Source: Acidithiobacillus marinus (GTDB lineage Bacteria > Pseudomonadota > Gammaproteobacteria > Acidithiobacillales > Acidithiobacillaceae). Taken from it: a stretch of 64,000 nucleotides of DNA. The notes beneath the pieces were generated by a model, which did no database searches, had not been told where the DNA came from, and worked only from the letters and a program-made list of their open reading frames with translations. The stretch is taken from positions 1 to 64,000 of the forward strand of contig NZ_MXAV01000044.1 of assembly GCF_002847505.1 (NCBI RefSeq), read 5' to 3'. The position numbers were made by a program, and so were the translations under genes. Of the stretch, positions 1 to 64,000 are shown piece by piece (positions within the stretch are counted from its first letter, which is position 1; each line of letters opens with the position of its first letter).

Positions 1-267
1 GAGGAACCGTTTCAACTGCCTACGGCAACGGAAGACGCTGCCATACAAGATGGGATTTCTCGGGATATTGATACCTACGAGTTGCCGCTAGCCGAATTTG
101 AAACGCTCAAGCGCATGGGACGACCGCCAGCTGCCGTGACCAAAGAGCGCGTCTCCATACGGCTTTCCCGTGAGGTGGTAAGCCGTTTCCGCGCATCTGG
201 CCCTGGTTGGCAAACCCGACTTGACGCGGCACTCAAGGAATGGCTGGAAGCCCATCCTCAGCTATGA
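1..267 (+). CDS. BrnA-type antitoxin, 5' end outside the window
   Basis: The reading frame is open from the first base, so the gene begins upstream of the window and only the last 88 codons are seen. The C-terminal part reads MGRPPAAVTKERVSIRLS, followed by a short helix and GPGWQTRLDAALKEWLEAH. This is the hallmark of the BrnA/DUF4415 ribbon-helix-helix antitoxins, which bind DNA and neutralise the RelE-fold ribonuclease BrnT. In that family the toxin gene lies just upstream, so brnT is expected before position 1 but cannot be confirmed. Internal start codons such as TTG at 82 would give an unusually short protein. Confidence 0.72.
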   Translation, partial: EEPFQLPTATEDAAIQDGISRDIDTYELPLAEFETLKRMGRPPAAVTKERVSIRLSREVVSRFRASGPGWQTRLDAALKEWLEAHPQL

Positions 268-299
268 ATGCGTCGATGATGATGTTCTGAAAGCAGCAA

Positions 300-578
300 T
301 CAGGCGTCAGGAAACATCTGCTCCAGATTCAGCCCATCCAGTATCTGCTCGGCCCAGGCTTCCAGTTCTGGGATGCTGGCAGCCTCCAGGCGGGCCTGAA
401 TCCGGGGCGGCAGGGGGCCGTAACGCTTTTGCAGCAGGCGGAACAGTATTTGCTGCTTGCCGCGCGCTCCATTTTCCACGATCTCGGCCTGCTCCACCTC
501 CAGACCCAGGAGAATGCGGGCAATATCCAGGGTGATACGCTTGAACAAGTCCTTGGATACGACATCCTTTTCCTGCAT
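300..578 (-). CDS. Small DUF4351-like protein (tail of the Rpn/YhgA transposase-nuclease family)
   Basis: A 92-residue protein preceded by a good ribosome binding site (AAGGGGAG, 5 bases before ATG). The second half, with RYGPLPPRIQARLEAAS and LEAWAEQILDGLNLEQMF, resembles the C-terminal DUF4351 segment found at the end of Rpn-type PD-(D/E)XK transposase-like proteins. No nuclease core precedes it. It is therefore either a stand-alone small protein or the remnant of a larger gene that gained its own start site. It follows pilY1 on the same strand after about 90 bases and could be the last gene of that transcript. Its function is unknown. Confidence 0.55.
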   Translation of the reverse strand: MQEKDVVSKDLFKRITLDIARILLGLEVEQAEIVENGARGKQQILFRLLQKRYGPLPPRIQARLEAASIPELEAWAEQILDGLNLEQMFPDA

Positions 579-669
579 CGTCTGCTCCCCTTAATTTTTC
601 GGCTAAGTGCAGAATAAGCCGTCCCCCGGCCTGCGGCCAGGGGATACCGATGCCAAGGGCGCGCAACCG

Positions 670-3600
670 TTACTGCGTTAGATCCAGACGCCAAGCCACC
701 GGGCCACCCAGCGGGAGGCCAGCACCTATAGCCGCTGGAAAGTTGGAGGTACCACCCGTAGTATTCTTGTTGGCTGCACCTTGCAATAACTGGCGGCCAT
801 TGAACATGGTTACCGTGGGCGTGAATGCAGTTCCCTTACCAATTATATATCCTTGGGTTATTGTACCGTCTGATGGTGAAGTATAGGCCCCGGATGGGAA
901 TATTCCGTTCCCCAATGCGTAGATGTAATATGCTGCCGTATTGGTGCCACAAGTATTAGAGCCGGGAGGAATGGTAACCGGTACGATGACATTGCCCGCA
1001 TCGATGAGCGCCTGGTCAGATATGGCAGAGCCACCAGGTAACGGGGTGATGCTGGTACTGGTGGAGCTGTTACCAGAGCTGCTTGACGATGTATAAGCTG
1101 TTCCACCACTCCATGTACCCGCACCACCCGCATAGGTCGTCCATACGGGTGACCAGGTACCGTTCATCTGGCTGAAAATGGTAATGCCACTGGGCCCCTG
1201 CACACGCAGATAGTTTTTCCCTTGGTAAAAGGTTCCGCCGATGAACTGCACATTTTTTGCCAGACTCGTGCTGGACCAGGCAGAAGAAAAGTTATTAGGG
1301 ATCTTATCAAAATCAGTAAGACTAATAGTGCTAGCACTGGAATTATTACCTTTTGGATTCAACAAGGAGTCAAGATTCGTTGCGCTCATCTCATACACAT
1401 TACCGCTACCATCCCCCAAAAAGAGATTACCGTTACTGTCTATATAGGGCGTGGCTGTGTTAGTGAATGGTAAGGTATCCAGAAACTCAACTCCACTGGT
1501 TACATTGAGAATTCCCAGATAGGAAGTGGAGTTCGAGTTGATAGCAGAGATTGCCCAGGTTTCCCCAAAATTATTCGCACCGGGTGTGTTCACCTGATAA
1601 AACACCGGCGCACTGGGTTGGGGTTGGGAGTCTCCAGTTAACTGATACTGCGCAATGACCGATTTAAGTGTTGGACCGCTACTGCCAGTGCTGGTGAGTT
1701 GCAAATCGTAATAGATGCTGCCGCCTCCAGCCACACCTACCACATAGGTATGCCAAGTGCTGCCACCGTCCGGGCTAGCATCTATACTTGCAAAGTTACC
1801 CATATTACTCCCTTGCCAGAAGAACGAATAATTCTGCAGTGAAGGCAGCAACGCGCCGGGCATCCAGCCCCAAAGTAAGGTGGGGCTACCAGTGTTATTG
1901 TATCCAAGCGCGTAGAGAAAGCCATCATTGTCAGAAAAGAGCACCGCATTCTGCCGATTGGCGTGGCTTGAAGCAAAGCTCAGATATCCAGAATTACTGA
2001 GCAGATTGGCGTTATTGGGTGGAGTGAGCACCTCGGCCGGCGCGGAGCTGGGCAGCCCCACATACCACCCAGAGGCTCTTCCGCCGAGGTAAGCACCATT
2101 ATCATAGGACGGATCAATGGTGTAGTTGGCAATATCGCTTGCCGTCAAACCAGTCGGTAGAGTACCAAAAGCTGCGGAATCGGTGGAGGCAACTTTCGAA
2201 AAAGTCTGCGGCGAACCTCCCCCATTGGTTGCGCTCGTGGGGGTTGTATACAAGGCAGTAGATCGTGTGGCGGCAGTCATGATCCCATTGGCAGTCCAAC
2301 TGGCTGTGCTGCTGACACTGCCATTGCTGGTGACAGGGTATGCGTATAAATCACCCTGGCCATTTATTGGATTGACATTCTTGAGGAGAAATTCCAAGGA
2401 TCCCGTTGTGACTGTCGGTGGTGCCGCATAGGAAGACACTACGCTTTTTCCCAGGATATTAGCAACAATATTATTTAAGGCAGCGCGCACATCGCTTTGA
2501 GTCAGTGCAGAGTAATAACTGGTTGTACCACCCGCCTGTGCCATTGCTGTAAGTACTGCCTGACCTTGCTTTGCTACCGCTTGCTGCGCACTTGTTGTTC
2601 CAGCAGTGGCGGGTGCAACAGCAGAACCTACGCCAAGGACATAAGTTTTGATACCATTATTCGCAAGCAGCTGGATTTTCTGAATGGCTTCAACTACCGC
2701 TTCGTTATTAGTTGAACTCCAGGTACTGGCCGTGATGGACGTAACCCCTAGCGTTTGTGCAGACAAGCTCCCGAGTGGAGGATAAACATGTCCACCAGTA
2801 CCCATGGTTGGTTGACCGTCTGTAATGAAAATGACATATTTCTGTCCGCAGGTCTTTGGCGTAGAGCTGGCTGTGAGGTAGGAGAGTGCTTTGGTAAAAG
2901 CGCCAGCAACTGGCGAATACCCGGCAGATGCGGTAATCGTATTTCCGGCGGGAAAGGTTTCTGGCCCGATATCTTTTAAGATACTATTTACACTGTTTTG
3001 ATTATTATAAGACGAAGACAATGGAACAAGTATTTTTCCGCTATTACTTGTAACTGAAGCGTTATAACCATATCCTCTCAAAGAATACCAGACTTCAGGG
3101 CTACTTGGTGTGAAACCAGCACTTGTCGGTCCAGCTCCTGCGGCTATATTATTTGAATGCTTGCTATAGTATATAACTATTGATTTATTCTCATAATCGG
3201 ATAGAGAAAAATCCGATAATTTTTCTTCTGGCCCAGATCCAACTGCATTTGCTGTATCACTTGTATCATATAGTACATCGTTGATAATTGGGTCATCGCT
3301 CGTATCATTTATATACAGAGTTGGACTATTAAAAAGTGAATTTGTACCTATTGGTTGGGGGTTATTTGTTGAATAGAATTCATTGTTAATGGCCTTGCAT
3401 GAATTGCTTTGATTGTTGTAGCAAGGATTGGCAACTGGAATAGTTGCACCATTACTGCTACTTGAGTTGAATGAGAATCCTCCCTTACCGCTCATGTAAT
3501 AAACCCAGGTACGGTAAAGACTCGGGGTCCCGGTTTTGTAGGTTTCCAATGCAAACTGAAGATTATTTTCATAAGTCGGGTTGCTTAAAACACTGGCTAA

Positions 3601-4095
3601 TGACACCTCAATCCCATTTAACATGGATGGGGAATTATCAACATATCCGTTGTTATGTATACTGCTACAGGCAGATTGTGCTGCCGCAGTAAGCCCTGAA
3701 GCCCCACATGACAGGGTATAGGGAACTACTGTGCTTGCTGAACCATATGCAGGTGGAATAAAGTTGTTTGTTTGATAATAAGGAGGTGAACTAGAGGTGT
3801 TGTTTTGCGCAGCTATCCCAGAACCGGTCATAATTGCTCCGGAAAGCTGGGTAGACAGAACAGGTGCTGTAGCTGTTTGAGTGCTATAACTGTTTGTAGA
3901 CTGAAGTACTCCGGCCATGCCTTGGGAGTTGTCCAGGAGAATCAATACTTGAGGTTGATCCTGTGGGGGAGTGTTCAGGCCACCATTGCTGGCTTCTGCC
4001 GAGGGAATGAAGCCTTGCAGCGGCAGGAGGTTGATTCCCAGGACAAGTAGAAGGGACAGCCCTTTCCGGAGTCGGTGTTTTTTTCGGGAAACCAT
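670..4095 (-). CDS. pilY1: PilY1-like type IV pilus tip adhesin / assembly factor
   Basis: About 1141 residues from ATG 4095, which has AAAGGAGG 4 bases upstream. A GTG at 4140 would add 15 residues but lacks such a site. A signal peptide ends near PSAEA. A von Willebrand A-like domain follows: strand VLILLDNSQGM has a degenerate MIDAS (DxSxG instead of DxSxS), and FITDGQP supplies the second metal-site Asp around residue 430. The C-terminal half is a beta-propeller with Ca-binding-like loops (SDNDGFLYALG, DSNGNLFLGDGSGNVYEM). PilY1 proteins are exported, sit at the pilus tip with the minor pilins, and mediate adhesion, retraction control and surface sensing. The region encoding residues about 180-370 (3000-3600) is visibly AT-rich and Asn/Ser-rich, unlike its flanks. 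Last gene of the minor pilin operon. Confidence 0.88.
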   Translation of the reverse strand: MVSRKKHRLRKGLSLLLVLGINLLPLQGFIPSAEASNGGLNTPPQDQPQVLILLDNSQGMAGVLQSTNSYSTQTATAPVLSTQLSGAIMTGSGIAAQNNTSSSPPYYQTNNFIPPAYGSASTVVPYTLSCGASGLTAAAQSACSSIHNNGYVDNSPSMLNGIEVSLASVLSNPTYENNLQFALETYKTGTPSLYRTWVYYMSGKGGFSFNSSSSNGATIPVANPCYNNQSNSCKAINNEFYSTNNPQPIGTNSLFNSPTLYINDTSDDPIINDVLYDTSDTANAVGSGPEEKLSDFSLSDYENKSIVIYYSKHSNNIAAGAGPTSAGFTPSSPEVWYSLRGYGYNASVTSNSGKILVPLSSSYNNQNSVNSILKDIGPETFPAGNTITASAGYSPVAGAFTKALSYLTASSTPKTCGQKYVIFITDGQPTMGTGGHVYPPLGSLSAQTLGVTSITASTWSSTNNEAVVEAIQKIQLLANNGIKTYVLGVGSAVAPATAGTTSAQQAVAKQGQAVLTAMAQAGGTTSYYSALTQSDVRAALNNIVANILGKSVVSSYAAPPTVTTGSLEFLLKNVNPINGQGDLYAYPVTSNGSVSSTASWTANGIMTAATRSTALYTTPTSATNGGGSPQTFSKVASTDSAAFGTLPTGLTASDIANYTIDPSYDNGAYLGGRASGWYVGLPSSAPAEVLTPPNNANLLSNSGYLSFASSHANRQNAVLFSDNDGFLYALGYNNTGSPTLLWGWMPGALLPSLQNYSFFWQGSNMGNFASIDASPDGGSTWHTYVVGVAGGGSIYYDLQLTSTGSSGPTLKSVIAQYQLTGDSQPQPSAPVFYQVNTPGANNFGETWAISAINSNSTSYLGILNVTSGVEFLDTLPFTNTATPYIDSNGNLFLGDGSGNVYEMSATNLDSLLNPKGNNSSASTISLTDFDKIPNNFSSAWSSTSLAKNVQFIGGTFYQGKNYLRVQGPSGITIFSQMNGTWSPVWTTYAGGAGTWSGGTAYTSSSSSGNSSTSTSITPLPGGSAISDQALIDAGNVIVPVTIPPGSNTCGTNTAAYYIYALGNGIFPSGAYTSPSDGTITQGYIIGKGTAFTPTVTMFNGRQLLQGAANKNTTGGTSNFPAAIGAGLPLGGPVAWRLDLTQ

Positions 4096-4215
4096 ATTAC
4101 CTCCTTTGCTGATGCCGACCTTCGCCGCATCCTTTTTCACAGAAATTTTCCGCCAGCATTATGTTCAGCTTCGCTCCACGAAACTCCGTTCTGCAGAAAT
4201 TCACTACGTTACTTT

Positions 4216-4863
4216 TCATGGTGCCATCACCTTGCGTAACACGGCCTGTACTGTCACCCCCAGTCCTCCGCCATTACTGCGCTGGGCGTGAACAAAAACC
4301 ACATAATAACGCGACTGGATAGCGCCATTGCCGTTACCCGCCTGGCTCTGCTCGTTGCCTCCCAGTTGGGTGGACATGCCCCCGGATGGGAAAATGACGT
4401 ACTCGATCTGAAAACTTTGGGAGGCAAAAGTGACCGAACTTGCGATCTCATGACAGGTGTTTACTGTCGTTGTGGCGCAACTATTCCAAAAAGTGGGGTC
4501 CGAAGGCACCTGAATGGGTGTACTGCTTGTCACTGCTGCAGTTGCGTAACCAGTAGTGGGCATACTCATGAGAAAGTAGGGCGCCAGTGCGGTGCTATTG
4601 CCTGCTGCCATCACTTCTGGCCAGTTAGGTTGATCATTCAGCCACGCTGCGGCATGATGCAAGCCAAAATCCGTCGCTTCCTGGGCGGCATTCTGCACCG
4701 CCAGATTACTTGCAATGAGGGTGTTGTTCTTGTTGAGGTAGAGGTAGGCCAAGACTGCCAGGGTCACGGCAAAAATCAGCACCAGCACGACCAGCAGAAT
4801 GGCACCGCGCTCCGCCTGCTCGGGGGCGGAACCGTCTCGGTCATGGGTAGGACAGGTATTCAT
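4216..4863 (-). CDS. pilX: PilX-type minor pilin assembly protein
   Basis: A 215-residue protein with one N-terminal membrane helix (AILLVVLVLIFAVTLAVLAYL) after a charged leader, then a polar periplasmic domain. PilX proteins carry this helix without the classic FTLIE motif and join FimT/PilV/PilW in the pilus-priming tip complex. The ATG at 4863 overlaps the pilW stop (ATGA), which implies translational coupling. A gap of about 120 bases separates it from pilY1. Assignment rests on the helix, the size and the canonical position between pilW and pilY1; the periplasmic domain itself is not strongly diagnostic. Confidence 0.8.
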   Translation of the reverse strand: MNTCPTHDRDGSAPEQAERGAILLVVLVLIFAVTLAVLAYLYLNKNNTLIASNLAVQNAAQEATDFGLHHAAAWLNDQPNWPEVMAAGNSTALAPYFLMSMPTTGYATAAVTSSTPIQVPSDPTFWNSCATTTVNTCHEIASSVTFASQSFQIEYVIFPSGGMSTQLGGNEQSQAGNGNGAIQSRYYVVFVHAQRSNGGGLGVTVQAVLRKVMAP

Positions 4864-6065
4864 TTACTCCCCCAAATCCCGTTGCGCACGGGGATAACCG
4901 TCTGGAACAAGTGGTATTCATAGTGTCGGCAGTTGCCCTGCAGACATCCCGGCCCGCCGCTGGTTGGTACAGTGTATGTCTGCCCGAGTATGGAGAAACT
5001 CGCCGGACTGAGGCTGTTGGGCAGATAGCGAGTACTGCGGATGAGCATGGCAAGTTGCACGGCGACGATGCTTTGGGTGGCGCTTGGGGTATAGGCTTCT
5101 GGGGGCACCCAGCTCTGGACACTGCCGTTGCTGCCAATGCCATACTGCATCTGGATATCCACCACACCAGTGGCCAGCGCCTGGGGTGTCGGCGGCGAGG
5201 CCTGCAAACCCGTGTATTGGGTCATGTAGAGCGTAGGCGTACTACCCGCTGGAGTTTCCTGAATGGCGAATTGTTCAAAGAGAAAGCTTTGCGAACCCAA
5301 ATCATAGAGATTGGCGCCGCTGAGGGATGGGGTGCCTGCTGTGCCGGTCAAGAGGGAAAATATCTGTGTTGGGTTTGCCTGAAAACAGCTTCCATGTTTT
5401 CCGGAATTGAATTCAATATGACCAGCTGTCTTAAGAGCACCATTCCCTGTATAACCATTATTGCAATCGGAATTCACAGTCCCTTTTCCTACGACATTGG
5501 TAATTTGCCCTAATAGGCAGGTTCCGCCTCCTTGGGGTGCGATCAGCGCCAAATCACCGGGGTCTAAGGGGGCTGTATTGCTCACAAACAGTCCTGCGCT
5601 ATTTCCTGGATGATTTTGCACCGTCGTTGCGGGAGCGCCGCCAAAACTGCCGCCACCAACGACCGTCTGAAACTGGTAGGTGGAGATCCCGCCCGGAGCG
5701 CTATAACCACTTCCAGTGCTTTGTGCTGAGGCCGTGATGGCCACCAGTGCCCCGCCTTGTGCGCTGGCATTGTTGATGCCAACAACTCCATTGGGACACT
5801 GGCTGTAATTGGGCAACCCATACCCCGCCGACTCAATGGCCTGGCGCATGATGGCCAGGGCATTGCGGCCCCGCTGCCACATTTCGCCGTTGGCGGACTG
5901 CTGGCTCACGCTCTGGCTGGTATTGAGGAAAAAGCTGAATACTGCTATTGACAGCAGGCCGACCACCACCAGGGAAACCAGCAACTCCACCAGAGTGAGG
6001 CCCAGTTCTGGATTGGTGCTCTGATCTCTGTGGGTAGCATGGGCGGAGGGGGAGATGTGTTGCAT
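4860..6065 (-). CDS. pilW: PilW-type minor pilin
   Basis: A 401-residue prepilin. The chosen start at 6065 lies just after the pilV stop at 6067-6069 and leaves a 22-residue leader before the type III signal G|LTLVELLVSL; an upstream in-frame start would add 38 residues inside pilV. The prepilin peptidase PilD would cleave after Gly22. The hydrophobic helix is followed by a conserved PilW stretch (ANGEMWQRGRNALAIM, then SAGYGLPNY). In the known system PilW belongs to the minor-pilin complex that initiates fibres and carries PilY1 to the tip. Confidence 0.87.
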   Translation of the reverse strand: MQHISPSAHATHRDQSTNPELGLTLVELLVSLVVVGLLSIAVFSFFLNTSQSVSQQSANGEMWQRGRNALAIMRQAIESAGYGLPNYSQCPNGVVGINNASAQGGALVAITASAQSTGSGYSAPGGISTYQFQTVVGGGSFGGAPATTVQNHPGNSAGLFVSNTAPLDPGDLALIAPQGGGTCLLGQITNVVGKGTVNSDCNNGYTGNGALKTAGHIEFNSGKHGSCFQANPTQIFSLLTGTAGTPSLSGANLYDLGSQSFLFEQFAIQETPAGSTPTLYMTQYTGLQASPPTPQALATGVVDIQMQYGIGSNGSVQSWVPPEAYTPSATQSIVAVQLAMLIRSTRYLPNSLSPASFSILGQTYTVPTSGGPGCLQGNCRHYEYHLFQTVIPVRNGIWGSK

Positions 6066-6066
6066 G

Positions 6067-6504
6067 TCAGTAGCCCACGATGGTTTGCGTAGTGTAGGTT
6101 TGAGCGCCATTGCCCCAGGAAACGGAAACCGTCGCCGTGCAGGGGCACTGACCATTGTTATTGTGCGAGGTAACGGCAAGGCTGACCTGGCTTTGGGCTG
6201 GCATTCCGTAGGCGCTCATGACCTGCGAAACAGGACTCAGCAGGGAATTGCTGGCCTGTTTGGCGCTCACTTTTGCCCCATTCAGGCTCAAGGCATTGGC
6301 CCCATTGGCCCGCAGCACGCCGACGGCGCTCTGGGCGATTTCATAGCCCGAGGTCAGGTTCTGGTTTTGGGCGGACATGGAAAAACTGCCCAGAAACAGG
6401 CTCAGGATACCCAGGGAGCCGATGGCGAAAATAGCCAGGGCGGCCATCGCCTCGATCAGTGTCAGTCCGTCCTCGCGAGGATTTATCGGTTTACGCATCG
6501 TCAT
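6067..6504 (-). CDS. pilV: PilV-type minor pilin
   Basis: A 145-residue prepilin with a short leader (MTMRKPINPREDG) and the cleavage site G|LTLIEAMAAL, with Glu at mature position 5 as required for pilin assembly. The helix continues through AIFAIGSLGILSLFLGSF, typical of PilV/T2SS GspI-like minor pilins. Its ATG overlaps the fimT stop (ATGA). Together with fimT, pilW, pilX and pilY1 it forms the tip/priming complex of the type IV pilus. Confidence 0.87.
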   Translation of the reverse strand: MTMRKPINPREDGLTLIEAMAALAIFAIGSLGILSLFLGSFSMSAQNQNLTSGYEIAQSAVGVLRANGANALSLNGAKVSAKQASNSLLSPVSQVMSAYGMPAQSQVSLAVTSHNNNGQCPCTATVSVSWGNGAQTYTTQTIVGY

Positions 6505-7148
6505 TGCAGGTTACACACGCTGCTGGTGGAGCCACTGGTGGCGCAGTTGCGGACGTTGCCCGCACCGCTGAGCAGGGTCAGCCAGTAGCCATAGGTGGCG
6601 GCATTGGGGCCGGCATTGCCAAAGGTAACCGCCGCGCCACCAACGGTATTGCCCAAATGATAGACCATGCCGGTTGGCGTGATGCTGACGGTGGAGCCCG
6701 TAACCACATTGCAGACCGTATTGGGATAACGGCTGGTAAATTCGCTGGCTGTCATCTGCGGCACCTGTTGCTGAACATTGGCTGCCTGGGGGCTGATGGT
6801 CCATGAGCAGGGATTGCCCCCGGTGATGGAAACCTGCACCGGATACCCGCTGCGGATGGCATAACCCTCGGCCCAGGCCATGTCCTGCTGCAAGCGCCCG
6901 GAAGCGCTCTGAATGTTGGCGCGAATCATCCAGATGTTGAACTGGGGAATGGCTACAGCGGCAATGATAGCCATGACGGCGATGATCACCATCAATTCGA
7001 TCAGAGTGAAACCCGTTCCGCCCTGTTGCACCAGTCCAACCCGGGCAGCATTTGGATCAGCCTCAGTGAACCGGATGCATCCAGGATCATAGCGCTTTGT
7101 CTTCCATTGAAGGAAAGAGCAGGGCGGCAGCAAGCCCTCACCCCCCAT
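6501..7148 (-). CDS. fimT: FimT/GspH-type minor pseudopilin
   Basis: Carries the prepilin motif G|FTLIELMVIIAVMAIIAAVAI followed by a GspH/FimT-like domain (RLQQDMAWAEGYAIRSGYPV). FimT-class minor pilins take part in pilus priming, and in some species in DNA binding. The ATG at 7148 overlaps the pilC stop and would give a leader of 46 residues, long for a prepilin. A GTG at 7031 would give a 7-residue leader but has only a weak ribosome binding site, so the start is unsettled. Second gene of the operon. Confidence 0.83.
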   Translation of the reverse strand: MGGEGLLPPCSFLQWKTKRYDPGCIRFTEADPNAARVGLVQQGGTGFTLIELMVIIAVMAIIAAVAIPQFNIWMIRANIQSASGRLQQDMAWAEGYAIRSGYPVQVSITGGNPCSWTISPQAANVQQQVPQMTASEFTSRYPNTVCNVVTGSTVSITPTGMVYHLGNTVGGAAVTFGNAGPNAATYGYWLTLLSGAGNVRNCATSGSTSSVCNLQ

Positions 7149-8391
7149 GCGTCACCACCGCGCCCATCTTGAAGATGGGCATGTACATGGCGACCACCAG
7201 GGTGCCGACGATGACGCCTAGCACTACCATGATCATGGGTTCCATGAGGGTGCTGAGGCGGTTGACGGATTCTTCCACGTCGCTCTCGTAAAAGTCGGCG
7301 ACCTTGCCGGACATGGTTTCGATGGCGCCGGTTTCTTCGCCGATGGCGAGCATCTGGGTGGCCATGATGGGAAAAACGCCATCAGTCTTGAGACGGGTAC
7401 TGATGCGCCCACCAGCGGCGACATCATCCCGGGAGCGCAACACGCTTTGTTCAATGATGACATTGCCGGACACCTTGGATAGGGTTTCCAGCGCCTCCAA
7501 AATGGGTACGCCCGCCGCCTGCATGGTGGACAGGGTGCGCATGAAGCGGGCGACGGCGCCCTTAAGGAGAATATCACCCAGCACCGGAATCTTCAGGGCA
7601 AAGCGGTCAATGACGGTCTTGAAAGGCAGGCTGCGCTTGTAGGCAAACACAAACAGCCAGACCGCCGCAATGGGCAGGAGTACCACAATATACCAGTGAC
7701 TTTTCATCCAGTTGGAAATGTTGATGACAATCTGGGTGAGCAGGGGCAGGGTGGCCCCAAAGCTGCTGAACAGTTGCGAAAACACCGGAATCACGAAAAT
7801 CATCAGAATGACCACCACCACAATCATCACCGTGATGATAGCCGCCGGGTAGAACATGGCGGACTTGACCTTTTTGTTGAGGGCCAGGGTTTTTTCGCGG
7901 TACTCCGCCAGACGCAGGAGGATGGTATCGAGAATACCGCCCTGTTCACCGGCGGCAATCAAGGACACAAACAGGCGATCAAAATATTTGGGGAAATGCG
8001 CCATGGACTGAGACAGAGATTCCCCTTCTTTAAGGTTTTTGAGAATACCCTTGAGAAGTTTTTTCATGGGTGCGCCCTGGGTAGCGGTAATCAGCAGTTC
8101 AAAAGCCTGCACCAAAGGCACCCCGGCATTGATCATGGTGGACAGCTGGCGGACCATGACCACCAGCTGCGCTTCCTTGACCTTTTTTTCGCCAAAAAGG
8201 GGCTGCGGCACCTTGCGGATGGTGACGGGCACCAATCCTTGTTTGCGCAAAGCAACCCGCACGACATTGGGGCTGGCAGCGTTCATCTCGCCTTTTTTCT
8301 TACCCTTGCTGCCGGGCATGGTGGCTTCCCAGACAAAGTCATAGGTTTTCGCCTCTTTTACCGCGCCCTTTTTGCCTAGTGCTGTTGCCAT
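7138..8391 (-). CDS. pilC: PilC, type IV pilus inner-membrane platform protein
   Basis: A 417-residue member of the GspF/PilC family with two repeated cytoplasmic T2SSF domains and three membrane helices (around FYPAAIITVMIVVVVILMIF, WYIVVLLPIAAVWLFVFAY and the C-terminal MIMVVLGVIVGTLVVAM). Motifs AGVPLVQAFELL and AGVPILEALE mark the two repeats. PilC sits in the inner membrane and passes ATPase motion (PilB/PilT) to the pilin subunits. The ATG has TGGAGGAC 9 bases upstream. It opens the operon; pilB and pilD, its usual partners, are not beside it and not in the window. Confidence 0.94.
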   Translation of the reverse strand: MATALGKKGAVKEAKTYDFVWEATMPGSKGKKKGEMNAASPNVVRVALRKQGLVPVTIRKVPQPLFGEKKVKEAQLVVMVRQLSTMINAGVPLVQAFELLITATQGAPMKKLLKGILKNLKEGESLSQSMAHFPKYFDRLFVSLIAAGEQGGILDTILLRLAEYREKTLALNKKVKSAMFYPAAIITVMIVVVVILMIFVIPVFSQLFSSFGATLPLLTQIVINISNWMKSHWYIVVLLPIAAVWLFVFAYKRSLPFKTVIDRFALKIPVLGDILLKGAVARFMRTLSTMQAAGVPILEALETLSKVSGNVIIEQSVLRSRDDVAAGGRISTRLKTDGVFPIMATQMLAIGEETGAIETMSGKVADFYESDVEESVNRLSTLMEPMIMVVLGVIVGTLVVAMYMPIFKMGAVVTHGG

Positions 8392-8543
8392 TATAAAAAG
8401 TCCTCCAGATATGCCGTGGTAAATAGGCTGTATGTCCAGAATTGCAAGGTCAACGACAATGCCCGATAAAATGGGCTGCGCAGAGCGCTCGACTATCGTG
8501 CAGGCTGGACTTCAGCATGGCAAAGAACCATATTATGCTTAAG

Positions 8544-8558
8544 TATCACCAGGTGATA
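8544..8558. promoter_or_regulatory. Palindromic operator upstream of the CopG/ParE pair
   Basis: TATCACCAGGTGATA is a perfect 7-bp inverted repeat around one central base, 11 bases before the antitoxin ATG. It lies just downstream of a TATTAT -10-like hexamer (8531-8536). Ribbon-helix-helix antitoxins generally autorepress through such palindromes, so binding by the adjacent antitoxin is the natural inference. Confidence 0.6.
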
Positions 8559-8569
8559 AGAGGTTTGCC

Positions 8570-8842
8570 ATGGCCACATCGCTCAAAATTGATGACAACC
8601 TGAAAGGGCGCGTTCAGCACCTTGCCAGCCAGCGCCGCCGCTCACCACACTGGATTATGCTCGAAGCCATCCAGCAATATGTTGAGCGTGAGGAAGCCCG
8701 CGAGCGTTTCACGCAGGAAGCCTTGGCATCCTGGGCAGCCTATCAGCAAACCGGACGTCACCTGACCGGTCAAGAAGTTCGGACCTGGTTGAACACTTGG
8801 GGCTCCAGTGACGAAAGGGCTGTGCCGGAGTGCCACGATTAA
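8570..8842 (+). CDS. Ribbon-helix-helix (CopG/ParD-like) antitoxin
   Basis: A 90-residue protein. The N-terminal half (SLKIDDNLKGRVQHLASQ, then RSPHWIMLEAIQQYVEREE) is a beta-strand plus two helices of the MetJ/Arc/CopG fold. The remaining tail is Ala/Glu-rich and would wrap the toxin. AAGAGG precedes the ATG. The stop overlaps the downstream toxin start by 13 bases. It should neutralise the ParE/RelE toxin that follows and repress the pair through the palindrome at 8544-8558. Confidence 0.85.
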   Translation: MATSLKIDDNLKGRVQHLASQRRRSPHWIMLEAIQQYVEREEARERFTQEALASWAAYQQTGRHLTGQEVRTWLNTWGSSDERAVPECHD

Positions 8843-9129
8843 TCATCACCGAAGGCGCGGCGGAAGGATTGGAGCGTTGTCGTCAGTTTCTGTCTGGCAA
8901 GGCTCCGGATGCCGCCAGACGAGCTGGCCAAGTCATCGAGCGGCATTTTCAGTTACTGGAAACGGCTCCGGACATAGGCAGACCCTTCACTGAAATGCTG
9001 TCATTGCGTGAACTGCTCATTGTCTTCGGAAATTTGGGCTATGTGGCTCTTTACCGCCATGATCCTGCGGATAACGTCGTATATGTGCTGGCCTTCCGCC
9101 ATCAGAAAGAAGCGGGCTATGTACTGTAA
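8830..9129 (+). CDS. RelE/ParE-family toxin
   Basis: A 99-residue protein with GTG start, coupled to the antitoxin. The sequence has the ParE/RelE layout: N-terminal strand (LIITEGAAEGLERCRQFL), two helices (ARRAGQVIERHFQLLE), a proline-containing loop (APDIGRPF), then strands ELLIVFGNLGYVALYRHD and VVYVLAFRHQKEAGY. Members are either mRNA interferases or gyrase poisons; the sequence does not say which. Position and length agree with a functional two-gene module. It is inserted between pilC and rpfF. Confidence 0.85.
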   Translation: MPRLIITEGAAEGLERCRQFLSGKAPDAARRAGQVIERHFQLLETAPDIGRPFTEMLSLRELLIVFGNLGYVALYRHDPADNVVYVLAFRHQKEAGYVL

Positions 9130-9256
9130 CTCACGGTCTGCATAACATCCCCACCATTTTGCAAGGACTCCGGCTGAAAAACATTGCTAAGCGCTGAAAA
9201 ATTCGCCACATTGAGAGCGTCGTCCAGCCCATAAACTTGCTTAATTGGAGCCGAGA

Positions 9257-10132
9257 ATGAACAGCATACCCCAGCCCTTGCCAAACTGGATTGCTCAAGG
9301 CGATCCGCAATATCAACAGTTGCGCACGTATTACGATGGTACTTATCAGACCATGTGGTATTACCTGAAAGGCCACCCACGGCCCTGTTTTACACCGACT
9401 CTTCTGGAAGAAATCCAGGATTTCTATACGCAAATTCGTGTGGAAACGACAATGACTGAAGCGCGTGAGATCCGTTTTTTGGTGGCTTCTTCTGATGTTC
9501 CCGGGGTTTTCAATCTGGGTGGTGATCTGCATTTGTTTCGGCAACTCATCGCTCGGCAGGATAGGGCAGGCTTGCTCAGCTATGGCGTAGCCTGTATTGA
9601 CGCACTACACACCAATATCACCCATTTGCATGAAGAATTGACCACGATTTCCCTGGTGCAGGGCGACGCTCTGGGTGGGGGCTTTGAAAGCGCACTTTCC
9701 AGTAATGTGTTGATTGCCGAGCGCAGTGCCAAAATGGGTATGCCCGAAATATTGTTTAATCTTTTTCCCGGGATGGGAGCCTATAGTCTTTTGCATCGTA
9801 AGATCGGCATGGCCGCTACTGAAAAATTGATTTTGAGCGGGCGAATTTACACGGCTCAAGAACTTTATGAAATGGGGATTGTAGATATTCTGGCTGAAGA
9901 CGGAGCAGGGGAGCGTGCTGTTTATGCTTATATCAAAAAACATTTGCAGGCGGCTAATGGTTATGCAGCGATCCGACGCGTGCGTGACCTCTGTGCACCG
10001 ATCAGTTATGAGGAACTGTATGCGACGGTAGAAATCTGGGTAGATGCCGCCTTGCGACTTTCCAGTAAGGACTTGCGAATGATGGAAAGACTGGTGTCCA
10101 GGCAATCTGCACGTCATGCAGAGATGGCCTGA
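9257..10132 (+). CDS. rpfF: RpfF-like DSF synthase (crotonase fold)
   Basis: A 291-residue enoyl-CoA hydratase-fold protein. ATG 9257 has GGAG 6 bases upstream. RpfF enzymes convert 3-hydroxyacyl-ACP into cis-2-unsaturated fatty acids (diffusible signal factor) by combined dehydratase and thioesterase activity. The signature QGDALGGGFESALSS and GMPEILFNLFPGMGAYSLL is present, with Glu144 and Glu164 spaced by 20 residues exactly like the two catalytic glutamates of Xanthomonas RpfF. A simple fatty-acid-oxidation crotonase would not have this pair. It converges on rpfC with 14 bases between the two stops, which strongly supports the signalling role. Confidence 0.9.
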   Translation: MNSIPQPLPNWIAQGDPQYQQLRTYYDGTYQTMWYYLKGHPRPCFTPTLLEEIQDFYTQIRVETTMTEAREIRFLVASSDVPGVFNLGGDLHLFRQLIARQDRAGLLSYGVACIDALHTNITHLHEELTTISLVQGDALGGGFESALSSNVLIAERSAKMGMPEILFNLFPGMGAYSLLHRKIGMAATEKLILSGRIYTAQELYEMGIVDILAEDGAGERAVYAYIKKHLQAANGYAAIRRVRDLCAPISYEELYATVEIWVDAALRLSSKDLRMMERLVSRQSARHAEMA

Positions 10133-10146
10133 ATGCACATCGCGTT

Positions 10147-12663
10147 TCATCGTATCTGTCGCTGACCTTCGAGATAAGTGGTCAGCGCCTGGCAGGTTTT
10201 GTGAAAATGGCGGCGCAGCGCAGCGCCGCTTGACTGTATTTCGGGACCGGTCATGGCATAGGGTTTGAGGGCCTCGGCTTGCAGGCAGTTTTCCAGCAGC
10301 TGCTGGGCACCCATTTGCAGGCTGCTGCCTTTCAGGGCGTGGACAGCATCCTGATAAGCAGGGTAGTCCTCCTGCTGCATGGCCGTTTGCATCGCCTCCA
10401 GTAACTGCGCCCCATCGTGGGCAAAATCCTGTATGATTTCCGCCAGAAAATCAGTGCCTCCCAAATTCACAATGCCCTGTAACACCTGCGGATCTATCAG
10501 CGCAGCAGATGCCGGGGTGGCCGCTTCGTCACGGCCTTTTTCTGACGCGCCATGCAGGACATTTTGCGTGCGGCAAAGACTGGCAATGCTATCCAGCAGC
10601 TGCCGCGCATTGATGGGTTTGGTCAGGTAAGCACTGGCCCCCGCTTCCAGACAGGCCTGCATAGATTCCGGGGTGGCGTCAGCGGTCAGCATGATGACAG
10701 GTACCGGCTGGGCGGTTTCCATCATGCGATAGCATTTCAATACTTCCAGCCCGCCCTTGCCGGGCATGTTGCGGTCGAGAATCAGCAGGTCCAGATGAAA
10801 ACTGCTTTCGGCCAGAATATCGAGGGTTTCTTCGCTATCGCTGGACACGCGCACCTCATGACCCGCCTGGCGCAGCAGTCCCTGTACCACTTTCTGATTG
10901 ATGCGGTTATCTTCCGCCACCAATATGGAGAGCCCTTTTTGTCCCTGACTTTGCTGATAATGGTCATGCAGGGACACGATATTGCTACTGCCCTTTGTGT
11001 CGGCAACATCCAAAGAATGCACCAGATGAAACAGCACTTTTTTATCGATGGGTATCTTTAGTGACGCGCTAAAACCCATATCCTGAAAATAGCGGTCAAA
11101 AATAAGGCTCTGGTCATGAATCAGAATCCAGGGAGTTTGGCCTATTAATTGCTGATCACGGGCCAGTCGGGCAAAATGATCGGGAGCCATATCCATCAGG
11201 TGCTGATCCACAAATACCTGGCTGAAAGGCTGCCCCTGATTTTTGGCGCTGCGCAGCAATTCCAGCGCCCGATAGGCACTTTCGGCATGAACGCCGGGGA
11301 TATTCCAGGTTTTCAAGATATCCTGGAGATCACGCCCCGACGCTGACGGTGCAATGATTAAAGCCGCTCTGGGAGTATCTGATCCGGCGAGCGGACTCTG
11401 CAACTTTTCCGGATGCTCTGCGGCTTGCAGGGGCAGCTCAAACCAGAAGCGACTGCCTTTGTGGAGGATGCTTTCCACGCCCATCTGCCCACCCATTTTT
11501 TCCACCAGCTCCTTGGCGATGGTGGTGCCTAATCCCGTGCCTTCCTGCTGGGCATGGTGGGTATCTGCAGACTGGGTAAACGCCTCGAAAATATGCTCCT
11601 GGGCTTCTTCGCTGAGCCCGCAACCCGTGTCGATCACCTCAAAACGCAGCCGAACCTCGCGATGGGTCACGGGTAGTCTGCGCACCCGGATCTCTACCCC
11701 GCCTTTTTCCGTGAATTTGATGGCGTTTCCGATGAGATTATAGAGCACCTGCCGCACGCGGCGGGTATCGCTTCGCAGCAAATCAGGAACGGATTCAGAA
11801 ACCTCCCAAACCAGATAAAGGCCTTTTTTTTGGGCCAGTATCAATAGTGCCGAACAGGATTGATCCAGCAACTGGCGCAGGCTGAAATCCACCGGCTGCA
11901 AGAGCATTTTTCCCGCTTCGATTTTAGAGATATCCAGTATATTCTCAATGAGTTCCAGCAAGGTCTGGGAAGAGTTCTGAATTAAATGGGTAATTTCGAC
12001 TTGTTCCGCAGACAGCGAAGTTTCCTGCAGTAACTCACTCATACCCATAACCCCATTCAAGGGCGTGCGTAATTCATGGCTCATTTTCGCCAGAAACTGG
12101 GACTTGATGAGACTGGCTTTGCGGGCATCTTCAATCGCCTGATTCAGACGGGAAATGAGCTTGCTCATATACAAAAACAACACCCCGAAAATAATCAGGG
12201 TGGCGACCAGTGCATGACTATTACCAGTCCAGAGATGCCGGGGATCGAGAATGACCAGAATACCCCCCATGCTGATAACCGTGGCGGCGACAGCATAACG
12301 GGTCCCGAAGCGGAAACCATTGCCGATGATGACCCAGGGATAAATCCCCAGCAGGGGCAATCCGGCAATGCCTGCGCTGGCCTGAATCAAATAGGTCACA
12401 ATGCCTACATCTATACACATGCCGATAGTACGGCGAAGCGGAGATTTTTGTGGCCAGATCCAGATGGTGACGAGGAGTAGACTCGCTGCCGCAAAAAAGA
12501 CCAGAGCCGCCTGATTCAGAATTTGCCAGCCACCCGCCTGATTAAACCAGGTCCCATAGGGGTAGGTGTAAATATAGAGATATAATACCCCTCCCATCAG
12601 CAGACGGATACTGGCCTGCTCCTGCTCGTTGCCGGGATTCAGTCCGGGTCGTGGTGAGCGCAT
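10147..12663 (-). CDS. rpfC: RpfC-like hybrid sensor histidine kinase for DSF
   Basis: An 838-residue protein. The N-terminus ([13 protein letters not shown]) and about five membrane helices up to residue 168 match the RpfC input region. A HisKA domain follows with [15 protein letters not shown] (phospho-His196) and HATPase N, G1 and G2 boxes. A canonical receiver ([33 protein letters not shown]) and a C-terminal HPt domain with HALKGSS complete the relay. Between kinase and receiver lies an additional receiver-like stretch (about residues 440-560) that lacks the acidic pair at its start; Xanthomonas RpfC has only one receiver. AGAGGA precedes the ATG, which overlaps the rpfG stop. RpfC senses DSF and controls RpfG. 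Confidence 0.9.
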
Positions 12664-13730
12664 AGCATCCTCTGAAAGTGCAGAATCTGATCATACTGCG
12701 CAAAAAAAGCCTGCATACAGCGGGGGTCAAAATGCTGGCCTGTTTGCTCCTGAAAATAGCTGCGAATGGCCTCCTGACTCCAAGCCTTTTTGTACGGGCG
12801 TTCTGAAGCTAGCGCATCAAATACATCGGCAATGGCCACTATCCGCGCCACTAATGGAATATCCTCGCCCTGTAGCCCGAGGGGATAACCGCTACCATCA
12901 TATTTTTCATGATGTCCACCGGCAATTTGCGCCCCTAATTGGGTATAGGGGGAATGACTGCCGGTCAGAATATTCTGGCCGATCTGGGCATGGGTTTTCA
13001 TGATGTCAAATTCAGCCGGGGTCAGCTTGCCGGGTTTCAACAGAATGGCATCGGGAATAGCGATTTTGCCGATGTCATGCAGGGGTGCCGCCAGCTCGAT
13101 GCGGGCGCATTCATCGGCGGGAAGCTCTAATCCTTCGGCAATCATCCGCGCGTACCTACCCATGCGCATGATATGACAGCTGGTTTCGTTGTCACGGTAT
13201 TCGGCAACCCGGGCCAGCAGGGAAAGGGTTTCCTGCTCGCGCTGACGAATTTCGGTAGTGGCCATGGCTACCTGGTTTTCCAGCCAGTAGGAACGGTCCC
13301 TCAGCAATTTTTGCTGGGTCCGCAAATGCAGCAGGTTGCGACAGCGGGCCTGACATTCCACCGCATCCAGAGGTCGGGTCAAAAAATCTGTCGCGCCCGC
13401 CTCCAGTGCCTGATAACGCACGACCGTATCTTGTATGACCGTGACAATCACCAAAGGCACATCCTGGCAACCTGCTGTGCGACGCACCTTTCGGGTAAAC
13501 TCCAAGCCATCCATGCCGGGCATTTTATAATCCACCAGAATCAGGTCGGGAATGTACTGCTGGATGCTGTCCAGGGCTTCCCGGGGGTCTGCAAAGCAGT
13601 CCACGCATAAATGGGGAGAGACATCCTGAATGATTTTTTCAAGAATCTTGCGCCCGGTGGACTGATCATCCACGATCAGAATGCGGGTTTGCAGAGTCGA
13701 ATTCTGCTCATGATTCCGCTCAATTTTCAT
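12639..13730 (-). CDS. rpfG: RpfG-like response regulator with HD-GYP c-di-GMP phosphodiesterase domain
   Basis: A 363-residue protein from ATG 13730 (GGGAG 8 bases upstream); an ATG two codons earlier has poor spacing. Receiver domain: ILIVDDQ, phospho-acceptor Asp67 in [13 protein letters not shown], Thr in VIVTV. The C-terminal HD-GYP domain has [15 protein letters not shown] and [13 protein letters not shown], keeping the metal-binding HD and the GYP motif. RpfG degrades c-di-GMP after phosphorylation by RpfC, which links the DSF signal to second-messenger level. It overlaps both neighbours, so the three genes are translated as one unit. Confidence 0.92.
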
Positions 13731-15315
13731 CTGCATCACTCCCTGATAGCGATGTTCGGATTGTTCTGGGCCTGTCTGCGTTTCCCGCCTCAGCAGGACG
13801 ATCTTCCACGGTAAACAGTTCCCAGTAGCGACTGCGCTGGCGTTTGTTGGCCTTGGCGCGGTACAGCGCCTGGTCCGCATAACGCAGCAGGGTGTCAAAA
13901 TCACCGGAAAAATCGGGTGAGTACAAACAGATCCCCATACTCAGTCGCACCCCTACCACCTTGCCGCTTTGCAGATGGATGGGTTCATTGACGGCCAACT
14001 CGATTTTGATCAGGAGCATTTCCAGGTCTTCCAGACTGTGGAAACCCTCGATGAGCAGCACAAATTCATCACCACCCAGGCGCGCCACGTAATCACTGCG
14101 GCGCAAGGTACTGTGCAGGCGGCGACCAATGACCCGCAGCACATGATCTCCGGCCTCATGGCCATAGAGATCATTGATGGGTTTGAAATAATCCAGATCA
14201 ATCATGCAAACCGCCAGTGACCCGGTATGGCGCTGCACCCGGGGCAGGGTGATGGCTACCTGGTCCATGAGCGCGCGGCGGTTGCCGAGTCCGGTCAGGC
14301 GGTCGTGGCTGGCTTCGTATTCCAGTTGTTCCCGGGCCAGCCATTCATGGGTCACATCGCGCTGTATGCCCACATAATGACTGATTTCGCCGTCGCGCTG
14401 ATAAATGGGGATGATGCTCAAGTGATTCCAGAAAGTCTGCCCGTCCCGGCGGTAATTGAGCAGACGGCCATTGAAAAAGCCCTGCCCGCAGAGCGCCCCG
14501 TCAATTTCCGCCAGAGTGCGCGGATCAGTGCGCGGCCCTTGCAGATGATGCAATCCATACTGGCTGATTTCCGCCAGGGTATAGCCGGTCATGCGGGTAA
14601 AGCTCGCATTCACATACAAAATCCGCCGTTCGGCATCGGTCAGGACTACCCCGTCCTCGGCGGATTGCAGGGCGGCCCCCAGCAGCAACTGGTGTTCCCG
14701 CTCCACCCGTTCGCGAAGAATGTCCACCCAGTCTTCCAGGGCCTCGCTGACCTGGCGGACCACGCTTTCCAGCACCAGCTGGCAGTCCCGGGGAAAAGCC
14801 TGACGATCGCGATCATAGAGCACCAGCAAGGCCCAGGGTTGATGATCGCGATGGATGGGTAATACCGCCATGGAACGCAGTTGAAAAGGCCGGAGATTAT
14901 GCCGCCATGCTTCACGCAAGGGGCCGTCCTGAAAAGGCTCGTTGTACAGCGCCACCTGTTCCTGCCAGGCTTTGATCAACGGGCCGTGATCAACCGGAAG
15001 CCCTGTTCGTCTTTCTACAAAGCTGTCGAGATAGGCGGTATCACCCGCATCGGCCAGAGTATGTAGGCTTTGGTCTGGCTCTATCCGGCAGACCCAGGCT
15101 AACTTGACCGGGCTGCATTCGACAGCCAGGCTGCAGAGGGACTCCAGCAGGATGTGTTCCTCTCGGGTATGGGCCATGATTTCGGTAACGGCCTTGCGAA
15201 AGGCCAGATACTGCCCGAGCCGGGAGTGGGGATCGGCTTTGTCTTTTTCCAGGCGTGACCATATTCGCCGCCAGGGGGAGCGGGGTGGACGCGGACTTTT
15301 CGGGTCTCGAGACAT
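13720..15315 (-). CDS. GAF-PAS-GGDEF diguanylate cyclase
   Basis: A 531-residue protein. A GAF-like region (about 30-205) is followed by a PAS domain ([20 protein letters not shown], with the PAC end [19 protein letters not shown]) and a GGDEF domain with the intact active site [11 protein letters not shown] and [10 protein letters not shown]. It should make c-di-GMP. No membrane helix is evident, so it is probably cytosolic. The stop overlaps the rpfG start by 9 bases, placing a cyclase and a phosphodiesterase of c-di-GMP in one operon with the DSF sensor. No clear ribosome binding site precedes ATG 15315, so the start may differ. Confidence 0.88.
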
Positions 15316-15393
15316 GATTCAGCGCGGGCGGGGTACTGGTGGGCAGGGTCGCCAACCCGCACGACGCTGTCCCGCTGCCCAAGCGCAGCGCCT

Positions 15394-15606
15394 TCAGGCG
15401 TGCCGAACCGCGTGATGCGGGCTGTTGGCTGCGGGCTGGGCCTGACTGCGGCGCAGGGCATAAATGGCCTGTAACTCGCTGCGCACCACGTTCAGTTCCA
15501 TATCGATGCTGGCCACCGGCGCGCCCCGTTCTTCGCGACGATGGAGCAGGTGATGGCGGAGCTTCTGGAGGGACTGGATGCGTTCTTGCCGTTCGGTTTC
15601 GTTCAT
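15394..15606 (-). CDS. Small hypothetical coiled-coil protein
   Basis: Seventy residues, Arg/Gln/Glu-rich and predicted helical (MNETERQERIQSLQKLRHHL), with no recognisable domain. AAGGAG sits about 8 bases before the ATG, a strong reason to believe it is translated. It begins 19 bases after the downstream pilin gene stop and ends 78 bases before the GGDEF gene, all on the same strand, with no obvious U-tract terminator between. It could be a pilin-operon accessory or a regulator; nothing in the sequence decides. Confidence 0.62.
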   Translation of the reverse strand: MNETERQERIQSLQKLRHHLLHRREERGAPVASIDMELNVVRSELQAIYALRRSQAQPAANSPHHAVRHA

Positions 15607-15625
15607 GGTCGTTCTCCTTGTGTAT

Positions 15626-16141
15626 CTAGGGAGTCACTTTCCCGTTTTGGGTGATGAGGACACCGCTGCCTGTGGCGGCGGATGGAAAACCTGCGGCGCT
15701 GCAGGCTCTGGCGATGACCGTGCCGAGATTGCCACTGCAACCCGTGGTCTTGACCATCACCGATACTTGCTGGGGGGCTGACTGGCTGATGGTGCTGGCA
15801 CTGATGGCCACTTGTCCGCAGGCTGAAGCTGTGCCGCCGGTCACAAAAGCCGGAGTACCGGTGCCATACACCGGATCCGCCACATCATGGGCCGATTGGC
15901 CATTGAGGGTGCTGTATATATCGGTTTTGTCGCCGTTGTTACTTGCGGCAAAAGCATTGGTCACCGCATCCACCGCCATTTTGAGATTGCCTGCCACCGT
16001 TTGCGCCTTGGCGGTTTCGATGTAGGCAAAATATTGCGGGATGGCAATGGCCGCCAGAATACCGATGATGGCAATGACGATCATGAGCTCGATCAGGGTG
16101 AATCCGCTGTTTCTCTGAATGATTATTGTTGAGTTGGGCAT
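15626..16141 (-). CDS. Type IV pilin (PilA-like), second copy
   Basis: A 171-residue prepilin from ATG 16141. The leader MPNSTIIIQRNSG is followed by the cleavage site G|FTLIELMIVIAIIGILAAIAI, with Glu5 conserved. After the long helix the globular domain contains Cys residues (TASACGQ, KTTGCSG, ARACSAAG) that can form the C-terminal disulfide loop of type IVa pilins. It lies 107 bases downstream of a second pilin gene, so two major-type pilins are made from one locus. An in-frame start 26 codons further upstream is unlikely for a prepilin. Confidence 0.9.
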   Translation of the reverse strand: MPNSTIIIQRNSGFTLIELMIVIAIIGILAAIAIPQYFAYIETAKAQTVAGNLKMAVDAVTNAFAASNNGDKTDIYSTLNGQSAHDVADPVYGTGTPAFVTGGTASACGQVAISASTISQSAPQQVSVMVKTTGCSGNLGTVIARACSAAGFPSAATGSGVLITQNGKVTP

Positions 16142-16209
16142 GGTTTGACCTTTTCGAGAGAGTTCTGAAATTGTTGTTGATATGTGCATTAGAGCGCTGT
16201 CAGAAAGGT

Positions 16210-16227
16210 GCAGCCCCAAGGGGCTGC
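16210..16227 (-). terminator. Perfect stem-loop between the two pilin genes
   Basis: GCAGCCCCAAGGGGCTGC forms an 8-bp perfect stem (or 7 bp with a 4-base loop) 22 bases beyond the first pilin stop at 16249. On the minus strand it is not followed by a U-run; on the plus strand it is followed by TTTGTTT. It may be a partial terminator or an mRNA-stabilising hairpin setting the ratio of the two pilins. Confidence 0.5.
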
Positions 16228-16248
16228 TTTGTTTGTAAGTTACTAACT

Positions 16249-16719
16249 TCAGTTGGCTTTGTAAGAGATGCCACCGTTGGCAGTGACGGTTGCCGTTGAG
16301 CCGCTTGAACTGGCACTAATATTAGCGGCAGTAAGAGCGTTTGATACCGCTGTGGCTGTCGTCGTTGATGTGGTGCCAGGATCAAGGTCAATAGTAACAT
16401 CTCCAGTACCTGAACTAATTCCAGTACTAGTAACCGAAGTTGGTGCGTAGGTAATTTGTGCGCCGTTAGGCATATTAGGGAAAGTTGGGGCGGACGTTAC
16501 TTGTCCAGCCGCAGCCGCTGCTTGGGCCGCTGCAACTTGTGTTACTGCTTGGTGAAAGTCTTGGGTAATTGTGGTTGCTTTTGCAGTCTCCACATACTTC
16601 TCATACTTCGGAATAGCGATGGCCGCCAAGATGCCGATGATGGCAATGACGATCATCAGTTCGATGAGGGTAAAACCGGCTTCTGCCGCGCGCTTGGCTT
16701 GCTGTACTTTCATGCTCAT
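16249..16719 (-). CDS. pilA: Type IV major pilin (PilA)
   Basis: A 156-residue prepilin: leader MSMKVQQAKRAAEAG, cleavage site G|FTLIELMIVIAIIGILAAIAI, then a helix continuing through KYEKYVETAKATT. The globular part is Ala/Thr/Ser-rich, with no Cys pair visible, unlike the second pilin. GGAG lies 7 bases before ATG 16719. It is the promoter-proximal pilin behind a sigma-54 type promoter (16784-16797), the usual arrangement for pilA. Exported by the Sec/SRP route, cleaved by PilD and polymerised by PilB/PilC. Confidence 0.92.
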   Translation of the reverse strand: MSMKVQQAKRAAEAGFTLIELMIVIAIIGILAAIAIPKYEKYVETAKATTITQDFHQAVTQVAAAQAAAAAGQVTSAPTFPNMPNGAQITYAPTSVTSTGISSGTGDVTIDLDPGTTSTTTATAVSNALTAANISASSSGSTATVTANGGISYKAN

Positions 16720-16783
16720 GAGTAGGCTCCTTGTGAGTTAAACTGTTCGGACAGCGCTGTGGGCGCCGTACGTTTTCTATTAA

Positions 16784-16797
16784 GCATGATTCGTGCC
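16784..16797 (-). promoter_or_regulatory. Sigma-54 (RpoN) promoter of pilA
   Basis: Read on the minus strand, GGCACGAATCATGC has GG at -25/-24 and GC at -13/-12 with the exact 10-base spacing required by RpoN; it matches most of the consensus TGGCACG-N4-TTGCA. The predicted start near 16772 leaves a leader of about 52 bases before pilA. pilA genes are classically RpoN/PilR dependent. Confidence 0.72.
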
Positions 16798-17114
16798 TGA
16801 TTTTGGATCTCCGGGTTTATTATTCGATAACTTATTGTTAATATGATGATTCCATAAGATAGACACGACGTTTCCAAAGCTTTCCCATTCCCTGACAGCG
16901 AGGGTTCACCCATTGTTTCAGAAGCTTTGCGCGTGTTTCACAGCGCCAAAACCGATTTGAGCTAAAAATGTCGCGTCATTTACAACGCCATGCCCTTTTC
17001 GCCCGGAAAATGTCGCCGTTTTTACCGCGCCATTGCGGAATGAAGGGGTGTCGCCATGCCATGATGGACACCCGGTCTCAGGGCCTGCGCTGCCTCAGCC
17101 GCAAAATTTCCTGA

Positions 17115-17143
17115 TTGACAGCAGGAGCTTGTATGGATATCCT
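17115..17143 (+). promoter_or_regulatory. Sigma-70 type promoter of vapB
   Basis: TTGACA (17115-17120), 17 bases, TATCCT (17138-17143), about 29 bases before the vapB ATG. GTATGG and CCATATAC flank the -10 as an imperfect inverted repeat and may be the VapB/VapC operator. Confidence 0.5.
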
Positions 17144-17171
17144 GCCGCCATATACCATTTGAGGAGCTTCG

Positions 17172-17402
17172 ATGGAGCAAGCCACCGTTTTTCAGATCAA
17201 CCGCAGCCAAGCGGTACGCCTACCCAAGTCAATAGCCTTCCCGGCAGACGTGAAGCGCGTGGATGTGGTCGCCCTGGGCCGTGTGCGGATTCTCATTCCT
17301 GCCGGAGAGTCCTGGGAGAGCTGGTTTGACAGAGAAGGGGTCAGCGCCGACTTCATGGAAAGTCGAGAGCAACCCGCCCACCAGATCCGGGAACCGTTGT
17401 GA
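17172..17402 (+). CDS. vapB: VapB-type antitoxin (AbrB/SpoVT fold)
   Basis: A 76-residue antitoxin. FQINRSQAVRLPKSIAFP is the swapped-hairpin AbrB-like DNA-binding domain, and the C-terminal half (ESWESWFDREGVSADFM) is the toxin-wrapping tail of the VapB/VagC group. GAGGAG precedes the ATG. It ends ...GTTGTGA, and the overlapping GTG would start vapC, but vapC here is deleted after 11 codons. The antitoxin is therefore orphaned at this position, although an intact VapC with the same start context lies at 19114. Confidence 0.85.
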   Translation: MEQATVFQINRSQAVRLPKSIAFPADVKRVDVVALGRVRILIPAGESWESWFDREGVSADFMESREQPAHQIREPL

Positions 17403-17431
17403 TCAAATACCTGCTGGATACCAACATCTGC
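17362..17431 (+). repeat. 70-bp direct repeat, copy A (end of vapB + start of vapC)
   Basis: Seventy bases covering the last 13 codons of vapB and the first codons of vapC, identical by eye to 19077-19146. It marks the left end of a duplicated vapBC segment. Confidence 0.85.
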
Positions 17432-17437
17432 CGATAA
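17399..17437 (+). pseudogene. vapC remnant (first 11 codons)
   Basis: GTG 17399 begins the PIN-domain start IKYLLDTNIC, as in the intact vapC at 19114. After the TGC codon at 17429 the sequence jumps to a segment normally found 543 bases further downstream and stops at once (CGA TAA). The toxin gene has been removed by an internal deletion. Confidence 0.85.
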
Positions 17438-17535
17438 ACTGATCGAGCGCATCGAGCGCTGATTGGAATTATCCTGAGTGCTTCTTTTGCAGGTCCTTGT
17501 TCGATAATATCTGTACTAATACCATTCAGTTGACC
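17432..17535 (+). repeat. Diverged direct repeat, copy A (3' end of the gene after vapC)
   Basis: Matches 19690-19802 with scattered substitutions and a 9-base deletion in the GAGCGCATC repeat. It encodes only DKLIERIER before a stop. Both copies end at the same string, AATACCATTCAGTTGACC, after which the flanking DNA differs. Confidence 0.75.
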
Positions 17536-17541
17536 CCACCT

Positions 17542-17946
17542 TCACCCACGTTCGATCTCCTGCAACAACTCGGGATGCCTGTCCAGCAGATGCAAAAGAT
17601 GCAGGACCGCAGGCATGGGTGACACCTCACCGCGTTCATACCGCGAAAACGCATTGCGACCCCCCCCCGTAAGTTTCGCCGCTTCGGATTGTGTGAGCCG
17701 CAACTTCTTGCGGATGCGCCGAATCTCTTCCCTTTGCCGGGCACGAGCACGATGTATCAGGTCATCCTGAACCGTAGCAAATCGGACGCTACTTTCCGGA
17801 TCCAGTTCGCCATCACCGCAAACCGGACAAAACCAACCCGTAAGGCCAGTCAGAACCACCGACTCACCGTTAAAGCGCAAATGCTCCTGATGATCTTCAT
17901 CGCGCACCATTCCATGATGCCCACAACTCATGCATTGCCGTGTCAT
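17542..17946 (-). CDS. mqsA: MqsA antitoxin (zinc-ribbon + Xre HTH)
   Basis: An antitoxin of 134 residues from ATG 17946 (GGAG 8 bases upstream); an ATG two codons earlier overlaps the mqsR stop. The N-terminal zinc-binding domain has CMSCG and CPVCG. The C-terminal HTH has RIRKKLRLTQSEAAKLTGGGRNAFSRYERG, as in E. coli MqsA. It binds MqsR and represses the operon. A run of nine G residues (17660-17668 on the plus strand as C) encodes Gly-Gly-Gly at the start of the recognition helix, a potential slippage site. Confidence 0.92.
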   Translation of the reverse strand: MTRQCMSCGHHGMVRDEDHQEHLRFNGESVVLTGLTGWFCPVCGDGELDPESSVRFATVQDDLIHRARARQREEIRRIRKKLRLTQSEAAKLTGGGRNAFSRYERGEVSPMPAVLHLLHLLDRHPELLQEIERG

Positions 17947-17948
17947 GG

Positions 17949-18257
17949 TCATTTCTCCTTGAACTGAATGACAGGCGGACGCCCATCAATAAAGGCCGTT
18001 ACCTTGATGTAGGCCACCTTGCCGCCTGGAACCGTGGCGTGATACACATCTTGCCACAGTCGGGGATCTGCATGGGTGGTCATGCTTTTGAAAAAACACC
18101 CCTGAGTAAGCGCACCAACCACATCCACCATCTCTGAAGTAGTCAGACCCATGGCTAACCCGTTCTTTCTCGCCGTTATGGTAAAGGCCGCAACACCCAC
18201 CGTGCGCACATGGCTTTGTATCTCGACAAGGCAGTAGTGGGGTTTCCTTTTCTCCAT
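17949..18257 (-). CDS. mqsR: MqsR mRNA interferase toxin
   Basis: A toxin of 102 residues from ATG 18257, similar along its whole length to E. coli MqsR: MEKRKPHY at the start, FKSMTTH and LWQDVYH in the centre, and an FKEK end. The RelE-like fold cleaves mRNA at GCU-type sites in the E. coli enzyme. Toxin precedes antitoxin, the gene order typical of mqsRA and unusual for type II systems. The stop overlaps the mqsA start. The pair looks intact. It is inserted on the opposite strand between the two vapBC-derived repeat copies. Confidence 0.92.
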   Translation of the reverse strand: MEKRKPHYCLVEIQSHVRTVGVAAFTITARKNGLAMGLTTSEMVDVVGALTQGCFFKSMTTHADPRLWQDVYHATVPGGKVAYIKVTAFIDGRPPVIQFKEK

Positions 18258-18266
18258 GACTGAAAG

Positions 18267-18285
18267 ATTACCCTTTAAGGGTAAT
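18267..18285. promoter_or_regulatory. Palindromic operator of mqsRA
   Basis: ATTACCCTTTAAGGGTAAT is a perfect 9-bp inverted repeat around one base, ending 10 bases before mqsR. E. coli MqsA binds an ACCT-N3-AGGT type palindrome, so this is the likely autoregulatory site. The AAGGG arm also lies where a ribosome binding site could be. Confidence 0.65.
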
Positions 18286-18555
18286 TTCAGCAACAGAAAA
18301 CCATGGCACCTTCTGGCGGTTGGATTCGATCATGGCCCTGACTACCGCAGCACCCCGCCCAGTCTGAGCCAGATGATGGGCAATGGCGGGACAGGTTTGT
18401 TGGATGCGCTCCGTTCTCCGTTCACCTGTTCCAGCGTCTGCCCCATCACAACATCATCAGTTTGATACTCAGCCACTTCGTAGTGAAGTTGGAAATATGG
18501 ATTTGTGTCGCGTATAAAGTCTGATACACTGATGTTAATGATGGTTAAGGGCGGT

Positions 18556-18720
18556 ATGCGCGAGAAACCCATTGACTAGCGAGGATCTGCTCTGCGAGAC
18601 ATAAAGGATGACGGCATCTTCACCCTTCAGGCGCGCAAGGAAGCGGGACACCAGTTGAGTCGGGTTCAGGCAGGGCTGGAACCGGATGACTGGAAATCCT
18701 TTGATGTGGTTGGTGCAGGT
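18556..18720 (+). pseudogene. higB-like toxin remnant (DUF891/Gp49 family)
   Basis: The frame from ATG 18556 reads MREKPID, a TAG stop (18577-18579) where this family commonly has Trp, then continues ALRDIKDDGIFTLQARKEAG and QLSRVQAGLEPDDWKSFDVV. It breaks off after VGAG, well before the C-terminal catalytic strands. Gp49-like toxins of about 110 residues are the usual partners of the higA-like antitoxin that follows. Both a nonsense change and a 3' deletion inactivate it. Identification is from memory of family motifs. Confidence 0.65.
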
Positions 18721-18745
18721 TGGTTATCCAGGAAAGGAGTAAGCC

Positions 18746-19117
18746 ATGACTATCGAGACCCAATCCATGCATATTACCCCCGTAGGTGGCAACGTGTTCG
18801 CGGACCTGGGGTTTGCGCCGGAAGAAGCGGCCACCCTGAAGGCCGAATCGCAACGGATTATCTCTGAAAAGTTGAGTATCAAATATTCCCTGATGACTGA
18901 TCTGGCAGAATGGATTGCAGAGAAGAATCTGAAGCAAGCCGATGCAGCGGAAATTCTGGGTGTGACACGCCCGCGTGTTTCTGACGTGATCCACAAGAAG
19001 GCGATTAAGTTCACCATTGACGCATTGGTGGACATGTTGGCCAGAACCGGTAAACACGTCCAGTTGACTGTTCGGTGTCGAGAGCAACCCGCCCACCAGA
19101 TCCGGGAACCGTTGTGA
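18746..19117 (+). CDS. higA: HigA-like Xre-family antitoxin with a VapB-derived C-terminal tail
   Basis: A 123-residue protein. GNVFADLGFAPEEAATLKAES followed by the HTH LAEWIAEKNLKQADAAEILG and VTRPRVSDVIHKK is the group that pairs with Gp49/HigB toxins. AAAGGAG precedes the ATG. The normal end (GKHVQLTVR) runs directly into REQPAHQIREPL, which is the C-terminus of the VapB at 17172; the fusion point coincides with the left end of the 70-bp repeat. The hybrid stop codon overlaps vapC, recreating the vapB-vapC junction. Its own toxin upstream is broken. Confidence 0.85.
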   Translation: MTIETQSMHITPVGGNVFADLGFAPEEAATLKAESQRIISEKLSIKYSLMTDLAEWIAEKNLKQADAAEILGVTRPRVSDVIHKKAIKFTIDALVDMLARTGKHVQLTVRCREQPAHQIREPL

Positions 19118-19146
19118 TCAAATACCTGCTGGATACCAACATCTGC
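19077..19146 (+). repeat. 70-bp direct repeat, copy B
   Basis: Identical by eye to 17362-17431. Here it supplies the last residues of the hybrid HigA and the first 11 codons of the intact vapC. Confidence 0.85.
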
Positions 19147-19527
19147 ATCTATACCATCAAAAACAAAGCACCGGAGATCCGCGAACAGTTCCGTCGCCAC
19201 CACGGGCAAATGGCCATCAGCACCGTCACCTTGATGGAGTTGGTCTATGGCGCGGAGAAGTCACAGGCACCGGAACGCAACCTGACCGAAATCGAAGGTT
19301 TCTCCGCCCGCCTCGAAGTACTCGAATACGGGAGCGAAGCCGCTAGGCATACCGGACAGCTCCGCGCTGAATTGGCCAGGATCGGCAAGTCCATCGGGCC
19401 TTATGACCAGATGATCGCAGGCCACGCCAGAAGCCTGGGATTGATCATCGTGACCAACAACCTGCGGGAGTTCGAGCGCGTTCCGGGATTGCGTGTCGTG
19501 GATTGGGTGGAACAGCACTTATCATAA
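19114..19527 (+). CDS. vapC: VapC PIN-domain ribonuclease toxin
   Basis: A 137-residue PIN-domain protein with GTG start in the ...GTTGTGA overlap. Acidic residues of the active site are visible: Asp in YLLDTNIC, Glu in LMELVYGAE, Asp in GPYDQMIAGHA, then VTNNLREFERV. VapC toxins cut tRNA or rRNA. Its direct upstream partner is the hybrid HigA, not VapB; the vapB with the matching junction is 1.7 kb away. It appears complete, so neutralisation would have to come from the distant VapB in trans. Confidence 0.9.
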   Translation: MIKYLLDTNICIYTIKNKAPEIREQFRRHHGQMAISTVTLMELVYGAEKSQAPERNLTEIEGFSARLEVLEYGSEAARHTGQLRAELARIGKSIGPYDQMIAGHARSLGLIIVTNNLREFERVPGLRVVDWVEQHLS

Positions 19528-19585
19528 ACCGGACGTTTTTCCTGAATGGCAGAATCAATCTACGAGAAGAGGAGGGCGCAGGACG

Positions 19586-19744
19586 ATGAGCGATGAAATC
19601 GATAGTTTGGTGCTGGAACAATCCATGAACCTAGTGAAACGTGAGATCAACCTGAGCGAAGAAACCGATGCCAGGCAACAGATCACCCTCGATAAACTGA
19701 TCGAGCGCATCCAGCGCATCGAGCGCCGACTGGAACTATCCTGA
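19586..19744 (+). CDS. Small helical protein downstream of vapC
   Basis: Fifty-two residues, acidic at the start and ending in a coiled-coil-like stretch (DKLIERIQRIERRLELS). GGAGGG lies about 9 bases before ATG 19586. The same gene end, shortened, is found at 17432-17480, so it belonged to the original vapBC segment. Unknown function; it could be an unrelated passenger. Confidence 0.5.
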   Translation: MSDEIDSLVLEQSMNLVKREINLSEETDARQQITLDKLIERIQRIERRLELS

Positions 19745-19802
19745 GCACTTCTTTTGCCGATCCTTGTTCGATAATGGCTGTACTAATACCATTCAGTTGA
19801 CC
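19690..19802 (+). repeat. Diverged direct repeat, copy B
   Basis: Counterpart of 17432-17535; covers the end of the small helical gene and 58 bases beyond it, stopping at the shared string AATACCATTCAGTTGACC. Confidence 0.75.
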
Positions 19803-19860
19803 GTGAGATTTCCGTGATTGAAACGAGTTCATAGCTCCCCGTTCTCGATCCAGTCCATGA

Positions 19861-20148
19861 TTACGTCTCCATTCCGCTGTCGTGGCTTCGCTCTTCCTCG
19901 GGGGGCGGGAGAATGGCTTCTGCATCCGGGTGGCAGCCGGCGAGGAAATCCATCATCTCCGTGGCGTTCTTCGAGAGATAGAAGCGCAGCATTTTTTCGT
20001 TGAACTCCTGCGCCTTGGCAGCGGGCACGCTGATGGCGTCGATGCCGTGAGACATGAGGACGCCGTTCATCATGAAGCGAGAGCTGCGCTTGTTGCCGTC
20101 GAAGAAGAATTGCTGCAACGCACCGAACAGAAAGAAAGCCGTTGCACG
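19861..20148 (-). pseudogene. Fic-domain protein remnant (C-terminal part)
   Basis: The frame contains ERATAFFLFGALQQFFFDGNKRSSRFMMNG and SHGIDAISVPAAKAQEFNEKM, recognisable as the end of a Fic/DOC-family protein; FFFDGNKRSSR corresponds to the HxFxDGNGRxxR AMPylation motif with the His position occupied by another residue. Everything upstream in the family (most of the Fic core) is missing, and the frame before position 20148 is unrelated. No start or ribosome binding site fits. A decayed fragment in the toxin-antitoxin patch. Confidence 0.72.
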
Positions 20149-20225
20149 TTCAAAGGAAAATCTGGATAAGCATGACCAAGGCCGTTGAGTAACGTGGTGG
20201 GCAAGCAGCGGACCGACGCAGGGCG

Positions 20226-20645
20226 TCAAAGCGCCTCGGCGCAGAAGGTGGCCGGTGTGACGATGCGTGTGCGGCCGATGCTGCCACGTTGCAGTAGTCC
20301 GGCGCGACGGTCGCCAGTCACCAGATAATCGGCTTCGCCGGCCAGTGACATTGCCAACAGGAAGGTATCGTTCGGATCGTCGGCAGCGACGCCGTCCGGT
20401 AACGGGGGAAGCGTGTTCAGCACGATGGCGCGCTGAATGTGGTTGATCATTGTGCCGACGCGATGTGCGGGCAAAATGGCCTTGAGTTTCGGGTAACGGC
20501 TCACGCGGCGCAGTTCGTCGAGCTGCGCCACCCCTGTCACCAGGTCAAAACGCGCCGCAAGCCAGGCGCGATAGAGTATGTCGGGGGGACTGTGTGATGC
20601 AATCAGCGCGGCGAGCAGCACATTAGTGTCGAGAACGACCCGCAT
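20226..20645 (-). CDS. PIN-domain toxin of the COG1569 type
   Basis: A 139-residue PIN protein: VVLDTNVLLAALIAS at the N-terminus, TGVAQLDELRRV, DDPNDTFLLAMSLAGEADYLVTGD carrying the central acidic residues. This is the family annotated as putative toxin-antitoxin system toxin component, PIN family. The ATG overlaps the antitoxin stop (TGATG). The codons are more GC-rich than in the neighbouring vapC, suggesting a separate origin. Confidence 0.87.
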   Translation of the reverse strand: MRVVLDTNVLLAALIASHSPPDILYRAWLAARFDLVTGVAQLDELRRVSRYPKLKAILPAHRVGTMINHIQRAIVLNTLPPLPDGVAADDPNDTFLLAMSLAGEADYLVTGDRRAGLLQRGSIGRTRIVTPATFCAEAL

Positions 20646-20884
20646 CAATGCTCACGCGCCCACTGCACAGCCTCGTCGATGAGATCGTTCAGTTCGGCCT
20701 CGCTCATACCGGCCGTTGCGGCCTTGGCTTGCTCGACAGCCTGCTCAAACAGGTAGACGCGCACCGCCTCTTCGATGAAGCGCGACAGGTCGCCCTTGCG
20801 CCCGCCACCTTGTGCGGCGATGAACATGCGTACGGACTGATCCACCTCCGGCGATACGGCGATATTCCAGCGCACGGTATTCAT
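20645..20884 (-). CDS. Ribbon-helix-helix antitoxin of the PIN toxin
   Basis: A 79-residue protein from ATG 20884 with GGAGGG about 4 bases upstream. The segment TVRWNIAVSPEVDQSVRMFIAAQGG, KGDLSRFIEEAVRVYLFEQAV is a CopG-like fold. The acidic tail (AELNDLIDEAVQWAREH) likely binds the toxin. Translationally coupled to the PIN gene. Confidence 0.85.
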   Translation of the reverse strand: MNTVRWNIAVSPEVDQSVRMFIAAQGGGRKGDLSRFIEEAVRVYLFEQAVEQAKAATAGMSEAELNDLIDEAVQWAREH

Positions 20885-21136
20885 GATGCCCTCCAAAACC
20901 TGTGTTTGTGTGCATGGGTGTTTATACGCCTTATCATTTGCGCTTGCAAACGGCCAGCTCAAGAGTAATCGTAAACAACTTTCTTGCGAAACATTACTTA
21001 TCCGGGTGCGGTAACGGTCAATATGGTCATAGTGCTATGCTACTTACCGACGCTGAAACGCAGGAAGGATGGCGCTTCCGGGCAGTTTGGTTATACTGTG
21101 GAAACCATTGGACCCAACAATAATGGACAAGACATT

Positions 21137-21616
21137 ATGCGGCACCTGATCAGCACCCAGACAGCGGCCCTGTTGACGGGCAAGGCCATGCGCACTGTGC
21201 AGCACTGGGTGGCCGACGGGGGCGTGAAAAATGTGACGGTGGAGCGGCGCCGGGCCGGTATCGAGCGCGACCGTTCCCTGGTGTCGCTGGAAGATCTGGC
21301 TACCCGTATTCCGATTACGCTGAATCCTGAACGCATAGAGGCCATCATGCAGGCTAACGCTGGGGACGTGGACGCCATGCTCCAGGTGGGGCTGGAGTTT
21401 TTTGCCGAAGAGGAGCAGAAAATTGCGGCGGAGTGGTTGCATCTGGCGGCCAAAAAGGGCCAGGTGGATGCCATGGAATGGTTGTCCATCTGCTACCTGA
21501 ACGGCTTGGGTTTTACCCGGGACCCGGCCGAAGGGCTACAGTGGTTGAGCAAGGCTGCTTCCTTGGGACATCCGGTGGCCCGGGTCAAGCTCCAGGCGAT
21601 GGGGTTTGCGTTGTAA
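21137..21616 (+). CDS. Sel1-repeat protein with N-terminal helix-turn-helix-like segment
   Basis: About 159 residues from ATG 21137; longer starts reach 20984 but add low-quality sequence. The N-terminus (STQTAALLTGKAMRTVQHWVADG) looks like a MerR/excisionase-type helix-turn-helix. The C-terminal half has Sel1/TPR-like repeats (AAEWLHLAAKKGQVDAMEWLS, GLQWLSKAASLGHPVARVKL). Such small Sel1 proteins act as scaffolds or regulators; the specific role is unknown. It ends 8 bases before the lexA operator. The 250 bases upstream carry the promoters of this gene and of the divergent antitoxin, but none could be assigned with confidence. Confidence 0.7.
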   Translation: MRHLISTQTAALLTGKAMRTVQHWVADGGVKNVTVERRRAGIERDRSLVSLEDLATRIPITLNPERIEAIMQANAGDVDAMLQVGLEFFAEEEQKIAAEWLHLAAKKGQVDAMEWLSICYLNGLGFTRDPAEGLQWLSKAASLGHPVARVKLQAMGFAL

Positions 21617-21624
21617 AACACTTT

Positions 21625-21640
21625 CTGTATAAAATTACAG
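21625..21640. promoter_or_regulatory. SOS box (LexA operator) of lexA
   Basis: CTGTATAAAATTACAG fits the CTGT-N8-ACAG consensus of the proteobacterial LexA box exactly. It lies immediately upstream of lexA and so supports autoregulation. Confidence 0.85.
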
Positions 21641-21671
21641 GAATGAAATGCCACCATCCCGGAGATATGCT

Positions 21672-22307
21672 GTGGAAGCACTGACCCCGCGACAGGCTGA
21701 AATTCTCGCCTGGATTCGTCACCGGGTAGCGGAAGATAACCTGCCCCCAACCCGGGCGGAACTGATGAAAGCTTTTGCCTTTCGTTCTCCCAACGCCGCC
21801 GAGACCCATTTGCGCATGCTCGCCCGCAAGGGCTATCTGGAGTTGCAACAGGGGACAGCGCGGGGAATTCGCCTGTCTGACTATGGCACGGAAAGTGGCG
21901 ACTTACCTCAAGTCGGATTGCCCTTGGTGGGGCGCGTGGCGGCGGGTTATCCCATGCTTGCCGAGGAGTTTCGTGAGGGACAATTGCCGGTGGACCCCGT
22001 TCTGTTTGCGCCGGGAGCGGACTATCTGTTGCGGGTGCAGGGCATGAGCATGCGCGATGCCGCTATTCTCGATGGCGATATTCTTGCAGTACGCCAGGAG
22101 CCTGGCTTTACTCCCCAGAATGGTCAGATGGTGGTGGTTCGGGTGAATGGCGAAGTCACGGTCAAGCGCTGGCAGCGCGAGGGTACCCAAGTGCGGCTCC
22201 TGCCCGAAAATCCGGATTATTCTCCCATTGAGGTCGATCTGTCCCGCGATGATTTGCACATTGAGGGTAAAGTGGTGGGACTGCTGCGCCTGGGTCAGAA
22301 TCTGTAA
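21672..22307 (+). CDS. lexA: LexA, SOS repressor / autoprotease
   Basis: A 211-residue LexA from GTG 21672 (GGAG 7 bases upstream). An ATG at 21648 would add 8 residues but starts only 8 bases after the operator. The winged HTH has LTPRQAEILAWIRHRV and RSPNAAETHLRMLARKGYLEL. The autocleavage site is Ala-Gly in GRVAAGYP, the catalytic Ser is in VQGMSMRDAAI, and the Lys is in VTVKRW. RecA filaments stimulate self-cleavage, which relieves repression of DNA-repair genes. Confidence 0.95.
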   Translation: MEALTPRQAEILAWIRHRVAEDNLPPTRAELMKAFAFRSPNAAETHLRMLARKGYLELQQGTARGIRLSDYGTESGDLPQVGLPLVGRVAAGYPMLAEEFREGQLPVDPVLFAPGADYLLRVQGMSMRDAAILDGDILAVRQEPGFTPQNGQMVVVRVNGEVTVKRWQREGTQVRLLPENPDYSPIEVDLSRDDLHIEGKVVGLLRLGQNL

Positions 22308-22482
22308 GTCCAGGTAACTCCCCCATCTTCGGTACCAGACTCTGAATGAAAACAAGCCGGCTAAGGCAGCTGATCAGCGTCTGACTGCTGCGTGGCTTGG
22401 CCTGGTCACGCTGGCCTTGGTGATTACAGCGGTTTACAATCACTGGCTATTACTCACGGAACACACAGGATCCCTTTCATTC

Positions 22483-23337
22483 ATGGATAAATCTTCGATT
22501 GCGCTGGCGGTGGGACTGTTGATTATTGGTGGTTTGACAGGGGCGGTCATTGAGCGTTTTGCTACCGGCCCCGACACTGCCATGGGTCAGACTCTGAGCC
22601 TGCAGGGGGCCAAACAGCTGCTCAATGAAGTGACCCACGGTCAGGCCAACGCTGAAAAGGTGTTTCCCGGTCCCGGCGGTTTGACGGGTATCGAAGTTTC
22701 CATGCAAGGGCACCCCACCATTGCCTATGCCACCGGTGATGGTCAGTATCTGGTGGCGGGTCCGGTGCTGAACCGGCAGGGTCAGGATGCTGCCCATGCG
22801 GATATGATCAAGCTGGGGCTCATCTCCAAGCCGGCTACGGCCGCCACTCTCGCAGAAAAGGCTGCCCATGCCGACAGTTTTGTGCTGGGCAGTAAAGGTC
22901 CGGAGCTCACCGCCTTTGTGGATCCGAACTGTATTTATTGCCACAAATTTTATGAGCAAGCCCAACCCCTCATCGCGGCGGGCAAACTGCGGGTCCGCTA
23001 TGTGGTGGTGGCTTTCCTGAAACCCAGCAGTGCCGGTAAAGCCGCCGCAATTCTGGGGGCCAGTAACCCGGCAGCGGCCATGGCGGCTAATGAAAAGGGC
23101 TTTGACGAGGCGACGGAAGAGGGCGGTATTACCCCGGCGCAGCATCCCGACCAGGCTACTTTGGCGGCGGTAGAAAACAATACCAAGCTGCTCAGCGACA
23201 GTGGCGAGGTCGCTACGCCTACCCTGATTTATTGTAATGCCCAGCATCAGACTGTTCTGGCACACGGCCTGGATAGTTCAAGTCTGGCGGATTTTGTTCA
23301 ACATATTGGTAGTTTGGAAAATGGAGCCTGTCAATGA
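22483..23337 (+). CDS. DsbG/DsbC-like periplasmic thiol:disulfide protein
   Basis: About 284 residues. An N-terminal membrane anchor or signal (SIALAVGLLIIGGLTGAVI) is followed by a DsbC/G-type dimerisation region and a thioredoxin fold with the redox motif DPNCIYCHKFY and the cis-proline loop VATPTLIY. It should reduce or isomerise disulfides of exported proteins. The ATG at 22483 has only a distant AGGA. The frame stays open upstream to 22318 and encodes a second hydrophobic stretch (AAWLGLVTLALVITAVYNHWL), so a longer protein with an alternative start is possible. The stop overlaps pepN. Confidence 0.82.
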   Translation: MDKSSIALAVGLLIIGGLTGAVIERFATGPDTAMGQTLSLQGAKQLLNEVTHGQANAEKVFPGPGGLTGIEVSMQGHPTIAYATGDGQYLVAGPVLNRQGQDAAHADMIKLGLISKPATAATLAEKAAHADSFVLGSKGPELTAFVDPNCIYCHKFYEQAQPLIAAGKLRVRYVVVAFLKPSSAGKAAAILGASNPAAAMAANEKGFDEATEEGGITPAQHPDQATLAAVENNTKLLSDSGEVATPTLIYCNAQHQTVLAHGLDSSSLADFVQHIGSLENGACQ

Positions 23338-25967
23338 TGATCACCTCAGAAAATACCCCGCTGATTCATCGGAGCGATTATCAGCCATTGGCGTATCTCA
23401 TTACGGACATCGTCCTGGATGTTCATCTGGATCCTGATAATACCGAAGTGTCAGCCCGCTTGCATTTTCAGCGTCAGAGTCCGGAGCCGGTAGAGGAGCT
23501 TCACCTGGATGGTGAAGGGCTCGAGTTGCTGGAGATTCGGCAGGATGGTCAGACATTGCCGGAAAGTGCCTATCGGGTGGATGATTCGGGGCTGACTTTG
23601 TTCCAACCAGCAGTGGAATTTATTCTGGAAACCCGGGTGCGCATTCATCCTGCTGCCAATTCGGCGCTGTCGGGTTTATACCATGCCGGAGGGCAGTTTC
23701 TGACGCAATGTGAGGCGGAGGGGTTTCGGCGCATTACTTATTATCTGGACCGTCCGGATTGTCTGGCGAAATTTACGGTTACCCTGCATGGGCCCCAGCA
23801 AACCTGTCCGGTCTTGTTGGCCAATGGTAATTGTGTGGCCCAAGGAGAAGAGGCCGGGGGGTTGCATTGGGCACGTTGGGAAGATCCTTATCCCAAGCCG
23901 GCTTATTTGTTTGCCATGGTGGGCGGAGATCTCGCCGCCATGCGGGATACGTTCACCACCCAGTCCGGACGGCAGGTGGCCCTGGAAATTTATGTGGCCG
24001 AACGGGATCTGAATGCCTGCGGCCAGGCCATGGAAAGCCTGAAGCGGGCCATGCGCTGGGATGAAGAAGTGTATGGACGCGAATATGATCTGGACCGCTA
24101 CATGATTGTGGCGACTGACAGCTTCAATATGGGGGCCATGGAAAACAAGGGGCTTAACATATTCAATTCCAAATATGTACTTGCCAGCCCCGAAACCGCA
24201 ACCGATACCGATTACCTGGGCATTGAGTCGGTGATTGCCCATGAGTATTTTCACAACTGGACCGGCAACCGGGTGACTCTGCGCGACTGGTTTCAACTCA
24301 GCCTCAAGGAAGGCCTGACGGTCTTTCGCGATCAGGAATTCAGCGCGGACATGAATTCCCGGGGAGTACAGCGGATTGGCGATGTGCGCCGCCTGCGTGC
24401 CGCCCAGTTTCCCGAAGATGCCGGGCCTCTGGCCCATCCGGTGCGTCCCGATGCCTACTCCGAAATCAATAACTTCTACACCGCCACCGTCTATGAAAAA
24501 GGGGCGGAACTGGTGCGGATGCTCCATACCTTGCTGGGTAAGGAAGGTTTTCGGCGCGGTACCGATCTGTATTTTGAACGCCACGACGGGCATGCGGTGA
24601 CCATTGAGGATTTTGTAGAAGCCCTGGAAGACGCCAACCACGCGGACCTGTCGCGCTTTCGGACTTGGTATGCCCAGGCGGGCACGCCGCTGGTCAAGGC
24701 CCAGGGTATTTATGATCCCAAAGCACAGACCTATACGCTGACCTTGTCACAAAGCACACCGCCCACTCCCGGACAATCCCGGAAAGAGCCGGTACCCATT
24801 CCTGTACGCATGGCCCTGATCAATACCCAAGGCGCAAAGACCGCGCTGGATGGCTGTGGTGACCATGAGAAGGTGCTGGTACTGGAGGAAGCCACCCAAA
24901 CCTGGACGTTTACCGAGCAATCCGATCCGGTGATACCGTCATTGTTACGGGGTTTTTCCGCACCGGTGCGGCTGGAAAATGCGCTGGATGACCAATCCCG
25001 CAGTTTTCTGGCCTGTGTGGATGATGACCCTTTCAATCGCTGGGAAAGCACCCAGGAGTTGGCCCTGCAAGCTCTCCTGGCCGGAGTGCAGAACCCCGGC
25101 ACCGTACAGCAGCTGCCCGACGCGCTGGAACGGGCTTTGGCGGCCACCTTGCAGGACGGCACCATGGACCCGGCTTTTCGGGCCGAATTGCTGTCTTTAC
25201 CCAGCGAAGACTACATCGGCGAACAAATGCCGGTGATTGCGGTAGATGCCATTCATCAGGCGCGGGATGCCCTGCTCAGCCATATTGGCCATCATTTCCA
25301 CGACGCATGGTTGCATCTGTATCATGATCTGGTAGGAGCATATGCGCGGGATGGACTGTCCATTGGACGCCGCCGCCTGCGTAATGTGGCCTTGAGTTAT
25401 TTGGTGTTCAGTGATCGCCATCGCGAAGACGATATGACCCTGCATGCCCGTCAGCAATATGTGCAGGCCGATAACATGACTGATCGTCTGGCGGCATTCC
25501 AGTTGCTGGTCCAGCATCCTCTTCATGATGCCGAAGATATCCTGATGGATTTCTACCAGAAATGGCAGGATTATCCGCTGGTGATCGATAAGTGGTTTGC
25601 GATTCAGGCCATGGCTCCCCGCGCCGATACCCTGCGTCAGGTGCAACACCTGTTGGTGCATCCGGCCTTTGACTGGAAGGTACCTAATCGGGTACGTGCC
25701 GTGCTCGGGGCTTTTACGGTGAATCCTACGGTTTTTCATGCCGCCGATGGCTCAGGCTATGCTTTTTTTGCAGAGCAGATTCGCCGTCTGGATGACATCA
25801 ATCCCCAGACCGCTGCACGCCTGGCTACGCCTCTCAGTCGCTGGCAGCGTTATGATGACGTCCGCCAGAAAGCCATGATTCAGGCACTGCAACTGCTGGC
25901 CGCCAAGCCGCATCTATCCCGGGATTTGGCCGAAGTCATCCAGCGTGCGTATCCGGGTGCTGCTTGA
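23334..25967 (+). CDS. pepN: Aminopeptidase N (M1 zinc metallopeptidase)
   Basis: An 877-residue protein of full PepN length. The substrate motif GAMENKGLNIFN and zinc site HEYFHNWTGNRVT, with the third ligand Glu in LKEGLTVFRDQEF, are intact. The N-terminal beta domain begins at RSDYQPLAYLI and the C-terminal alpha-helical domain is complete. It removes N-terminal residues from peptides in the cytosol. The ATG overlaps the preceding stop (ATGATG context), so the two genes are co-transcribed. Confidence 0.96.
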   Translation: MMITSENTPLIHRSDYQPLAYLITDIVLDVHLDPDNTEVSARLHFQRQSPEPVEELHLDGEGLELLEIRQDGQTLPESAYRVDDSGLTLFQPAVEFILETRVRIHPAANSALSGLYHAGGQFLTQCEAEGFRRITYYLDRPDCLAKFTVTLHGPQQTCPVLLANGNCVAQGEEAGGLHWARWEDPYPKPAYLFAMVGGDLAAMRDTFTTQSGRQVALEIYVAERDLNACGQAMESLKRAMRWDEEVYGREYDLDRYMIVATDSFNMGAMENKGLNIFNSKYVLASPETATDTDYLGIESVIAHEYFHNWTGNRVTLRDWFQLSLKEGLTVFRDQEFSADMNSRGVQRIGDVRRLRAAQFPEDAGPLAHPVRPDAYSEINNFYTATVYEKGAELVRMLHTLLGKEGFRRGTDLYFERHDGHAVTIEDFVEALEDANHADLSRFRTWYAQAGTPLVKAQGIYDPKAQTYTLTLSQSTPPTPGQSRKEPVPIPVRMALINTQGAKTALDGCGDHEKVLVLEEATQTWTFTEQSDPVIPSLLRGFSAPVRLENALDDQSRSFLACVDDDPFNRWESTQELALQALLAGVQNPGTVQQLPDALERALAATLQDGTMDPAFRAELLSLPSEDYIGEQMPVIAVDAIHQARDALLSHIGHHFHDAWLHLYHDLVGAYARDGLSIGRRRLRNVALSYLVFSDRHREDDMTLHARQQYVQADNMTDRLAAFQLLVQHPLHDAEDILMDFYQKWQDYPLVIDKWFAIQAMAPRADTLRQVQHLLVHPAFDWKVPNRVRAVLGAFTVNPTVFHAADGSGYAFFAEQIRRLDDINPQTAARLATPLSRWQRYDDVRQKAMIQALQLLAAKPHLSRDLAEVIQRAYPGAA

Positions 25968-25981
25968 AGCAGCACGCAACG

Positions 25982-27457
25982 TCAAATATCCCAGGGTCTG
26001 GGTGTGGATTCGAGACGTAACCAGAACTTGAGAAACTTTTTGCGTTGCCGGGCTTCCCGCCCCATCAGGAAGCCTAATAGTGCCCCGGCCTGAAAGGCGA
26101 CGCCCGATTTACGCTGGCTGGTTAACGGTTTGAGGTATTGGCCAGCCATGTCGGCATCGTGGATTTCACCGGCAATGCCTTGCAGGGTGGTCAGTAATTT
26201 CAGCAGCGCCTTACTGTCCTTGCCTGGCCATAAGGGGGCCAGGGTCATCAGTACGTAACGGAAATTCTTGATGCGGATGCGCAGGGGATGGAGAGCCTCC
26301 GGGTGCTCGGCTAATAGCTTGCCCGCCGCCATGAGTTTGCGGTATTCCCGCTGGAGTTGCGCTTCGCTGAAATCCTGGAGGCTTTGCTCCCGGTGTAACG
26401 GTTGACGTAACAAAAGCGCCCATATTTTCAGTAAGATGGACACAAGTTGTGACAATGATCCGGATGTCTGGGGGATCTGGGCCTGCAAGACCTCCTGGAG
26501 ATGCTTCGGCTCCAGGTCGAGGATGGTAGCGATTTCCGTCCAATAGCCCAGTAAGGCTTCATAATCGCGCTGGGAGTTTTGCTGATGAAACCACTCCTGA
26601 AGCGGTATGCGAAAAAGCTGCAGGGGGTCGGCGGGATCGAGAGACCGACAGAAACGCAGGCTGGCCCGAAAACTGCGCACGCTTTTGCGCAATTCGTGAA
26701 AGCTCTCGGCATCGGGTTTGGCCCAATGCTTGCGAACGTCATGAATGATCTGCTGGAGCTGCCAGATGAACATTTGGCTGAAAGCGTCTCCGGCATTTTC
26801 CCGACGCCGCAGGGGGAGGGCATTATCGCGAGGTTTTTCTTCGGGCAGCAGTCCGGCGAGCCGTAATCCACGAAAAAGTTTGCTTTCCTGGTCGGGAATC
26901 AGGGGCAGGTCCTGGCAGAGCGCTGCGCCCATTTCGAGTACCGCCGCCGCATCACCGTGGGCGAGTTCGAGTTCCACTTCGCGGATAGCTTCGCGCTGGC
27001 CCCGGGCCAGAATTTCTCCATGATCCAGCGCCACAATGATTTCACTGCCATCACGGTGGGTAACCCGGCTTTCATGACGTTCAAAGCGTGTTTCCAGAAT
27101 CACCTGCAGGGATAGTTCCCGATAAGGTGCCAGTAGGGTCGCTGCCTCGCTGTCCTGAAAAACATTCAGGTCAGGGGTATTACTGTCCACCGGCACATTC
27201 CATTCCGGCCGCTGATGCAGCCCTCCCGCTGACTGACCACTGGCCTTGAGGGTAGCTACCCAGGCATCGTCTTCGCGGCGGATTCGATAGGCCAGACGCG
27301 CGCGCTGCAGGGCATTATCCCGACTATCATAATAAAAGGCATGGAGTTGCAGAGGAGGGGCTTGGGTGATGGCCAGCAGAGGGTGGGCGACGATGTTTTT
27401 CCAGACCTGGGGGGTATCGTCCATGATTTGTAATTTAAGTTCCTCTTCCACCACCAT
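25982..27457 (-). CDS. CYTH-CHAD protein (triphosphatase / polyphosphate-binding)
   Basis: A 491-residue two-domain protein. The CYTH domain (about 1-195) starts with the triphosphate tunnel motif EEELKL (ExExK) and contains LAYRIRREDDAWVATLKASG, LETRFERHES and EVELELAHGD. The CHAD domain (about 230-480) is helical and rich in conserved His/Arg/Lys (FHELRKSVRSFRASLRF, HPLRIRIKNFRYVL). CHAD domains bind polyphosphate and coat polyphosphate granules; CYTH enzymes hydrolyse inorganic triphosphate. Its start overlaps the parA stop in an operon with ppk, which supports a polyphosphate function. Confidence 0.9.
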   Translation of the reverse strand: MVVEEELKLQIMDDTPQVWKNIVAHPLLAITQAPPLQLHAFYYDSRDNALQRARLAYRIRREDDAWVATLKASGQSAGGLHQRPEWNVPVDSNTPDLNVFQDSEAATLLAPYRELSLQVILETRFERHESRVTHRDGSEIIVALDHGEILARGQREAIREVELELAHGDAAAVLEMGAALCQDLPLIPDQESKLFRGLRLAGLLPEEKPRDNALPLRRRENAGDAFSQMFIWQLQQIIHDVRKHWAKPDAESFHELRKSVRSFRASLRFCRSLDPADPLQLFRIPLQEWFHQQNSQRDYEALLGYWTEIATILDLEPKHLQEVLQAQIPQTSGSLSQLVSILLKIWALLLRQPLHREQSLQDFSEAQLQREYRKLMAAGKLLAEHPEALHPLRIRIKNFRYVLMTLAPLWPGKDSKALLKLLTTLQGIAGEIHDADMAGQYLKPLTSQRKSGVAFQAGALLGFLMGREARQRKKFLKFWLRLESTPRPWDI

Positions 27458-28073
27458 CCTCCCTCACAAACTGTAATATCCGTGCCCATTGCGGCAATTC
27501 AAGGCGATTTTCTGTTGAGCGCAGGTCGGCAATCCCTACTCCGGATTGGGCCGCGCGGACATACATCTGACTGTCCCGCAGAGTGGCCACCACCGGTAGA
27601 TTCCATTCGGCCAGTACTGACTGTAGATGCTGAGCGCCGCGCGTCCGGGCATTGACCCGGTTGGCGATGACCCCCATCCGTACTTTGCCCTTGCGATAGC
27701 GTTTGATTTCTTGCAGTTTTTTGAGAAACAACTGACTGGCGTCCAGATCGAATACTGAAGGCCCAATGGGCACCAGCAGGACTTCCACTTCGCCCAGCAT
27801 GTCTTCAAGGCGCTTTTTTTTGAGTCCGGCGGGAGCATCCATCACCACATAATCACTGGGCGGGTAATCGCGGAAGTCGCGTTCGGCATCTTCCAGAACC
27901 TGCAGTTTCGGCAACTGAGCGGAGCGACGCCGGGCCCAGTGGACAGAAGATTGTTGCGGATCCAGATCGGCGATGAGTACTGAACCATGCAGGGCCAGAA
28001 GACTGGCCAGATTGGTGGCCACGGTGGTTTTTCCCGCACCGCCCTTGCTGTTCAATACCAGGGTCCGGATCAT
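27435..28073 (-). CDS. Orphan ParA/MinD-family ATPase
   Basis: A 212-residue ParA-like ATPase: deviant Walker A KGGAGKTTVATNLA, with the signature first lysine, Walker A' VLIADLDPQQSS and Walker B YVVMDAPAG. It lacks the N-terminal HTH of plasmid ParA and no parB or centromere-like repeat is nearby, so it is an orphan of the kind that positions cell cargo on the nucleoid (McdA, PpfA). It lies between ppk and the CYTH-CHAD gene, overlapping the latter by 23 bases. Cargo is unknown; polyphosphate granules are an inference from context. Confidence 0.88.
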   Translation of the reverse strand: MIRTLVLNSKGGAGKTTVATNLASLLALHGSVLIADLDPQQSSVHWARRRSAQLPKLQVLEDAERDFRDYPPSDYVVMDAPAGLKKKRLEDMLGEVEVLLVPIGPSVFDLDASQLFLKKLQEIKRYRKGKVRMGVIANRVNARTRGAQHLQSVLAEWNLPVVATLRDSQMYVRAAQSGVGIADLRSTENRLELPQWARILQFVREDGGGRGT

Positions 28074-28088
28074 GGCCTGGGTTTCCCT

Positions 28089-30194
28089 TCAGGCATGATG
28101 GCTACTGCGATCATAATGCTTGAGGAGGATTTCCTGGGCAGCGTGACAGTCTTCGCTGGGGTTTTGCCGCAGGCTGGTGTAGCTGCCGTCGCTGTTCATC
28201 TGCCAGGCATTGCAATCATCCTGCAGATAAAGCTGCAAGGTTTCTTCCAGGACCCTGGCACGAAGTTCCGGCTCATTGATGGGGGCAGCCACTTCCAAAC
28301 GGCGAAACAAATTACGCCCCATCCAGTCGGCGCTGGAAATCCATAACTTGGGATGGCGACCATTGCCGAAATAATACACCCGGCTGTGCTCAAGAAAACG
28401 GCCGACAATGGAGCGCACCCGGATATTTTCGGAAACACCGGGGATGCCGGGGCGCAGCGCACAGGCTCCGCGCACAATCAGATCAATTTTGACACCTGCC
28501 TGAGAGGCCCGATACAGGGCGCGAATGAGTTCCGGCTCCACCAGGGCGTTCACCCTGGCCAGAATATGCCCATCACTGCCCCTGCGCGCTTCTGCTGCAA
28601 TGGCCTGTATGAGTCCGTCGAAAAGGGTAAACGGACTTTGCAGAAGACGGCGCAATTGCGGCACCTTACCCATGCCGGTGATGTGCATGAACAAGTCATT
28701 CATATCGGCAGTAATGTCCGGATCGGCGGTCAGCAGACTCAAGTCGGTATAAATCCGGGCGTTGCGGGGATGGTAATTGCCGGTTCCCAAATGGGCATAG
28801 AGGCGAATGCCTTCTTCTTCGCGGCGCAACACCAGAATCATTTTGGCGTGGACCTTGTGGTTGACCACTCCGTACACCACTTGCACGCCGACTTCTTCCA
28901 GGCGCTCTGCCAGGCGGATGTTATTGGCTTCATCAAAGCGCGCCTTGAGCTCGACCACCGCCGTGACCTGCTTGCCCGCCAGGGCCGCCTCGATCAAGGC
29001 ATCAATCAGGGGGGAGTCGGGGGTAGTGCGGTACAGAGTCTGCTTGATACCGATGACCTGAGGATCAGCCGCTGCCTGACGCACAAAGTCCAGGACCGGG
29101 GTAAAACTTTGATAGGGATGATGCAGCAAAATGGGGGCTTCACTCAGATGCGCGAAGATGTTTTCCGGGCGTGAGCAGGTACTGGGGAGGCCAGGTACAA
29201 AAGGCGGAAAAAGCAGGTCCTGGCGCGGCACCATGTCAATAATGGCCGCCAGGCGTGACAGGTTCACTGGGCCTGGGAGTGAATAGAGGTTGTCGTCTGC
29301 CAGTTCGAAATGCTTGAGCAGATAATCCACCACTTCCCGGGGACAGTTGCTGGCGACTTCCAGGCGCACAGCCTCACCGAAAGGGCGCATGGGTAATTCG
29401 TCCACCAGGGCATCGAGGAGGTTGTCCACTTCTTCCTCATCTACAAACAACTCGCTGTTGCGGGTGACCCGAAACTGATAAAAGCCCTGGATTTTCAGGC
29501 CTGGAAACAGCGCGGTCACATGCTCGTGGATGACTGAGGAGAGAAAGACGAAATCACTGGGTCCAGCCAACTGCTCCGGAATCTGGATGATGCGTGGCAA
29601 AATCCGGGGAGCCTGGACGATGGCGATGGGGCTACGCCGACCATAGGCATCCTGTCCTTCCAGAACAATGGCAAAATTCAGTCCCTTGTTCTGCACTTTG
29701 GGAAAGGGGTGAGCGGGATCCAGGCTGAGGGGAGTCAGCAGCGGCATGACTTCGGTCTGAAAATAATTACTGATCCAGCGTTTTTGTGCGGCCCGCCATT
29801 CTTTCCGGCGCAGCAGGCGGATGCCTTCCTTGGTCAGCGCCGGCAGCAGACGCTGATTCAGGCAAAGATATTGCTCGTGGATGATCTCATGGGCCATTTG
29901 CGCCACAGCGGTAATTTCTCGATGCGGTCCCAGCATGTCTGGACCCAGTGGACCTGCACCAAACTTCCGCCTTTGCAGAAGTCCGGCCATACGGACTTCA
30001 AAAAATTCATCCAGATTGCTGGAAACAATGGTCAGAAAACGCAGACGTTCGAGAAGAGGAACACGGGGATCATCGGCCAGAGCCAGAACCCGCTGATTGA
30101 AGGCAAGGATGCTTAGGTCCCGATTGAAATACAGGTCGGGATTATCGAGGGAGAGGGGATTTTCCTCGGTGTTGCTTTGAAGGGTTTCAGTCAT
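28089..30194 (-). CDS. ppk: Polyphosphate kinase 1
   Basis: A 701-residue Ppk1. N-terminal motif [16 protein letters not shown], helical head domain, then two PLD-like catalytic domains; the autophosphorylated His is in [17 protein letters not shown] and the second conserved His in [15 protein letters not shown]. It reversibly transfers the gamma phosphate of ATP to polyphosphate. The start overlaps the folD stop (TCATG context), and parA follows 15 bases after its own stop. Confidence 0.96.
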
Positions 30195-31047
30195 GGGCTT
30201 GACGTTGCTCTGCAGCCAGCAGCGTGTTCTGCAGGAGAGTTGCCACGGTCATGGGACCCACTCCGCCGGGGACCGGGGTAATCCAGGATGCGCGCTTTTC
30301 GGCTTCGGCAAATTCCACATCGCCGGTCAGGCGGCCATTGGCGAGGCGGTTGATGCCGACGTCAATGACCACCGCGCCCTCGCGTACCCAGTGCCCCGGA
30401 ATCAGCCCGGGTTTGCCGGCTGCAGCAATCAGGATTTCCGCGCGCTCGACATGAGCCTGCAAATCACGGGTAAAACGATGACAAACGGTGACCGTAGCCC
30501 CGGCCAGTAACAACTCCAGAGCCATGGGGCGGCCGACAATATTGGAGGCACCCACAATGACGGTTTCTTTCCCCCGAATATCCGTGCCGATGTCTTCCAG
30601 CAGGGTCATGATGCCGGCTGGTGTACAGGAGCGCAGCAGCGGCGCCCGCAGGGCTAGCCTGCCGATGTTGTAGGGATGAAAGCCATCCACATCTTTCTCG
30701 ACGGCAATCGCCTCGATGATGACTTCCGGATCAAACTGGGGGGGTAGGGGTAACTGCACGAGAATACCATCAATACTCTCTTCGGCATTCAACTCGGCAA
30801 TTTTATGGAGCAATGCGTCGGGGCTGGTATCGTTGGATAAATTAATAGCCAAGGAATGGATACCCACGCTTTTACAGGTATCGCGTTTTTTCTGGACATA
30901 GACTTCCGAGGCAGGATTATTCCCTACCAGCACAACGGCGAGTCCAGGTGGACGTCCGTGGATCTGGAGAAAATTCTGACATTTCAGGGCGATTTCAGCC
31001 TGCATTTTTTTGGCTATCGCTTTACCGTCAATGCGTCGGGCAGTCAT
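30187..31047 (-). CDS. folD: FolD, methylenetetrahydrofolate dehydrogenase / cyclohydrolase
   Basis: A 286-residue protein from ATG 31047 (AGGGGAA upstream); a start 13 codons earlier is less likely. Motifs [19 protein letters not shown] (catalytic Lys), [27 protein letters not shown] (NADP-binding) and [14 protein letters not shown] are all present. It interconverts 5,10-methylene-, 5,10-methenyl- and 10-formyl-THF. First gene of the folD-ppk-parA-CYTH/CHAD run. Confidence 0.96.
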
Positions 31048-31181
31048 TGCTTCCCCTGCGTCAGATGAGCACTGCGGGGGGAACACTTCTTCACCATGAA
31101 AATAACCTTATGAATGATCTGTGCCGTTTCAAATGCACTAATATCCCAACATTCTTCTGTTCGCCCGTTTTTTTGTCAAGT

Positions 31182-31218
31182 AAAAAAGGCTGGATGCTTT
31201 TATGGAGCATCCAGCCTT
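31182..31218 (-). terminator. Rho-independent terminator after the RND operon
   Basis: A 12-bp perfect stem (AAGGCTGGATGC / GCATCCAGCCTT, arms 31186-31197 and 31207-31218) with a 9-base loop is followed on the minus strand by a run of T residues. It closes the efflux operon 21 bases after the permease stop. Confidence 0.9.
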
Positions 31219-31238
31219 GGATCATCTGCCTAACTGCT

Positions 31239-34200
31239 TCAGGAGGCTTCGGGAGTCGTTTCCGTCTTATCCCGGACATCCTTGGCGAGCACCATATACA
31301 TGGCGGGCACCACAAACAGCGAGAACAACGCACCAATGGACAGCCCGGTAAAAATCACCAGTCCCATCTGGAAACGGCTGACGGCGCCGGGACCATGCAT
31401 CAGGAGCAGGGGAGTGACCCCAAGTACCATAGCCCCGGTGGTCATCAGAATCGGCCGCAAGCGGATGCTGGAGGCTTTTTCCACGGCTTCGCGTTTGGCG
31501 AGCCCCTCATGGCGCTGAATCTCATTGGCAAACTGCACAATCAGAATACCCTGCTTGGCAATCAGACCGATCAGGGTGATCAGTCCTACCTCCGTATATA
31601 TATTGATGGAGGCGAGCCCCAGGCTGACAAATATCAGTGCGCCACTGATGGACATGGGGACGGTAATCAACACGATCAGTGGATCCCGGAAGCTTTCAAA
31701 CTGCGCTGCCAGCAGCAGATAAATCAGGATGATGGCGAGGACGAAGGTCGTCAGCAGACCGCCACTTTCCTGCATATACTGACGGGACTGACTGGCGTAG
31801 TTGACCGAAAAGTCCTTGGGCATGATTTTTTCAGCAGTGGTCCGGAAGAAGGTGAGCGCCTGGCCCATGGTGACTCCCGGCTTGGGCACAGCCTGGATAG
31901 TGGCCGAGTTGAGCTGCTGAAACTGAGGCAAAAACTGAGGTTCAACCCTGGTTTCAATGGATACCACTGTCGACAATGGCACCATTTGTCCGGTGGCCGT
32001 GGCAATATAGTAGTTTTTGAGAGCTTCCGGGTCGCTGCGGAACTTGTCCGGAACTTGCGGGATCACTTTGTAACTCCGCCCTTCCATGGCAAAGCGGTTG
32101 ACGTAATTGCCCCCCAGAAGAGGCTGCAGATCCTGGGCGATTTCCGCCATGGTCAGCCCCAGGTTGGCGGCTATGTTGCGATGGATTTTCAGGACCAGCT
32201 CCGGATTGTCGATGCGCAAATCCTTGGTCACGTAAAAGAACATACCGCTTTGGTAGGCCTTGGCGATGACCGCGTCTGCCACCTGATTGATTTTTTCATA
32301 GCTGCCCGGACTTTGCAGCACGAATTGAATGGGCAGGCCTCCCGAGGAACCGGGTAAAGGCGGAGGCAGAAAAGAAGCTACCTGCAAACCCGGAACACTC
32401 TGTAATTGCTGCTGCAATTTCGGCTGGATCTGCATGGCGGTGACTGATCGATCAGACCAGTTGGTTAAACGTATGCCAGCAAAAAGACTGTTGGTACCGG
32501 CACCACCTCCGACGGAAATGCCGGTCACCATGAACGTCGCCTTTTTTTGCGGATACTGATCAAAGACCTTGACGATTTGCTTGCCGTAATGGGCCAGTCG
32601 ATCTGGAGTGATGGTCGGTCCACCGGTTCCTGCATTGAAAATAATCCCCTGGTCTTCCTGGGGAGCAAGCTCCGATTGGGAAGTGGAGAACAGAAAGTAA
32701 ATGCTCGCAAATACTACGACGGCAAAGAGCATGACCACCGGCACATAATTCAGAACACCGTGCAGCAGGCGATCGTAAAAGCGCTGTAACCCCACAAAAC
32801 GTCGGTCAATGAAATGTTCAAAGCCATGTTCGCTGGTGGGCCTTAACACCTTACTGGAGAGCATAGGTGAGAGCGTCAGTGCCACAACCATGGAAATGAG
32901 GACGGCAGCCACCAAGGTAAAAGCAAATTCACCAAACAGACTGCCGGTAAGTCCGCCCATGAACCCGATCGGCGCAAATACCGCAATCAGGGTGGTGGAC
33001 ATGACGACAATGGGGCCGCCCAGTTCGCGCCCAGTAAGCAGCGCGGCGTCAAAGGGACTTTTGCCTTCATCAATATGGCGATGGACGTTTTCCACAACAA
33101 TGATGGCATCGTCCACCACCAGCCCGATGGCGAGTACTACCGCCAGCAGGGTCAGCAGATTGACGGTAAAGCCCAAAGACCACATGAGCAGACCCGCACC
33201 GACAATGGATAAGGGAATGGCCACAGCTGGGATGATCACGGCCCGGAAGGATCCGAGGAAGAGGAATATCACCAGCACCACCACGGCCAGGGTGATGCCG
33301 ATGGTCATCATCACCTCATCAATGGAGGCCTGAATGAAGGCGCTGGCATCATAAGGAATTGCTACATGCATGCCCGGAGGAAGCGCTTTTTCCAGTTGTG
33401 CCAGAGATTTTTTAACCCCTGCGGCCACATCCAGGGAGTTGGCAGACGGAGACTCCTGAATGCCTATAAAAGCTGCGGACTTACCGTCAAAAAAAGCCTG
33501 TGAATTGTAGGACTGTGCGCCGAGCTCTACATGAGCCACATCTTTCAAACGAATCAGGGTGTTACCGGATTGCTTGATGACCATGTTGCGGAATTCACTG
33601 ACATTGTGCAGATTGGTAGTAGCGACAATGGTATTTTGAACGGTTTTACCCCGGGTCTGGCCGACGGCAGAAATGAAATCGTTGGCGGTCAATGCCTGGG
33701 AAACCTGGGCTGCAGTAATATTCAGCGCCGCCATTTTCTGGGGATTCAACCAGATGCGCATGGCATAGGTATTCCCATTGCCGGCGCCGGGAGGCAGAAT
33801 TTGGGCTTGTCCCACGCCGTGTATCGATGCCAGACGCGGCTGAGCCACCCGCAGCAAATAGTCGGTAATCTGCTGCTGGGATAACTGATCACCATAAAAG
33901 GCGATATACATCAAGTCGGTCGTGTCACCAACAGTGACATTGATTACCGGTAGTTGGCTGCCCTTAGGCAACTGGTCAGTCACCTGCTGCACCTTGGACT
34001 GGATATTGGCCACCGCTGCACTGGGGCTGTAATTCAGCTTCATGTACACCGTGATGGTCGAGGTGCCCTCCGCGCTGTTGGAGGTCATATAGTTGATGTC
34101 GGGCGCGCTGGCGATGACCTTTTCCAGACGCGCGGTAATGAAGCCCTGCACGGTGCTGGGGTTGGCGCCGGGATAGGCGGTAGTGACTGTCACCACGGTA

Positions 34201-34325
34201 TTGACCAGGGCGGGATATTCCCGCACGGTCATCATGGTGTAGGCATGCAGGCCCAGCAGAAAAATGACCAGACTCAGTGCGGTGGCAAGTACCGGACGGC
34301 GAACAAAAATATCAGTAAATTTCAT
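31239..34325 (-). CDS. RND-type multidrug efflux permease (AcrB/MexF-like, HAE-1)
   Basis: A 1028-residue inner membrane pump with 12 predicted helices and two large periplasmic loops. The N-terminal MKFTDIFVRRPVLATALSLVIF and the proton-relay aspartates in GLVVDDAIIVVENVHRH are diagnostic, with AIPLSIVGA and the second-half repeat around GLIAKQGILIVQFAN. It exports hydrophobic compounds in exchange for protons. It follows the adaptor gene by 9 bases. Substrate cannot be deduced. Confidence 0.95.
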   Translation of the reverse strand: MKFTDIFVRRPVLATALSLVIFLLGLHAYTMMTVREYPALVNTVVTVTTAYPGANPSTVQGFITARLEKVIASAPDINYMTSNSAEGTSTITVYMKLNYSPSAAVANIQSKVQQVTDQLPKGSQLPVINVTVGDTTDLMYIAFYGDQLSQQQITDYLLRVAQPRLASIHGVGQAQILPPGAGNGNTYAMRIWLNPQKMAALNITAAQVSQALTANDFISAVGQTRGKTVQNTIVATTNLHNVSEFRNMVIKQSGNTLIRLKDVAHVELGAQSYNSQAFFDGKSAAFIGIQESPSANSLDVAAGVKKSLAQLEKALPPGMHVAIPYDASAFIQASIDEVMMTIGITLAVVVLVIFLFLGSFRAVIIPAVAIPLSIVGAGLLMWSLGFTVNLLTLLAVVLAIGLVVDDAIIVVENVHRHIDEGKSPFDAALLTGRELGGPIVVMSTTLIAVFAPIGFMGGLTGSLFGEFAFTLVAAVLISMVVALTLSPMLSSKVLRPTSEHGFEHFIDRRFVGLQRFYDRLLHGVLNYVPVVMLFAVVVFASIYFLFSTSQSELAPQEDQGIIFNAGTGGPTITPDRLAHYGKQIVKVFDQYPQKKATFMVTGISVGGGAGTNSLFAGIRLTNWSDRSVTAMQIQPKLQQQLQSVPGLQVASFLPPPLPGSSGGLPIQFVLQSPGSYEKINQVADAVIAKAYQSGMFFYVTKDLRIDNPELVLKIHRNIAANLGLTMAEIAQDLQPLLGGNYVNRFAMEGRSYKVIPQVPDKFRSDPEALKNYYIATATGQMVPLSTVVSIETRVEPQFLPQFQQLNSATIQAVPKPGVTMGQALTFFRTTAEKIMPKDFSVNYASQSRQYMQESGGLLTTFVLAIILIYLLLAAQFESFRDPLIVLITVPMSISGALIFVSLGLASINIYTEVGLITLIGLIAKQGILIVQFANEIQRHEGLAKREAVEKASSIRLRPILMTTGAMVLGVTPLLLMHGPGAVSRFQMGLVIFTGLSIGALFSLFVVPAMYMVLAKDVRDKTETTPEAS

Positions 34326-34334
34326 GAGCTAGCC

Positions 34335-35420
34335 TTACTTGTCGGTACTGATGGTAACCAGACTGCCATTCACCAGCTTGACCTGTCCGGCCGTGACTAC
34401 CTGATCGCCTTGCTTCAGTCCGGAAAGGATTTCGACCATACCGTCACGCTGTTTGCCGGGCTTGACCACCTGTTGAACAGCAACCTCATGACTTTTGCCA
34501 TCCTTTTTTTCTTTTTTGATGAGATAGACATAATCTCCAGAGGTGTTGTAGGACATGGCCGATACGGGTATGACGAGGACCTTTTCTTCCTGCTTGCGGA
34601 CTACCGTCAGTTCTCCAAAGAGGCCGGGACGCAGCTGGGATTTGGGATTGTCGATGGTCGCCTGTACGTCAATTTGCCGGGTGCTGCTGTTGACAGAAGA
34701 ACCCAGTGCGGTGATCTTGCCTGAAAATGTATGGCCTGGGAGCGCATCCGTAGTGACCTGCACCGGAGTCCCTACCTGAATATTCTGCAGATCACTCTGG
34801 GGCAGGGTGAAATTGGCATACAGAGGACTCCAGGATTGCAGGTCGACAATTTTGGTACCTGGTGTCAGATATTGGCCGATATTTACTTGACGGATGCCCA
34901 GATAGCCACTGAAAGGGGCGCGGATGGCCAGTTTGTTCAGGGTGGCCTGAATGTTTTTGATAGCAGCCTGATCGGTCTGATAACTGGCCTGGTCGGAATC
35001 CAGCTGAGATTGACTGGCAGCCTTGATGGCCATCAACTGCTTGGTGCGATGCAGATTGCTGGCGGCGAGCCGCAGTTGGGCCTGATCACTGGCCAACTCC
35101 GCCAACTGATTGGAGTCATCAATTTGAACCAGGAGCGTTCCTGCTTTCACATATTGACCGGAATGGAAGTGTATGGCGGTCACGTTGCCGGCAATTTGCG
35201 GTGTCACATCCACCCCTTGTATGGCTGTCAACGAGGCGACAGCGCTGAGCTGTGGATGCCAGTGGGCTATTTCAGCCCGGGCCGCACTGACAGTGACCAC
35301 TGGCGGCGGCATGTGCGCCATGGCCGCAGCAATTTTACTGTTGACGAAAGCCTTGAATCCAAAAATTCCGCCAAAAACAATCAGCAGGCCAATGATGACA
35401 ATCACAAATGCTTTTTTCAT
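34335..35420 (-). CDS. RND membrane-fusion adaptor (AcrA/MexE-like)
   Basis: A 361-residue periplasmic adaptor from ATG 35420 (GGAGACGG upstream). One N-terminal helix (FVIVIIGLLIVFGGIFGFKAF), a lipoyl-like half (PQIAGNVTAIHFHSGQYVKAGTLLVQID), a coiled-coil hairpin ([19 protein letters not shown]), the second lipoyl half (IRAPFSGYLGIRQVNIGQYL) and a beta-barrel/membrane-proximal part. No lipobox, so it is anchored by the helix. It bridges the permease and the outer-membrane channel. Confidence 0.94.
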   Translation of the reverse strand: MKKAFVIVIIGLLIVFGGIFGFKAFVNSKIAAAMAHMPPPVVTVSAARAEIAHWHPQLSAVASLTAIQGVDVTPQIAGNVTAIHFHSGQYVKAGTLLVQIDDSNQLAELASDQAQLRLAASNLHRTKQLMAIKAASQSQLDSDQASYQTDQAAIKNIQATLNKLAIRAPFSGYLGIRQVNIGQYLTPGTKIVDLQSWSPLYANFTLPQSDLQNIQVGTPVQVTTDALPGHTFSGKITALGSSVNSSTRQIDVQATIDNPKSQLRPGLFGELTVVRKQEEKVLVIPVSAMSYNTSGDYVYLIKKEKKDGKSHEVAVQQVVKPGKQRDGMVEILSGLKQGDQVVTAGQVKLVNGSLVTISTDK

Positions 35421-35462
35421 ATTCCGTCTCCGCAGAGGATGGCTGCGCTCAGTCAAAAATGG

Positions 35463-36968
35463 TTAAGAATGTTTGGGGTCTGGCTTGCTTGCTGTCTTGA
35501 CATCCGGATGATTCCACCAGCCACCGCCCAGGGCTACCAGCAACGCTGCTGTATCCTGATAGCGTTGTGATTGCGCTTTGATCTCGGCGATTTTGGCGGT
35601 GTTGTATTGCACTTCGGCGGTCAACAGACTCAGATAATCCGTGGCACCCACGCGGTAGCTGGCTTGTGCCAGTTTGAGAGCCTCTTGGGAGGCCTGCAGC
35701 GCTTCACGTTCAGCAGCAAGGGTTTGGGCATCATGATCAACTGCCCGTAACCCGTTGGCGACTTGATCAAACGCATTAAGGACCGTGCTTCGATAGTTGG
35801 CGTAGGTCACGTCATAAGCGGCACGAGCCTCTGCTTCCTGAGCCTCGAGCTTGCCGCCCTGGAAAATTGGTTGGGACAGAGCGCCTACCAGACTCCAGAT
35901 GCTGCTCACAGGATCAAAAAATATCCCGGGGTGGCTGGCAGCATCACCGAATGAGGCGCTGAGTTGGACAGTCGGATAAAACTGGGCGCGGGCTTCACCG
36001 ATCTGGGCGTTTGCCGCTTTCATCTGGGCCATGACCGCACGAATATCCGGTCTTTGCTGCAAGAGTTTTGAAGGCAGGCTGACCGGAATTTTTTCCGGCA
36101 GTTTTAATGCGCTCAGGGTAAAATTCTGGTGTTTGACATTGGCCGGAAATGCCCCGACCAGAATGGCCAGTTCATGACGGTACACAGTCAGTTGTTGTTC
36201 CAGCGGTGGGAGGGTCGCCAACTCACTGGCCATTTGGCCTTTTTGAGTCATCACGGTGCTGTAGTCGATGGCACCCACCCGATACTGGTTTTCCGTCAGT
36301 TTCAGCAGTTGTTTTTCTTTGGCAATAATGGCTTTGGTAGCCTGGATTTGCTCTTCGGTGGCGGCTTCGTCCACAGCCGTGGTGACGATGTTGCCGGTCA
36401 GAGTCAGTTTGGCAGCTTCCAACTCCCATCGTTGATATTTGACCAGTTCTTCGCTGTTGCGATAGACCAGACGATTGACGCCGAAAATATCCGGGTAATA
36501 AGAGACGCCGATGGATCCGTTGATCAAGGAGTAATGAATACCCCCACTACCACCAAAAGTAGCCCCTGTGACCTTGCTGCGGTTGGCCTGTAGATTGCCG
36601 GTAATTTGCGGGTAAAAAATACTGGCATTGGCGCGGGCAGTGGCCTGGGCCTCCCGCATTTGTGCCTGGGCAGCAGCGATGGTCGGGCTATTTTTGAGTC
36701 CGGTCGTAATGAGCGTATCCAGGGCTTTGGAGTGGAAGAGTTTCCACCATTCTTCATGGAGTTCCGCGCCATACTGAAAGGACTGAGCTTTGCCTGCAGT
36801 TCCTCCAGGAGCCACGGTTTTTTGCGGCGATTTGCCGGCCGTGTATGGTGTCTTGTCAGACGGTGCCGGAGGTACCCGAAGCTTTGGTTCAAAGCTGCAG
36901 GCAGCCAGACTACTACCAAGTATCAAGGCCACAATGGTGGCTATGGTTTTGGGAAGTGGTTTGTGCAC
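35463..36968 (-). CDS. TolC/NodT-family outer-membrane efflux lipoprotein
   Basis: About 501 residues from GTG 36968, which gives a typical lipoprotein signal (KPLPKTIATIVALILGSSLAAC, split by the lipobox LAAC|S). A start at 37046 lies upstream of the likely promoter and is rejected. Two OEP repeats contain long helices (IAAAQAQMREAQATARANAS, AQIGEARAQFYPTVQLSASFG). Forms the trimeric channel of the tripartite pump. First gene of the operon, with an operator-like palindrome between promoter and start. Confidence 0.9.
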   Translation of the reverse strand: MHKPLPKTIATIVALILGSSLAACSFEPKLRVPPAPSDKTPYTAGKSPQKTVAPGGTAGKAQSFQYGAELHEEWWKLFHSKALDTLITTGLKNSPTIAAAQAQMREAQATARANASIFYPQITGNLQANRSKVTGATFGGSGGIHYSLINGSIGVSYYPDIFGVNRLVYRNSEELVKYQRWELEAAKLTLTGNIVTTAVDEAATEEQIQATKAIIAKEKQLLKLTENQYRVGAIDYSTVMTQKGQMASELATLPPLEQQLTVYRHELAILVGAFPANVKHQNFTLSALKLPEKIPVSLPSKLLQQRPDIRAVMAQMKAANAQIGEARAQFYPTVQLSASFGDAASHPGIFFDPVSSIWSLVGALSQPIFQGGKLEAQEAEARAAYDVTYANYRSTVLNAFDQVANGLRAVDHDAQTLAAEREALQASQEALKLAQASYRVGATDYLSLLTAEVQYNTAKIAEIKAQSQRYQDTAALLVALGGGWWNHPDVKTASKPDPKHS

Positions 36969-36997
36969 GTAAAATAACCCTCTCAGAGGTCTGAACC

Positions 36998-37037
36998 GAC
37001 CGGTCAGTATAATGGCGACAAATGTACTAGCTGTCAA
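36998..37037 (-). promoter_or_regulatory. Promoter and TetR-type operator of the efflux operon
   Basis: On the minus strand TTGACA (37032-37037), 17 bases and CATTAT (37009-37014) form a sigma-70 promoter. Directly downstream lies GACCGGTC (36998-37005), a perfect palindrome within the string ACTGACCGGTCGGTT that resembles TetR-family operators of efflux genes. Binding there would block transcription initiation. No TetR gene is in the window. Confidence 0.6.
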
Positions 37038-37176
37038 ATAGGGCATGCAGGTGGGTGGGCCCGAGTTTTATGGAAGCATCCGGAGGCCTGATTTTGTGAC
37101 GCCTGGGTAACGCTTGATTCTCGCAAAATTTAAACCCATATTATGTTGCGTAACATTTTATCTTGTGGGGGAGCGA

Positions 37177-37989
37177 ATGCCTAACAAATTGATGGGGTTA
37201 GTAATGGTGCTGTTTGGCTTGATCGTGGCACCGGTAGCCTGGGCTGAGCCTTCGGTCACCCAGGTGACCCAGGCTATACAAAGTGGTCGCCTGGATCAGG
37301 CGCAAAATATGATGCAGGAAGTATTGAAAGCCCATCCTCATTCTGCCGAAGCGCAATATCTGGAAGCTCAGGTTTTGGCGCGTCAAGGCCAATGGTCAGG
37401 AGCGGCGGCAGCCTTGCAAAAGGCCGAACAACTGGCGCCAGGTATGCCTTTTGTCAAGCCTCAGATTTTACAGAAGTTTCAGAAAGAGGTGAAAAGTCAC
37501 CAGAGCGGGGCGCAGCAGACTGCTGCCGCGAAAAAAGGAACCTGGGGCTCTGCCTTGGTGTTCTTCATCGGGCTGATTTTGCTGATTGCGGTCATCGCCA
37601 TGTTTCTGCGGCGGCGGCGTCAGAATGCCCAGCTGATGTATCGGGGTGGTCCAGTGCAGGGGCCTTTTGCCGGTATGAATGGTGGCTACGGGCCTGGGGG
37701 GCCAGGTTCAGGCTATCCGCACGGACCCATGGGTGGAATGCCCCAACAGGGCGGTGGATTGGGTTCCAGTCTCGCTTCAGGAATAGCCACTGGAGTAGGG
37801 GTGGGTGCTGGGCTGGCTGCTGGACAAGCGCTTGCCGGTAGTCTTTTCGGTGATCATGGTGCGGCTGGAAGTCAAGGTAATACCGGTGATAACGACAGCC
37901 TGGGCTTGACCAATAATTCCTGGGACGATGACCAGCTGGCCAGCAATGATGATTTTGGTATGGATGATGGAGGCGATGGCTGGGGCTAG
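37177..37989 (+). CDS. TPR-containing membrane protein with Gly-rich region
   Basis: About 270 residues from ATG 37177 (GGGGGAG upstream). A signal peptide ends at PVAWA|EPS. A tetratricopeptide-like segment follows (AIQSGRLDQAQNMMQEVLKAHP, AEAQYLEAQVLARQGQWSGAA), then a membrane helix (ALVFFIGLILLIAVIAMFL) and RRRR. The rest is Gly/Pro/Met-rich (GGYGPGGPGSGYPHGPMGG) with an acidic DDG end. It resembles proteins with a TPR region exposed to the periplasm and a flexible cytosolic tail, but I do not recognise its role. It stands alone between divergent and convergent neighbours. Confidence 0.75.
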   Translation: MPNKLMGLVMVLFGLIVAPVAWAEPSVTQVTQAIQSGRLDQAQNMMQEVLKAHPHSAEAQYLEAQVLARQGQWSGAAAALQKAEQLAPGMPFVKPQILQKFQKEVKSHQSGAQQTAAAKKGTWGSALVFFIGLILLIAVIAMFLRRRRQNAQLMYRGGPVQGPFAGMNGGYGPGGPGSGYPHGPMGGMPQQGGGLGSSLASGIATGVGVGAGLAAGQALAGSLFGDHGAAGSQGNTGDNDSLGLTNNSWDDDQLASNDDFGMDDGGDGWG

Positions 37990-38019
37990 CCCATCAGTCA
38001 ATTGCTGAAATCAAAACAT

Positions 38020-38048
38020 AACAACCCGGCTTCGGCCGGGTTGTTTTT
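38020..38048 (+). terminator. Rho-independent terminator after the TPR protein gene
   Basis: An 11-bp stem (AACAACCCGGC / GCCGGGTTGTT) closed by a TTCG tetraloop and followed by a run of T residues, 31 bases after the stop. The convergent maf gene ends just beyond, and the A-rich left flank could let it work in both directions. Confidence 0.93.
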
Positions 38049-38070
38049 TTCTGTGCCGTAAATCGGCGGC

Positions 38071-38649
38071 TTAAGGCAGGTGATAACCCCGTCGCCGCAA
38101 GGCCTCGGCAATGGCGATCAAGGGCATGCCCATCAGGGCATGGGGGTCTGCCCCTTCCATGCTTTCCACTAGGGCTATTCCCAGCCCCTCGGAGCGGAAA
38201 CTGCCTGCACAATCCAGGGGCTGATCTTTTTCCACGTAACGGTGGATGGCCTCGGGGCTCAAGCTGCGCAGCCGCACATAATAAGGAATACAAAATTGTT
38301 CTACAGTGTGGGCATCCACCAGGGCAATACCGTTCAGATATTCCACCTGACGACCTTGCATCCATTGCAGTTGGGCTTCTGCGCGGGTGCTGGATCCGGG
38401 TTTTCCCAGAATTCTTCCAGCACAACAAGCCATTTGATCAGCACCAATCACCAAGGCCTGGGGATAGCGCGCTAAAACGGCCCGGGCCTTGGCCAGGGCC
38501 AGACGCTCGACCAGTTCTTGTGGCGATTCCCCCGCACCGGGGCTTTCATCCACATCCGGGGCCACAGAGCGAAAGGGGATCTGCAAGCGTTGCAGCAAGT
38601 CCCGGCGGTAAGGGCTGGTTGAGGCCAGAATCAGTTCTGGTAGGGCCAT
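38071..38649 (-). CDS. maf: Maf-family nucleotide pyrophosphatase (YceF type)
   Basis: A 192-residue protein with the Maf motifs LILASTSPYRRDLL, APDVDES, VERLALAKARAV, VIGADQMA and GKPGS. YceF-type enzymes hydrolyse non-canonical nucleotides such as m7GTP. The ADQMA motif and the sequence MACCAGRILGKPG fit YceF rather than the dTTPase YhdE, but the sub-type is inferred. It starts 9 bases after the ppc stop and is probably co-transcribed with it. Confidence 0.92.
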   Translation of the reverse strand: MALPELILASTSPYRRDLLQRLQIPFRSVAPDVDESPGAGESPQELVERLALAKARAVLARYPQALVIGADQMACCAGRILGKPGSSTRAEAQLQWMQGRQVEYLNGIALVDAHTVEQFCIPYYVRLRSLSPEAIHRYVEKDQPLDCAGSFRSEGLGIALVESMEGADPHALMGMPLIAIAEALRRRGYHLP

Positions 38650-38657
38650 GCGTTTAC

Positions 38658-41447
38658 TCAGCCGGTATTGCGTTGCCCGGCGGCAATGGCGTTGATGGTG
38701 CGCAGCAAGGGATCCAGCCAGATTTCGCGAAACTCGGGAGGCGCATCTTCATTGCGATAACGCCGAAGCAGGGCCAACTGAATGTGATTGAGGGGTTCCA
38801 TGTACACATTGCGGCGCTGTAAGGAAAAAGCCAGGCCGGGATTGTCGGACAGCAATTGCTCGGTGCCAGCCATGGCCAGCATTTCTGCAAGACTGAGTTC
38901 GAATTCCCGGCGGATTTTCTCGAAAACGGAGCTGGCAAGCTTCTGATCGAGAGGTAAGCCCGCATATTCTCCGGCCAGAGCCATATCGGTTTTAGCCATG
39001 GCCATGCTGATATTGCCCATCAACGCCCGGAAGAAGGGCCATCGTTGGTACATATCCTGCAGAATTTCCAGACGCTCGGGTTTGTCCGCCCGCCACTGGG
39101 CAACAGCGGATCCCAGGCCAAACCAGGCGGGGAGAATATGGCGAGACTGGGCCCAGGCAAATATCCAGGGAATGGCGCGAATGGAAGCCATGGAACGGTC
39201 GCTGCGCTGGCGGTGGGAGGGGCGCGAGCCAATGTTCATGTGGGCAATTTCATTGAGCGGGGTGGCTTCGTAAAAATAATCCAGAAAACCGGGGGTATTT
39301 TCGGTCAGATCCCGATAGGTTTGCTCACCCAGATGGGTGAGTTCGGCCATCACTTTAAGATAGGCCGGATTATCTGCCGCTACGGGTCGCACCAGACCAA
39401 TGCTGGCCTTGATGAGGCCGGCAGTGCCGACCGTCAGTTCATAGACGGCCGTTTCCAGATTGGCATACTTGAATGACAGCACTTCGCCTTGTTCGGTGAT
39501 TTTGATTTGCCCGCGCACGGTGTCCGGGGGCTGGGCGAGAATGGCCTCGTAAGTAGGACCGCCGCCGCGCCCGACGCTGCCGCCGCGCCCATGAAATACG
39601 CGAATTTGAATGTGGCGTTTGTCGGCGATGGCGGCCAGGCGCAGCTGCGCCTGATACAGGGACCAGCTGGACGATAAAATACCGCCATCCTTGCAGGAAT
39701 CAGAGTATCCTAGCATGATTTCCTGGGTATCTTCCTGACTTTTGATGATTTCCATGTACACCGGATTATCCAGGAGGGTGCTGATGACGGCATCCATCCG
39801 TTCCAGATCGTGGATGGTTTCAAACAGGGGCGTTACCGCAATTTCACTGTAGAGCCCCTGCCTTGACCAGCCCGCCAGCCCGAACTCTTTGGCCAGTACC
39901 AGTACTTCGAGAATGTGGCTGGCTTCGTGCGTCATGGAAATCACGTAGTTGCCGAATCCTGAAGCACTGACTTCGCGACGCAGCTGGGCAATGCAGCGAA
40001 ACATGGCACAGGTTTCCGCTGCCAGCGGCGATAATTCCGGATGTTTCTCGACCAGAGGACCGGGACGGCGCAGCGCATCGGTCAGGGCCAGCAGTCGCGC
40101 TTCTTCGGAAAGTTCAGAATAGTCGGCGAAACCGGGCACTTCGGCATAGAGCTCGGCCAAGGTCTGGGAATGTACGGTGGATTCCTGGCGGATATCGAGG
40201 TTGGCCAGATGAAAACCAAAGGTCTGGACCAGCCAAACAATATCCTGAATGTCATGGTCGGCGATGAAATCATCATTGTGCCCACGCAGGGAATCGCGAA
40301 CGAGGAGCAGATCATCCAGAAAGTCCTCGGCCGAAGCATAAGCAGGGCCCGCAGATTCATTCATGATCTGACCGTTTTCCAGTTGGCGCAGGCGCAGGTC
40401 CAGGCGGGTCATCATGTAACGGAGTTTGCGGCGATAGGGTTCACTGGGAAAACGCTGATCTACCCATTCCGCCAGCTCCGGAAAATCATCGGCGTCGCGT
40501 TCCAGTGAGGCCAGCAGGACGGGGGAAATTCCACAAAAGCGACTGGAATGTCCCAGCAGTTGATACAACCCGCTCAGGCGCTGCTGGTATTCCTTGAGAA
40601 CCTCGACGCTTTGCGTGCGTAGCGCCCAGCTGGTAATGGCGGCGGTAACATTGGGATTGCCGTCGCGATCGCCGCCAATCCAGGAGCCGAAACGAATGAA
40701 GGCAGGGATATCGATGTCATCATTGGCAAATACCCGCCGCGCAGCGCGGCGAGCAGCCCGATAAGTCATGGGTACGGCCTTGAACAGGCTGTCCCTGAAG
40801 AAAAACAAGCCGTTTTCCACCTCATCCTGAACCTGTGGCTTATTGGTGCGGACTTCTTCGGTTTCCCAGAGAATCTGGATTTGTGCCCGTAAATTATCGG
40901 TGACTTCTTTTACTTCTTCGTCGCTCAGCGTGGGATCATCGAGTTTTTTGCTGACGACGAAAATCCGCCGCAGGCCATGCAGGACTGTACGCCTTTTGGA
41001 TTCCGTGGGGTGCGCCGTAAATACGGGCAAATAGCGCGTCTGATCAAGCAGATACTGAATCTGACCGGAAGTGACGCCTTGTTGCTGTAATGCCCGGAAA
41101 GTTTCTTCAAAAGAACCCGTCCAGAGTCCGTCACGTTTTTGCAGCTGGCGACGGCGCTGAATATGCTGGGATTCCTCTTCAGCAATATTGGCCAGACTGA
41201 AATAGGTATTGAAGGCGCGGATAACCAGTACCAGATCGTCCTGGGGAAGGGCATCAATGAAGCGTGCCAGACGTTCCCGCAAACGAGCGTCTTCTTTTTT
41301 ATGCAGGCGGATGTAACCCTGACGAAGTTGCTCGACAGCGTTGAATACGCGGGTGCCGGCCTGTTCACGCAATACCTCGCCGAGCAGATTGCCGAGTAGT
41401 TTCACACGGCTACGCAGCGCCTTGTCATTGATGGCCGTTTTTTCCAC
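38658..41447 (-). CDS. ppc: Phosphoenolpyruvate carboxylase
   Basis: A 929-residue protein of normal length, GTG start with GGAG 8 bases upstream. Catalytic signatures [15 protein letters not shown] (catalytic His) and [26 protein letters not shown], plus [10 protein letters not shown], are intact. It carboxylates PEP to oxaloacetate, replenishing the TCA cycle; in an autotroph it is a main anaplerotic CO2 entry. The C-terminus ends in NTG, the usual conserved end. Confidence 0.96.
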
Positions 41448-41829
41448 TCATCCGTCTCCTTGAGTTTATGACTTCCCCTCTGTCGAAGATCACCAGGACG
41501 ACAGGGAGAGATAGGGTTGTTTCGGGAAATCTGGTTACTTTTGTTTTCTAAGCTAATGGCAAGCGGGCTGCAGGTCAATCATCCTGATAGTCATTTCTCC
41601 GCGTCACTCCCTGCAACCGAGTTGGGCGCTTTTTGCAGAAGCTTTGTGAGACGCCGTGCCGGGGAGCTTTGGCAAAGGCTGGCTTTGGAATAAATATGTC
41701 GTTGTTGGCTTGTCAAGCATGGCTTTCCCGGCTTTTTTGAGCTAGTCTAAGTTGCATGTAGTGGAAAGCATCACTACCAGCTTTTCACTTCCTTAGAAGC
41801 GCCATGAAGCATAGTCAAGGAGATAAAAA
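41448..41829. other. Divergent intergenic region between ppc and hfq
   Basis: About 380 bases without an open frame worth calling. It must hold the promoters of ppc (minus) and of the hfq operon (plus). Candidate -35 strings such as TTGTCA near 41719 have no well-spaced -10, so I do not assign promoters. No repeat, riboswitch or small RNA is recognisable. Confidence 0.5.
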
Positions 41830-42102
41830 ATGGCCGGTCAACAAAAAGGACAGATCCTTCAGGATCCTTTTCTCAATTTGCTGCGCAAGGAACACGTTCC
41901 CGTGGCCATCTATCTGGTCAACGGCATTAAACTGCAAGGATTCGTCGAATCCTTTGATCAATTTGTGGTCTTGCTGCGCAATAATGTCAGCCAGATGATT
42001 TACAAACATGCTATTTCTACCGTGGTTCCGGGTCGCGATGTCCGTCTGCCTTTGCCCGAAGGAGAAGGCGAAACAGCTAGCGTGACCGAAGAAGAGGCCT
42101 GA
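41830..42102 (+). CDS. hfq: Hfq RNA chaperone
   Basis: A 90-residue Sm-like protein with AAGGAG before the ATG. Sm1 motif ([37 protein letters not shown]) and Sm2 motif ([16 protein letters not shown]) are complete, with the YKHA sequence of the proximal RNA site. A short acidic C-terminal tail follows. Hfq hexamers pair small RNAs with mRNAs. It heads the conserved run hfq-hflX-hflK-hflC. Confidence 0.97.
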
Positions 42103-42122
42103 TTCTGTCCCATAATGCCGTT

Positions 42123-43451
42123 GTGGTGGATGTGCCCCGTGAGAGGGTTCTGCTGGTTCATGTCACATTGCATGGCGAGGTGGATCTTGATGACGGGGCT
42201 GAATTTTATGATCTGGCCACCGACAGTGATGCGGATGTGCTGGAGCTCATACCCGTAACCCGCAGTCGCCCTGATCCTGCAACCTTCATCGGCAGTGGCA
42301 AGGTTCAGGAACTGGCAGAAAAAGTTAGAGAAACAACGGCGGATCTGGTGCTGTTCGATCGGACTCTGAGTCCGATTCAGGAGCGTAACCTGGAACGGGC
42401 TCTGCAGTGCCGGGTCATTGATCGGGTGGGCCTGATTCTCGATATTTTCGCCCGTCGTGCCCGCACCCATGAAGGCCAATTGCAGGTGGAGCTCGCCCAA
42501 CTGACCCGCTTGCGCACCCGACTGATCCGGGGCTGGACCCATCTGGAACGGCAGCGGGGGGGAATTGGCTTACGGGGCCCCGGCGAAACTCAACTGGAAA
42601 CCGACCGTCGCCTCATTGGTGACCGGATTCAGTCGCTGCGCCATAAGCTGCAAAAGGTGGCCGCGCACCGGCGGACCCAGCGTCGCGCTCGGCAACGTGC
42701 GCCATTACCGACGGTGGCTTTGGTTGGTTACACCAACGCGGGAAAATCCACGCTTTTCAATGCCCTGACTCAACGCGATAATTATGCGGCGGATCGCCTC
42801 TTCGCCACTCTCGATCCGGCCATTGGCCGTTTGCAAATTGCCGGGCAGGATGCGGTATTACTGGCCGACACCGTGGGTTTTATGCGAGATTTGCCCACGG
42901 ATTTGATTGCTGCTTTTCGGGCGACCCTCGAAGAAGTCAATCAGGCACAATTGCTTTTGCATGTGGTAGATGGCAGTGCCCTCGACCGGGATACGCAAAT
43001 GGCTGCGGTGGAATCGGTTCTCCGGGAAATCGGCGCTGATCACTTGCCGGTATTGCTGGTCTTTAATAAGACAGATCAGACGGATGAACCCAGCGGCTGC
43101 ATTTTTGATGCTTTAGGAGCGTTGCAGGCGATCAATATCAGTGCCCGGAGCGGAGCGGGTCTGGATGTATTACTGCAGACTATTCTGGAAAGAGTGGGCA
43201 GGGCCATATTGCGAATTGAATTGACGCTGAATCCTGAAGAGGGTGCCTGGCGGGCATCTCTGCATCGAGTGGCTACAGTCCTTGCAGAGGATTTTGATGA
43301 AGAAGGAAAAATCCGCATGGTGTTTGACATAGACGACCTGGCCTGGCGTCGCCTGCGCGCCCAAATGCATGCGCATGGTTGTCAGGCGCCAGAAGCCACC
43401 TCTACAATACCCGAATTCATCAAGGAAGGAGATTGGTATGCCGTGGAGTGA
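42123..43451 (+). CDS. hflX: HflX ribosome-associated GTPase
   Basis: About 442 residues. The N-terminal HflX domain contains GSGKVQEL, LSPIQERNLE and RTHEGQLQVELAQL; LRGPGETQLETDRR is the family signature. The G domain has GYTNAGKSTLFNALT (G1), DTVGFMRDLP (G3) and NKTD (G4). HflX splits stalled ribosomes in heat stress. The start is uncertain: GTG codons at 42123, 42126 and 42132 are available without a clear ribosome binding site, and the frame is open a little further upstream. It follows hfq by 20 bases. Confidence 0.94.
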   Translation: MVDVPRERVLLVHVTLHGEVDLDDGAEFYDLATDSDADVLELIPVTRSRPDPATFIGSGKVQELAEKVRETTADLVLFDRTLSPIQERNLERALQCRVIDRVGLILDIFARRARTHEGQLQVELAQLTRLRTRLIRGWTHLERQRGGIGLRGPGETQLETDRRLIGDRIQSLRHKLQKVAAHRRTQRRARQRAPLPTVALVGYTNAGKSTLFNALTQRDNYAADRLFATLDPAIGRLQIAGQDAVLLADTVGFMRDLPTDLIAAFRATLEEVNQAQLLLHVVDGSALDRDTQMAAVESVLREIGADHLPVLLVFNKTDQTDEPSGCIFDALGALQAINISARSGAGLDVLLQTILERVGRAILRIELTLNPEEGAWRASLHRVATVLAEDFDEEGKIRMVFDIDDLAWRRLRAQMHAHGCQAPEATSTIPEFIKEGDWYAVE

Positions 43452-44646
43452 TCCGGGCGGAAACGGAAACAACAACAATAACCCCTGGGGACGGCGTCCC
43501 AATGAACAAAAGCCAGCCTTTGATATTCAGAAAATCACCCAGGAGTTAAAAAAACTGGGTGGTAGTCTGTTGGGCTCCGGGAAAGGTCGCGGTTCGGGTG
43601 GGCCGAAGTTTGACCCGCGCTGGTTGCATCGCCTGCCCATCATCATCATCGCCATTTTGGTGTTATTCTGGTTGGGATCAGGTATCTATGTAGTCGGTCC
43701 CAATGAAGAGGGCGTGCTATTGCGCTTCGGTAGGGAGGTGGATATCACCCAGCCGGGTATTCATTACCATTGGCCGTTTCCTTTTGAAACCGTGATGTTG
43801 ACCAAAACTGCCGAAAATCATCGCCTGGTTCTGGGTTACAGCGGTGCGGTGGATACCCTGAACCCGGGTATGATGCTGACCGCCAATGGGGATGTGATCG
43901 ATGTGCACTTCGCTGTGAATTACAAGATTAACAACCCCAGCCACTATCTGTTCAGCTCCAGTAATCCGGAACAATTGATTCGTCACAGCGCCTTGTCGGC
44001 TATGCGTGATCTGGTAGGTAACAGTACGATGAAGCATTTGCTCCATGGTGTTCAGGACAATATGGGCCAGCAAATTCAGCAGAATACTCAGAATCTACTC
44101 AATACATTTCATGCGGGCGTGACCATTCGTTCAGTTCAGATCATAAGTATTCACATTCCTAAAGCCGTCGAGTCGGCCAACACCAAAGTGATGACGGCCC
44201 AGGAGGATATGGCCCGTATCCGACGTGAAGCAGAAGCCTATGCCAGTAGCATTATTCCCAAGGCCAAGGGAGAGGCAGCAACCATGCTGACGGCCGCACA
44301 AGCTTACAAAATGCAGGTGATAGACCATGCTAAGGGCGATGCCGCGCGTTTTAACGAATTGCTGCAGGCCTATCAGAAAAATCCCGAGGTGGTGAGTGAA
44401 CGGATGTATTTACATACGATGCAGGAGATTCTTGGCAATGCGCCCAAAGTAATCATGGATAGTCATGGGAAAGCCGTGATTAATTTACACATGCCTGATT
44501 CATCGATCGTTCAGCCCAGCGCGACAACGAAGTCTGGCGCAGCAGTCAGCGCTACCACTGCAGCCACCCGCAGCACAGCGCCAGTGGCTACCACCGATAG
44601 CGCCTCCAGTCAGCCGATACTGCCCGTTTCAGGAGATCAGTCATGA
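43438..44646 (+). CDS. hflK: HflK, SPFH-domain regulator of FtsH
   Basis: About 402 residues from ATG 43438 (AAGGAG upstream), overlapping the hflX end by 14 bases. A Gly/Asn-rich N-terminus (GGNGNNNNNPWGRRP) is followed by one membrane helix (LPIIIIAILVLFWLGSGIYVV), the SPFH/Band 7 domain (VGPNEEGVLLRFGREVDITQPG) and a long helical region (MTAQEDMARIRREAEAYAS). HflK and HflC form a cage around the FtsH protease in the inner membrane. Confidence 0.95.
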   Translation: MPWSDPGGNGNNNNNPWGRRPNEQKPAFDIQKITQELKKLGGSLLGSGKGRGSGGPKFDPRWLHRLPIIIIAILVLFWLGSGIYVVGPNEEGVLLRFGREVDITQPGIHYHWPFPFETVMLTKTAENHRLVLGYSGAVDTLNPGMMLTANGDVIDVHFAVNYKINNPSHYLFSSSNPEQLIRHSALSAMRDLVGNSTMKHLLHGVQDNMGQQIQQNTQNLLNTFHAGVTIRSVQIISIHIPKAVESANTKVMTAQEDMARIRREAEAYASSIIPKAKGEAATMLTAAQAYKMQVIDHAKGDAARFNELLQAYQKNPEVVSERMYLHTMQEILGNAPKVIMDSHGKAVINLHMPDSSIVQPSATTKSGAAVSATTAATRSTAPVATTDSASSQPILPVSGDQS

Positions 44647-45514
44647 AAAACTGGATATGGGCAGTGATCATTGTTTTACTGGGCGTGATCCTGTTGCTTT
44701 CTGCAAGTTTTTACATTGTAGATCAGTCTCAGAACGCCTTGTTGATGCAATTTGGCAAGGAGCTGCGGGTGGAAAAGTCGCCAGGTCTTTATTTGAAATG
44801 GCCAGTTTTCCAGCATGTGATATACATAGACAAGCGTTTGCAAAGCTATAGTCCTCAGCCGGAAACTTTTTTGACGGAAGACAAGAAACCGGTATTGGTG
44901 GATTTTTTTGCGGAATGGCAGGTGACTGATCCTGGGGTCTATGTTGCTCATCTTCATGATCAGGCGAATGCCCAGGCCCAGATTGGTGAAGCCCTGCGTA
45001 CTGCGCTGAAAAACCGTGTTGGAAGCCTGTCTATGCAGTCGCTTATTACCGCCAGTCAGCAGACTGTATCTGCGCCGGTTTTGACTGCAGTGAATCAGCA
45101 TTTACGCAGCCTGGGTATTGACGTGCTGGATTTGCGCATTATGCAGGTGGGTTTGCCTCCTCAAGTACTTCAGGCCACCTACAAGCGCATGGAGGCAGAG
45201 CAAATCCAAAAAGCCGATGCTTATCGCGCCCAGGGGAAAAGTGCTGCAGATGCTATTCGTGCCAATGCCGAAAAGGAAAAAACCACTATTTTGGCCGATG
45301 CCTATCGACAACAGCAAGAAATTGAGGGTCAGGGTGACGCCCAAGCCGCTTCCATTTATGGAAATGCCTATGGCAAGGATCCGCAATTTTATGCTTTTTA
45401 CCGGAGCCTGAAGGCCTATCGTCACGCTTTGAGTCATAAAACCGTGCTGGTACTTAATCCCGATTCGCCGTTTTTCAAATATTTTCGGCATTCCTTGAAT
45501 GAGGCAGGAAAATA

Positions 45515-45515
<1 letters not shown>
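44643..45515 (+). CDS. hflC: HflC, SPFH-domain regulator of FtsH
   Basis: A 290-residue partner of HflK: N-terminal helix (WIWAVIIVLLGVILLLSASFY), SPFH domain beginning VDQSQNALLMQFGKE, helical region with GKSAADAIRANAEKEKTTIL and the conserved end PDSPFFKYF. The ATG overlaps the hflK stop and the TAA overlaps hisZ (TAATG). Confidence 0.96.
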
Positions 45516-48045
<2,530 letters not shown>

Positions 48046-48059
48046 ACAATGCATATAAA

Positions 48060-48087
48060 AAAGGGCAGACCCTAAAGTCTGCCCTTT
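48060..48087. terminator. Bidirectional terminator between purA and tRNA-Leu
   Basis: AAAGGGCAGAC (48060-48070) pairs perfectly with GTCTGCCCTTT (48077-48087) around a 6-base loop. T-runs follow on both strands (GCTTTT on plus, TTTTTTATAT on minus), so it serves purA and the convergent tRNA gene. Confidence 0.92.
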
Positions 48088-48092
48088 GCTTT

Positions 48093-48179
48093 TGGTACCG
48101 GGGACTGGATTCGAACCAGCACAAGCTTTCGCTCACTAGGACCTGAACCTAGCGCGTCTACCAATTCCGCCACCTCGGC
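48093..48179 (-). tRNA. tRNA-Leu, anticodon CAG
   Basis: An 87-base gene including the encoded CCA end. The acceptor stem starts GCCGAGG, the D arm has GGAATTGGTAGACGC typical of leucine tRNA, the anticodon stem CTAGG/CCTAG encloses TTCAGGT (anticodon CAG, reading CUG codons), a long variable arm of the class II type follows, and the T arm is CTGGTTCGAATCCAG. One A-C mismatch lies in the acceptor stem at pair 5-68 by my pairing. Confidence 0.95.
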
Positions 48180-48188
48180 GTGAACGGA

Positions 48189-48217
48189 ATGATCTTTGAT
48201 TAAGGAGTAGTTGTCAA
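48189..48217 (-). promoter_or_regulatory. Promoter of tRNA-Leu overlapping the rnr start codon
   Basis: On the minus strand TTGACA (48212-48217), 17 bases and GATCAT (48189-48194) place the start at about 48182, three bases before the mature tRNA. The -35 covers the A of the rnr ATG, and the rnr ribosome binding site lies in the spacer. Confidence 0.6.
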
Positions 48218-50460
48218 TGCCTGAAAACCAGGAGCCCGCCGCACTGAGTGAACGTGATCCCATGTTTGAGCGGGAGAAAGAAAAATACGAACGTCCCATC
48301 GTCAGTCGGGAATATATTCTCCAGTATCTGGAAGAAGCCGGCCAACCCCTGACCCTGGAAGACTTTTTTGCCGAACTGGAAATTGCCGAAGAAGACCAGG
48401 AAGCTCTGCGCAGACGTCTGCGGGCGATGGAAAGAGATGGTCAGCTGGTGCGTAATCGGCGTGGTGCCTATGGCATTATCGAGGCCATGGAGCTGATTCG
48501 GGGAAGTGTTAGTGCCCACCCCGACGGTTTCGGTTTTTTGATTCCCGAAGCGGGGGGCAAAGACCTGTTTTTATCACCCCGGGAAATGCGCAAGGTTTTT
48601 CATGGCGATATCATCCTGGGGCGGGCAGTGGGCGAAGATCGGCGCGGGCGCATCGAGGGTACCGTCGTGCGCATCCTGGAGCGCGCCCTGAAACAGATTG
48701 TAGGACGCTATTTCGCGGATGGCGGCAGTCATTATGTGGTACCCGAAGACCGCCGCATTTCCCATGAATTTGGCGTCGTGGAGGGGGCTGAGCTGGCCCC
48801 GGTCCATGGTCAGATAGTGACCCTGGAAATTACTCAGTACCCCGATGGGCGGAACATGCCCCAGGGCACTGTCGTCGAGATTCTCGGCGAGCATATGGCG
48901 CCGGGTATGGAAGTCGAAATTGCCGTTCGTAATTATGGTCTTCCCTACCAATGGCCCGAAGCCGTGCTTGCAGAAGCCGCGAATTTTTCCGAAGTCGTGC
49001 CCGAAGAGATGAAAGTCGATCGCCGGGATTTGCGCGACCTGCCCCTGGTCACCATCGACGGCGCCGATGCCAAGGATTTTGACGATGCGGTGTTTGCCGA
49101 GGATATTCCCGGCGGCTTTCGTCTGATTGTCGCCATTGCCGATGTGGCCAGTTATGTGCAGTCAGGCTCAGCCCTGGACAAAGAAGCAGTTGCCCGGGGA
49201 AATTCGGTGTATTTCCCGCGACGGGTTATCCCCATGTTGCCGGAAGTGCTTTCCAATGGCCTCTGTTCCCTGAATCCCCATGTGGACCGTCTGTGTATGC
49301 TCTGCGAAATGGAGATGAACAGCGCCGGTGAAGTCCAGCGTTTTCGTTTTGCCCGGGGAGTCATGCGTTCCCAGCGTCGCTTTACCTATGATGAGGTGGC
49401 TGCCATTCTCGATGGGGATGAGGCCCTGCGTGCTCAGGATGCAGCCATGGTGCCGCATCTGGAAGCATTGCATCGCCTCTACCAGAGTTTTGCCGGTGCC
49501 CGGGAAAGACGGGGTACCATCGAATTTGATTCCCAGGAAAGCCGCATCATTTACAATGACCAGTTGCGCATTGAAAAAATTGTCGCGGTGACCCGTAACG
49601 TCGCTCACCGCATCATTGAGGAGTGCATGCTGGCGGCCAATGTGTGTGCTGCCCAATATTTCCGGATTCACGAACTGCCCATGTTGTATCGGGTGCATCC
49701 GGAGCCCAATGCGGATAAACTGGAAGACTTGCGACGTTTTCTGGGAGAACTGGGCGTTCCCTTGCGACTACCGGAGCATCCGCGTAGTGCCGATCTTGCC
49801 AAGGTTATTGAAGAAACCCGCGAGCGCAGTGATGCCAGTCTGATTCAGACCGTGATTTTGCGCAGTCTGTCCCAGGCTTTTTATACCGTCGATACGGGTA
49901 TGCATTTTGGTCTGGCTTTTCCCGCCTATACTCATTTCACCTCGCCCATCCGCCGTTATCCGGATCTGGTGGTGCATCGCGGTATTCAGGCGCTACTGGA
50001 TGCCGGTAACCGTGAGCCACGCTGGCTGACCAAAAAAGAGCTGCAGGATTTGGGACAACATTGTTCCATGACCGAGCGGCGAGCTGATGAGGCCAGCCGT
50101 GAAGCGGTCAACTGGCTCAAATGTGAATTCATGATGGATAAAATCGGTGAATGTTATACGGGTATCATCACCGGCGTAACGGGGTTTGGTCTGTTTGTGG
50201 CCTTGCGGGATGTTTATGTGGAGGGCCTCATTCATATCAGTACCTTGGGAGAAGATTATTTCCATTTTGATGCCCAGCACTATCGCATTATCGGTGACCG
50301 TAGCAAGGAAACCTTCCAGTTGGGGGATGCCATTGAGGTTCGGGTGATGAATGTCAATCTCGATGATCGCAAAATCGACTTTGAAAGGGTGCAGCCTGAG
50401 GGCCAGGCGTCTGGGGGTAAATCCCGGCGTTCGCGCCGACCCAGAAAAGAGACTTCCTGA
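48217..50460 (+). CDS. rnr: Ribonuclease R
   Basis: About 747 residues from ATG 48217 (AAGGAG 9 bases upstream). An N-terminal HTH (REYILQYLEEAGQPLTLEDF), cold-shock domains, the RNB catalytic domain (TIDGADAKDFDDAVFAED with the metal-binding Asp cluster, YFPRRVIPMLPEVLSNGLCSL), an S1 domain (CYTGIITGVTGFGLFVAL) and a Lys/Arg-rich tail (SRRSRRPRK). It degrades structured RNA 3' to 5' in the cytosol. In many relatives rlmB follows; here an unrelated convergent operon does. Confidence 0.96.
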   Translation: MPENQEPAALSERDPMFEREKEKYERPIVSREYILQYLEEAGQPLTLEDFFAELEIAEEDQEALRRRLRAMERDGQLVRNRRGAYGIIEAMELIRGSVSAHPDGFGFLIPEAGGKDLFLSPREMRKVFHGDIILGRAVGEDRRGRIEGTVVRILERALKQIVGRYFADGGSHYVVPEDRRISHEFGVVEGAELAPVHGQIVTLEITQYPDGRNMPQGTVVEILGEHMAPGMEVEIAVRNYGLPYQWPEAVLAEAANFSEVVPEEMKVDRRDLRDLPLVTIDGADAKDFDDAVFAEDIPGGFRLIVAIADVASYVQSGSALDKEAVARGNSVYFPRRVIPMLPEVLSNGLCSLNPHVDRLCMLCEMEMNSAGEVQRFRFARGVMRSQRRFTYDEVAAILDGDEALRAQDAAMVPHLEALHRLYQSFAGARERRGTIEFDSQESRIIYNDQLRIEKIVAVTRNVAHRIIEECMLAANVCAAQYFRIHELPMLYRVHPEPNADKLEDLRRFLGELGVPLRLPEHPRSADLAKVIEETRERSDASLIQTVILRSLSQAFYTVDTGMHFGLAFPAYTHFTSPIRRYPDLVVHRGIQALLDAGNREPRWLTKKELQDLGQHCSMTERRADEASREAVNWLKCEFMMDKIGECYTGIITGVTGFGLFVALRDVYVEGLIHISTLGEDYFHFDAQHYRIIGDRSKETFQLGDAIEVRVMNVNLDDRKIDFERVQPEGQASGGKSRRSRRPRKETS

Positions 50461-50536
50461 TGCATGGGTCATTCTGAATAGGCACTTGATGGCGGGGCGT
50501 GTTTACGCGCGCAACGGCGCCAGGCAGATTGCGCTC

Positions 50537-52081
50537 TCAGCCATCGCTTTGCAAGTCATTTGGTGACTTCTGGACTTGCTGTGAAAACAGGGCTGTCGCT
50601 ACATCACGGGGGTAGGTGAAAATGGCGGATAGCATGAGCAGGGTGGCCACGAAAAGAACAACTGTAAAAATTTCAAAGCTGACCTTAAGACCATAGCCGT
50701 CACTGCAATGCTGGAGATGACAATAGCTTTGTGAAAAGTGGGTGGAAACCCAGCCAAAGGCAAAGGGTGCTGCTGCTTCGAGGATGTAACGCAGGGAAAT
50801 ACGGATGCCTTCCGCCCGTCCCCACAGACGGGAGTGCATGATATCCAGGCGGGCCGCGTCGAGGGTAGGATTGGTGGCGCCCAATGCCGCTGATCCCATA
50901 AACAGCCAGATGAATTCCAGCACTTGTTGATTGGTGTGTAAGGCCAACAGGAAAAAGGGAATGGTGAGCAGGAAGGCAATTCCTGTGACCCATATTCTTG
51001 CGGTAATCAGTCCCTTGCGTAACAGAAAGTCAGCTATCCAGCCGCTGGCGACTACGCCACCGATGCCCCCTAATCCCGCGCCGACAAAAAGTGTGCTGGC
51101 GGCCATAGTGTTGATATGAAACCTTTGCGTCAGATATAAAATGCCAAAGGCCAACAGCCCGGTAAAATAAAAATAGCCTGCTGATGAGGCGGTAATCAAT
51201 ATCAGATTACTGGGAATGCCAAGAATGGTCCGGGCCGCTCGAAACCAGTGCCATCGGGTCGGATCTTCTGGCAGAATGCGTTTTTGCACAGGTTTGATAG
51301 ATTTTTTTCTTATATCATCAACAAGATAGCGTTTTGTTTTGGGGTTGGGTCCGGAAGTGGCTGAAGCGTTTTTTGTGGATTTCCGGGTGAGTTCGGCGGC
51401 AAGCTTATTCATGTTGTCGCGTTCTGGTTCACGCATGCCTTTCCATAAAAAATAAGCCAGCAGAATGGCCATGGCGGCCAGAACCACAAAAACCATTCGC
51501 CAATTAGCCAAGGTATTGACGGTGCCAGCCAGGATCATTCCGATGCCAGCCCCCAGTAATTCCCCTCCGACAATCAGGCCGAAAGCTCGTCCACGCCAGG
51601 AAGGAGGAAATAAATCCCCGGAAATCGAAGCGATGATCGGGCCTACGGAGACGCCGGCTGCTCCCGCCAGCATTTGGGTAATCAGGAACCAGTCAAATCC
51701 GGGACTGATGCCACTGAAGAGCATGGCCAACGCCCATAACAAGATCAGTTTCGTCAGTAGCGGTACACGCTGGTGGCGGTCTCCGAGAATGCCTACAGGA
51801 AGGGCTGCGGCTGCCCCGGTGAGTATGGATGCTGTCGAAAGCAGACCATAGGCAATGTTACCAATGTGCAAGCTGCTTTCGAGCGATGGCGCTACAGTGC
51901 CCAGGGCGGCGAGATTCAAACTGGCCAGACCTTGAGTGAGCGCCAACAAAATGATGGCACGGGGTCTGGGGATGGTATTGAGCCAGTGTTTTTCCTGGTG
52001 GAGCAGAGTATGGATGAGTCGTAGAGGATTCAAATGCACATGATGGTGCGGCGAGCCGTCACTCCTAGGCACATCTTTCAT
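50537..52081 (-). CDS. MFS transporter coupled to the pqi operon
   Basis: A 514-residue transporter with about 12 membrane helices. The first half has the MFS loop 2-3 signature GILGDRHQRVPLLTKL and the loop 4-5 region GELLGAGIGMILAG; a charged linker (about 225-285, many Lys/Arg) separates the halves. The order of features suggests the Spinster-like branch of the superfamily. Its ATG overlaps the pqiC stop (ATGA), so it is translated together with a lipid-transport system. The substrate is unknown; a lipid or lysolipid is an inference. Confidence 0.85.
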   Translation of the reverse strand: MKDVPRSDGSPHHHVHLNPLRLIHTLLHQEKHWLNTIPRPRAIILLALTQGLASLNLAALGTVAPSLESSLHIGNIAYGLLSTASILTGAAAALPVGILGDRHQRVPLLTKLILLWALAMLFSGISPGFDWFLITQMLAGAAGVSVGPIIASISGDLFPPSWRGRAFGLIVGGELLGAGIGMILAGTVNTLANWRMVFVVLAAMAILLAYFLWKGMREPERDNMNKLAAELTRKSTKNASATSGPNPKTKRYLVDDIRKKSIKPVQKRILPEDPTRWHWFRAARTILGIPSNLILITASSAGYFYFTGLLAFGILYLTQRFHINTMAASTLFVGAGLGGIGGVVASGWIADFLLRKGLITARIWVTGIAFLLTIPFFLLALHTNQQVLEFIWLFMGSAALGATNPTLDAARLDIMHSRLWGRAEGIRISLRYILEAAAPFAFGWVSTHFSQSYCHLQHCSDGYGLKVSFEIFTVVLFVATLLMLSAIFTYPRDVATALFSQQVQKSPNDLQSDG

Positions 52082-52659
52082 GACAAATGCTGGGCCACGA
52101 CATGGCTGAGTCGCGTCAGTAGCCGACTCATCGCCGCCGCTTGGGCCTCGGGACTTTTGGCAATATGATGTTGTTCAAACTGATTGCGTCCCTGCTTTTG
52201 AATATGGCCATCGGGCATGTGTTGAATGAACCAGTCAGCACGCAGGAGCACCTGGCCATCATTGCTGGGCAGGAAAGACTGGATATTGACGGTGACCAGC
52301 AGGTAAGGACCATGGGGCAGAGGATCCCCGGGCATAAGGACGTTTTTTTCCGGCAATTCACTCGCGAGATCCTGGGCCAATACTTTTTGTGCCATACCGC
52401 CCAAAGGGGCTGCCCAGCGAACATGATTCGCCACATCCAGGCGATGTTGGCCCTGTAGAGTGGTAAAATACATTCGATCAAGATCGGCAGGCATTTGCAC
52501 ATGCGCCACTAATATCGGTAATCCCTGCGCTTGCAATGTTTGTGGGACTGGTGCCGATGTTTGTGCGGACAGGGTCAAGTACTGGGTTGGGGTGGATGCG
52601 CAACCCGCTAAGGCAAGAATGCATCCCAGCAAGAGGATTTTTTTCTGCAAGTTCATCAT
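52078..52659 (-). CDS. pqiC: PqiC-like outer-membrane lipoprotein (ABC-type auxiliary, DUF330)
   Basis: A 193-residue lipoprotein: signal KKILLLGCILALAGC with lipobox LAGC, then the PqiC/YmbA core (YLTLSAQ, PILVAHVQMPADLDRMYF, WAAPLGGMAQKVLAQDLASEL). It anchors the PqiB tunnel to the outer membrane. A second ATG one codon later is equally possible. Overlaps pqiB and the MFS gene. Confidence 0.9.
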   Translation of the reverse strand: MMNLQKKILLLGCILALAGCASTPTQYLTLSAQTSAPVPQTLQAQGLPILVAHVQMPADLDRMYFTTLQGQHRLDVANHVRWAAPLGGMAQKVLAQDLASELPEKNVLMPGDPLPHGPYLLVTVNIQSFLPSNDGQVLLRADWFIQHMPDGHIQKQGRNQFEQHHIAKSPEAQAAAMSRLLTRLSHVVAQHLS

Positions 52660-54317
52660 GGTCTTTTCCCGAAAATCAGGGCATTGGGGTGACTGTTCAG
52701 ATAATCGGTCAATTCCCGCAATGATTGGGCGGTACGTGATAATTCATAGAGAGCGCGGGGCAGGGTAGTGGACTCCGGATTATTGGCGGCGGCTCCGCGG
52801 TTTTGTAAGAGAGCGTTGCCAGATTTTAGAGCAGCATCAGCCTCCTTGCTGGCACTTTGCAGGGATTTCAGAATAGCGGGCAGATCATTATTGGCCGTCT
52901 TGCTCAACTGGTCCAGATGCGCCATGGTCTGCTGCACATGCTGCAAGGTTTTGCGGGTTTCCGGAGAACTACTCAAGGCCGACAAATTGTGGGTAAGCAT
53001 ATCCAGGTTGCCCGCAATCTGTTGGAGAGGCAGCGCATTGATTTTCTTTAAAATACCATTTATCTGATGGATGGTATCCTGAATTCCTGCGGATTCGACC
53101 ATGGGAATCTGCGGAGGATGTCCCGGCATTAAATGCGCAGCTTTAGCCTGGGGAACCATATTGAGATCAATGACCTTGGCACCGAGCAATGGCACATTAC
53201 TGCCCAGTTGGGCACGGAGACCCTGCGCAATCAGGTGGCTTAATAGGCCATTCATCTGCGCTTCGGGGTGAGCCATGTTCCAGTGTTGACCATGACTGAG
53301 AGGGATAGCCTCTGGATTGATTTGAATCTGGATGTTGGTCAATAGTGCCTGTCTATCCGCATCAAAGAACATATGAACGGCGCTGACGCTACCGATTCGA
53401 GCGCCTTCCAGCATGACTGCAGCGCCGGTTTTGAGCCCCTGTGGGCCGCCAGGCATCTGCATCTGATAGGTGACGGCATTCTCCAGAGGCGCATTTTTTG
53501 CGTCGCTGGCACTGGGATACAAGGGAAAAGTTTCATTATCCTGCAACTTGGCGCCATTTTTAGGCGTGGAAAAGCTGATCGCGCCACTCAGCAAGGCCGG
53601 AATGGCAGGGACATGCACCCCGGGATGGGCCCCGAAAAGACTGATAGCAATATTACCCGAGCTCCAGAAGCGGCTATGGGAGTTGGCCAGATGCAGAGAC
53701 TGCTCGGGGAGAAAGGCATAAATATCGAAACCTTCCCCATTTTTTTGCAGGGTTTCGCCACGGACTTCACCCACCTGTTCGCCTTTGTAGAGAATGGGTG
53801 CTCCACGAGAAATGTTCCCTTTTTCCGGGGCATGCAAAATGAGCGTAACGCCTTTGGATTCACTTTTCAGTACGGGTTCCTGATGCAAGCCCATGACATG
53901 ATGCACCGTGCGGCCAGGATGAGGATCAATGCCAATATAGGGACCTGCGATGAGGGATTTCAGGGAGCTCAAATTGGTGAAGCTGACTTTTTCACCGGCA
54001 ATCCAGTACCGAGTGCCTTTACCCAAATGGTGGGCCATATAGTTATCAAAACGAATGGTCACCGAAATTTGACCTAAGGACTGGGAGAGCTTGACCGCAG
54101 TCACATGCCCGACTGTGACCCCACGATATTTCACGACGGTATGATCGGCCTTGATACCCCCCATAGTGGGAAACTGCACGGTCACCGAAGGACCTTGGTT
54201 CACGTAGGTTTTTAATGCCAACCAGGCGACAATGGCGAGAGCGGCAACCGGTACTGCCCAGATCAGTCCGGGCCAGCGAGAGCGACGTATTTGCGCTGTC
54301 GGCAAAGGATTATTCAT
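52656..54317 (-). CDS. pqiB: PqiB-like MCE-domain protein
   Basis: About 553 residues from ATG 54317 (AGGAG upstream; an upstream in-frame start lies inside pqiA). One membrane helix (WPGLIWAVPVAALAIVAWLAL) and three MCE domains, each beginning with the strand pattern seen in PSVTVQFPTMGGIKADHTVV, VTLILHAPEKGNISRGAPIL and GGPQGLKTGAAVMLEGARIG. The C-terminal coiled coil (LDQLSKTANNDLPAILKSLQ) forms the long needle-like tunnel in E. coli PqiB. It moves lipids between the membranes. Confidence 0.93.
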   Translation of the reverse strand: MNNPLPTAQIRRSRWPGLIWAVPVAALAIVAWLALKTYVNQGPSVTVQFPTMGGIKADHTVVKYRGVTVGHVTAVKLSQSLGQISVTIRFDNYMAHHLGKGTRYWIAGEKVSFTNLSSLKSLIAGPYIGIDPHPGRTVHHVMGLHQEPVLKSESKGVTLILHAPEKGNISRGAPILYKGEQVGEVRGETLQKNGEGFDIYAFLPEQSLHLANSHSRFWSSGNIAISLFGAHPGVHVPAIPALLSGAISFSTPKNGAKLQDNETFPLYPSASDAKNAPLENAVTYQMQMPGGPQGLKTGAAVMLEGARIGSVSAVHMFFDADRQALLTNIQIQINPEAIPLSHGQHWNMAHPEAQMNGLLSHLIAQGLRAQLGSNVPLLGAKVIDLNMVPQAKAAHLMPGHPPQIPMVESAGIQDTIHQINGILKKINALPLQQIAGNLDMLTHNLSALSSSPETRKTLQHVQQTMAHLDQLSKTANNDLPAILKSLQSASKEADAALKSGNALLQNRGAAANNPESTTLPRALYELSRTAQSLRELTDYLNSHPNALIFGKRP

Positions 54318-55578
54318 GGGACTCCTGAAGAGATGCGGCCCAAAGTGCGCGTGGATCAAATATTTCTGTCGCAATCATGGTCAGAACGACCACCGCCAGA
54401 AAGGCCGGAAGGGCGTCTCCGACATAGACGGCAAGCAGTCCGGATAAATGCATCAAAGGTAAAAATACGGTTACCGTGAATACGTCCACATGGGACCAGC
54501 GCCCGATGGTTTTGATGAGACGATAGATTTGCGTTTTCAGGCGCAGACGTTTCACAGAATGAATGTGCACAGAAATGAAAAACCAGCTCAGAGAAAAAAG
54601 TTTCAGGAATGGTATCACAATGCTGGCCATGAAAATGATGCCGGCAAAGAGGAGAAAATGCGCATCAACGAGTTTCATGACGCCCGTCATGATGGTATAT
54701 CCTTCCATTTTGCCAATCTGATAGTTGTATTCCATGGGAAAAAGATAAGCAAAGGGATAACAAAAAAAGCCGGCGAGTGCAAAAGCGAGAGTCCGCATCG
54801 TGGCCTGGGGCTTATAGCGCCAGATTTTAGCCGCACATCGAGGACAGCTTTGGCCTTCCCGGTGCGCATGAACGGGCATTCCGCAATGGCCGCAACCAAT
54901 GTACTTCTGGTCGGGATCCAGCGATTCCATGTTGGGGCCAATCCGGCGCCATATTTCCCGTCTCTCCAAAGTGGCTCTGGTCAACATGCTGAGAAAAGCC
55001 AGTCCGACCACGCACCAGCCCCCGATACCTACCTCAATAGGCAAGAAGGGGGCAACCCGCTCGTAGCCGATACCAAAACCGATCAGAAATACATCCAGCA
55101 TGGCCCATTGATCAAGCCACTCTGACCAGCGAAACATTCTGCCCAGCCAGTGCGGATGATGCCCGGTATCCAGCTCAAGCAATACCACAGCCAGGGTGGT
55201 GAAACGAAAAAAGGGAAGAATCAGTAACTCCAATGCCAGAATGATGGCCACCAGAGGCCAGCCTTGGGCCGCAACCCCCCAGATGCCGGAAGCGAGTATG
55301 CTTTGATGGTGGACACCAAAAATATCCACCGACAGTAAGGGCAGAAAATTGGCGGGTATCAGCAAAAAAAGCGCCGATAAAGTCATGGCCAGAGCCGCAT
55401 TGATGCTGCGTCCGGAGGTGCGTTCTAGGACATGACCACAGCGCGGACAGGCAAGCTTGCCATGATGGTGTAACGACGGTAACTGCTGGATAAGACCACA
55501 ATCCGGACAGACCTCAACCCCGTGAGGAGGGTCTTTCGCGGCATCAGGGACCCCAATCAGCGTGGTATCCAGTGACAT
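54310..55578 (-). CDS. pqiA: PqiA-like integral membrane protein
   Basis: A 422-residue PqiA: two zinc-ribbon-like pairs (CPDCG/CPRCG near residue 25-47 and CGHCG/CPRCA near 228-250), each followed by four hydrophobic helices, giving the duplicated layout of the family. Sequence ALAGFFCYPFAYLFPMEYN is conserved in PqiA/LetA. It is the inner-membrane part of the Pqi lipid-transport system. First gene of the operon; its stop overlaps pqiB. Confidence 0.92.
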   Translation of the reverse strand: MSLDTTLIGVPDAAKDPPHGVEVCPDCGLIQQLPSLHHHGKLACPRCGHVLERTSGRSINAALAMTLSALFLLIPANFLPLLSVDIFGVHHQSILASGIWGVAAQGWPLVAIILALELLILPFFRFTTLAVVLLELDTGHHPHWLGRMFRWSEWLDQWAMLDVFLIGFGIGYERVAPFLPIEVGIGGWCVVGLAFLSMLTRATLERREIWRRIGPNMESLDPDQKYIGCGHCGMPVHAHREGQSCPRCAAKIWRYKPQATMRTLAFALAGFFCYPFAYLFPMEYNYQIGKMEGYTIMTGVMKLVDAHFLLFAGIIFMASIVIPFLKLFSLSWFFISVHIHSVKRLRLKTQIYRLIKTIGRWSHVDVFTVTVFLPLMHLSGLLAVYVGDALPAFLAVVVLTMIATEIFDPRALWAASLQESHE

Positions 55579-55737
55579 GTATAATAGATCTCTCTTTCAT
55601 CCGGGAAAGCCGGGTAGATTGGCTTCCGTATTTCAAGCTGTTTTTATGAGTCTAGCAGAAAAATGGCCCAGTGGGACTGCTGACGCGGTATCGTTCTGGT
55701 GAATACTGACAGCCTATCGGGTTATCGCAACAACTTT

Positions 55738-58700
55738 TCAGCTGTCCGGATAACGGCGCATGGCAGAGCTAATTGCCTGCAGAACGATCTCGCCTTGACA
55801 TTGTAATGGATACAGATCTATCAATGGCTTGCTGCTCAGCAACTGTGTCAGTTCTTCAAGCATTTCATGATAATGGTGATGGGCTGCCGCAAACTCGCTG
55901 AGATCCATGTGCTTCAAGTGATGGAGGCTTTGCTGAATGGGGCAATGCGCATTATCCCAGGGGGCGAGCTGCACAAACCAATGTGGATTGTTTATCAATA
56001 AGGTGCTGATGGTTTTTTGATGATCAATGACTTGGGCATATAATTGCAGCAGATCAAATCTTCTCGCTATGGGTTCTGGCACAAAAAGTGGGCAACGGGC
56101 CATCCAGTCCGGTAAATCGCTGGCCCACATGGGGAGGGCTACGGCATAGCCTTGCAGCATGGGCGCTTGCATCAGTCGCAATACATTGAGAATACTCTGA
56201 TTTTCGACGCCTTCGACAATGATTTCTACTCCCTGCGAATTGCCGATATCAAGCATCGCCCGAAGAAAATGGAGATCATTGGGGTTTTTACCCAGATTAC
56301 GCACAAATGCCTGATCAATTTTGATTTCGTCGACAGGTAATTCTTTGAGATACAATAAAGAAGCGTAGCCAGCGCCGACATCATCCAGACCAATACGATA
56401 ACCCTGCTTTTGTAAGCTACGGATAGATTCTGCGCTGAACTCCAGTGACCGGAGTTCTTCACTCTCGAGAATTTCCAGAATCAGACTTTGCGGTGGTACA
56501 GCACAGGCTGCCAATAGTTTCTGCAGGCGTTCCAGTGCCAGTGAATGCGTTAGAAAACTGGGCAGAATATTCAGGGATACCCAAAGATCAATGCCATTTT
56601 TCTTCCAGGATTGCCAGTCTTCGGCAATCTGGGTGAGTACCAGTTGGGTCAGTCGCCATTGATCCTCAGGCTCAAGAAATGGCAAAAACTCTCCCGGAGA
56701 AATCGCTTCAGCTTTGCTGTTAAGTCTTGCCAGCGCTTCAACACCGACAATGCGCTCCTGTCGCAAATCATGGACGGGCTGGTATTGAAGGACCATTTTC
56801 CCTTCATGCAGCAGGGTTTGAATGCGTAGATGTTCAGCTTTTTGCGATTCTGCAAAAGCACACCAAAACTGGTCGCGACGGGATTTGTTTTGTTTGCTCT
56901 GGTAAAGCGCGTGATCCGCTTTTCGCAGCAGCAGGTCGGCATCGCTATCATCGTATTCGGAAAGGGGATAAAAGGTTATACCAGCACTGATCCCGACATG
57001 AATACCGGGTAAGTCACCGAGAAAATAAGGCGCTGCGAGTTTTTCCCGGATTTTTTCCATAATCGGAGATATTTGCTCTGGCTTTTGCAGGTTGTCCCAA
57101 ACCAAGACAAATTCATCCCCGCCCAGACGGGCCAGATAGTCACTCTGCCGCAGTCCTTGTTGCAAGCGCTTGGCCACGGCTTGTAAAAGGAGATCTCCGC
57201 TGGCATGACCAAACTGATCGTTGATGGGCTTGAAATCATCCAGATCCAGCATGGCTACTGCCAGCATCCGGTCATTTCGCCGTGCTCTGGTCATGGCAGG
57301 ATGTAAAAACTCCGTAAAGCCCCTTCGGTTGGCGAGTCCTGTCAGTGCGTCATGACGGGCGAGATGGCTTTGTCGCAGCCTTTCATCCATCAGTTCTCCT
57401 TTCAGGTGAATTTCATCAAGACCATGACCTACAAGCAGAGCGATCTGTTGCAGTACCTCGATGATTTCGCTATTGAACAGATCGGGGCGAGGGCCGATGA
57501 CGTTGAGCATGGCCCAGCAGTTTTGCTGATGGTAGATAGGAAAAGTGGCTGCAGAGCGCCACTGATGCTCCTCGGCTTCCTGGTACCAGTCGGCATGAGG
57601 GCCAAGCACTTTGAGGTAATCCTGAATAACCCGATGCTCCCGCATGCGCCAGGCCTGGGATGTCAGAGACTGACCGTCGGGGATGTCTTCCGGATGAATG
57701 GTCCAGCGTCTTTTCAATATCCAGTCGACATGGTGCCCCGCAAGTGCCAAGGCCTGGAATACCCCCTCTGTATTGGGACGTATGATAAAAGCGGCATTGA
57801 AAAGACCACTTTGGATGAGTGCATCACAAATTTGTTGCAACATTTGTGATGCATCCCGCGCCTGCAGGGCAATATCTCCGCTGACCAGCATGGTTTTCTG
57901 CAATATCCGGGCGTCTTCCAGTTGGCGGACGACCTGACGCTGGCGCAGAAATGCCGCTAAATCTTCACTCAAGCGTTCCAGAAGTTCGATAATGGCGGTG
58001 GGGAAAACCATATCATCATAACGGTACAAAGCGATGACTCCGCGTCGCCCATCAGCCCATGAAAAGGGGGTGTAAATGCTTCCGCCCATCCGATGCTTTT
58101 TGATGAGCTCCTGCCAGGGAGTAAAAAGGGGGTCATTCGCGCCAAAAAGTAGGGTGCGGTTTTCCATGATGGCGCGACCCGAAGGCGATTGAGGTATCTC
58201 ATCGCTGGGCCAACAATACAGCTGCAGTTGGCTGAGTGGCCCGGCCAGTTCTCCAGCCTTTGCCGCCAATTCAATACGTCCGCTTTGTTCGTCTACAACG
58301 CCAATCCAGGCGGCGGCCAGGCGCATTCTTTCTACCAGTATGTTACAGAAGCGGTCCAGCACCCTGGGAAGTTCTTGTGTTTCTATGGCTGCGAAAAGAC
58401 GGTTCACTTCGGTGACCGACTGCAGAAAAGCGTCTCTGACTTGTAATTCGCGATTACGTGTCTGGAGGTCCTGGGAGCGACTGAACACTCTTTGTTCTAG
58501 ATTACGATTGGCTATTTCCAGTGCTTGAGTGGCATGACTGCGTTCATACATCATGGCAGCAGCAATCAGGCCGATGCTTTCCAGCAGGAGGCCAACTATT
58601 TGCGCCATGGTTTCGGGATAAAGCATCCGACTATGCTCATAAGGTCCATAACCCATACTGGTACCCAGCAGGGCCAGCAGGTAGGCTAAACTAGCCAAGG

Positions 58701-59466
58701 GATATACCAGTTTTGCCGGATAATTGGCCAGTAACCACAGGAAAGGCAGGATCAGCAGGAAAACGGCGCCCATCGCCAGGTTTCCTGTTGAATAGTTCAT
58801 AAAAAACAGCAGTACAATGGCAGTGAGCGCTGCCGATGCCAGTAGCAGAAAACGGTAGTCCAAGGTGCTTCTTTGCAGGCGATTCCCGTGCAGCAATATC
58901 AAGAGTAAAGCGGTTACGTTAAGAATGGCTCCCGCGTTGGCCATGGCCCAGAATAGAATGAGATGAGGTATGCTGGCGCTGACCACGCTGGCCGCGTTGG
59001 TCAATAACCAGCCGCCTGCTCCGGTCAGGACAGCAGTCAGCAGGGAGGGTATTGCCACAAAAAGGAGAAGATAAGCGATAGTCTGTCGAATACTTTGTAA
59101 GCCGGCCCAGTCCGGGCTGAAACGCCGGAGCAGCACACGGCCCAGCCAGGCGCCGAGAACCTCGCTGCAGGCAAACCAGGTGGCTACATCTGCATGAAGA
59201 TGGGTAAATAAATAGCCGCCCAGCCATGCCGCAATCCAAAGACCCGGTATGACCCGTGGTCCCCAGACCAGCAATCCGTAGGCGGTGACACCGGCAGCCG
59301 GCCAGATCGGCCAGAAAGGTCCTGCCAGGGAATGCCTGAAAAGCAGGTCCGCGAAAATCGTGAACAGGACATGCCCGAGTAAAAGCCCAATATTGAGGCC
59401 AATAATTTGTCGAAGGCTTAAACTGATGCCTCGGGGAGGGAGCTGAATGGCTGCAAAATATTTCAC
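55738..59466 (-). CDS. MASE1-GAF-GGDEF-EAL c-di-GMP enzyme with a C-terminal His/Cys-rich region
   Basis: A 1242-residue membrane protein. The N-terminal MASE1 sensor (about 20-310, eight or more helices, with WPAAGVTAYGLLVWG) is followed by a helical linker, two GAF-like domains (about 330-680), GGDEF ([11 protein letters not shown] intact) and EAL (VGVEALARLNS, LILEILESEEL, IGLDDVGAGYASL, KIDQAF intact). The last about 140 residues contain NAHCPIQQSLHHLKHMD and AAAHHHYHEMLEEL, resembling a chemoreceptor zinc-binding (CZB) module. GTG start, overlapping the preceding gene. Either enzymatic activity is possible. Confidence 0.9.
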   Translation of the reverse strand: MKYFAAIQLPPRGISLSLRQIIGLNIGLLLGHVLFTIFADLLFRHSLAGPFWPIWPAAGVTAYGLLVWGPRVIPGLWIAAWLGGYLFTHLHADVATWFACSEVLGAWLGRVLLRRFSPDWAGLQSIRQTIAYLLLFVAIPSLLTAVLTGAGGWLLTNAASVVSASIPHLILFWAMANAGAILNVTALLLILLHGNRLQRSTLDYRFLLLASAALTAIVLLFFMNYSTGNLAMGAVFLLILPFLWLLANYPAKLVYPLASLAYLLALLGTSMGYGPYEHSRMLYPETMAQIVGLLLESIGLIAAAMMYERSHATQALEIANRNLEQRVFSRSQDLQTRNRELQVRDAFLQSVTEVNRLFAAIETQELPRVLDRFCNILVERMRLAAAWIGVVDEQSGRIELAAKAGELAGPLSQLQLYCWPSDEIPQSPSGRAIMENRTLLFGANDPLFTPWQELIKKHRMGGSIYTPFSWADGRRGVIALYRYDDMVFPTAIIELLERLSEDLAAFLRQRQVVRQLEDARILQKTMLVSGDIALQARDASQMLQQICDALIQSGLFNAAFIIRPNTEGVFQALALAGHHVDWILKRRWTIHPEDIPDGQSLTSQAWRMREHRVIQDYLKVLGPHADWYQEAEEHQWRSAATFPIYHQQNCWAMLNVIGPRPDLFNSEIIEVLQQIALLVGHGLDEIHLKGELMDERLRQSHLARHDALTGLANRRGFTEFLHPAMTRARRNDRMLAVAMLDLDDFKPINDQFGHASGDLLLQAVAKRLQQGLRQSDYLARLGGDEFVLVWDNLQKPEQISPIMEKIREKLAAPYFLGDLPGIHVGISAGITFYPLSEYDDSDADLLLRKADHALYQSKQNKSRRDQFWCAFAESQKAEHLRIQTLLHEGKMVLQYQPVHDLRQERIVGVEALARLNSKAEAISPGEFLPFLEPEDQWRLTQLVLTQIAEDWQSWKKNGIDLWVSLNILPSFLTHSLALERLQKLLAACAVPPQSLILEILESEELRSLEFSAESIRSLQKQGYRIGLDDVGAGYASLLYLKELPVDEIKIDQAFVRNLGKNPNDLHFLRAMLDIGNSQGVEIIVEGVENQSILNVLRLMQAPMLQGYAVALPMWASDLPDWMARCPLFVPEPIARRFDLLQLYAQVIDHQKTISTLLINNPHWFVQLAPWDNAHCPIQQSLHHLKHMDLSEFAAAHHHYHEMLEELTQLLSSKPLIDLYPLQCQGEIVLQAISSAMRRYPDS

Positions 59467-61574
59467 ATCGTTGCCGTGATGTGGCTGGCCATTAGGCTGA
59501 GGATATCGGCGGTCAGATGGTCGTAGAATTCCAGATTGTATTCGTGGGAGAGTTGTCTTTCACTGATGTCGGTAATGACTTGTTGTAATTGTTCGCGCTT
59601 GCCACGCAGGCTAGGTATGGTATCCAGTAATGGATAAAGGGGACAAGACAGGTTATCACAAGTCATCTGTACATTAATGCTTTGTGGCATGCTTTGCAGA
59701 ACAGCACGCAATCCTTTGGCGAGCACAAGAAAGCGCGCAAAGGCCACCAGCAGGCTGCTTTCATTAGACTGAATAGGTAATTTCTGACTCAGGAATCGTT
59801 GGCTGATATCGTGGGCGGTAATGGGACGACTGAGGACGTAGCCCTGGACATAACGAATCCCCAAGGCCGATACCGCAGCCAGAACTTCGTTGTTTTCGAT
59901 ACCTTCTACTATTAGCTCTACACCCAGGCCATTGGCCATTTCCAGCATACTGGCCAGAAAATGCAGATCTCGAGGACGGCTTTCCAGGTGGCGACTGAAG
60001 GCCTGGTCCAACTTGACAGCATCAAAAGGATAGTCCTTGAGGCGTAGAAGGCTAGCGTAGGCCGTGCCCAGGTCATCCAGAGAAATCCTCACGCCCAAGG
60101 CCTTGAGGCGACCCAGTTGCACTTTGGCAGAGGCATAATCCAGAAATTCATCCCCTTCCAGTACTTCGATAAATAGTTGTTCTGGAGCCATCTGGTAGCG
60201 ATTTAATATGTTTTCAATAAACAGGATGACTTCTTCGAGCAACAGGTCCTGAGGCTCAAAATTGACGGCAATAGCTACGGTCTGACCACTATCCTGCCAT
60301 AGACGCCATTGTAGGGCTGCCTGTTCCAGCACCTGACAACTGAGGGCGCGGCGGTCTTCCGCGTTGAGCCATGGAAGAAATTCTCCAGTTTCAAGAATTT
60401 TGCCATTTTCTACCAGACGGGCCAGCGCCTCCACTTTAAAGATGCGGCCGCTGGGGATATGGATGATCGGCTGATAAAAGGTAATGACATGCTGGTCGAG
60501 TAGTGCATGATAATGCTGGCGTCGGGCGATGAGTTGCGGTGTATTGGGGTCATAAATGGAAGAAGGATCATATAAGGTGTAAAACTGCGCTTTTTGGTCT
60601 TTTTGGCGCTTGGCCTGATGCAGGGCCAGGTCGGCATGATGAATGATTTCCCGGGGCTTGACATCGTCCAGAGGATAAACGGTCACGCCGATACTGACCT
60701 GAATCGTTAAATTTTGTTGATTGATGCTGAAGCTCTGGTCTAAGGACTGACGAATGCGTTCCATGATCACTTCCAGATCGGCCCAACGCTCCATGTCTTC
60801 AAAAAGCAAGACAAACTCATCACTACTCATGCGCAGCAGCATGTCTTCCTTGCGCAAGTTTTTTTGGAGACGTTGGCTGAATTCCACCAGGACCTGATCA
60901 CCACCCAGCCTGCCAAGCTGACCATTAATGTCCTTGAAATTGTCGATATCCAGCATGGCGACGCCCAATAGTCGCTGATGATGATCGGCATGATCCAGGG
61001 CACGCTCCAGGCGCTCATCCAACTCCATGCGGTTATACAATCCGGTCAGAGGATCGCGTCGTGACTGGCGCTGCAGGCTCATGATCATATCGCCCATATA
61101 GGCGAATGCCGAAAAAAAATCGGTGCCAACGCGCGCAAAATAACCGGGCTCACTGCTGCCGACTACACCCAGGGCCTTTTGTTCTTCAATCCCAAAAGGC
61201 ACGATAATGATTTCTGCCAGTTGCGGGCGCAAAGCTTGAAGCCACTCGGGACAATCTGGATTATCCAGAGCATAGGTGAGCGTTGTATTATTGTTCAGTG
61301 CCTGATAACAAGGGTCTTGAGGCTCTTCGGTGATGTAGGGACGTTGTTGAATCCCGAATTCCTGATAAGGGAGTAGAGGTCGTCCGTTGATCGGGAAGGC
61401 ATACCAGGCCCATTGCAGATTGAGGTTGTGATCGAGAAGGCTCTGGCAGAGGGCATTGAGAAAGCCGTAAGCGCCGGCATCAGCAGGTACGGCACTCAAA
61501 GCCTGCAGCATAGAAGAGAATAGTGTGGCTCTGTCACGCTCTATGACGGAATTATTTTCTTTTTGATGAGACAC
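59463..61574 (-). CDS. GAF-(degenerate GGDEF)-EAL phosphodiesterase
   Basis: A 703-residue cytosolic protein: GAF-like N-terminus (about 20-165), GGDEF domain whose active site reads LRMSSDEFVLL instead of GG(D/E)EF, so cyclase activity is unlikely, and an EAL domain with FKVEALARL, FIEVLEGDEF, ISLDDLGTAYASL and AVKLDQAF intact. A C-terminal extension of about 110 residues contains CDNLSCPLYPL and a helical end. The degenerate GGDEF may serve as a GTP sensor. It is the first gene of a two-gene unit with the MASE1 protein. Confidence 0.9.
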   Translation of the reverse strand: MSHQKENNSVIERDRATLFSSMLQALSAVPADAGAYGFLNALCQSLLDHNLNLQWAWYAFPINGRPLLPYQEFGIQQRPYITEEPQDPCYQALNNNTTLTYALDNPDCPEWLQALRPQLAEIIIVPFGIEEQKALGVVGSSEPGYFARVGTDFFSAFAYMGDMIMSLQRQSRRDPLTGLYNRMELDERLERALDHADHHQRLLGVAMLDIDNFKDINGQLGRLGGDQVLVEFSQRLQKNLRKEDMLLRMSSDEFVLLFEDMERWADLEVIMERIRQSLDQSFSINQQNLTIQVSIGVTVYPLDDVKPREIIHHADLALHQAKRQKDQKAQFYTLYDPSSIYDPNTPQLIARRQHYHALLDQHVITFYQPIIHIPSGRIFKVEALARLVENGKILETGEFLPWLNAEDRRALSCQVLEQAALQWRLWQDSGQTVAIAVNFEPQDLLLEEVILFIENILNRYQMAPEQLFIEVLEGDEFLDYASAKVQLGRLKALGVRISLDDLGTAYASLLRLKDYPFDAVKLDQAFSRHLESRPRDLHFLASMLEMANGLGVELIVEGIENNEVLAAVSALGIRYVQGYVLSRPITAHDISQRFLSQKLPIQSNESSLLVAFARFLVLAKGLRAVLQSMPQSINVQMTCDNLSCPLYPLLDTIPSLRGKREQLQQVITDISERQLSHEYNLEFYDHLTADILSLMASHITATM

Positions 61575-61683
61575 GATTGGCTTCTGCCGTGATGAATTAA
61601 TATAATTTATATAGGATAACTTGCCAGGAAGGCAAGGTCTTCACGTCGTATTATTACATAAGTAAAGTCTTAATTTAAGCTGT

Positions 61684-62673
61684 TCATCTGAACCAGAGGC
61701 TATCCCAGCCACGCTGGGCAGCAAGGCCTATTTTTTGTGTGAGATTTTTGGGTCGTTGATAGCTGATCTGCAGCAGTTTCCCATCTTGCGCTGCATCCAC
61801 AATGATCTCGTCGCTGGTGGCCAATTGATCTACCAAACCTAATTGCAAGGCCTTGCTACCCAGCCAGGCTTCGCCGGTAGCAACCTTCTCCAGATCCAGC
61901 TGTGGCCGATATTGTTCCACAAATTCACGGAACAGGGCATGAGTTTCTTCCAGTTCCTCACGCAACTTGGCGCGGCCGCTGTCGGTGTTTTCGCCAAACA
62001 GTGTTACCGTACGCTTGAATTTACCTGCAGTGAACTGCTCAAAATCAATATTGCGCTCCTGCAGCCAGCGATGAAAATTAGGAATCTGCGCCACCACGCC
62101 TATAGAGCCCAGCAGGGCAAAAGGGCTGGCCACAATCCGGTCTGCGGTGACGGCCATCATGTACCCACCACTGGCAGCGACAGCATCCACCAGCACCGTA
62201 CAATGTATTTTGGCGGCACGCAGGCGCAGCAGTTGGGCTGCCGCCAGGCCGTAGGTGTTGACCATGCCCCCGCCACTTTCAAGGCGGATCAGCACCGCAT
62301 CACCAGGTTGGGCGGCTTGAAGGATGGCGGTGATTTCCTCACGCAGAGTACTCACCGCCGAGGCCCGGATATCTCCCTTGAAGTCCAACAGATAGGTGCA
62401 TTTTTCAGTTTCTTTATTCTGGGCTTTGTGCGCTTTTTTGAGCGCCTTTTGCTGCGCTTTGCGGGCTTTTTTATCGAGGCGCAGGGCTTCAATGTGTGCG
62501 CCTGACTGTTCGATCTGGCGGCGCAGATCAGTCACCTGTACCTGGCCTGCTGGCGTAGGTTTGCGCTTGCTGAGGGCAATGGCGGCAATGCCTCCGGCGA
62601 CGATCAGGATAGCGACCACAATGGTGGCGGTTTCGGCGAGAAAGGTCAGGTAGTGACTCAAGAAATTTTCCAT
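61684..62673 (-). CDS. sohB: SohB-like S49 inner-membrane protease
   Basis: About 329 residues from ATG 62673; the frame extends 27 codons upstream but without support. An N-terminal helix (TATIVVAILIVAGGIAAIAL) is followed by a Lys-rich segment (KKARKAQQKALKKAHKAQNK) and the S49 domain with DAVAASGGYMMAVTADRIVA (catalytic Ser) and FTAGKFKRTVTLFGENT (catalytic Lys). Close in layout to E. coli SohB, a suppressor of htrA loss. Substrates are unknown. Confidence 0.92.
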   Translation of the reverse strand: MENFLSHYLTFLAETATIVVAILIVAGGIAAIALSKRKPTPAGQVQVTDLRRQIEQSGAHIEALRLDKKARKAQQKALKKAHKAQNKETEKCTYLLDFKGDIRASAVSTLREEITAILQAAQPGDAVLIRLESGGGMVNTYGLAAAQLLRLRAAKIHCTVLVDAVAASGGYMMAVTADRIVASPFALLGSIGVVAQIPNFHRWLQERNIDFEQFTAGKFKRTVTLFGENTDSGRAKLREELEETHALFREFVEQYRPQLDLEKVATGEAWLGSKALQLGLVDQLATSDEIIVDAAQDGKLLQISYQRPKNLTQKIGLAAQRGWDSLWFR

Positions 62674-62826
62674 GGGCAGACTATATACCAGATGGATGCA
62701 GGTCCAAAAGGCGGCGAGATGTCCCCCATGAAATAATTTGTCGGGTACTGGCATGCGGATGCTTTCGGTTGAAGCCCAGGGCCTGCGGGCGTTATCATTT
62801 GCAATCTACGCTAATGGAATTCTCGA

Positions 62827-63069
62827 ATGATTCATGTGAAATTTTTTGCCAGCGTCCGCGAGCGCGTCGGGATGGCGGAAATGCAGTTGCCCTGTCCGCC
62901 CGGGGATTTTTCGGTGGAAGAGGTGTTGACTATGGTGGAGGGGCAGGCTGGAACGGAGTTGCGTGACGTGCACTTACTGGCTTCTCTCAATCAGCAGCAT
63001 GTGCCTTTTACCGCTCCCGTTCAGGATGATGACGAAGTGGCATTTTTCCCTCCAGTAACAGGAGGTTGA
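62827..63069 (+). CDS. moaD: MoaD, molybdopterin synthase small subunit
   Basis: An 80-residue ubiquitin-like protein (IHVKFFASVRERVGM, DDDEVAFFPPVTGG) ending in the Gly-Gly that is thiocarboxylated as sulfur donor for molybdopterin. The GGAGG that forms its own C-terminal codons is also the ribosome binding site of moaE. Confidence 0.95.
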   Translation: MIHVKFFASVRERVGMAEMQLPCPPGDFSVEEVLTMVEGQAGTELRDVHLLASLNQQHVPFTAPVQDDDEVAFFPPVTGG

Positions 63070-63071
63070 GA

Positions 63072-63560
63072 GTGATTGTTAAAGTTCAGGAAGAAGATTT
63101 TGATGTTTCGGCCGAGTGCGCCGGAATGACTGAATCGAAGGGGGCCGGAGCGCTGGTGACTTTTATCGGTACAGTGCGGGATTACAGTGATGCCAGCGAC
63201 ATTCTCTCTCTGGATATTGAGCACTATCCGGGGATGACGGAAAAAGAACTGGAGCGGGTCAGCCGCGAAGCTGCGCAACAGTATGACATTCTCGATAGTT
63301 TGATTATTCATCGTTACGGCGTATTGCAGCCGGAGGATAAGATTGTGCTGGTGGCAGTCTGGTCCCGGCATCGTGCTACCGCCTTTGATGCCTGTCGTTT
63401 TTTGATTGATGTGCTCAAAAGCAGTGCGCCGTTCTGGAAAAAGGAAATTACGCCCCAGGGATCGCGCTGGGTGACGGATTGTCCGGGTTGCCGGGCGGGA
63501 AGTCGCGAGGGGCACAGCCATGCGCCTCATGCCGCTCCGCACCTACTCCATTCGCGTTGA
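63072..63560 (+). CDS. moaE: MoaE, molybdopterin synthase large subunit
   Basis: About 162 residues from GTG 63072 (GGAGG 6 bases upstream; a TTG two codons earlier is less likely). GALVTFIGTVRDYSD, LDIEHYPGMTEKELE, HRYGVLQPEDKIVLVAVWSRHRATAF and the Lys pair in APFWKKE are conserved. It transfers sulfur from MoaD to precursor Z. The C-terminal extension (CRAGSREGHSHAPHAAPHLLHSR) is His-rich and unusual. No other moa gene is in the window. Confidence 0.95.
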   Translation: MIVKVQEEDFDVSAECAGMTESKGAGALVTFIGTVRDYSDASDILSLDIEHYPGMTEKELERVSREAAQQYDILDSLIIHRYGVLQPEDKIVLVAVWSRHRATAFDACRFLIDVLKSSAPFWKKEITPQGSRWVTDCPGCRAGSREGHSHAPHAAPHLLHSR

Positions 63561-63596
63561 ATTTATCCAGAAGCAGATCAGTAAAGGAACTCTTTT

Positions 63597-64000
63597 ATGC
63601 CAAGTTTTGATGTGGTTTCTGAAGTGGATATGCAGGAAGTGGACAATGCCTTGCATACTACCCAGAAAGAAATTACCACCCGCTATGATTTCAAGGGCAG
63701 CAAGGCGTCTATTGAACGAAAAGACAAAGAAATCATTCTGATCGCCGAAGATGAATATAAACTGGGGCAGATGATTGATCTGTTTTCAGCCCGGCTGGTC
63801 AAACGTGGTGTGGATCTGAAAGCCCTGGATGTCGGTAAATGTGCTGCCGCAGCAGGGGGCATGGAACGTCAGGTGCTCACCCTGAAAGTGGGGCTGGAAA
63901 CGGAAGTTTCCAAACGCATGATCAAGCATCTCAAGGATGGCAAATTCAAGGCCCAGGGTAGTATCCAGGGTGACCAGCTCCGAGTTTCCGGAAAAAGTCG
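63597..64000 (+). CDS. yajQ: YajQ-family nucleotide-binding protein, 3' end outside the window
   Basis: The first 134 of about 160 residues: [20 protein letters not shown], then [18 protein letters not shown] and the second domain with [19 protein letters not shown]. YajQ proteins have two RNA-recognition-like domains; the Xanthomonas homologue binds c-di-GMP and controls virulence genes. In this window rich in c-di-GMP enzymes it is a plausible effector, but other YajQ proteins bind ATP/GTP or tRNA. AAAGGAA lies upstream of the ATG. Confidence 0.92.

Follow-up and report, generated by a model that had tools for sequence, protein, structure and literature searches.

A ParA-type ATPase encoded beside a CHAD protein in the polyphosphate operon of Acidithiobacillus: a candidate system for positioning polyphosphate granules

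In the order Acidithiobacillales, the gene for a small ParA-type ATPase is tied to the gene for a CHAD protein, and in Acidithiobacillus marinus both lie in an operon with polyphosphate kinase. A plausible interpretation is that the ATPase belongs to a ParA-type system that positions polyphosphate granules or their CHAD/PPK coat, and we would give this reading a probability of roughly one half. It is favored because parA and the CHAD gene are neighbors in every ParA-bearing genome of the order, stay together when the gene order around them changes, and have been paired a second time elsewhere, with phosphate genes among the neighbors. Also, the motifs and fold are intact, the ATPase is basic, and the other likely cargos in the cell seem to be served already.

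In the proposed mechanism, PPK1 would make the polyphosphate, and the CHAD protein, judging from other CHAD domains, would bind it as a protein of the granule surface. The ParA-type ATPase would bind nucleoid DNA as an ATP dimer, and the CHAD protein, or a complex of CHAD and PPK, would recruit and reset it, presumably through direct contact and stimulation of its ATPase activity. As CHAD on a granule engaged ParA and triggered its release, the granules would follow the ParA gradient and spread. The outcome would be a ratchet of the McdA kind, which would keep polyphosphate granules spaced along the nucleoid and share them between the daughter cells at division.

The operon and the proteins it encodes

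The window (the whole stretch of DNA analyzed, 64,000 nucleotides of contig NZ_MXAV01000044.1) carries four genes on its minus strand, in the order folD, ppk1, parA, CYTH-CHAD, from 31086 to 25982. The first gene, folD (31086–30187, minus strand; NF008058, 443 bits), starts with GTG. An alternative in-frame ATG at 31047 marks the end of the span treated in the earlier note, which thus held folD without naming it in its text. An 8-nt overlap leads into ppk1 (30194–28089, minus strand), which codes for polyphosphate kinase 1, a protein of 701 aa (TIGR03705, 898 bits; the N, middle, C1, and C2 PP_kinase domains of Pfam). After a gap of 15 nt comes parA (28073–27435, minus strand), coding for the small ATPase of 212 aa (CbiA/ParA, E 1.4e-15). 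It overlaps by 23 nt the CYTH-CHAD gene (27457–25982, minus strand), whose product of 491 aa (CHAD E 8.5e-27, CYTH E 8.6e-20) is presumed to be a polyphosphate-granule protein. The earlier note had described ppk, ParA, and CYTH-CHAD as overlapping or nearly so, and the ParA as one without a ParB. The coordinates and family searches bear out the first description, with folD as an addition, and the second holds at the locus, where the neighbors of parA are ppk1 and CYTH-CHAD.

Upstream of folD lies an RND efflux gene, followed at its 3′ side by a terminator-like hairpin (31218–31186, minus strand; a 13-pair stem and a T tail). Next comes a promoter-like site 5′ of folD (31179–31151, minus strand; TTGACA, 17 nt, AAGAAT; 10 of 12 consensus positions). 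Both are matches to a pattern and no more; the region has 10 such hairpins against 6.3 expected from shuffled sequences and five such promoters against 3.0. On the other side of the unit, pepN is convergent with it. Since the hairpin and the promoter-like site separate the RND gene from folD, the four genes appear to form a single unit, and folD–ppk1–parA–CYTH-CHAD is probably transcribed as such. According to the available text of two papers, the neighborhood of a parA gene is a recognized guide to its cargo (PMC10241942), and the partner of a ParA is usually encoded directly 3′ of it (PMC8262871).

The window ParA has the sequence features of the ParA/MinD (deviant Walker A) ATPases. Residues K10, G11, G12, G14, K15, D36, D38, and D79, and the string KGGAGK, are invariant in all 29 aligned rows, linked and unlinked (the window and 28 loci out of the 35 in L032-L066). 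We take the pattern KGGxGKT to be a deviant Walker A motif with its signature lysine, accompanied by the aspartates of Walker A′ and B. The AlphaFold2 model is confident (mean pLDDT 90) and has the ParA fold, the top matches being the ParA 3cwq (TM 0.82) and ParF. By sequence, the best family model is NF041546, ParA_partition, at 118 bits, which is below its cut-off of 180 bits. The five closest named relatives, all from Acidithiobacillus species, are 86–93% identical. The isoelectric point of 9.9 does no more than permit DNA binding.

This ParA is not the only one in the genome, which has 16 CbiA matches, 10 of them above the cut-off, and so carries several ParA-family genes. There is a MinD (NCBIfam). 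A Soj-like ParA, a label given here to the ParA beside ParB, lies on another contig than the window. A further ParA, on contig C30, is found with CsoS2, CsoSCA (the carboxysome carbonic anhydrase), and CsoS4 in the alpha-carboxysome locus and is read as McdA from its position. At the window locus, no parB lies directly beside parA, and the gene stands in the polyphosphate operon rather than in or beside a carboxysome operon. Since the Soj with its ParB, the MinD, and the ParA of the carboxysome locus seem to serve cargos of their own, the window ParA is unlikely to be the one for the chromosome, for division, or for carboxysomes.

The CYTH-CHAD protein is the product of the only CHAD gene in the genome. 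Its CYTH half has an acidic pI of 5.1 and its CHAD half a basic one of 9.84. The ExExK motif is kept, with E4, E6, and K8 identical across all 12 rows (the window and 11 loci out of 12; L033, which is incomplete, was left out), so the protein has what defines the YgiF-like CYTH-CHAD proteins, namely a CYTH domain with ExExK plus a CHAD domain. The best solved relative, both by sequence (E 2.5e-20) and by fold (E 5.7e-16), is E. coli YgiF, 5a60, titled inorganic triphosphatase. In the available text of PMC6537752, other CHAD proteins are shown to bind polyphosphate and are located on granules, for which Tumlirsch and Jendrossek (2017) is also cited elsewhere. The window protein shares its two domains with the CYTH-CHAD/YgiF family and the CHAD phosins, but in the available text these are described without a ParA partner.

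One could consider that the unit makes cAMP instead. In this account, put forward in PMC6416229 as far as its available text goes, the CYTH-CHAD protein is ACAci, a class IV adenylate cyclase gated by polyphosphate, and the CYTH motif residues that it calls for are present. However, the protein is not closest to the CyaB-type enzymes, since YgiF ranks above the cyclases in sequence and in fold. No class IV cyclase is found among the four solved-structure sequence matches at E 1e-3, and the fold matches titled putative adenylate cyclase begin at 5.4e-5 (2gfg), with the class IV cyclase 3n10 at 1.8e-3. The proposal also accounts poorly for parA, and the CHAD proteins of a second pairing, described below, are without a recognizable CYTH domain. 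It is therefore a very improbable explanation.

Conservation within the Acidithiobacillales

Among the 31 genomes of the order, ParA is found in 29 (E at most 1e-40) and the CHAD protein in 30. In all 29 ParA-bearing genomes, parA lies directly 5′ of the CHAD gene on the same strand, with a spacing that ranges from overlap to 62 nt. The two exceptions are G025, which has CHAD without ParA, and G435, which is 61% complete and has neither. In the window's family, ppk is directly 5′ of parA in all 25 genomes examined; the count covers G000–G024, with G434, G436, and G437 outside it. In one of the 25 (G016), a contig break falls between the two genes, and the contig with ppk bears the start of parA. 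These counts answer two points left by the earlier note: how widely the three genes occur together, and whether parA might lie beside ppk in this genome only, which is not the case.

Two genomes of the sister family help to tell which of the genes belong together. In G026, a lyase gene of 464 aa sits between ppk and parA, and parA still adjoins CHAD. Because the lyase splits ppk from parA and leaves parA beside CHAD, parA and CHAD are the tighter pair, and on the sequence evidence the link between them is tighter than that between ppk and parA. In G025, the order is ppk, lyase, CHAD, with a similar lyase (aspartate ammonia-lyase model, 582 bits) and no parA, so a ppk–CHAD unit can exist without parA.

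A second ParA–CHAD pairing

A CHAD protein is also paired with a second group of ParA, in seven genomes of other families, and there the order is reversed, with CHAD before ParA. The first cases came from a profile search at 80 CHAD loci of other Pseudomonadota, where only four have ParA directly 3′ on the same strand (G139, G303, G152, and G174). One more ParA is 2.5 kb away (G240), and ppk is within about 4 kb in three. The 80 loci, each from a different genome, were picked by hand rather than at random, beginning with long open frames and adding 16 short ones, from the listed part of the places in the 156 of 299 genomes with CHAD. The genomes G000 and G039 are outside the 80; G039 (L098) was examined separately and has no ParA. 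That four of the five ParA matches in the survey are adjacent to CHAD has a probability of 2.5e-4 under uniform placement, a figure that ignores kinship among the genomes.

Three further pairs (G034, G430, and G344) were found beyond this survey, and in all seven the genes overlap or are separated by at most 17 nt. A search for the second-type ParA in 398 genomes gave a match in 68. Neighbors were read, over 1.5 kb or less, at 30 of the 70 places listed; the six best-scoring of these have CHAD adjacent, and at the remaining 24 no CHAD lies within 1.5 kb.

All seven second-type CHAD proteins match the CHAD family but not CYTH at E 0.01 (two are incomplete at the end of the locus, and the start of the one in G034 was set by hand). 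Genes beyond the pairs include a PPK2 in G034, a PhoU-kinase and a RimK in G174, and a histidine phosphatase in G139. In G344, a CYTH gene and then a NUDIX gene follow, and G430 has the same two in convergent orientation. No PPK1 match was found in the available flanks of the seven pairs; PPK2 was recognized only in genes that were put through Pfam. Since these CHAD proteins have no recognizable CYTH domain and the available flanks gave no PPK1 match, the CHAD domain is the element they share with the window.

The two pairings are far apart in sequence. A BLAST alignment of the window ParA with that of G034 covers essentially the nucleotide-binding region only, 42 columns, and the CHAD proteins of the window and G139 are distant as well, the best piece being 29% identical over 110 columns. 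A tree built from 104 ParA rows places the order's 26 linked ParAs in a single clade (100/98), nested within one of 53 rows (100/99). The seven second-type ParAs fall in a separate clade of 31 rows (100/100), along with 24 unlinked rows. Within it, the CHAD-linked rows are not one clade (three changes, two of them forced), and unlinked rows stand among them. The tree carries a long-branch warning and its deep joins are unsure, so the claim of two groups rests on the 53-row and 31-row clades, and the pairing may have arisen once or several times within the second group. From the tree, pairing with CHAD appears to have arisen with two phylogenetically separate ParA groups, which argues for a functional unit. 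The reversed pairing is new here, and it raises the significance of the observation.

The second pairing bears on two other explanations. In the first, parA would be a mere passenger, coding for a partition ATPase of the plasmid type that came to lie in a housekeeping operon and persists there through co-transcription, with some other cargo or none. Relatives are indeed found in 24 plasmid records, all below 60% identity. The best 12 of the 24 are about 34-39% identical, the top one 38.7%, and some of the records are 3-4 Mb long. The closer relatives are, by eye, mostly lone ParA genes, and G025 lives without parA. However, parA has been retained next to CHAD in all 29 genomes and through the rearrangement in G026, and the pairing is repeated with another ParA group, so we consider this account unlikely. 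In the second explanation, ParA does position granules, but its partner is PPK1 or an unlinked protein, with CHAD serving only as a coat. The place of ppk1 directly 5′ of parA in the window's family and the approximately 21 residues that precede the first domain of PPK1 speak for it. Against it, in G026 it is CHAD, not ppk, that parA remains next to, and no PPK1 match was found in the available flanks of the seven second-type pairs; we rate this explanation as distinctly unlikely.

Partner, cargo, and known systems

If CHAD is the partner, its N-terminus does not resemble that of the known ones. In the available text of PMC10241942, the partners of ParA/MinD ATPases are reported to have a positively charged, disordered N-terminus. 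No such N-terminus was found in the window's candidates, the net charge of the first 30 residues being −3 in CHAD and −5 in PPK1. Nor does it appear in the six of seven second-type CHAD proteins measured, with charges of −3 to +2 (the start of the one in G152 was chosen by hand). In the model of the window CHAD protein, only N-terminal residues 1–4 have pLDDT values under 50, and residue 6 already opens the first strand, part of CYTH. Judged from these features, a ParB/McdB-like role for CHAD becomes less likely, and another kind of contact would be possible.

The far end of the protein was also considered. The motif RPW near the C-terminus of CHAD was set aside as a ParA-specific motif. It occurs in 24 of 25 family rows (in the other, G001, it is broken by N) and in one of 53 CHAD proteins without an adjacent ParA; these 53, with four paired rows (L108, L112, L141, and L145), make up the 57 survey rows. 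Since RPW is absent from G026, which has ParA, and FW, YW, or PW is common elsewhere (within the last 30 residues in 46 of the 53), RPW looks like a trait of the family. No C-terminal tail common to all ParA-linked CHAD proteins was found.

Unlinked ParAs resembling the window's (type-1-like) were examined too. Of 13 genomes from other orders, seven gave a match to ParA at E 1e-15. None of the 27 loci of such ParAs (L028–L031 and L044–L066, several with short flanks) has CHAD beside it, and no conserved downstream partner was seen by eye. At two Roseibium loci, ppk is about 6.2 and 3.8 kb away, which was taken as weak.

The missing N-terminus suits another explanation, in which ParA and CHAD do work together and not for positioning. 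ParA would then be an ATP/ADP-dependent switch on the CHAD protein or on PPK1, acting on the synthesis, hydrolysis, or accessibility of polyphosphate. Its tight coupling to metabolic enzymes with no dedicated adaptor, and the intact CYTH motif of the window protein, point the same way. The second-type pairs do not: their CHAD proteins have no recognizable CYTH, and their flanks yield PPK2 once and PPK1 never. Also, the fold of the window ParA is closest to partition ATPases. We therefore hold a switch to be improbable. For positioning with CHAD as the adaptor, as first suggested from the gene order, the balance is mixed. The link is conserved over the order, survives the separation of ppk, and recurs with another ParA group, in some cases near phosphate genes; the basic, disordered N-terminus of a ParB or McdB is missing, and G025 has ppk and CHAD without parA. 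A broader proposal can be made only tentatively and is, on balance, doubtful. In it, ParA–CHAD pairs would be a class of polyphosphate-granule segregation systems to which different ParA lineages of Pseudomonadota gave rise at least twice. The ATPase would then be engaged and reset by the folded body of CHAD and not by a basic N-terminal tail.

Several known systems invite comparison. The McdAB system of Synechococcus and Halothiobacillus also has a ParA-type ATPase encoded with the genes of its cargo, and it spaces a metabolic body, the carboxysome, on the nucleoid (PMC13052382 and PMC8262871, available text); a comparable role is proposed here. In the window, however, polyphosphate granules would be the cargo, no gene for a small, disordered McdB-like protein is adjacent, and the carboxysome locus of this genome has a ParA of its own. 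The plasmid partition ATPases of the ParA/ParF kind (NF041546, TP228 ParF) resemble the window ParA in their length of about 210 aa, their deviant Walker A, and their fold, which is the nearest; but the window parA has no adjacent ParB gene and is fixed in a chromosomal polyphosphate operon. Finally, AlgP gives polyphosphate granules their even spacing, with tethering to the nucleoid proposed as the means. It is a histone H1-like protein, unlike ParA, and its ATP dependence is listed as unknown (PMC13052382, available text).

The gene order folD–ppk–parA–CHAD of Acidithiobacillus was already published in 2019 (PMC6416229) and 2024 (PMC10892726). As far as their available text goes, the first paper reads the cluster as polyphosphate-linked cAMP signaling tied to metabolism and cell division, and the second connects CHAD with copper resistance and mentions plasmid partition for ParA; a positioning proposal was found in neither. 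Among the titles and abstracts listed from the open-access literature, preprints excluded, there was no ParA for polyphosphate granules and no reversed CHAD–ParA pair. The words “polyphosphate” and “CHAD” are absent from the main text of PMC10241942, on the ParA/MinD ATPases of Halothiobacillus neapolitanus. The earlier note's remark that no system of this make-up had been described thus stands for the function, within the literature searched, but not for the gene order.

If the broader proposal is true, the ParA family would gain both a cargo and a kind of partner that are new to it, and the second pairing offers a comparison set for what the two have in common, a ParA plus a CHAD. In the table of a 2025 review, AlgP is the only positioning protein for polyphosphate granules, and the use of energy is left as a question (PMC13052382, available text). 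A ParA dedicated to granules would answer that question and place a storage polymer on the list of ParA cargos. Polyphosphate is described as important for metal detoxification in acidithiobacilli (PMC6416229, available text), so the inheritance of granules could matter for biomining bacteria. Going by the genes, polyphosphate granules may have an ATP-driven positioning system of their own.

A basic cluster in ParA

Six basic residues (K124, R125, R127, K128, K130 and R132) are clustered in residues 124–132 of the window ParA, which are encoded by positions 27678–27704. The cluster is conserved in the 10 rows of ParAs that adjoin a CHAD gene and is less constant across the 19 rows of relatives that lack such a neighbor; it is a candidate for a patch facing DNA or polyphosphate.

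Neighbors of the unlinked relatives

In two loci of Gallionella / Nitrosomonadales, a gene for a lysine/alanine-rich protein (L064, 9317–9715; L065, 9185–9655) lies near an unlinked relative of the window ParA, which is on the opposite strand. By its look, we take this protein to resemble the histone H1-like AlgP or PhaF. The Roseibium ParAs (L044 and L045) are 44–45% identical to the window ParA, and there ppk is found about 6.2 and 3.8 kb upstream of the ParA gene, with what by eye is an RNase D-like gene sitting between the two.

Further copies and second-type pairs

The organism's own genome has an additional small ParA-family gene on contig C30 (L228, 7763–8416), and glycine/proline-rich proteins that, by eye, look secreted are encoded nearby. 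A genome of the same family (G014, flagged as 7% contaminated) carries a second CYTH-CHAD gene, 44% identical (C876:23240-24703), and a search of it for ParA at E 1e-40 gave no second match.

The second-type pairs, in which CHAD precedes a ParA of a separate group, have neighbors of their own. In G174 (L145, 3381–5880), a single protein in which a PhoU domain is fused with a kinase-like (APH) domain is encoded 3' of the pair, followed by a RimK-like ATP-grasp gene. In G344 (L235, 5915–7532) and G430 (L234, 5346–7248), CYTH is encoded on its own next to the pair, together with a NUDIX gene. This arrangement looks as though the catalytic half of a CYTH-CHAD protein had been split off into a gene of its own.
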